Source: Syntrophomonadaceae bacterium (GTDB lineage: Bacteria > Bacillota > Syntrophomonadia > Syntrophomonadales > Syntrophomonadaceae). Taken from it: a stretch of DNA of 32,746 nt. The notes under the pieces were generated by a model, which saw only the letters and a program-made list of their open reading frames with translations, made no database searches and was not told the origin of the DNA. Location of the stretch: positions 1 to 32,746 of the forward strand of contig JAQUXM010000021.1 of the NCBI GenBank assembly GCA_028692415.1, in the 5' to 3' direction. The position numbers and the translations under genes are program-made. Below are positions 1 through 32,746 of this stretch, piece after piece (position 1 is the first letter of the stretch; each line of letters starts with the position of its first letter).

Positions 1-35
1 TATCCCTATCAGTATCCTTATAGGAGCGTGATAAG

Positions 36-1145
36 ATGGATAGACTCAAACCGTTTAATGATTTAAAACCGATAAGTCGGCTGGAGGTAGAGGAAAACAA
101 GGCGCTATTGAAGCAGGCCGAGGACACCCGTGTTGCTATCGAAATATTAAATTATGAGATTAATTCCCTCCCAAATCCGTCTATTCTATTGGATACCCTA
201 TCATTGCAGGAGGCCAAGGCCAGTAGCAACATAGAAAATATTTTCACCACCAATGATGATTTATATAGAGGCATTGTTTTTGATAGCTTCACTGCCGAAG
301 CCAAAGAAGTTTCCCGATATAAAGATGCTCTTTTTATAGGATTCAACAACCTGAAGGAAAAAGGCATTTTGTCTATTAGCGATATTGAGTCCATTAACGA
401 GCCGGTGAACAAAAGACAGCGGGGTATAAGAGCAAATTTACCGGAGTTTGAAAGTAGTTATACCCGAATAGCCAATGTATCCAACGGCCAAAACGAAATA
501 CTATATACACCGCCCCACGGCAAGGAATTACTAAATAAATTACTGGTGGATATGCTCGAGTATGTCTATGATGATGAGATGTTTCCCGCCCATCCCCTGG
601 TAAAGATAGCCCTGGCGCACTACCAATTCGAGAGCATTCATCCTTTTTATGATGGTAATGGTCGTACCGGCAGAATACTCAATATTTTGCTTCTATGCCA
701 GAAGGGATATTTAAGCTATCCGATTCTTTATGCCAGCTCTTACATAATAAAAAATAAAAATGAATATTATGCCCTTTTGCAAATTTGCAGGCAAGAAGAT
801 AATTACCCATTATTTATTAAATATATGCTGAGTTCCTTCGAGACAACTGCTAAAAAAACCTTGCAAATGGTAAACAACATAAAAAGTCTTATGGGAAAAT
901 ACTCTGATGAAGAATTTCTAAAAACCCTTAGGGGACAGAAACCAGTCTTGCGCCAGGTTATGGAGCTTATTTTTAAAAAGGTATATATAAGAATTGAAGA
1001 CCTAGTTGAATTAGGAGTCCATCGCCAGACCGCATCCAGCTATTTGCAGCAGTTGGTTGACCAAGGCCTGTTGCAGGAAGAAAAAATACAGAGAGATAAA
1101 GTATTTAAGAATATAGAGTTATTAAAATTGTTCGAAGGAGAATAA
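36..1145 (+). CDS. Fic family protein (Fic/DOC AMPylase-like), class II type
   Basis: 369-aa ORF with canonical Fic motif HPFYDGNGRTGR and an N-terminal SSNIEN matching the inhibitory (S/T)xxxE(G/N) motif; winged-helix-like C-terminus. Confidence 0.93.
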   Translation: MDRLKPFNDLKPISRLEVEENKALLKQAEDTRVAIEILNYEINSLPNPSILLDTLSLQEAKASSNIENIFTTNDDLYRGIVFDSFTAEAKEVSRYKDALFIGFNNLKEKGILSISDIESINEPVNKRQRGIRANLPEFESSYTRIANVSNGQNEILYTPPHGKELLNKLLVDMLEYVYDDEMFPAHPLVKIALAHYQFESIHPFYDGNGRTGRILNILLLCQKGYLSYPILYASSYIIKNKNEYYALLQICRQEDNYPLFIKYMLSSFETTAKKTLQMVNNIKSLMGKYSDEEFLKTLRGQKPVLRQVMELIFKKVYIRIEDLVELGVHRQTASSYLQQLVDQGLLQEEKIQRDKVFKNIELLKLFEGE

Positions 1146-1148
1146 GGG

Positions 1149-2876
1149 ATGATTAATCAAGCCGACATCAATGCCAAAGTCAACCTGGTCACTAAAATCG
1201 CCAACAAACTTCGCGGTCCCTATACTTCTGAAAAATACGGCAACGTTATTATACCCATGTCGATTCTCCGGCGTTTTGACTGTGTCCTGGAGAGTAAAAA
1301 CCAGAAAATAAAAAAGATTCTTAAAAAGTTTGAGAAACTCCAAGTGGATGGAAAGCTCATCGAACAGGCAGTACTGAAAGAATGTGGAGTGCCTTTCTAC
1401 AATAAAAAATGCGTTAGCTTTGAAGCCTTAATCGGTGACAGCGATAATATCAACGCCAACTTTATCGAGTTTATTACGTCCTATTCCCCCAGCATAGAAA
1501 ACATCTTAAAAGGTCTTAAATTCAAAGAAGAAGCAGAATTCATGATTAAAAAAGGTATCCTCTTTGAAGTAGTCAAAGCCTTTTCGGAAGTCGATTTTCA
1601 CCCTGAAAGTACGGATCAGCTGACTATGGGTTATGTTTTTGAAGAAATCATAAGAACCTATAAATCAAATGCCGAGGCCGGTGATCATTATACACCCCGC
1701 GAAGTCATTGAGCTCTGCGTCGAATTGATGATGGCGGAAAATGTGAATGAGCTAGACAAAGAAGGCAAAATCATCAGAATCTATGACGGTTGCTGTGGAA
1801 CAGGGGGAATGCTTACCGTGGCCAAAAGGAAGCTTAACGATATGATCGGCACCAGTGGACGGGTGCGCCTATTCGGGCAGGATAACAATCCTGAAGCCTA
1901 TGCGGTGTGTTGTGCCGAAATGCTTATGCTGGGTGAGGATGCCAAAAACATCTTTGAGGGCAACACCCTGACCGAAGACCATTTAAAAGGGGAGAGGTTC
2001 GACCTGCTTATTACCAATCCTCCCTTTGGAGTGGAGTGGAAAACAGAAAAAACTATTGTGGAAAGAGAACGCAGCAGCAGCAACAATCGCTTTGTGGCAG
2101 GGCTACCAAGAGTCAGCGACGGGCAACTGCTATTCCTGCAAAATCTGCTGGCCAAAGCTGAAAATGATGCGAGAATCGCCATTATACTCAACGGTTCCCC
2201 TCTATTTTCCGGTGACGCAGGCAGCGGGGAAAGCGAGATCAGGCGCTATGTTATGGAAAACAATCTGCTGGAAGCCATTGTGGCTCTGCCTGACCAGATG
2301 TTTTATAACACCGGAATCTATTCATATATCTGGATACTATCGAAAAGCAAATTAAAAAGGCGGGATAAAAAGGTTCAGTTAATTAATGCCGTAAGCTTTT
2401 ACGATGAACAGAAGCCCAAATCTCTGGGCAACAAGCGTAAATATATTTCCTCCCAACACCGGGATAGAATCGTCCGGCTTTACCGCGACTTCGAGGAGAA
2501 TGAACATTCCAAAATATATGACGCCGCCCACTTCGGCTATAACAAGGTAGTGGTGGAGCGTCCCAAAAAAGACGAAGACGGCCAGCCTATTCTTAAAAAA
2601 GGTGCACTGCAAGCGGATGCCTCCCTGCGGGATACGGAAAATATTCCGCTCAAAGAGGACATAGATGAATACTTCCGGCGGGAAGTATTGCCCTATGTGC
2701 CGGATGCCTGGATTGATTATGACAAAACCAAGGTCGGCTACGAGATCCCCTTTAACAGGTATTTTTATAAATACACCGCACCCCGGAAGGCTGATGAGAT
2801 ACTCGCTGAAATCATGGTGATTGAGGATGATATTAAGGATACCATTTCTGCACTTCTGGGCCGGGTGAATCCTTGA
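1149..2876 (+). CDS. hsdM: Type I restriction-modification system DNA methyltransferase subunit M
   Basis: 575-aa ORF with SAM motif region YDGCCGTGGML and catalytic NPPFG motif, N-terminal HsdM-like helical region, followed directly by HsdS. Confidence 0.95.
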   Translation: MINQADINAKVNLVTKIANKLRGPYTSEKYGNVIIPMSILRRFDCVLESKNQKIKKILKKFEKLQVDGKLIEQAVLKECGVPFYNKKCVSFEALIGDSDNINANFIEFITSYSPSIENILKGLKFKEEAEFMIKKGILFEVVKAFSEVDFHPESTDQLTMGYVFEEIIRTYKSNAEAGDHYTPREVIELCVELMMAENVNELDKEGKIIRIYDGCCGTGGMLTVAKRKLNDMIGTSGRVRLFGQDNNPEAYAVCCAEMLMLGEDAKNIFEGNTLTEDHLKGERFDLLITNPPFGVEWKTEKTIVERERSSSNNRFVAGLPRVSDGQLLFLQNLLAKAENDARIAIILNGSPLFSGDAGSGESEIRRYVMENNLLEAIVALPDQMFYNTGIYSYIWILSKSKLKRRDKKVQLINAVSFYDEQKPKSLGNKRKYISSQHRDRIVRLYRDFEENEHSKIYDAAHFGYNKVVVERPKKDEDGQPILKKGALQADASLRDTENIPLKEDIDEYFRREVLPYVPDAWIDYDKTKVGYEIPFNRYFYKYTAPRKADEILAEIMVIEDDIKDTISALLGRVNP

Positions 2877-4177
2877 TGGCTGTAAAAATGAAAGATAGCG
2901 GTATTGAATGGATCGGGGAGATCCCGGAGGGCTGGAAAATTTCAAAAGTAAAATATTTTTATCAGTCACAACTGGGAAAGATGCTACAGCCATCCCAACA
3001 AAGTAATAATGAATCACTGGAAAAGTATCTTTGTGCCATTAATATAACTTGGGATGGAATAAAAAATCAAAATGAAATAAAAGAGATGTGGTTTAATGAA
3101 CGGGAAAAGAAGATATTTAGTGTAAAACAAGGTGACTTGCTAGTTTCTGAGGGCGGAGATGCTGGACGAGCATGTATTTGCGATATAGATTTCCCATGCT
3201 ATATCCAGAATGCGGTTCATAGAGTTAGAGCATTGGAAAAAGCAACTAATGAGTATCTTTATTATTGGATGTATGTGTTAAAAGCAATCGGATATATCGA
3301 TTTACTATGTAACAAAGCTACGATTATGCATTTTACACAAGACAAATTATTAAACATTGATTTCCCGGTTGCGCCAATTGCTGCCCAAGGAAGAATTGCA
3401 GGCTATCTAGATCAAAAATGTAGCGACATAGATAAAGTTATCTCTGCCAAACAAAGGCAGAATGAATTGCTGAGGGAGCAACGCCAGTCTATTATTTATG
3501 AAGCCGTTACCAAAGGACTGGATAAGAATGTCAAGTATAAAGATAGTGGAATAGAGTGGATCGGGGGTATGCCATATACATGGAAATGTAGAAGGCTAAA
3601 ATACCATGTAACCATAAATCCTACCACCACACTCATTAAAGAGTTTCTGGATGATGATACAGAGGTATCCTTTGTTCCAATGGAAAACCTTCAAAATGGC
3701 TACCATTATATTTCGGCGATACCTTTTTCAAAAGTAAAAAATGGATATACTGTTTTTGTAGAAGGAGATATTTTACTTGCAAAAGTGACTCCGTGTTTTG
3801 AAAATGGGAATATTGCTATAGCTAAAGATCTAATAAAGGGAATAGGTTTTGGCTCAACAGAAATTCTAGTTATAAGGTGCCGCAGCATCAACCCACGTTT
3901 CACATATTATTGTTTACAGAATCCAACGTTTAAGGAAAGAGCTGTTGCTGAAATGTATGGAGTTGCAGGATTGAAAAGGATTCCTCCATTATTTGTTGAG
4001 AATAGCTTTTATCCTTTCCCCACTCCCCCCGTTCAGAAATGTATTGCCGATTTTCTCGACCAAAGGTGTGCCGAGATTGATCGAATTTTAAATACTAATA
4101 ATCAGATAATTGAAAAATTGAAAGAATACCGGCGGAGCATTATATATGAAGCGGTCACAGGTAAAATCGAAGTATAA
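2873..4177 (+). CDS. hsdS: Type I restriction-modification system specificity subunit S
   Basis: 434-aa ORF overlapping hsdM by 4 nt (ATGA-type); two half-subunits each starting KDSGIEWIG..P..WK and ending RR/RQSIIYEAVT. Confidence 0.95.
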   Translation: MMAVKMKDSGIEWIGEIPEGWKISKVKYFYQSQLGKMLQPSQQSNNESLEKYLCAINITWDGIKNQNEIKEMWFNEREKKIFSVKQGDLLVSEGGDAGRACICDIDFPCYIQNAVHRVRALEKATNEYLYYWMYVLKAIGYIDLLCNKATIMHFTQDKLLNIDFPVAPIAAQGRIAGYLDQKCSDIDKVISAKQRQNELLREQRQSIIYEAVTKGLDKNVKYKDSGIEWIGGMPYTWKCRRLKYHVTINPTTTLIKEFLDDDTEVSFVPMENLQNGYHYISAIPFSKVKNGYTVFVEGDILLAKVTPCFENGNIAIAKDLIKGIGFGSTEILVIRCRSINPRFTYYCLQNPTFKERAVAEMYGVAGLKRIPPLFVENSFYPFPTPPVQKCIADFLDQRCAEIDRILNTNNQIIEKLKEYRRSIIYEAVTGKIEV

Positions 4178-4235
4178 ACCATGCTGAAGAGTATTATCGA
4201 TAAAACCGAGAGAGCTTATATGGTGAGGTGAAGAA

Positions 4236-5246
4236 ATGAACTTGGTAACGCATAGCAAGATACTCTTATACCAGACAGACGAAGGCAAAGTAATTGTTGA
4301 TGTTTATTTTTTTAATGAAAATTTTTGGCTGACTCAAAAGGCGATGAGCGAACTTTTCGCAGTAAACATTCCTGCGATTTCGAAACACTTAAAAAATATT
4401 TATGAAACAGGTGAGCTTGAAAGAAACGCAACTGTTTCCATTGTGGAAACACTTCGAAACGAAGGGGACAGAGAAATTAGCCGCCTGCTTGAATATTATA
4501 ACCTTGATGCAATTATTGCAGTTGGCTATCGGGTCAATTCCAAAAAAGCTACGCAGTTTAGAATATGGGCGACAACTACTTTGAAGGAATACATTGTCAA
4601 GGGATTTGTACTTAATGATGAAATGCTTAAAAACGGCAGGCCCTTTGGCAGGGACTATTTCGAAGAACTGCTGGAACGTATCCGTGAAATACGGGCCTCG
4701 GAGCGCAGAGCTTATCAGAAGATTGCCGATGTATTTGAACAGTGCAGCAGCGATTACAGTGCAAAAGCCGATGAAACTAGAACTTTTTACGCATTTGTAC
4801 AGAATAAAATGCACTTTGCAATAACCGGACAGACTGCAGCTGAGATAATACACACTAGAGCTGACAGCGAACATCCGACCATGGGTTTAACTACCTGGAA
4901 GGCTGCCCCGCAAGGAAAGATCATTAAAAATGATGTTAAGGTTGCGAAGAACTATCTGAACGAAAATGAGCTAGACCGCCTCAACAGAATTGTTAATATG
5001 TACATAGACTATGCCGAGTTCCAGGCTCTCAACCAGGAACTTATGACTATGAAGGATTGGCTTGATATCACTGACGAATTTCTGAAGTTTAATCGGCAGG
5101 AAATATTAAATAATGCTGGTAAAGTAAGCCATTTAGATGCTATGGTAAAAGCAGAGCGGGAATATGAAAAATTCAGGGTAAAGCAGGACAAGGAATACAT
5201 ATCGGACTTTGACCGGGTAACCGAAAAATATCTAAAAGGGAAATAA
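4236..5246 (+). CDS. RhuM family protein (virulence_RhuM)
   Basis: 336-aa ORF; N-terminus ILLYQTDEGKVIVDVYFFNENFWLTQKAMSELFAVNIPAISKHLKNIYETGEL is typical of RhuM; often found inside hsd loci. Confidence 0.88.
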   Translation: MNLVTHSKILLYQTDEGKVIVDVYFFNENFWLTQKAMSELFAVNIPAISKHLKNIYETGELERNATVSIVETLRNEGDREISRLLEYYNLDAIIAVGYRVNSKKATQFRIWATTTLKEYIVKGFVLNDEMLKNGRPFGRDYFEELLERIREIRASERRAYQKIADVFEQCSSDYSAKADETRTFYAFVQNKMHFAITGQTAAEIIHTRADSEHPTMGLTTWKAAPQGKIIKNDVKVAKNYLNENELDRLNRIVNMYIDYAEFQALNQELMTMKDWLDITDEFLKFNRQEILNNAGKVSHLDAMVKAEREYEKFRVKQDKEYISDFDRVTEKYLKGK

Positions 5247-5332
5247 AATTAGGACATGCAGCACATTCCCTGTGCATACGAGTGTCTCTACCAACAAAAA
5301 ATGCTTTAATTGGATTTATTAGAGGTGAGCAA

Positions 5333-8266
5333 ATGGCGGAAGAAGATTTAAGGGAAAACCCTTTCCGTGATGAAATTTATGATTATCTTTTAAGTATGGG
5401 CTATTGTCAGAGCAAAAGAGCCGATTATGATTATCAGAATGCGATTGATAAGGCCAAGCTCTTTGAGTTCCTGGAAAGCTCGCAAAAAGAGCAGCTTAAG
5501 CTATTTAAGGCCACGCACGGAAAAGGTTATAAGGAACGGTTTATCAAGCTCTTAAACGATAAAATCAATTCCCGGGGTCTGCTTCAAGCTCTCCATGAAC
5601 AGATTGAGGACTATAGTAGCAGCACCAAGTTTTTTCTGGCCTTTTTTAAGCCTAACCTGGAAGAGATGAACGATGGATTTGGGCTTTATGATAGAAATAT
5701 CCTTTCGGTTCACCGCGAATTTGCCTACGAGGATAAGGAAGACAGCTTCCGGGTTGACCTGGCTATATTCCTGAACGGAATTCCTATTGTAATGATTGAA
5801 CTGAAAAAGCAAACTGCCGGGCAAAGGGCAGGTTTTGAGGGCACCAAGCAATTTAAGTATACTCGTAATCCTGATGAGCCTATTTTCAGCTTCAACCGGA
5901 GGACGCTGGTTTACTTGGCTATGGACGAATTCGAGGCTTTCGTGTCTACTCGGCTGGACAAAAAGGATACCTTATTTCTTCCTTTCAACAAGGGGGCAGA
6001 GGATGAGGGGGCCGGTAATCCAATTGTGGAGGGCCAACACTGCACTCATTATGTATGGGAAGAAATTTTACGGAAGGATATGCTCTTAAAGATTATCCGC
6101 GAATTTATGTTTATTGATGATGAAGGCATTATGATATTTCCCCGGTACCATCAGCTTGACGCGGTGTTAAAGATAGAAGCAGATGTGAGGGCAATCGGAA
6201 TCGGTGGCAGATATCTGGTATGGCACAGTGCCGGCAGCGGTAAGACCAAAACCATTGCCTGGCTTGCCAAGCGGCTGATTAATCTTCCTGAGATTGATAC
6301 GGTTGTGGTCATAAGTGACCGTAATGTTATTGACAGCCAGCTAGGAAATGAAATCACTACCGTTGACGGCAAGAAAGGCGTTGCCAGATGGATAGAAAAT
6401 AACTCTGCAGAGCTATTGAAAGCAATTCAGGCCGGCGGTTATATTGTTGTCACCACCCTGCAAAAATTCCCCTTTATTCTCCAACAGATGGAAGAAAAGC
6501 AGAAACGGAAATTTGCCATTATTATCGATGAAGCACATTCTTCAGCAGCGGGCAAGACCTTGTCAAAGGTGTCGGAAACCTTGTCTGGCAAGTCGCTCAA
6601 GGATGCCGTTGTAAGTGATGAGGCTTATGAGGAGTACGAAGATAGCCAGGGATTGCTGCTTAAGCAAGAAAGCCGGATAAAATCAAGCAGCAACATAAGT
6701 TATTTTGCTTTTACCGCTACACCTAAGACCGAAACCATGGAGCTTTTTGGCAGCAGAAAAGAAATGGGCAAGCAGTATTTTCATAAATATGCTATGAAGC
6801 AAGCCATACAGGAGGGATTTATTCTTAATCCCCTGGCCGCTTATACCACTTATAATGAAAAATTTGAGATCAAGAAGAAAAAGGACGATAACACCGAATA
6901 CGAAAGCAGCAGTGCATCGGCTGCGATTCTCAACTATATTACCAGCTCGGATGAGGTCATTGATATAAAGACTGAGATCATTATGAAGGACTTCATATCC
7001 AAAAGAATACAATGGCTGAGCGGGAAGGGGAAGGCTATGCTTATTACGCCTTCTCGCAAACATGCGGTTTGTTATAAGCTGGCTATTGATAAGTATATAG
7101 AAAAAAACGGCTATGCTTTTAAAGCAGTTGCTGCTTTTACCGGAACCATTGAGATTGAAGGGATAAAATATACCGAGGAAAATATGAATGCAGTCTTTAA
7201 GGAAAAGGATATTAAGAAGCTTATTAGCAACAACGAAAATGTGAGGATTATCGTTGTTGCCGACAAGCTGCAAACGGGGTTTGATGAAACTAAACTATGT
7301 ATTCTTTATGTGGATAAAAAGCTTAATAGCGCTGTTAAAGCAGTTCAAACCCTATCCCGTATCAACCGGGCTTCAGCAGGGAAAAAAACCTTTATTCTCG
7401 ATTTTGTTAATAAAGCGGAGGAAATTAAAGCCTATTTTAAACCATATTTAGGCGGCGAACTTTATCTGCCCCCAGAAAACGAAACAGATCCCAATCTACT
7501 CTTTGTCAAACGGGATAAATTATTGGATTATTATATATTTACAATTGATCAGGCAGATCGGGCTTATGCCTTGATCAAGGATGGCAATAAACACTCCGGT
7601 GAACTGACCGCTCTCTTTGCTCAAATGAAACAAAACTTTAACAAGCTTAAAAAAGATCAACAGAAGTTGTTTACTGCAGAAATATCAAAATTTGTTAAGC
7701 TTTTCTACTATATATCCACTGTTTATAACACTTGGAATAATGATATGAAGCGCTTGGCGGTATTCCTTGATGCTTTACACAATGTGCTGTATCAAAAAGC
7801 CAGTGATACTAAAATAAACCCCGATGAGCTGGTTGAACTGGTCGTTTATTCAGCCGAAAAGGCTGTGGAGGATGAAAACTTACTCGGTGATACCATGGAA
7901 TATTCGTTCGATAAGATCTCAACAGAGTCAGTCATAAAAGAGAAAAGCTACTCGCTGATTGATGAAATAATTGAGCGAATCAATACCCGTTATGGGAATT
8001 ATGAAAATGCTTCCAAGGAGTTCAATGAGATTGTTGATACTCTCAGTAACGACAATGACATGATCGTAAATATCAGGGATAGCTCACCCAGTGCATATGA
8101 GGCCGAAGCCATAGACAAAATCGGGCAAATCTTCGTTAATGGAATATTATCATCCGATGAAGCTCGCTCACAATTCTTTGCCCAAATCAGCAGTGATAAG
8201 GATGTTTTAAGGACGCTGGCCAAAGCAGTAATAAGAAGAATTCAAGATGGGCTAATAGCGAGTTGA
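5333..8266 (+). CDS. hsdR: Type I restriction endonuclease subunit R
   Basis: Nuclease motif D..IVMIELKKQ, Walker A SAGSGKTKT, DEAH box, FTATP, QTLSRINRAS helicase motif. The track begins at GTG 5282, but ATG 5333 has an AGAGGTGAG Shine-Dalgarno and is the better start. Confidence 0.95.
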   Translation: MAEEDLRENPFRDEIYDYLLSMGYCQSKRADYDYQNAIDKAKLFEFLESSQKEQLKLFKATHGKGYKERFIKLLNDKINSRGLLQALHEQIEDYSSSTKFFLAFFKPNLEEMNDGFGLYDRNILSVHREFAYEDKEDSFRVDLAIFLNGIPIVMIELKKQTAGQRAGFEGTKQFKYTRNPDEPIFSFNRRTLVYLAMDEFEAFVSTRLDKKDTLFLPFNKGAEDEGAGNPIVEGQHCTHYVWEEILRKDMLLKIIREFMFIDDEGIMIFPRYHQLDAVLKIEADVRAIGIGGRYLVWHSAGSGKTKTIAWLAKRLINLPEIDTVVVISDRNVIDSQLGNEITTVDGKKGVARWIENNSAELLKAIQAGGYIVVTTLQKFPFILQQMEEKQKRKFAIIIDEAHSSAAGKTLSKVSETLSGKSLKDAVVSDEAYEEYEDSQGLLLKQESRIKSSSNISYFAFTATPKTETMELFGSRKEMGKQYFHKYAMKQAIQEGFILNPLAAYTTYNEKFEIKKKKDDNTEYESSSASAAILNYITSSDEVIDIKTEIIMKDFISKRIQWLSGKGKAMLITPSRKHAVCYKLAIDKYIEKNGYAFKAVAAFTGTIEIEGIKYTEENMNAVFKEKDIKKLISNNENVRIIVVADKLQTGFDETKLCILYVDKKLNSAVKAVQTLSRINRASAGKKTFILDFVNKAEEIKAYFKPYLGGELYLPPENETDPNLLFVKRDKLLDYYIFTIDQADRAYALIKDGNKHSGELTALFAQMKQNFNKLKKDQQKLFTAEISKFVKLFYYISTVYNTWNNDMKRLAVFLDALHNVLYQKASDTKINPDELVELVVYSAEKAVEDENLLGDTMEYSFDKISTESVIKEKSYSLIDEIIERINTRYGNYENASKEFNEIVDTLSNDNDMIVNIRDSSPSAYEAEAIDKIGQIFVNGILSSDEARSQFFAQISSDKDVLRTLAKAVIRRIQDGLIAS

Positions 8267-8410
8267 CGGATAGAATCCAGGGAAGCGTTGAATGGAATTG
8301 GAGAAATTTAAGTAATTTCAATTTATAACTTGTAAGCAGGAATTTAGGCAGTTTTAACGAAAAAATAACCATTCTCATAACATTATGTGATTTTAGGAGC
8401 TGTTATTTTG

Positions 8411-8461
8411 ATGGACTATCGCGACCGGAAGGAACTGAAAGTGAAGGGGTATCATGAGTAA
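8411..8461 (+). CDS. Short leader ORF (MDYRDRKELKVKGYHE) overlapping the start codon of the methyltransferase gene
   Basis: ATG 8411; stop TAA 8459-8461 overlaps the downstream ATG at 8454 in another frame. Only 16 codons, so it may be chance. Confidence 0.25.
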   Translation: MDYRDRKELKVKGYHE

Positions 8462-11400
8462 AGCGTTAGATACTCTATATAAGGATTTGGATTTCCAGAG
8501 CGGCTCATTATTGACAGCATCTGATAAACCAACTTCTGAGATAAGCATTGATGATTGGCTGGAAAAGGGAGAATGGTTGGCTGCGGCTAAACGTGCAGGT
8601 GCAGAAAAGGTGTTTTTTGTTGAAAACAATCCAGTTGCCGTCTTTGCCGAGTGCGGTGCTGACCATCTTGAAAAAGAACGAGTTTTTAATCGCATATGGT
8701 GTCTTGGTCGCCCAAGATTGTTATTCTTGGCTTCGCCCGGCGAAATATCTGTGTTGGATCTGGCGCAAAAACCTATCAATTTATCTGAACCTGAAGAAAA
8801 TAGATCCGAAGAACAGCGGCTGGTCAAATCACTGAAAACACTTTACCAAATTGAAAAAGTGGCACAGGTACTTCAACAGTTTCACCGGGATAATATTGAA
8901 TCGGGAAGAATATTTGGAGAAATTCGATTTGGAGATGTGAAAAACCGGGCAGATAAAGCTCTCATACGTGATTTAAAAATAGTCCGGCGCGAGTTGATTC
9001 AAGCCGGGTTGTCAGGTCAAAAGATTAAATTTGCGCACTCGTTAATTGGCCGTTCAATTTTTATTCGTTATCTTGAAGATCGGGGGATATTGACACAGGA
9101 GTACTTTCTAAAAATTGCCCGCCAGAATTCCGAATGGATGGGACTCCTCACTAATCAGTTACCCCGTATAGGCTATGACGCTATTTTTGAATACCAGGCC
9201 TCTTACCCCCGGGTACTGGAACACAAAGCATTTACATATGCCTTATTCAAGGCACTGGCTCAGGATTTCAACGGAGACATGTTCCCTGGTGTAGATGAGG
9301 AGGAACAGGTTGTTACACAAAAACACCTGAGCTTGATCCAAGATCTCCTCTACGGTGATGTCGGAGTTCAAAAGCAGCTCTTTTTTTATTCGTACCGCTT
9401 TGACATTGTTCCCCTTGATCTCATCAGCTCAATTTATGAGGAGTTCTATGATCCATCCACCAGTGATGATGAGAAGCAAAACAAGGCAAGGCAAGACGGC
9501 GCTTATTATACACCTGCAGTACTGGCGGAATTCGTAATATCCCGAGTATTAACGTTTAAGGAATTGCAAATGACTCCCCGGGTACTTGATCCCGCTTGTG
9601 GGTCCGGGATTTTTTTGGTTGAATCTTTTAGGCGGATTGTGCGTTATGAGTGGCACAAAAATCAAAACCGACCGAATTTTGATACTCTTAAACAAATTCT
9701 CGCTACACAAATTGCCGGTATTGAGGTGAATGAGGAAGCTGCCAGAATTACAGCATTCAGCCTATATCTCGCCATGCTGCATTATCTCGATCCTCCCGCA
9801 ATTACAGAACAAATCAAACAAGGCAACAAGTTGCCCAACCTTTTGGCATCAGAAGTTAAATCAAAGAACCACTTGAATTGTGTTTGGGTAGGGAACGCCT
9901 TCAATACGGCAGCGATAGAATCAAATCCGCTATGGGCTTCCAGTTTTGGCCAACATTGTGCAGATATTATTGTAAGTAATCCACCCTGGGGAGCACCGGG
10001 GAAAAAAGCGGATGACGCAACAAAAGCCCGCGAAAGAGTGATGCTGGAATGGTGCCATATAAACAAAAAGCCTGTTGGTGACAAAGAGCCGTCACAGGCC
10101 TTCCTCTGGCGGGCTCTTGATTTTCTAAAAGACGGCGGGAAGGCTGTAGTGTTGGTTTCTGCCGGAGTCTTGTTTAAACACAGTACCACAACCCGGGCGT
10201 TTCGTGAGCAATGGATGGACAGGGTCAGGCTCCTTGAAGTATGTAACTTTACACACGTGAGAAAGTTTTTCTTTAAGGGAGCAGTTTCTCCCTTTGTAAT
10301 AATATGTTTCGTTAAAGATAAGCAGAATGATTTTTCAGTTAAATACTGGTCGGCCAAACAAGTCATAGCTTTAAAAGAAACCCAGGCAGTGCTTCTTTCC
10401 AAATATGATATTCATATGCTACGAGATGAGCAACTGGCGTCGAGTGAGTTATGGAAAAGTTACTGGTTCGGACGATTGGCGGATAGACAGTTCATTAGAT
10501 GGCTCCAATCAAAAAATCAACTTAGAAAATATGTGGATTGTAACAATTCGGGTCGCGGATATGAATTGGCATCAAGGGCTTTTGAAGCGGAAAGATTGCA
10601 ATCGTTTGAATCACTCGTGAAAATAGAGTCTCGTTATGAAACACCGGTGTTTACTTCTCCGCCCGAACGCGTTCATCGTTTCGGTGCCCAAGGTGCTTAC
10701 AGGGGACTACGGGTGATTGTTAATGAAGGTATTTCTGAAAACACTCAGCCTCAAGGAATAATTGTTGCCCAATTTAGTGATATTCCTTTTTGTTACTACA
10801 GGAGTGTCTATGGACTGAAACTGTCTGAACAGGAAGAGTGGGGACACAAGCTACTCCTGGGGATTATTTGGTCTTCTTTGGCCAGATATTATTTCTTTAT
10901 GACATCTGCGAACTGGGGCCTTTGGCATCATAAATTGTTGCTTGATGAGTTGCTGCAACTTCCTATTATCTTTAATAAAGAGAGCCCGATATCAAGAAAA
11001 ATCATCAATATAGTCGATAAACTCCGCAATTATCACCCGCAAGAACAAGACTTGCTAAATCCTGTCGGTGTGTCAGAAGCTGAGATCGAGGCTCAACGGC
11101 GAATTTGGGAGAAAGAACTGGATGAGGCGGTGTTTGAACTCTACAATCTGAATGAGGAGCAAAAAGACCTGATTCGAGATTGTTGCGAGGTTACCCTTCC
11201 GTTTTTCTACAAACCTTTCAATAGCGTAGGAATCATGCCTGCAGTACAGGATAATGATCTATCCTGGATTGAAAAATATGTACAGATATTTGCCCGGCGC
11301 TGGAATGCCTATCTTGAGGATGATATGGAAATGAGAGCGGAAGTGCACGTTGGAGCTCATGGAAATATGGTGGCTGTTGAGTTTTTTCCAGCCGATAAGG

Positions 11401-11660
11401 CAGATCCATGGAATCTACATCCTAAAAATGATTCCTGGCAGTATGTCTTGGAGCAAATTGGGAAAGCCCTTCTGAAACCAATGGAAACATCCCGGATTCT
11501 TGTGGATGGCATTGTACATGTTGTCTCCGATGAGTCTGTTATTGTCATAAAACGAAATGAAAGGCGTTTTTGGACGCGCAGCCTTGCTCGAGAAGATGCA
11601 GATGCGACTTTATGCAAACGTATGATTGAATCCGGATCAGAAGATGGGGGGAAGGGCTAA
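8454..11660 (+). CDS. Large N6-adenine DNA methyltransferase-like protein (Eco57I/type IIG-like MTase core with additional N- and C-terminal regions)
   Basis: 1068-aa ORF with SAM motif DPACGSGIFLVESF and catalytic NPPWG; SD AAGGGG upstream of ATG. Confidence 0.88.
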   Translation: MSKALDTLYKDLDFQSGSLLTASDKPTSEISIDDWLEKGEWLAAAKRAGAEKVFFVENNPVAVFAECGADHLEKERVFNRIWCLGRPRLLFLASPGEISVLDLAQKPINLSEPEENRSEEQRLVKSLKTLYQIEKVAQVLQQFHRDNIESGRIFGEIRFGDVKNRADKALIRDLKIVRRELIQAGLSGQKIKFAHSLIGRSIFIRYLEDRGILTQEYFLKIARQNSEWMGLLTNQLPRIGYDAIFEYQASYPRVLEHKAFTYALFKALAQDFNGDMFPGVDEEEQVVTQKHLSLIQDLLYGDVGVQKQLFFYSYRFDIVPLDLISSIYEEFYDPSTSDDEKQNKARQDGAYYTPAVLAEFVISRVLTFKELQMTPRVLDPACGSGIFLVESFRRIVRYEWHKNQNRPNFDTLKQILATQIAGIEVNEEAARITAFSLYLAMLHYLDPPAITEQIKQGNKLPNLLASEVKSKNHLNCVWVGNAFNTAAIESNPLWASSFGQHCADIIVSNPPWGAPGKKADDATKARERVMLEWCHINKKPVGDKEPSQAFLWRALDFLKDGGKAVVLVSAGVLFKHSTTTRAFREQWMDRVRLLEVCNFTHVRKFFFKGAVSPFVIICFVKDKQNDFSVKYWSAKQVIALKETQAVLLSKYDIHMLRDEQLASSELWKSYWFGRLADRQFIRWLQSKNQLRKYVDCNNSGRGYELASRAFEAERLQSFESLVKIESRYETPVFTSPPERVHRFGAQGAYRGLRVIVNEGISENTQPQGIIVAQFSDIPFCYYRSVYGLKLSEQEEWGHKLLLGIIWSSLARYYFFMTSANWGLWHHKLLLDELLQLPIIFNKESPISRKIINIVDKLRNYHPQEQDLLNPVGVSEAEIEAQRRIWEKELDEAVFELYNLNEEQKDLIRDCCEVTLPFFYKPFNSVGIMPAVQDNDLSWIEKYVQIFARRWNAYLEDDMEMRAEVHVGAHGNMVAVEFFPADKADPWNLHPKNDSWQYVLEQIGKALLKPMETSRILVDGIVHVVSDESVIVIKRNERRFWTRSLAREDADATLCKRMIESGSEDGGKG

Positions 11661-12373
11661 TGGCACGACATGGCATTCCTTCATTCGTGTACTTATGGCA
11701 AAAGCATGAGGCCCTTTATGTCGGTATATTTATAATTGCCTTGCAAAGGCTTTCGGATAGCATATTTGACGTTTCCAACGAGGACAAAATTTCTGAAAGA
11801 CTTCGTATTATTCTGAACGAGGTTTGTTTTGAAGAAAGCCAAAAAAAGAATTGCGAAATCAGCACTCCGGACTGGGAAAAACCAAATCAACCAGCAACCA
11901 GTAGCGAATTGAAGGGAGGCAAGATTAGATATCGGCCTGATTTTACATGCACACGTATTAATCCTTTTGCAGAATGTTCTGAGGAGCACGAAATACAATT
12001 CCATGTTGAATGTAAACGTTTGGGATATCCTACTAGTCCCACTTGGATTTTGAATAGAAATTATGTAACGAAGGGAATCAAACGTTTTGACAGTATAAAA
12101 CATGAATATGGGAAACGAGCATCTTCGGGTATGATGGTTGGTTACATCATCGGCATGTCTCCTGAAATAATACTGGATGAAGTAAACACTTATCAAAATA
12201 AGTATTGCCCGGAAAACCCTGTTATTGAATTGGAATGTGTCAGAAAAAATATTCAGCAATATCGGCAAAAACTTCAGCGGAGAGAATTGAAACCCGAAAT
12301 GTTTAAATTGATTCACCTTTGGGTAGAGCTGAGGAACCAAGTAGTCGAAGAGACTCGATCTACCAATAGATAA
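11660..12373 (+). CDS. Putative PD-(D/E)XK-type restriction endonuclease, coupled to the upstream methyltransferase
   Basis: 237-aa ORF sharing TAATG stop/start overlap with the upstream gene; RYRPDFTC ... EIQFHVECKRLG fits PD-(X)n-ExK, followed by a conserved-looking ASSGMMVGYIIG strand. Confidence 0.6.
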   Translation: MARHGIPSFVYLWQKHEALYVGIFIIALQRLSDSIFDVSNEDKISERLRIILNEVCFEESQKKNCEISTPDWEKPNQPATSSELKGGKIRYRPDFTCTRINPFAECSEEHEIQFHVECKRLGYPTSPTWILNRNYVTKGIKRFDSIKHEYGKRASSGMMVGYIIGMSPEIILDEVNTYQNKYCPENPVIELECVRKNIQQYRQKLQRRELKPEMFKLIHLWVELRNQVVEETRSTNR

Positions 12374-12456
12374 AACTTTCTTGCAAAATCCGGTAAATAT
12401 TGATAGCTAAAAATCATGAATAGATGTGCATAGAGGGTAATTACTGAGAACTGTAG

Positions 12457-12636
12457 CGAGTTACGCCACTGAATTGGAAGTCGCGTAAGGGGCCAAAACC
12501 CCCTTTGAAGGTTCGCCCCCCATTACCTACTTGGCTAATCGGAGCAGTTGTAATACTGATTGCCGCATGGTATCTGGCGGGCTATTTTAGCTCCAGGGTA
12601 GCAGTTTGGTTTAATTATGAACTGGTTGAAGCTTAA
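12457..12636 (+). pseudogene. C-terminal remnant of a membrane-protein gene (no start codon)
   Basis: Open frame reading ...KPPLKVRPPLPTWLIGAVVILIAAWYLAGYFSSRVAVWFNYELVEA*; hydrophobic segment, preceded in frame by TAG with no plausible start. Not in the ORF track. Confidence 0.4.
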
Positions 12637-14008
12637 GTGGTTGGCTGCACTTGGGGACATAATGACCATGGCTTTCGGAGAACCTATAATTCCTTTTATA
12701 TTGTCCCTTGCTGGCTATTATAGTTTTTAAAGAGTTCATGAGCCGGTCTATCTCGCTCTTGGTGTTGTAAGCTGCCAGGCTGATACGCACCATGCCTGGA
12801 AGCTGGGCCGGGTTTTGTTCCAGGTAAGCTGATACCTTTTCCTGGTTTTCATCAATCTCCAGCAACTTCCGCACATAGGGTTGAGCACAGAAACATCCCG
12901 TTCTTACCCCGATGCCACTCTCATAGCACAATATGGAACCCAGCAGACTATGGCCGATGCCTGCCAGGTTAAAGGTTATTACACCTACACGGGGAAAAGC
13001 ACCATACATTTTAACCCCGGGCAATTTAAGGATTTCATTCCAGGCATAATGAGTCAAGTCGTCTTCATATTGCGCCAGTTTCTGCATATCAAGTTTCTGC
13101 AGGTATTTTATGGTTTGAGCCAGGGCGAAAGCCCCTATTACATTGGGGGAGCCGGCTTCTTCACGGTCAGGCAGGCCGCCCCAGTATATGTCCTTGCTAG
13201 TGACCATACTTACCGTGCCGCCTCCCGTATATTCGGGGGCTCCCTTCAGAAAAGTGCTCTTCGGGCCAATCAAGACCCCGCTGCCAAAAGGAGCATAAAG
13301 CTTGTGCCCGGAAAAAGCCAGGTAGTCGATATGCCGGGGGTTAGCAGCCGGTTTCATATCAATGGGCTGATGGGGTATAAGCTGGGCGGCATCCACCAGG
13401 ATTTTTGCCTGGTACTCGTGGGCCATTTCCGCCAGATCATGAATGGGGTTCAGGTGCCCGGTTACATTGGAAGCGCCGCAGACGGTCAATAATTTGACTT
13501 TGGGATAGTTGTGTCTGAGTTTGGCTTCCACATCCAGCAAATTCAATTGACCCTGCTGATTGACCCCCGCGTATTCTACCCGCTTATGCCGTCGCCAGGG
13601 AAGGTCATTGGAATGGTGTTCCATAACCGTGCTAATTACTATGTCACCTGTTGTCAAAGCCAGGCGATAGGACAATTTATTAATAGCTTCAGTCGTATTT
13701 TTTAGCATTATGACCGTATCATTATCCATATCCGCTTTGACAAATTTGCCTGCAATCTCGTGGCAATTGTCGTAAACCTGTGATGAGAGGAGAGATTTAT
13801 ATCCGGTGCCCCGGTGAACCCCGGAATACCAACCGAGGAAGTCGTTAATTTCATGTAATACCGGATGCAGTGCCGGGGTGCTGGCCGCATTGTCAAAATT
13901 AATATACTGCAAACGCTTTTTGCGGAGAGTGGGTACCTTATGCTTAATGCCTACGATGTCCCTGCGAAACCGGGCCGGTTCAAATTCCTTATCCTTGATC
14001 AGAAACAC
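12611..14008 (-). CDS. Class V aminotransferase / cysteine desulfurase-like PLP enzyme
   Basis: 465-aa ORF: INFDNAASTPALHPV, PLP-lysine motif AFSGHKLYAPFGSGVLIG, and active-site-loop-like GVRTGCFCAQPY. Start is GTG with a weak SD. Confidence 0.88.
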   Translation of the reverse strand: MFLIKDKEFEPARFRRDIVGIKHKVPTLRKKRLQYINFDNAASTPALHPVLHEINDFLGWYSGVHRGTGYKSLLSSQVYDNCHEIAGKFVKADMDNDTVIMLKNTTEAINKLSYRLALTTGDIVISTVMEHHSNDLPWRRHKRVEYAGVNQQGQLNLLDVEAKLRHNYPKVKLLTVCGASNVTGHLNPIHDLAEMAHEYQAKILVDAAQLIPHQPIDMKPAANPRHIDYLAFSGHKLYAPFGSGVLIGPKSTFLKGAPEYTGGGTVSMVTSKDIYWGGLPDREEAGSPNVIGAFALAQTIKYLQKLDMQKLAQYEDDLTHYAWNEILKLPGVKMYGAFPRVGVITFNLAGIGHSLLGSILCYESGIGVRTGCFCAQPYVRKLLEIDENQEKVSAYLEQNPAQLPGMVRISLAAYNTKSEIDRLMNSLKTIIASKGQYKRNYRFSESHGHYVPKCSQPLKLQPVHN

Positions 14009-14061
14009 ATCCCAAAAGTAAACGCTTTAGATATACTATGAACATCAAGGCATTTTGGACA

Positions 14062-14226
14062 CTAGTACTCTGTAACGTCTAAAAGTTTAGGTTATCCGCC
14101 GAGAAAAATTTTCGCAGGGGAAGGCGGAGGAATGAGTAATACTGGACCTATTTCGATTGACGACAACGAAGCCCTGTGGAAATTTGGCCGGCGGGAATGA
14201 AAGTTTTAGGCGTTACAGAGTACTAG
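14062..14226. mobile_element. MITE / internally deleted IS derivative, 165 bp, with ~23-bp terminal inverted repeats
   Basis: Left end CTAGTACTCTGTAACGTCTAAAA, right end TTTTAGGCGTTACAGAGTACTAG (22/23 inverted match); internal hairpin CCGCC..GAAAAATTTTC..GGCGG and a 22-codon ORF MSNTGPISIDDNEALWKFGRRE. Confidence 0.75.
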
Positions 14227-14236
14227 AAGCCCGGGT

Positions 14237-14716
14237 TTAAATAAAGAGCTGCATATTGGAATCAAGTGCGTCCTTAAGGTATTCTTTGACATCTACCACC
14301 TTGGCTTCGGGAATCAGTTCTTCAGATTTAAACCCCATGATCTCCAGAGAAAGCTGGCAGACATAAAAATTGACTCCCTTTTTGCGCGCCCCATCCAGAA
14401 AGTCCTTTAAGCCTGGGGTTTTGTCTGCTTTCATCATATCTTGCAGCATAGCTTTGCCAATGCCGCCCATATTCATTTTGGACAGCGGCAGTTGTTCCGC
14501 TCCCTTGGGAGTAAGGGTGGCGAAGAGTTTTTCATAAGCGCTTTTGTCTTCCAGACTCATTTTGTCAGGATCGCGCAAGAGCATAAGGCCCCAGAAAGCA
14601 AAAAACATCGTAACCCCTATTTCCATCTCGCGTGCGGCATTGGCAATAATTAATGCGGCCAGGGCTTTATCATAATCGCCGCTGAACATTAGCAGGTTTA
14701 TGTGCCGGTTTTCCAT
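14237..14716 (-). CDS. DsrE/DsrF-like family protein
   Basis: MENRHINLLMFSGDYDKALAALIIANAAREMEIGVTMFFAFWGLMLL... typical DsrE/DrsH-like fold sequence; the track start is 14731, ATG 14716 has a GGGGG stretch at SD distance. Confidence 0.8.
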   Translation of the reverse strand: MENRHINLLMFSGDYDKALAALIIANAAREMEIGVTMFFAFWGLMLLRDPDKMSLEDKSAYEKLFATLTPKGAEQLPLSKMNMGGIGKAMLQDMMKADKTPGLKDFLDGARKKGVNFYVCQLSLEIMGFKSEELIPEAKVVDVKEYLKDALDSNMQLFI

Positions 14717-14789
14717 CAATAATACCCCCAAAATATAGTTGCTTGGGCCGTCAAAAAAAGTGAATGGCTGCGTTAATCAATAACTCTGT

Positions 14790-14969
14790 TCAATCGATGC
14801 ACTTTGTGTACGCCTCAATCACGGGCTTCTTGAAAGCCTTACTGGTCACTTCTTGATTGGTGAGCGAAAGCGCGTGTCCTCTTGAGGGAACATCCCTGTG
14901 TCCAGAGGATGCTTCTATTAAACGCTCTGCCAACAACGGAATTGTATATCTTCTGGTATCTTTTGCTTT
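14790..14969 (-). pseudogene. C-terminal gene remnant (family not recognised)
   Basis: 59-codon open frame with no ATG: KAKDTRRYTIPLLAERLIEASSGHRDVPSRGHALSLTNQEVTSKAFKKPVIEAYTKCID*; protein-like composition, in-frame TAA upstream. Below the track cutoff. Confidence 0.4.
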
Positions 14970-15098
14970 TTAATAGCTATTTAAACGGGCCTTTTAAGAA
15001 TTAGGAGGGAAATAATGATATAATCAATATGAACTAAGTGTGCTGTATAGCGAATTCGAAATACATCATCGAATTAAAGGATGAAAGCGAGATAGAAG

Positions 15099-16289
15099 AT
15101 GAATTCCAAACAAACGGTTTTAACCGGTCTGGTGATTACCTCATTTATAACTGCCCTGGCGGCATCAGACCTTATACCGGGACTGCTTATATCGTTTATC
15201 GTACTGGCGGGAGGCATCCTGGCAACATTTTTTATGGCGCTCAGCCAAAAAAGGTCGGAGCGGCTCGCTGACCTGAATTTGATGCTTAAGGCCAGTCAAG
15301 AAATTAATTCCGAAAGTACTGAAGCCTTAATATTTGAAAGATTATTATATTGGACCAAGCGATTAATCAAATGCGAAACCGTATTGCTTTGCATAGACGG
15401 AAAGGTTATTTCGGACCAGGATTTTACCAGGCAGCCGGACTGGGAAGAATTTATCACCGGGATGAAGGAAAAAAAAGAACCTTTTCTTTTTAACCGGGTT
15501 GATAAGACACCCACCGCAGTTAATGTGCCGGAGCAGATAAGATCGTTATTAGCGGTGCCTCTGCGTCTGGGTGACGACATTCCGGCCCTGGTTTTGCTGC
15601 TTAATGATCAGGAAAAGGGCTTTTTTAACGAGCAAGACCGGGAATTTATCCAATATCTGGGCCGGCAGGCGGCCATAGCCTGGGGCAAAGCAAGCAATCA
15701 TGAGGATGCAGAAAATTTTCACCTGCTAATACTAAAGTCATTGATTCGCTTATTAGAGAGTCAGGATTCCGTGTTTTTGGGTCATGCCGAGCGGGTCACC
15801 GCCATTTCAGAGAATTTAGGACGGAAACTGGGTCTGGATGAAAAGGAAATGAAAGCGCTAAGGTATGCGGCCCTCTTACATGATATAGGCAGATTTGTAA
15901 ATATAGCTAATGAAGAAATTGAAGCAGCAGAGGCCTCCGAGTCAGAACCCCCGGCTAAAGTTGACCGGCATAGTATCATCGCCGCAGACAGTTTGCCGCA
16001 AGAGGGGATATTCCAAGGGATCAGGGAAGGGATTTTATGCCACCATGAACGTTATGATGGCAGTGGATACCCTAAAGGCCTGGCGCGTACGGAGATTCCT
16101 TGGAATGCCCGCATAATTGCGGTGGCTGATATTTATGATGCCATGACCCGGCTGTGCCCCGAAGAAGAGCGTCTGGACCATAACTCAGCCATTAAGGAAA
16201 TTAAAAAGGCTATGGGCAGTTTGCTTGATCCGCTGGTAGTAGTAGTCTTGGAAGAGATGGAATCTGAAGCAGCCGAAATTGCAAAATAA
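15099..16289 (+). CDS. Membrane-anchored GAF + HD-GYP domain protein (putative cyclic-di-GMP phosphodiesterase)
   Basis: N-terminal hydrophobic helices, GAF-like middle, C-terminal HDIGRF ... CHHERYDGSGYPKGL ... ARIIAVADIYDAM. Confidence 0.9.
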   Translation: MNSKQTVLTGLVITSFITALAASDLIPGLLISFIVLAGGILATFFMALSQKRSERLADLNLMLKASQEINSESTEALIFERLLYWTKRLIKCETVLLCIDGKVISDQDFTRQPDWEEFITGMKEKKEPFLFNRVDKTPTAVNVPEQIRSLLAVPLRLGDDIPALVLLLNDQEKGFFNEQDREFIQYLGRQAAIAWGKASNHEDAENFHLLILKSLIRLLESQDSVFLGHAERVTAISENLGRKLGLDEKEMKALRYAALLHDIGRFVNIANEEIEAAEASESEPPAKVDRHSIIAADSLPQEGIFQGIREGILCHHERYDGSGYPKGLARTEIPWNARIIAVADIYDAMTRLCPEEERLDHNSAIKEIKKAMGSLLDPLVVVVLEEMESEAAEIAK

Positions 16290-16362
16290 TACTTGAGGTA
16301 TTCTCGTTTTGCGTTTTCAAGTGTAAAATTAAACATAAATTATATTCTTAGGTGGGAGCATT

Positions 16363-17829
16363 TTGTCCACGAAGAAAATTTACCTTTTTATCATTTTAAT
16401 AGGTGTCTTGACTGCCACCTATTTTATTTATGCAAATATCCAACCGGAGCAATACATTCCGTCAATATCTCTGGGTAAGGAGGAAGCTGAAGAAAGAAAG
16501 CTTTTTCCTGATCCTGCTTTTACCCGCTACCAGATGGGCCTGTATCTGGATACCAACACCCGCATTCTTTATGGGAATACGATTTTGAATACCAAGAACA
16601 CTACCGGCCAGTTAATGACAGAGATTTGGTTGACCGCCTACCCCAATGCCTTTCGTAATGCTAAGGAAACGCCTGCGCCAGCCAGTGCTTATTATTCGGG
16701 TTTCGATCCGGCCTGGCTGGAATTCCAAGAATTTAAAGTTAACGGCCAGCCTGTAGAATTCTTCCCCAATGGAGTATCGGTGCAGGTGATTTTATCCCAG
16801 GATATTATCCCCGGCAGCGAATTGCGGATAGAGATGAACTGGCAGGCCAAAGTACCTAAACTGGCCTATCGTTACGGAACCAAGGATGGGATATATATGC
16901 TGGGTAATTTTTATCCTGCCTTAAATGTTTGGGATGCTGCTGGCTGGCACAATTCCTATAATTCATTGTTTGGCGATCCATTCTGCTTCCATTGTGCGGA
17001 TTATGAGGTTAGCTTCAATATTCCTGCAGGTTACCGGGTGGTATCAACCGGGGAAAATATGGATACAATAGCAGAAGATAATGGTCGGGAAATTCATATA
17101 ATCAAGGCACAAAATGTCCGTGACTTTTGTCTGGCGGTACTGTATGATTACAACGAGTCAAAGGACGAAAAATCCCGTCCGGTCGTAAAGTGTTATTTTC
17201 CAAACCACTATAATGATTTCTCAGCTCAGGTATTGAAGCAATCCGCTGAAATAATTAATTATTATGCCTGTACCTGGGGCTCATATCCCTATAACGATTT
17301 CAAGGTGGTCTTTGTACCTATGAAAGGATTTCATGGTATGGAGTATTCAGGCTTGATGTTTTTTAGCGAGGATTTTCTGCAGCCCCAAGCTTATCAGCAA
17401 CGGGGAGAATTTATTCTGGCGCATGAAATAGCCCATCAGTGGTGGTTTGCCATGGTAGGTAATGACCAGCTTAAGGAACCGTGGTTGGACGAGGGTCTGG
17501 CCAACTGGAGTGCTTATAAATATCTGGAAAAATATAAAGGGATTAAACCTCCCGCTTTAAATGAATATGCGGATGGGATCAACTTAGCCCGGGAAATGAG
17601 GGAGATTTATTCCACTCAGGAATACTATGCTACAGCTTACACTGGCGGAGAAGCATTTTGGTTCGGTCTGGAAAAGGAAATGGGGCAAGAAACGGTGAAT
17701 AAGGTTTTACGCAGGTATTTGGCGGATTATCGTTTCAATATTGCCTGCACCGATGATTTGCTTCAAGTGATAAAGAAGGAAGCTCACCAGGATATGACGG
17801 ATTATTTTGCAAAATGGTTTAAAAACTAA
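16363..17829 (+). CDS. M1 family metallopeptidase, membrane-anchored
   Basis: 488-aa ORF, TTG start after AGGTGGGAG, N-terminal signal/anchor, GMEYSG and HEIAHQWW-(X18)-E (LDEGLANW) zinc site. Confidence 0.93.
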   Translation: MSTKKIYLFIILIGVLTATYFIYANIQPEQYIPSISLGKEEAEERKLFPDPAFTRYQMGLYLDTNTRILYGNTILNTKNTTGQLMTEIWLTAYPNAFRNAKETPAPASAYYSGFDPAWLEFQEFKVNGQPVEFFPNGVSVQVILSQDIIPGSELRIEMNWQAKVPKLAYRYGTKDGIYMLGNFYPALNVWDAAGWHNSYNSLFGDPFCFHCADYEVSFNIPAGYRVVSTGENMDTIAEDNGREIHIIKAQNVRDFCLAVLYDYNESKDEKSRPVVKCYFPNHYNDFSAQVLKQSAEIINYYACTWGSYPYNDFKVVFVPMKGFHGMEYSGLMFFSEDFLQPQAYQQRGEFILAHEIAHQWWFAMVGNDQLKEPWLDEGLANWSAYKYLEKYKGIKPPALNEYADGINLAREMREIYSTQEYYATAYTGGEAFWFGLEKEMGQETVNKVLRRYLADYRFNIACTDDLLQVIKKEAHQDMTDYFAKWFKN

Positions 17830-17886
17830 TAATAATGGGAAGGCGCGATGAGAGACTATACTTTCAACGAACCTTCCAGAAATGAG

Positions 17887-18032
17887 CAATGCTTTTAAGC
17901 ATCGGAAGAAACTGCGGAGCAGTTTCTTCCGCACCGCTGCAACGAGGCGGGAGAGTAGAAGTTTGTGCCTGTTTTGTTAATTGAAACCAGACCGCATAAT
18001 GACGCGGGGGCCATCTTTTCACCTCGTTATAT
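17887..18032 (-). repeat. Copy A of a ~145-bp structured intergenic repeat
   Basis: Aligns at roughly 75-80% by eye over its length to the reverse complement of 30119-30262; contains stem-loops including CGAGGTG/CGCCTCG closing pair and perfect GGAAGAAACTGC-GGA-GCAGTTTCTTCC hairpin. Confidence 0.8.
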
Positions 18033-18386
18033 CCTGGCACCATGTTCCTTGAGAATTTGTACAGCTTCGTCAATTTTATCTGCGGTGGTTACCAGGGTGA
18101 GCAGGAATGATTTGCTTCCCGGCAGTTCTGAGTAACCTGCCATGCCACTTGCATCCGGATCGGCAGCCAGCAAAGGTGAAGGACCGTCATAGGCTTCGAC
18201 ACCGAGCACCAATGAAGAAAGCGCGGCAGAAGAGTTGCCATACAATTCGGTGTTGGGATATTCTGAAACCCGGTCAATTTTGGTTTCGGTATAGCCTTTT
18301 TGATTGAGCATTGCTTGGGCCGTTTTAGCCTGCTGGGCCGTTGGGAAATAGGCTAAAACAGATCTTTCGCCAGATTGCAGTTGCAT
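18027..18386 (-). CDS. Hypothetical protein (small alpha/beta protein)
   Basis: 119-aa ORF with GGAGGT SD-like sequence just upstream of ATG on the - strand; no family recognised with certainty. Confidence 0.7.
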   Translation of the reverse strand: MQLQSGERSVLAYFPTAQQAKTAQAMLNQKGYTETKIDRVSEYPNTELYGNSSAALSSLVLGVEAYDGPSPLLAADPDASGMAGYSELPGSKSFLLTLVTTADKIDEAVQILKEHGARI

Positions 18387-18492
18387 AGGTTTACCTCCCT
18401 TTATGTGACATTTTTGATTTTAGCGATTCTGTTGGTATTATTTTTGCCATTAAGGAATTCGAATATATATGGAAAATTTAAGGAGGATATAA

Positions 18493-20172
18493 ATGAATCC
18501 CATAAAAAAGCTGGATAATACACTGCGAAATATGATTATAAGGGCTTTGGAATCAGCCCGGGAACAGGATCTGCTTCAATTTTCAGCGATTCCTGAATTT
18601 GCCATAGAAGTTCCCCGGGAAAAACAGCATGGTGATTTTGCCTCCAATGTTGCTATGTTAATGGCCCGCGAAGCCCGCATGGCTCCCCGCAAGATAGCGG
18701 AAAGTCTAGTGGGAATGATAAATACCAGTGGCACGCCGGTTGAGCGAATTGAGATCGCCGGAGCCGGTTTCATAAATTTTTATCTGAATAATTCCTGGCT
18801 TTATGAAATACCGGGGCTGGTTTATAATATGAAGGACAAGTATGGATACAACGAGAAGATAAATCGTAAAGTACAGGTCGAATTTGTTAGTGCCAATCCC
18901 ACTGGGAATTTGCATATGGGTAATGCTCGGGGAGGCGCTATTGGCGACACGCTGGCTAATATTTTGGAGCGGGCTGGAAATGATGTGGAAAGGGAATTCT
19001 ACATCAATGATGCCGGCAATCAGATTGAAATATTTACCGATTCGATGGAAGCGCGTTATTTCCAATTAACCGGACATGATGTGGAATTCCCGGAAAACGG
19101 CTATGCCGGGTTGGACTTGATAGATACCGTTCGCAACCTAATTGCGGATTACGGGAAAACGCTGCTGGATATGCCAAGGGATGAAAGAAGAAAAATTATT
19201 GTTGAATATGCTTTGCAGGAAAAGGTTGATTATATCAAAGAGACCTTGCTCAGCTTTGGCATTGTTTATGATGTCTGGTTTAACGAAAAAAGCCTGCACG
19301 AGGCAGGTAAAATAGATCAGGTTATCCAGGTCCTCAAAGATCGGGATTATTGTTATGAAAATGAAGGTGCCCTGTGGTTCAAATCTACAGCCTTTGGTGA
19401 TGAAAAAGACGAAGTATTGATGCGGGCCAATGGTCTGCCGACATACTTTGCCGCGGATATTGCCTATCACCAGGACAAGTTTGAACGGGGCTTTGACTGG
19501 GTTATTAACATCTGGGGAGCTGACCATCACGGGCATGTAGCCAGAATGAAGGGGGCCATGCAAGCACTGGGTTATGACCCTGACAAACTGGATATCTTAT
19601 TAATGCAACTGGTTAGATTGTACCGGGCCGGCAATATTGTGCGGATGTCCAAACGTACCGGCACCACGGTTTCCCTCGATGAGCTGATTGCGGATGTAGG
19701 CAGGGATGCAGCTCGTTTTTTCTTTGTCATGCGCAGTCCTGACAGCCACCTTGATTTTGATTTGGAACTAGCCCGGCAAAAAAGCCAGGAAAACCCGGTT
19801 TATTATGTGCAATATGCCCATGCCCGCATCTGCAGTATCTTCCGTCAGGCTGATGCGGAAGGGATTAAGATGGCGAGTCTGCAAGCTATTGACGCCAGTC
19901 TCCTGCAAGAGGAGGAGGAACTGGCAATATTAAGAAAAATAGCTGATTTTCCGGAAGAGCTTGCAATTGCTGCGAGAACCCTGGCTCCGCAGAGAATAGC
20001 CCGCTATGTTCTGGACTTGGCAGCCTTGTTTCACAGTTTTTACAACCATCACCGCGTACTCAATGACAATTCGGGCTTGCAGGATGCACGCCTTTTGTTG
20101 ATGGCAATTACCAGTATAACGATAAAAAATGCTCTTGATATTTTAGGGGTAAATGCTCCGGAAAAAATGTAG
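18493..20172 (+). CDS. argS: Arginyl-tRNA synthetase
   Basis: 559-aa [70 protein letters not shown]. Confidence 0.97.
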
Positions 20173-20183
20173 GAGGAATGCCA

Positions 20184-20420
20184 ATGATGACTCAAAAGAA
20201 AAGCGAAGCAGATTGGGCCGTAGAAATCATGTCCCGTAAACAGGAGGCTATGTTTTATTCGGATTTGATTAATGAAATAGCTGATATGATGGGGAAAAAG
20301 AAGGATACGCCTACTTTAACATCCATATATACGCGCATAAATCTGGATAATCGTTTGGTTTATCAGGGTGAAGGCTTCTGGTTTTATGATACCAGCCGGT
20401 TAAGCAGACCCCGGGTTTAA
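20184..20420 (+). CDS. rpoE: RNA polymerase delta-like protein, HARE-HTH domain only
   Basis: 78-80 aa, located between argS and pyrG as in Bacillus; SEADWAVEIMSRKQEAMFYSDLINEIADMMG...LTSIYTRINLDNRLVYQGEGFWFYD; no acidic tail. SD AGGAGGA favours ATG 20184. Confidence 0.78.
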   Translation: MMTQKKSEADWAVEIMSRKQEAMFYSDLINEIADMMGKKKDTPTLTSIYTRINLDNRLVYQGEGFWFYDTSRLSRPRV

Positions 20421-20452
20421 ACACCAAGCAGCGTGCCAAGGGAGGAATACAC

Positions 20453-21085
20453 ATGAAAATCAAATGGTTGGGACATGCCTCTTTCTTAATAGAGACCCAG
20501 GAAAAAAGAATTATAACCGATCCATTTGATGAAAAAACTGGTTATCAGGTTTTGCCCCAGGCGGTTGATATCGCTACGATCAGCCATGAACACTGGGATC
20601 ACAACGCAGTTCATGTGCTGCTGGGCAACCCGCAGGTGATTAGAGGGCCAGGCAATTTTGATCTTAATGGCATAAGCATCAAGGGAATTCATTCTTTCCA
20701 TGATAAGAATCAGGGTAAAAACCGGGGCAGCAATACCATGTACAAGATATCCAGTGAAGGCATTAACTTGCTGCATCTGGGCGATCTGGGGCAGATACTG
20801 ACCAGCGACCAGCTTAAGGATTTAGATAATGTAGATATACTATTGATTCCGGTGGGAGGCAACTATACGATTGATGCCGGGGATGCTTTAACGGTGGTAA
20901 AGCAGATTAACCCCCGCATCGTTGTGCCGATGCATTTTAAGACTCCTCATGTTACGATAAATCTCGCCCCCGTCGAAGCCTTTACCTGCCGGTTTGATCG
21001 TTGCGTAAAGAAATCCCAGCTGGAACTGAATAAAGAGGATTTAAACCAAGAACCTTTAGTTATTGTATTGGACTATCTATATTGA
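20453..21085 (+). CDS. MBL-fold metal-dependent hydrolase
   Basis: 210-aa ORF: WLGHASFLIE, SHEHWDHN, LHLGDLG, PMHFKTP. Confidence 0.9.
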   Translation: MKIKWLGHASFLIETQEKRIITDPFDEKTGYQVLPQAVDIATISHEHWDHNAVHVLLGNPQVIRGPGNFDLNGISIKGIHSFHDKNQGKNRGSNTMYKISSEGINLLHLGDLGQILTSDQLKDLDNVDILLIPVGGNYTIDAGDALTVVKQINPRIVVPMHFKTPHVTINLAPVEAFTCRFDRCVKKSQLELNKEDLNQEPLVIVLDYLY

Positions 21086-21117
21086 TCTTAAGCAATGAAG
21101 ATTAAGAGCAAGAATAA

Positions 21118-22752
<1,635 letters not shown>

Positions 22753-22914
22753 GGGATGAGGGGGGAGAACCATCGATTTTGATTCTGGTTTTAAATATCT
22801 CTTTGCTAATCCGTGCCAAGCCTGCCCTCCAGGAACCGGATATCTAAAATGGACCCTGCAATTGTGTGTTATTGAGAGTGCTATGGGCAAGTGTTGAATT
22901 TGCTAAATGAGGAT

Positions 22915-22952
22915 GGCATACACATGTTATTTTCACGAAATATGTGTATGCC
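22915..22952. terminator. Strong hairpin between pyrG and the FemAB-like gene, possible terminator or repeat relic
   Basis: GGCATACACAT-N16-ATGTGTATGCC, perfect 11-bp arms followed by CTTTCC; no strong U tract. Confidence 0.4.
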
Positions 22953-23056
22953 TTTCCTGTAGGATTGAGGACTTAAAAGATGTACGGGCTCTTAATTATT
23001 GGATACCTGAACCTCTTGAGGGCAAACTAGCAAAGAAATATCTGTGAGGTACATTT

Positions 23057-24112
23057 ATGTTTACAACGCGAGTTATCGATATTAAGGAAAAAGAACGATA
23101 TGACAATTTTGTTGATGCGCATTCCAAAGGGCACTTCCTGCAATTGTGGGAATGGGGGCAGGTAAAGCAAGGCATGGGCTGGGAACCGTTGCCCCTGGTT
23201 TTGGAAGAAGATGGCCAAATAAGAGCTTCATTACTTATTTTAAAAAGAAAATTGCCGATTCCTGTCTTGAAGAAATGCATTTTTTATTCTCCTCGGGGAC
23301 CGGTGGTAGATATGGAAAATGAGGAATTGTGCCAGGCGCTGTTTAAAGGAGCAGAAAAAGTAGCGAAAGAAGAAGGTGCTATTTTCCTGAAAATTGATCC
23401 GGATGTACCGGTCGGACAGCAGAACTTTACTAATATCTTGAAGAAATGCGGTTTTCGCGCTAATGAAACCGGACTCGATTTTGAAGGGGTGCAGCCCAAA
23501 TTTGTTTTCCGTCTGGATATTAATCCTTCGGAAAAGGAGCTTTTAGATAATATGCATCCCAAGTGGAGATATAATATTCGTCTGGCGGCCAAGAAAAAGG
23601 TGAATATTCGCATAGCTCAAAACAAAGAAGACCTGCGTCAGTTTTATGAGGTTCTCAAAGAAACCGCCAGCCGGGATCAATTTCTCATTCGTGGTTATCA
23701 GTATTTTGAGTGGATATGGGACTACATGGTGGAAAGCAATTATGCCCGGATATTCCTGGCTGAATATGAGGGTAAGATTATTGCCGCCACCCTGGCCCTC
23801 ATTACCGGAGACAAGGTCTGGTATCTTTATGGCGCCTCAAGCAACGAATACCGCAATGTGATGCCCAATTACCTTATTCAATGGGAAATGATCAACTGGG
23901 CGCGGCAGCAGGGTTGCAAGCTTTATGATTTCCGGGGGGTATCGGGGGACCTGGATGAGGACAACCCGCTTTATGGATTATATCGTTTCAAAAAGGGATT
24001 CGGCGGTGAATTCACGGAATTCGTGGGCGAGTGGGACTTGGTTTACTCCCGCTTGTTTTTCTGGCTTTGGAATCGGGTTCTGCCCATCTATATTAAGATC
24101 AGCCGATCTTAA
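23057..24112 (+). CDS. FemAB/FemX-like peptidoglycan bridge aminoacyltransferase
   Basis: 351-aa ORF: SKGHFLQLWEWGQVKQGMGWE, KWRYNIRLAAKKKV, YDFRGVSGDLDEDNPLYGLYRFKKGFGGEFTEFVGEWDL. Confidence 0.9.
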   Translation: MFTTRVIDIKEKERYDNFVDAHSKGHFLQLWEWGQVKQGMGWEPLPLVLEEDGQIRASLLILKRKLPIPVLKKCIFYSPRGPVVDMENEELCQALFKGAEKVAKEEGAIFLKIDPDVPVGQQNFTNILKKCGFRANETGLDFEGVQPKFVFRLDINPSEKELLDNMHPKWRYNIRLAAKKKVNIRIAQNKEDLRQFYEVLKETASRDQFLIRGYQYFEWIWDYMVESNYARIFLAEYEGKIIAATLALITGDKVWYLYGASSNEYRNVMPNYLIQWEMINWARQQGCKLYDFRGVSGDLDEDNPLYGLYRFKKGFGGEFTEFVGEWDLVYSRLFFWLWNRVLPIYIKISRS

Positions 24113-24155
24113 AAAGTAAGCGCAGTACTCAAGGCTTGGGGAAGGAGGAGCTTTA

Positions 24156-25352
24156 GTGAAACAATATTTGCAAAATAAATGGGTCGAAATTGATGTCGAT
24201 GTGGTCAAGGGCAATCTGGAAGCGATAAAGACCCTGCTTGAAGAGCGCACCCGGCTGGTCGCAGTACTCAAGGCCGATGCTTACGGGCATGGAGCAGTTA
24301 ATATTGCTCGCTTGCTCTTCCAGCAAGGCGTGGATTTCTTTGCGGTCTCCTTTTTGGGTGAGGCTATGGAAATAAGGAAAGGCGGCATTCGTGCCAGTAT
24401 TCTGGTGTTCAGTCCTATGGTGGATGAAGATCAGGTCAAAGAGGCTATAAAAAATAAACTTACCCTAACGATTGCTTCTCTTTATGACAGCCAGCTGATT
24501 GATGAGGTCAGCCGGCGGCTTAACCAAAAAGTCAGCGTCCATCTGAAAGTTGAAACCGGTTTGGGCAGGTTTGGCATGAACGGCGAAGAACTCATCTCCG
24601 TTTGTAATTCTTTAAAAGAGAATCCCAACATATACATAGAAGGTATATATACTCATATGGCTGAGGCGGCTGCCAGTGATGCCAGTTATACCGAAGGACA
24701 ATTCTCCAGTTTTATGGAGATAATCCAGAGCTTGAGCGCGGCGGGTTTTAGAATACCGGTAAAGCATTGTGCCAATAGCGCAGTTTTTTTGAAATACCCG
24801 CATATGCATCTGGATGCGGTAAGAATCGGCACGCTTTTATCCGGGCAATATCCGGCGGGCAGTTTTTCCCAAACTCTGTCTCTGGCAGATCCTTTTAAAT
24901 TCAAGAGCCAGATTATTGCTTTGCGCAATCGGAAAGCCGGGACTTATCTGGGGTATTACCGCAGCTATCGCATGAAGAACCCGGCGCAAATAGCGGTGAT
25001 TCCGGTAGGGTATAATGACGGACTGGCTTTGGAAGTAGCCAATAAACCGGAAGGATTTATCGATCTGCTCAAAAAGCTGGTTAAAATGGTTTTGTTTTAT
25101 TTTGATTCTCCACGCTATAGCCTCTATATCAAGATTAAGGGGCGTGCTTATCCATTGCGTGGCAAGATCTTTATGCAGATGGCGCTGATCGAAATCCCGT
25201 TGAATGTTGGCGTGAGTGTGGGTGATGAAGTGGAAATCCCCCTACGGAAGACGCTGATCGCCAAAAACATAAGCAGGATTTATCTCCGAGACGGTGCAGC
25301 AGTGAAAATAGAGGATGAAGATGGAACCAGTTATGTAGTCGAGGGGGTTTAG
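24156..25352 (+). CDS. alr: Alanine racemase-like protein (divergent C-terminal region)
   Basis: 398-aa ORF: VAVLKADAYGHGAVNIARLL (PLP lysine), KVETGLGRFGM, PVGYNDGL; C-terminal motif region differs from canonical Alr. Confidence 0.82.
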   Translation: MKQYLQNKWVEIDVDVVKGNLEAIKTLLEERTRLVAVLKADAYGHGAVNIARLLFQQGVDFFAVSFLGEAMEIRKGGIRASILVFSPMVDEDQVKEAIKNKLTLTIASLYDSQLIDEVSRRLNQKVSVHLKVETGLGRFGMNGEELISVCNSLKENPNIYIEGIYTHMAEAAASDASYTEGQFSSFMEIIQSLSAAGFRIPVKHCANSAVFLKYPHMHLDAVRIGTLLSGQYPAGSFSQTLSLADPFKFKSQIIALRNRKAGTYLGYYRSYRMKNPAQIAVIPVGYNDGLALEVANKPEGFIDLLKKLVKMVLFYFDSPRYSLYIKIKGRAYPLRGKIFMQMALIEIPLNVGVSVGDEVEIPLRKTLIAKNISRIYLRDGAAVKIEDEDGTSYVVEGV

Positions 25353-25353
25353 C

Positions 25354-26259
25354 GTGCAGAAGAAAATAGTGGTAGGGGTTTTTGTGATTTTCCTCGTGGT
25401 TATGGGAAGTCTGGCGGTGTTGAAATCGCAAAAAATGGAAAGCGGAGCTGCAGGGTCCGGCACTGCAACGATCGGAGTCATTGAAGTTAACGGAACGATT
25501 GGCGGCGGTTCAACCTGGATGGCCGACAGCGGCGCGAGCAGTTCGGAAGTCATGGAGGCGATTCGCACAGCACGGAAACGCAAGGATATAAAAGCTGTGG
25601 TTTTAAGAGTAGACAGTCCGGGAGGAAGTTCAGGAGCTTCTCAGGAAATAGGCATCGAGCTTGACCGCTTACGGGATAGCGGGAAACCGGTGGTAACCTC
25701 TATGGGTGATATATGTGCTTCGGGAGGTTATTGGATTGCCTGCAGCACGGACCGGATCGTGGCTAATGGGTCTACTATTACCGGCAGTATTGGGGTTATC
25801 ATGCAGTTGAGCAACCTGGAAGGATTATATGAAAAACTGGGTATTCGCAATTCAAATATAAAAAGCGGCGAACATAAAGATATCGGCTCGACTGACCGGG
25901 AGATTACCTCGGAGGAAAAGCAAATGCTGCAACAAATGATTGATGACTCCTATCAGCAATTTTTAGATCAGGTGAAGAAAGGTCGCAAGGGCAAAATCGA
26001 GGAAGAAAAATTATTGGCAATTGCCGACGGCAGGATATTTACCGGGCGGCAGGCCTTGCAACTAGGCTTGGTGGATCAACTGGGTAATTATTATGATGCG
26101 GTAAAACTGGCGGAAACGATGGCGGGAATAAAAGGTGAAAGCAATATAGAAGTATTAAACGGAACTGATATCTGGAAACGTTTCATGCTGAATATGGGCA
26201 GCCGAAGCCTGCTGCAGGACATGGAATCCTTAGGGATGAATTATCTAAGCAGGTATTAA
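25354..26259 (+). CDS. sppA: Signal peptide peptidase SppA, S49 family
   Basis: 301-aa ORF with N-terminal TM, VLRVDSPGGSSGASQEI, CASGGYWIACSTDRIVANGSTITGSIGVI. Confidence 0.94.
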   Translation: MQKKIVVGVFVIFLVVMGSLAVLKSQKMESGAAGSGTATIGVIEVNGTIGGGSTWMADSGASSSEVMEAIRTARKRKDIKAVVLRVDSPGGSSGASQEIGIELDRLRDSGKPVVTSMGDICASGGYWIACSTDRIVANGSTITGSIGVIMQLSNLEGLYEKLGIRNSNIKSGEHKDIGSTDREITSEEKQMLQQMIDDSYQQFLDQVKKGRKGKIEEEKLLAIADGRIFTGRQALQLGLVDQLGNYYDAVKLAETMAGIKGESNIEVLNGTDIWKRFMLNMGSRSLLQDMESLGMNYLSRY

Positions 26260-26274
26260 AAGGAGCGTAGTTTA

Positions 26275-26865
26275 TTGACCCTCACAGAAGTCATTTATGG
26301 CATATTGTTTCAACCTGCCGCAACCCTGAGCTACCTGAGCCGGGAGAAGCCATTAAAACAGGGATTAATAGTATATCTGATAATAGCTCTATTTAACGTG
26401 CTAATCAGTCAAGGTATCGAAGCCCTGAATTTTATGGAATCCCTGGCTAATCTTCCCCCGAATTTTATATGGCTGGTCAGCAGTATCGGCGTTATAGCCT
26501 CAATCATAATGCTGTTTTTTATGGCGGGATTTTTGTCCCTAATCAGCGAGATTATTTATGGGCAGGCTAATGGCAAAGGCTTATTAGTGTGTTTGAGTTT
26601 TGCGTACCTTCCCAGTGTCTTGGGAGCACCCTTGGAATATGCAGCGCTGTTGATCGGGATGCAATCAGCAGCTGCAGTATTACCGGTGTTTACTCTGGTT
26701 TGGGTACTGGTTTTGCAGGTAATTGCTCTGCGGGAAGCTTTAAGCCTGCGGAGCAGCCAGGCCGTCTTGCTCTTTATACTTCCCTTGTTGATATTATTGG
26801 CCTTAACTATTGCAGTCATTGTAGCAGTGGTTAGCATCTTTTCTTTACCATTTACACAATTTTAA
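26275..26865 (+). CDS. Yip1-family-like membrane protein
   Basis: 196-aa multi-TM ORF, TTG start after AGGAG; typical Yip1-like composition and length. Confidence 0.65.
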   Translation: MTLTEVIYGILFQPAATLSYLSREKPLKQGLIVYLIIALFNVLISQGIEALNFMESLANLPPNFIWLVSSIGVIASIIMLFFMAGFLSLISEIIYGQANGKGLLVCLSFAYLPSVLGAPLEYAALLIGMQSAAAVLPVFTLVWVLVLQVIALREALSLRSSQAVLLFILPLLILLALTIAVIVAVVSIFSLPFTQF

Positions 26866-26923
26866 AGAAGGATATATTAGACAAGCGTAGAAATAGATGG
26901 AAAAGCGAATGGGGGGGTTGGCC

Positions 26924-27295
26924 GTGCCAAGAAGCATACTGATTGTGGATGACCAAAAAGGAGTTCGACGTTTACTGGAAGAACTTTTTAAACGTGAAGG
27001 ATGGGATGTCTATGCAGCTTCTGATGGAATGGAGGCAATTGCCCAGCTTGATCAATACCTGCCCGATATCTTGCTTATCGATATGAAAATGCCCAATATG
27101 AATGGACTTGAAGCTTCGCAGATAATTCTTAAGAAACATCAGAATTTACCGGTAATTATGATGACTGCCTACGGGGAAATGGAAGTGGTAAAACATGCTT
27201 TGGATGCAGGGGTTAGAAGGTGTATTACCAAACCCTTTGATATTATTACTTTGCGCGACCTAGTATTGCAAATAGTCAGGGAAAAGGTTTCATAA
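26924..27295 (+). CDS. spo0F: Response regulator, Spo0F-like single receiver domain
   Basis: PRSILIVDDQKGVRRLLEELFKREGWDV, IDMKMPNMNGLEA, MMTAYGE, KPFDI; position upstream of fba. Likely GTG start at 26924. Confidence 0.88.
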   Translation: MPRSILIVDDQKGVRRLLEELFKREGWDVYAASDGMEAIAQLDQYLPDILLIDMKMPNMNGLEASQIILKKHQNLPVIMMTAYGEMEVVKHALDAGVRRCITKPFDIITLRDLVLQIVREKVS

Positions 27296-27320
27296 AAATA
27301 GAAATAAAGAGGTGATTGTA

Positions 27321-28175
27321 GTGGCATTGGTTCCAGTAAGTGAGTTGTTATTTAAAGCGGAGAAGGAAGGTTATGCAGTAGGTGCTTTCAATGCCAATAA
27401 TATGGAGATTGTGCAGGCAATTATTGAGGCTGCGAAGCTGGAAAACTCTCCGGTAATTATGCAGGCCAGCCAGGGGGCAATTACGTATGCCGGCTTGGAG
27501 TTTATAACCGGAATGGTAAAGATAGCAGCGGAGGCTTGTAAGGTTCCGGTAGCCTTGCACCTGGATCATGGAACGGATTTCGGGCAGGTTGTAAGGTGTA
27601 TCAGGAGCGGTTTTTCTTCAGTTATGTATGATGGTTCAAAACTTCCCCTGGAGGAGAATATAGCTATGACCAGAAAGGTCCTGGAGATAGCTCGGCCCAT
27701 CGGGGTATCAGTAGAGGCTGAACTGGGCAAAATAGGAGGTACCGAAGACGATATCCATGTGAGCGAAAAGGAAGCTATGTATACTGACCCTGAAGAAGCG
27801 AGATATTTTGTAGCTCAGACCGGTATTGAGAGCCTGGCTATCGCTATTGGCACTGCGCATGGACAATACAAGGGCAAACCTGAGCTTGATTTTGAACGGC
27901 TGGCTAAAATAAAGTCTCTGGTTGGCATCCCCATCGTTCTGCATGGTTCCTCCGGGGTCCCCGATGAAGCGGTGAAAAAAGCTATTGCGCTGGGGGTCTG
28001 CAAAGTAAATATCGACACCAACATACGCGAGGCTTTTGTTTACACCATGCGAAAGGTTATTCAGGAAAAACCGGATGAGATTGATCCCCGTAAAATTCTG
28101 GGACCAGCTCGGGAAGCCATGACAAATGTCGTTCGTAATAAAATGCGGGTCTTCGGCAGTTCCGGGCAGGCATAA
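27321..28175 (+). CDS. fba: Class II fructose-1,6-bisphosphate aldolase
   Basis: VGAFNANNMEIVQAIIEAA, HLDHGTDF, HGSSGVPDEAVKKAI, KVNIDTNIREAF; GTG 27321 with AGAGGTGAT SD. Confidence 0.95.
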   Translation: MALVPVSELLFKAEKEGYAVGAFNANNMEIVQAIIEAAKLENSPVIMQASQGAITYAGLEFITGMVKIAAEACKVPVALHLDHGTDFGQVVRCIRSGFSSVMYDGSKLPLEENIAMTRKVLEIARPIGVSVEAELGKIGGTEDDIHVSEKEAMYTDPEEARYFVAQTGIESLAIAIGTAHGQYKGKPELDFERLAKIKSLVGIPIVLHGSSGVPDEAVKKAIALGVCKVNIDTNIREAFVYTMRKVIQEKPDEIDPRKILGPAREAMTNVVRNKMRVFGSSGQA

Positions 28176-28241
28176 ACCCTTGAATAAGGGGGGTGCAGGA
28201 AGGCTGAGCGAATGAGCTTTATCGGTCCAGGGCAAGAAAGG

Positions 28242-28892
28242 ATGATGTTTTTGCGCATTTTTATTGATACTGCTAATATAGAGGAGATAAAAGAAATCAA
28301 TGCGATGGGTTTCCTGGCAGGAGTAACGACCAACCCCAGTTTGGTGGCCCAGGAAAAACGTGATTATAAACAGGTAATTAAGGAAATCTGTGAAGTAGTA
28401 GACGGGCCCATAAGTGCTGAAGTCATTGGCCAGGATTATGAAGCAATGGTTAAAGAAGGGGCAGAACTGGCCGCCATCCATGCCAATGTAGTAATCAAGA
28501 TACCAATTTGCGAGCCGGGCTTAAAAGCAATTAGTACGCTTAAACATAAAGGTATTGCATGCAATGCCACGCTGGTGTTTTCAGCCAACCAGGCTTTGCT
28601 GGCTGCGCGAGCCGGAGCCGCTTATGTAAGCCCGTTTATCGGGAGATTAGATGATATAGGCAATGATGGCTTGAATCTGCTTAATGAAATAATCACGATA
28701 TTCAACCAGTACATGTTGGATACCGAGGTGATTGCTGCAAGTATCAGACATCCCATGCATGCTGTGGAATCAGCCAAAATTGGTTCGCACATTGCAACCA
28801 TACCGTATCAGATTATTAAGCAGATGATAAAACATCCGCTGACTGATGCAGGGATAGAAAAATTTATGCGGGATTGGCAAAAGGTCTTTTAG
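28242..28892 (+). CDS. fsa: Fructose-6-phosphate aldolase / transaldolase-like
   Basis: [59 protein letters not shown]. Confidence 0.93.
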
Positions 28893-28911
28893 GGAAGGGG
28901 AGGTTTTAAGT

Positions 28912-29898
28912 TTGGAGAGGGAATTAGCCCTGGAGTTTGCCAGAGTGACTGAAGCTGCTGCTCTGGCAGCTGCGCGCTGGGTTGGCAAAGGGGATAAAGA
29001 AGCAGCTGATGATGCTGCGGTAACCGCCATGCGGGTAATGTTCGATACCGTGTCGGTTGACGGAGTGGTCGTAATTGGTGAGGGCGAATTGGACGAAGCG
29101 CCGATGCTATATATTGGAGAGAAAGTTGGGCAAGGCATCCCTCCCCAGGTGGATATAGCCGTTGATCCTCTGGAAGGTACGAATTTGGTGGCAAAAGGCC
29201 TTAATGGTGCTATTGCGGTTTTGGCTATCGCCCCTAAAGGAACACTGCTTCATGCGCCTGACATGTACATGGACAAAATAGCGGCCGGCCCTGAATGCAA
29301 AGGTCGGATTCATCTGGATGCCAGTGTGAAGGAGAACCTGTGGGAAGTAGCCCGCAGTTTGGATAAGTTAATCAGTGAAGTAACCGTAGTTATTCTTGAC
29401 CGGCCTCGTCATCAAGAGATGGTTGAGGATATAAGAAGAGCGGGAGCAAGGATCAAGTTAATCAGTGATGGTGATATTTCCCCGGCTGTAGCGGCCGCTT
29501 ATCCCGATTCGGGGGTTGACTTGCTCCTGGGTATTGGCGGAGCCCCGGAAGGCGTTATCACCGCTGCGGCGATGAAATGCATGGGAGGGGACTTTCAAGC
29601 ACGCCTATGTCCGGAGAATGAAAGTGAAACACAACGCTGTCACGATATGGGGATAAGCAACCTGAATAAGATATTTACGATTGATGAACTGGTGAAGTCT
29701 GAAGATGTAATATTTGCGGCTACGGGTATAACGGATTCTTTTTTAATTAAAGGAGTGAGGTACTACAAACGGCGCGCAGTTACCCAAACCCTGGTAATGA
29801 GGAGCCTCTCCGGGACAATCCGAACGATCGAGGCTGACCATCATCTGGATAGAAAACCGTTGTTTAAAGATGAAAGACTTAGATTAATAATGGGATAG
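28912..29898 (+). CDS. glpX: Class II fructose-1,6-bisphosphatase
   Basis: 328-aa ORF: GDKEAADDAAVTAMR, VVIGEGELDEAPMLYIGE, DIAVDPLEGTNLVAKG; TTG start with GGGGAGG SD. Confidence 0.96.
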   Translation: MERELALEFARVTEAAALAAARWVGKGDKEAADDAAVTAMRVMFDTVSVDGVVVIGEGELDEAPMLYIGEKVGQGIPPQVDIAVDPLEGTNLVAKGLNGAIAVLAIAPKGTLLHAPDMYMDKIAAGPECKGRIHLDASVKENLWEVARSLDKLISEVTVVILDRPRHQEMVEDIRRAGARIKLISDGDISPAVAAAYPDSGVDLLLGIGGAPEGVITAAAMKCMGGDFQARLCPENESETQRCHDMGISNLNKIFTIDELVKSEDVIFAATGITDSFLIKGVRYYKRRAVTQTLVMRSLSGTIRTIEADHHLDRKPLFKDERLRLIMG

Positions 29899-30092
29899 GC
29901 CAAATTGAAAGGTGCGGAGCAAGCCGCTAGGTCTAAGATGGAAAATGTTCTTTATTTAAACATATACATAAATTTGCTTCAGCCGAAGGGTGGATGCTTT
30001 TGGATGTGGTAATTTTTGGTTTATTTGTGATTAAATATTATCCTTTACTGGAATAATATTTTAAAAGGTGTTATATTAAAATAAAGACAGTG

Positions 30093-30120
30093 TTGATTTT
30101 TCCGATTATTATGATAAAGT
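30093..30120 (+). promoter_or_regulatory. Possible sigma-70-type promoter upstream of repeat copy B
   Basis: TTGATT-N16-TAAAGT ending a few nt before the closing stem of the structured repeat; weak -10 match. Confidence 0.25.
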
Positions 30121-30262
30121 ATATCGAGGCGAAAAGATATCCCCCGCTTCTTTAAGCGGTCTGCTTCCTATTAAGAGAACAGGCGGTGGGTTCTATCCCC
30201 CGCCTCGTTATAGCGGTGCGAAAGAAACTTTTCCGCAGTTTCTTCCAATGCTTAAAAGCTTG
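30119..30262 (+). repeat. Copy B of the ~145-bp structured intergenic repeat
   Basis: Inverted, diverged match to 17887-18032; CGAGGCG (30125-30131)/CGCCTCG (30201-30207) closing stem and CCGCTTCTTTAAGCGG hairpin. Confidence 0.8.
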
Positions 30263-30525
30263 TTTAATCATGCCGTTTTCCCAAGCACTTTTTCCATAAG
30301 GATTACGGTAGTCTTTTCTGAGGGTTTTATTGCACTTCCAGGGGGCCTGTCACAGACAGTTCTTGTCGCACATGATTACCCGCAAGATTTAGGAATTAAC
30401 AAACGAAGCAAAAGGAAATCAAACAATAATGAACAATAAGACAAAAGCAATAATAATTCCAGGGATGATTGCAGCTGTTTTAACGAAAAGCCATGTTTAT
30501 TATTAATCAAATAAGGAGGGAAATA

Positions 30526-31803
30526 TTGAATATTTCGGAACTTGACAACAAAACGATACTGGAGCTGTACCAGATAGCACGCGAGATTAATTTGGCAGGT
30601 TATTCAAAGCTGCGCAAAAAGGAATTAATTTTTGAAATAACCAAAGCACTTACTCATGCCGATCAACTGCTGCAAGCTCAGGGAGTACTTGATATAATGC
30701 CTGACGGCTATGGATTTTTACGTCCGTTTACTTACTTGCCAAGCCAGGAAGATATCTATGTATCACCATCGCAAATCAGAAAATTTGAATTAAAGACCGG
30801 TGACCGAGTAGGAGGGCAGGTCCGTTCTCCAAAAGATAATGAACGATTTTTTGCGCTCTTAAAAGTTGAGAGTGTTAACGGCTTTTTGCCTGATGAATCA
30901 GTTAAAAGGATACATTTTGATGCGCTGACACCTCTTTATCCCACCCAAAGACTGACCCTGGAAACCGAGAGCCAGGAGCTGTCCACCCGTATTATCGACT
31001 TGGTTTCACCTATCGGAAAAGGACAACGCGGACTTATTGTAGCACCTCCCAAGGCAGGAAAGACTATCCTGCTGCAAAAAATTGCGCAGGGAATCAGTAC
31101 CAATCACCCTGAAATCGAACTTATAATTCTGCTGGTTGATGAAAGACCGGAGGAAGTTACGGATATGCAGCGTTCCACCAAGGCTGAAGTAGTCGCATCA
31201 ACCTTTGATGAACCGCCGGAAAGCCATGTGAAGGTAACAGATATGGTGCTGGAAAGGGCTAAACGACTGGTTGAGCATAAGCGCGATGTGGTTATCCTGA
31301 TGGATAGTGTTACAAGGCTGGCCCGCGCTCATAATCTCGTGGTACCGCCCAGCGGCCGGACTTTGTCCGGAGGAGTGGACCCCGCTTCATTGGATAAACC
31401 CAAGAGATTTTTTGGTGCAGCCCGTAATATTGAAGAAGGGGGCAGTCTGACGATAATAGCCACCGCTCTGATTGAAACAGGATCACGCATGGATGAGGTT
31501 ATTTTCGAGGAATTTAAAGGCAGGGGCAATATGGAATTGGTTTTGGACCGGAAACTGGCTGAGCGCAGAGTCTTCCCCGCCATAGATCTTAAACGCTCAG
31601 GAACCAGAAAAGAGGAATTGCTGCTCAGTCAAAACGAATTGGAATTAACCTGGATAATTCGCAATGCATTGAGTGATTACAATCAGGTTGAAGGCATGCA
31701 GATGATGATAGACACCATGAAGAAGACCAAATCAAACCAGGATCTGTTGAGGGCGGCACCGATAGCTTTCAGCAGAAAGGAGTTTGCCAGAAACAGCTAC
31801 TAA
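30526..31803 (+). CDS. rho: Transcription termination factor Rho
   Basis: [69 protein letters not shown] 30526 with AGGAGGG SD is a better start than ATG 30493. Confidence 0.97.
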
Positions 31804-31843
31804 TGCGAAAAAATGAATAATCATTTCCCAAAAGGTCAAAAAT

Positions 31844-31866
31844 AAGGGTCAGCAGGCCCTTTTTTT
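31844..31866 (+). terminator. Intrinsic terminator downstream of rho
   Basis: AAGGGTCAGCAGGCCCTTTTTTT: short GC stem followed by a 7-9 T run. Confidence 0.65.
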
Positions 31867-31898
31867 GTTGCTCAAAGGAAATGAGGTGAACAAATATA

Positions 31899-32746
31899 GT
31901 GAATAAAAAGTGGGTAGTCTTGTTGATCCTTATCACCCACATTTTAGCAGTAAGTATTAATCCGGCACTGGCTGCTCCTGGTGAAGGAAATTTTATTCCC
32001 TGTGTCATAAAGAGTAATGTTAAAGAGGTTAACAACAGCTTTTATAAAGTGTGTAAGGGTGACACCTTATGGGGTATATCCCAAACGCTGAATGTTGAAC
32101 TTGAATCGCTTATGAGTACCAATGGCTTGAATGCCGGAACCGTTCTGAAGATTGGACAGAGCATAATAATACCAGGTAATGGAGCCAATTACCATTTGCT
32201 TAAAAAAGGGGATACCTTTTGGAGCATTGCATCCGCTTATGGTATTAGTGTAAAAGAACTGCAAGGGTTGAACCAGGGCAAGAATCCCAGCAAGCTTAAA
32301 ATTGGCGACCGGCTTATTATTCCGGCGGGAACCAAGCGAATTGCATCGGCTAATACAGAATCCTCGCGCGGGTTTCTTATAAGTCGAATGTATGCCTGGC
32401 CTCTCCTGGGAACTATTACTTCTTATTATGGATGGCGTAAATCGGGTTTCCATCATGGGCTGGATATTGCCGGAAAAACCAACACCACTATTAAAGCTGC
32501 AGCGGCGGGAAAGGTGTCGTTTGCTGGCTATAAAGCTATTTATGGACGAACGGTAATTATTGACCATGCCAATGGTGAGCAAACCTTGTATGCTCATGCA
32601 AATAAAACCATGGTTAAAGCAGGACAGAAGGTTGAACGCGGTGAGGCAATTGCGACGGTTGGCAGTACTGGCAGAACTACCGGGCCGCACCTGCATTTTG
32701 AAATAAGGAAGGGTGACAAGACATTTAACCCATTGGAATACTTGCG
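31899..32746 (+). CDS. Secreted LysM (x2) + M23 family metallopeptidase, 3' truncated by the window end
   Basis: GTG 31899, SD GAAATGAGGTGA upstream. Signal peptide MNKKWVVLLILITHILAVSINPALAAPG; LysM YKVCKGDTLWGISQTLN and YHLLKKGDTFWSIASAYG; M23 GWRKSGFHHGLDIAG ... GPHLHFEIRKG. Absent from the ORF track because no stop lies in the window. Confidence 0.93.
   Translation, partial: MNKKWVVLLILITHILAVSINPALAAPGEGNFIPCVIKSNVKEVNNSFYKVCKGDTLWGISQTLNVELESLMSTNGLNAGTVLKIGQSIIIPGNGANYHLLKKGDTFWSIASAYGISVKELQGLNQGKNPSKLKIGDRLIIPAGTKRIASANTESSRGFLISRMYAWPLLGTITSYYGWRKSGFHHGLDIAGKTNTTIKAAAAGKVSFAGYKAIYGRTVIIDHANGEQTLYAHANKTMVKAGQKVERGEAIATVGSTGRTTGPHLHFEIRKGDKTFNPLEYL

Follow-up and report, generated by a model that had tools for sequence, protein, structure and literature searches.

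The window, i.e. the whole 32,746-nucleotide stretch of Syntrophomonadaceae DNA that was analysed, contains two adjoining forward-strand genes that encode a 1068-aa large subunit and a 237-aa small subunit. The coordinates and lengths of the two open reading frames are exactly as the preliminary description gave them, as is the TAATG junction (ggggggaagggcTAATGg), in which the stop and start codons share one base. A strong Shine-Dalgarno sequence for the small gene sits within the end of the methyltransferase gene, and the small gene is translationally coupled to the large gene. The hsdMSR genes of a type I system are located upstream in the same window. HsdS and HsdR are not recurrent neighbours across 104 module loci and are not part of the module, which is organized as follows:

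8454..11660, + strand: intact large subunit of 1068 aa, a gamma-class N6-adenine methyltransferase with type IIG/IIL architecture (open reading frame, Pfam, PADLOC, AF2)
8454..8828, + strand: degenerate nuclease-like N-terminal domain, aa 1-125 (hhalign to type IIG; D/E/K conservation lost)
8844..9473, + strand: helical spacer from the apparently dead nuclease domain to the methyltransferase core, aa 131-340 (AF2 secondary structure; part of a 297-column hhalign match to type IIG)
9588..9608, + strand: DPACGSG, SAM-binding motif, aa 379-385 (D379, G383 and G385 invariant in 90 homologues)
9978..9989, + strand: NPPW, catalytic amino-methyltransferase motif, aa 509-512 (N509 and P511 90/90; P510 86/90)
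10401..11153, + strand: presumed target-recognition region, aa ~650-900, with a hypervariable sequence that relatives have swapped (identity drop; swaps; position of the MmeI target-recognition domain)
11646..11656, + strand: Shine-Dalgarno-like ggggggaaggg for the small gene, within the large gene (sequence)
11660..12373, + strand: small subunit, most likely of a PD-(D/E)XK-type nuclease family, 237 aa, without a database model (open reading frame; AF2 pLDDT 92.8, pTM 0.91)
11780..11782, + strand: E41, invariant acidic residue in the first core helix (90/90)
11939..11941, + strand: D94, presumed to bind metal, at the beginning of strand 95-100 (89/90; AF2)
12008..12016, + strand: E117-C118-K119, E-x-K motif in strand 111-121 (E 88/89, K 89/89)
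12314..12316, + strand: H219, invariant histidine in the C-terminal strand (87/87)

The large subunit is a gamma-class amino-methyltransferase that carries both a SAM motif and an NPPY/F/W motif. DPACGSGIFL (aa 379-388) and NPPW had been read as an amino-methyltransferase core, and this reading is borne out by Pfam matches to N6_Mtase (4e-20), MmeI_Mtase (4e-15) and Eco57I (2e-12) and by conservation in the 90 homologues. PADLOC labels the open reading frame REase_MTase_IIG. The AF2 model of the large subunit (pLDDT 90.4) matches CamA, BrxX/PglX, MmeI, BpuSI and DrdV in the PDB. MmeI has the same layout, consisting of an N-terminal nuclease-like domain, a helical spacer, a gamma-methyltransferase, a recognition region and a C-terminal region (PMC4833311).

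Does the N-terminal domain of the large subunit still cut DNA? The N-terminal 348 residues are homologous to the nuclease and spacer of fused type IIG enzymes (hhalign 99.5%, E 3e-22). In alignment-based counts, the D, E and K positions of the domain are unconserved, and the lysine is present in only 7 of 90 members. Loose D..ExK-like patterns occur within the first 200 residues of 29/90 members; a working N-terminal nuclease was nevertheless rejected, given that the aligned counts yield no conserved triad. Judged from the alignment, the catalytic D/E-x-K of the built-in nuclease is lost. The nearest other methyltransferases are fused type IIG enzymes with an intact PDYxF...FxEaK, and the module's methyltransferase family is split from them in the tree at support 0.94. 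A search for a fused methyltransferase-nuclease member of the family found none, which weighs against the explanation proposed below. Type IIG is defined by an active cleavage domain and a gamma-methyltransferase in one polypeptide, whereas the conserved active site of the module is found in a separate protein.

That separate protein is most likely a PD-(D/E)XK-type nuclease. It has no model in Pfam, NCBIfam, PADLOC or PHROGs, and it contains the RPDF (D94) and HVECKRL (E117-x-K119) sequences from which a PD...ECK nuclease candidate had been proposed. Two of the checks named with that proposal, an examination of D...E.K conservation and AlphaFold modelling, support it. E41, D94, E117-x-K119, Y135 and H219 are all essentially invariant in 90 homologues; the conservation of D94, E117, K119 and E41 indicates that the motif did not arise by chance, and the conserved D...(D/E)xK motif of the PD-(D/E)XK group is present. 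The AF2 model is confident and displays a PD-(D/E)XK-like order of elements with a very short first strand. Furthermore, the nuclease of locus L097 matches Pfam PDDEXK_9 at 6.7e-5, just under the gathering score, with the same D and E-x-K in register. Foldseek searches with the model found no significant match in the PDB (best McrC, E 0.33) or in BFVD, so that the assignment draws on the motif, the element order and weak profile matches. The small protein might then be a non-catalytic partner with a nuclease-like appearance and a structural or regulatory role, in line with the PDB result and with the sub-threshold sequence matches to known nucleases. We find this scarcely credible because the E, D, E-x-K, Y and H, which stay invariant across 90 sequences of high divergence, constitute an active-site pattern that is unexpected in a non-catalytic partner.

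The preliminary description also raised a split type IIG arrangement. This idea holds for the large protein, which keeps a type IIG-homologous N-terminal domain, and fails for the small one, which appears to be a different nuclease rather than the missing half. A simple split, with the small protein as the detached type IIG nuclease domain, was rejected on the basis of an hhalign value of only 19% against the type IIG nuclease and zero match to the methyltransferase's own N-terminus.

The adjacency of the two genes, which the preliminary description had listed among the things to count, is near-obligate. The nuclease gene adjoins the methyltransferase gene in 77/77 genome loci where the methyltransferase is intact and the downstream sequence leaves room, and in 8/8 prophage-type loci, compared with 0/71 loci of other Eco57I-type methyltransferases; it pairs with one methyltransferase clade only. 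When the search started from the nuclease, the methyltransferase lay upstream in 14 of 16 Bacteroidota matches and all 7 Pseudomonadota matches, both exceptions being broken nuclease genes. Plasmids and phages gave zero matches in a direct tblastn with the 237-aa protein, as did a scan of viral contigs, because the nuclease diverges too fast, and the methyltransferase was thus used as bait. In about 100 sampled loci, the pair is conserved in many phyla of bacteria and archaea and also occurs on plasmids and prophages. Isolates with a related pair include Bradyrhizobium elkanii USDA 61 (pBel61) and Anabaena azotica (L055). No third conserved gene was found across the 104 loci. Varied HTH regulators lie directly upstream of the module in about 20 loci.

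This near-obligate pairing bears on a further reading, according to which the small protein is type IV-like, with nuclease activity that depends on modification, or the module has a non-restriction role, such as regulatory methylation or plasmid maintenance, so that the nuclease target is something other than an unmethylated site. McrC as the weak best fold match and the many plasmid copies are in keeping with it. However, a type IV nuclease would not need the adjacent modification methylase that accompanies every copy, and a modified-base reader domain is not apparent in the 237 residues, making this reading very improbable. It is also quite unlikely that the module defends against phages or plasmids in a BREX-like, MADS-like or abortive manner, with a less specific nuclease that is licensed by methylation state and does not cut at a fixed distance. 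BrxX/PglX among the PDB matches and the Fic, TIR, SIR2, Shedu or AbiE genes near some loci would fit such a system, but BREX and MADS need several partners and none recurs here, and both the closest architecture and the nearest relatives are type IIG. The NCBIfam BREX and MADS models score far below cut-off against the module, which is not part of a multi-gene cassette.

The presumed recognition region is assigned from its variability and its MmeI-like position. Among close relatives, large-subunit identity falls to 0.29-0.44 at aa 681-800, and the region is cleanly swapped in the locus pairs L059/L066, L085/L092 and L062/L085. In these swapped pairs, the recognition regions are 0.27-0.37 identical and the nucleases about 70-75% identical. 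The reverse case is seen in L087/L093 and L081/L085, where the recognition region is kept and the nuclease can differ strongly. As a point against decoupling, nuclease identity and recognition-region identity show a partial correlation of about 0.4 in pooled clades; the value is about 0 within each of the two clades tested, the pairs not being independent. Single pairs hinted that the nuclease C-terminus tracks the recognition region; the partial correlations did not support this and indicated that it tracks the methyltransferase body instead. On balance, these comparisons argue that the nuclease is decoupled from the recognition region of the methyltransferase.

The decoupling is relevant to whether the module is a conventional two-gene type II system similar to M.TaqI and R.TaqI, with a small protein that has its own recognition and a methyltransferase that protects the same site. 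TaqI, SalI and PstI (type IIP) likewise combine a gamma-methyltransferase with a fused recognition domain and a separate nuclease gene, and the HTH regulators upstream of the module resemble controller genes. A length of 237 residues is enough for an independent enzyme, given that R.TaqI has 263 aa (PMC5587805) and type IIP subunits typically have a mass of ~31 kDa (PMC4081073). A type IIP nuclease, however, recognizes DNA itself, which is at odds with nucleases that stay similar across replaced recognition regions and diverge across retained ones. Moreover, the nuclease-like domain and the spacer retained in the module are absent from M.TaqI (PMC4833311), and the nuclease is confined to one methyltransferase clade as its partner. 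We therefore consider a conventional type II system unlikely.

The type IIG/IIL enzymes MmeI, Eco57I, BpuSI and DrdV contain an active nuclease fused in one chain (PMC4081073, PMC3874165), whereas the fused domain of the module appears dead and an unrelated-looking nuclease is supplied by the next gene. The type IIT enzymes BsrDI, BtsI and BspD6I likewise have a small nuclease subunit that depends on a larger one for recognition (PMC4081073). Their large subunit cuts one strand and separate enzymes methylate, in contrast to the large subunit of the module, which is a methylase without a conserved nuclease site. A split type IIG system with nuclease and methylase encoded apart has been proposed for Haloferax volcanii HVO_A0006/HVO_A0237 (PMC4389544). 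In that single case, HVO_A0006 corresponds to part of the nuclease domain of an ordinary fused type IIG enzyme and lies 231 genes from its proposed partner, whereas the module has a distinct nuclease family, encoded adjacently in about 100 loci.

We propose, as the probable explanation, that the module is a two-subunit restriction-modification system from a type IIG ancestor, in which a separate subunit that uses the specificity of the methyltransferase has taken over from the dead built-in nuclease. The large subunit would recognize an asymmetric site via its C-terminal recognition region and methylate adenine. One-strand marking probably protects the host in a type IIL-like manner, as suggested by the architecture and by the absence of a second methyltransferase from the module. 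The dead PD-(D/E)XK domain may be retained for structure or docking, and the small nuclease would form a complex with the large subunit, probably via the nuclease C-terminal part. At an unmethylated site, the small nuclease would cut the DNA at a set distance, and the system could thereby act against phages. A broader reading, to which we lend evenly balanced credence, is that the module represents a widespread unnamed restriction-modification class, derived from a type IIG enzyme whose own nuclease was lost, with the dead domain turned into a docking platform for an exchangeable nuclease acting in trans. Such a class would be a natural modular intermediate from fused type IIG to multi-subunit systems, with independently swappable specificity and cutter.

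If confirmed, the module would add a two-gene architecture to restriction-modification classification, connect fused with multi-subunit systems in evolutionary terms and offer enzymes with naturally separate specificity and cutting modules that are useful for engineering. A literature search, beyond whose reach lay subscription papers and REBASE, found no paper on the methyltransferase-nuclease pair. The view that the pair is not a named system stands insofar as no library names it, and has to be qualified insofar as the large subunit by itself already has a place in PADLOC as type IIG; in the PADLOC search, the large subunit matched the type IIG model and the small subunit and the pair remained unmatched. 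The databases know only the large half of the pair. The REase_MTase_IIG label denotes a one-gene enzyme and captures neither the loss of the active site nor the existence of a partner; automated annotation would record a single-gene type IIG enzyme for the large gene and a hypothetical protein for the likely cutter. A PADLOC match at 1e-30 is absent in two of the eight members tested, and in several members PDLC03623 and PDLC03603 span almost the whole large subunit (L006: 36-1018 of 1035).

The large methyltransferase gene and the small nuclease-candidate gene form a near-obligate pair. A plasmid methyltransferase alignment, scanned against 84,980 species genomes, recovered at least 80 methyltransferase loci from many bacterial phyla and archaea, at identities from 68% down to 23%, and an HMM of the small protein found a homologue directly downstream in 77 of the 80 loci listed, which bears out the conserved adjacency proposed as a check in the preliminary description. 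Where no partner was counted, the contig stops inside the methyltransferase (L073) or 346 bp past it, with a partial nuclease match (L095), or the methyltransferase is broken (L052). On viral contigs, the nuclease lies beside 8/8 methyltransferases whose family-model score exceeds 400 bits and which have room downstream; at loci with methyltransferases below 260 bits, it is found in 0/71. A nuclease-profile search had matches in the window's phylum (5/399 genomes), in that of Porphyromonas gulae (16/396) and in that of Vreelandella (7/399). In the latter two sets, 14/16 and 7/7 matches are immediately preceded by family methyltransferase sequence, and both exceptions are nuclease genes that are broken. 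Three further matches from the window's phylum (L108-L110) have the methyltransferase upstream, and the pair is divided between contigs in one sampled genome (G079). Across 104 loci, no third recurrent gene was found other than transcription regulators, which lie directly upstream in about 20 and belong to several unrelated families, suggesting that controller genes have been recruited repeatedly. Small HTH regulators immediately precede the large gene in L098, L072, L069, L006, L013, L014, L113, L005, L094, L012 and L080, often overlapping it by 4 bp.

The window contig is contig 163 of a 3.0-Mb genome bin (92% complete) that carries one copy of the module. The genes are arranged as follows.

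1149-2876, hsdM
2873-4177, hsdS
4236-5246, RhuM-family gene between hsdS and hsdR
5282-8266, hsdR
8454-11660, large ORF (1068 aa; DPACGSG at aa 379-385, NPPW at aa 509-512)
11660-12373, small ORF (237 aa)

The large ORF matches Pfam N6_Mtase, MmeI_Mtase and Eco57I and PADLOC REase_MTase_IIG. The two genes meet at TAATG with ggggggaaggg just 5' of it, a layout expected to couple their translation. Directly upstream of the pair, positions 36-8266 hold a SoFic-like Fic-family gene followed by hsdM, hsdS, the internal RhuM gene and hsdR as a type I R-M operon.

The N-terminal nuclease domain of the large subunit, judged by its residues, is dead. Most of the nearest methyltransferases outside the family (L120-L129) are conventional fused type IIG enzymes that carry a PDYxF...FFxEaK nuclease at the N-terminus. 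An hhalign comparison matches their N-terminal region to the first 348 aa of the family over 297 columns (99.5% probability, E 3e-22), placing the window's EKVFFVENNPVAVFAECG on their ADYSFNLDGKPMFFVEAK. At those columns the counts across the family are 37/90 for D, 23/90 for E and 7/90 for K, and no triad is conserved; P60 and W82 are kept there. The AlphaFold2 model of the large subunit (pLDDT 90.4) structurally matches CamA, BrxX, BpuSI, MmeI and DrdV, and its domain boundaries parallel those of MmeI (nuclease 1-155, spacer 156-300, MTase 301-620, TRD 621-825; PMC4833311). A single origin is compatible with the tree, which sets the family apart from 19 other enzymes with support 0.94.

The small protein is likely a PD-(D/E)XK nuclease. 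The motif noticed earlier in the 237-aa protein is conserved among 90 aligned homologues (D94 89/90, E117 88/89, K119 89/89), as are E41 (90/90), Y135 (89/89) and H219 (87/87). An AlphaFold2 model built with 75 family members is confident (pLDDT 92.8, pTM 0.91) and comprises helix 41-63, strands 95-100 and 111-121, helices 131-143, strand 156-163 and helix 168-182, with the usual core's first strand reduced to two residues (71-72). D94 lies just before the second strand and E-x-K within the third. The order of elements in the model resembles that of the anticipated fold, but Foldseek gave no significant match in the PDB (top, McrC nuclease, E 0.33; PaqCI also listed) and none in BFVD. The L097 homologue matches Pfam PDDEXK_9 (6.7e-5, residues 73-123) across its D91 and E110-x-K112, and hhalign against the fused type IIG nuclease is weak (19%) with D and E-x-K in register. 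In a close relative (L030:9199-9897), Y replaces the near-invariant D94 while the remainder and the adjacent methyltransferase are intact, a probable natural loss-of-cutting allele.

The small protein is a family without a name. The 237-aa protein gave nothing above noise against Pfam, PADLOC, NCBIfam and PHROGs, and no model consistently matched 75 homologues, in keeping with the earlier impression that the pair is not a named system. Direct searches of plasmids, phages and viral contigs with the small protein gave no matches. With the methyltransferase as bait, plasmid records show a 910-1075-aa 'N-6 DNA methylase' followed by a 215-255-aa 'hypothetical protein', the two genes usually overlapping by a few bases.

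Which subunit reads the DNA? Among the window's close relatives, aa 681-800 are 0.29-0.44 identical, and most other blocks are more alike. The L059/L066 methyltransferases share about 0.9 identity to aa 650, 0.23-0.44 over aa 700-950 and 0.96 at the end, and their nucleases share 0.74; L085/L092 and L062/L085 show a similar exchange of the recognition region. In the reverse case, L087/L093, the recognition region is kept (0.78) and nuclease identity is just 0.44. A nuclease reading its own site would be expected to change together with the methyltransferase. The partial correlation between the nuclease catalytic part and the recognition region is about 0 within each of two clades tested and about 0.4 with the clades pooled, a result that is no more than suggestive, since sequence pairs are non-independent. 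These comparisons suggest that specificity resides in the large subunit. The C-terminal part of the nuclease follows the methyltransferase body more closely (0.80 for the N-terminal region, 0.79 for the core) than does the nuclease's catalytic part (0.65 and 0.50), which is compatible with docking through the C-terminal part.

The simplest reading is that the pair is a type IIG-derived R-M system with its cutter supplied in trans. The methyltransferase-recognition subunit would scan and methylate DNA, and the docked small nuclease would cut where sites are unmethylated, probably once two complexes have dimerized, a step proposed for type IIG nucleases that act at single sites (PMC3874165, PMC4833311). 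We infer complex formation, cleavage, the cut distance and protection through one-strand methylation. Reviews reserve the term type IIG for enzymes whose R and M functions share a single chain (PMC4081073, PMC3874165); therefore, the pair falls outside strict membership, although it is expected to work like type IIG. The 'split type IIG' suggested previously comes near, but the pair is not a simple split: the large subunit keeps an N-terminal domain that aligns with type IIG (99.5%) and is dead, and the small protein matches the type IIG nuclease at only 19%. Because several large subunits are covered over almost their full length by the two REase_MTase_IIG models of PADLOC, half of the system is already catalogued, under a label implying a nuclease that this half has since lost. 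A search of the freely accessible literature found no paper on the pair.

Beside the pair, 12611-14731 on the minus strand holds a DsrE-like gene and a gene for a class V aminotransferase that resembles cysteine desulfurases and weakly matches SspA/DndA; since no further Dnd or Ssp genes were seen, they probably serve ordinary sulfur metabolism. In plasmid copies L009:4638-8332 (pRSB223) and L011:4458-8175, the large subunit occupies two consecutive ORFs followed by the nuclease, reflecting either frameshifts or a C-terminal part that is truly separate. One Planctomycetales bin has similar copies of the pair on two contigs (L069 and L072), with identities of 0.88 in the MTase core, 0.90 in the recognition region and 0.81 in the nuclease.
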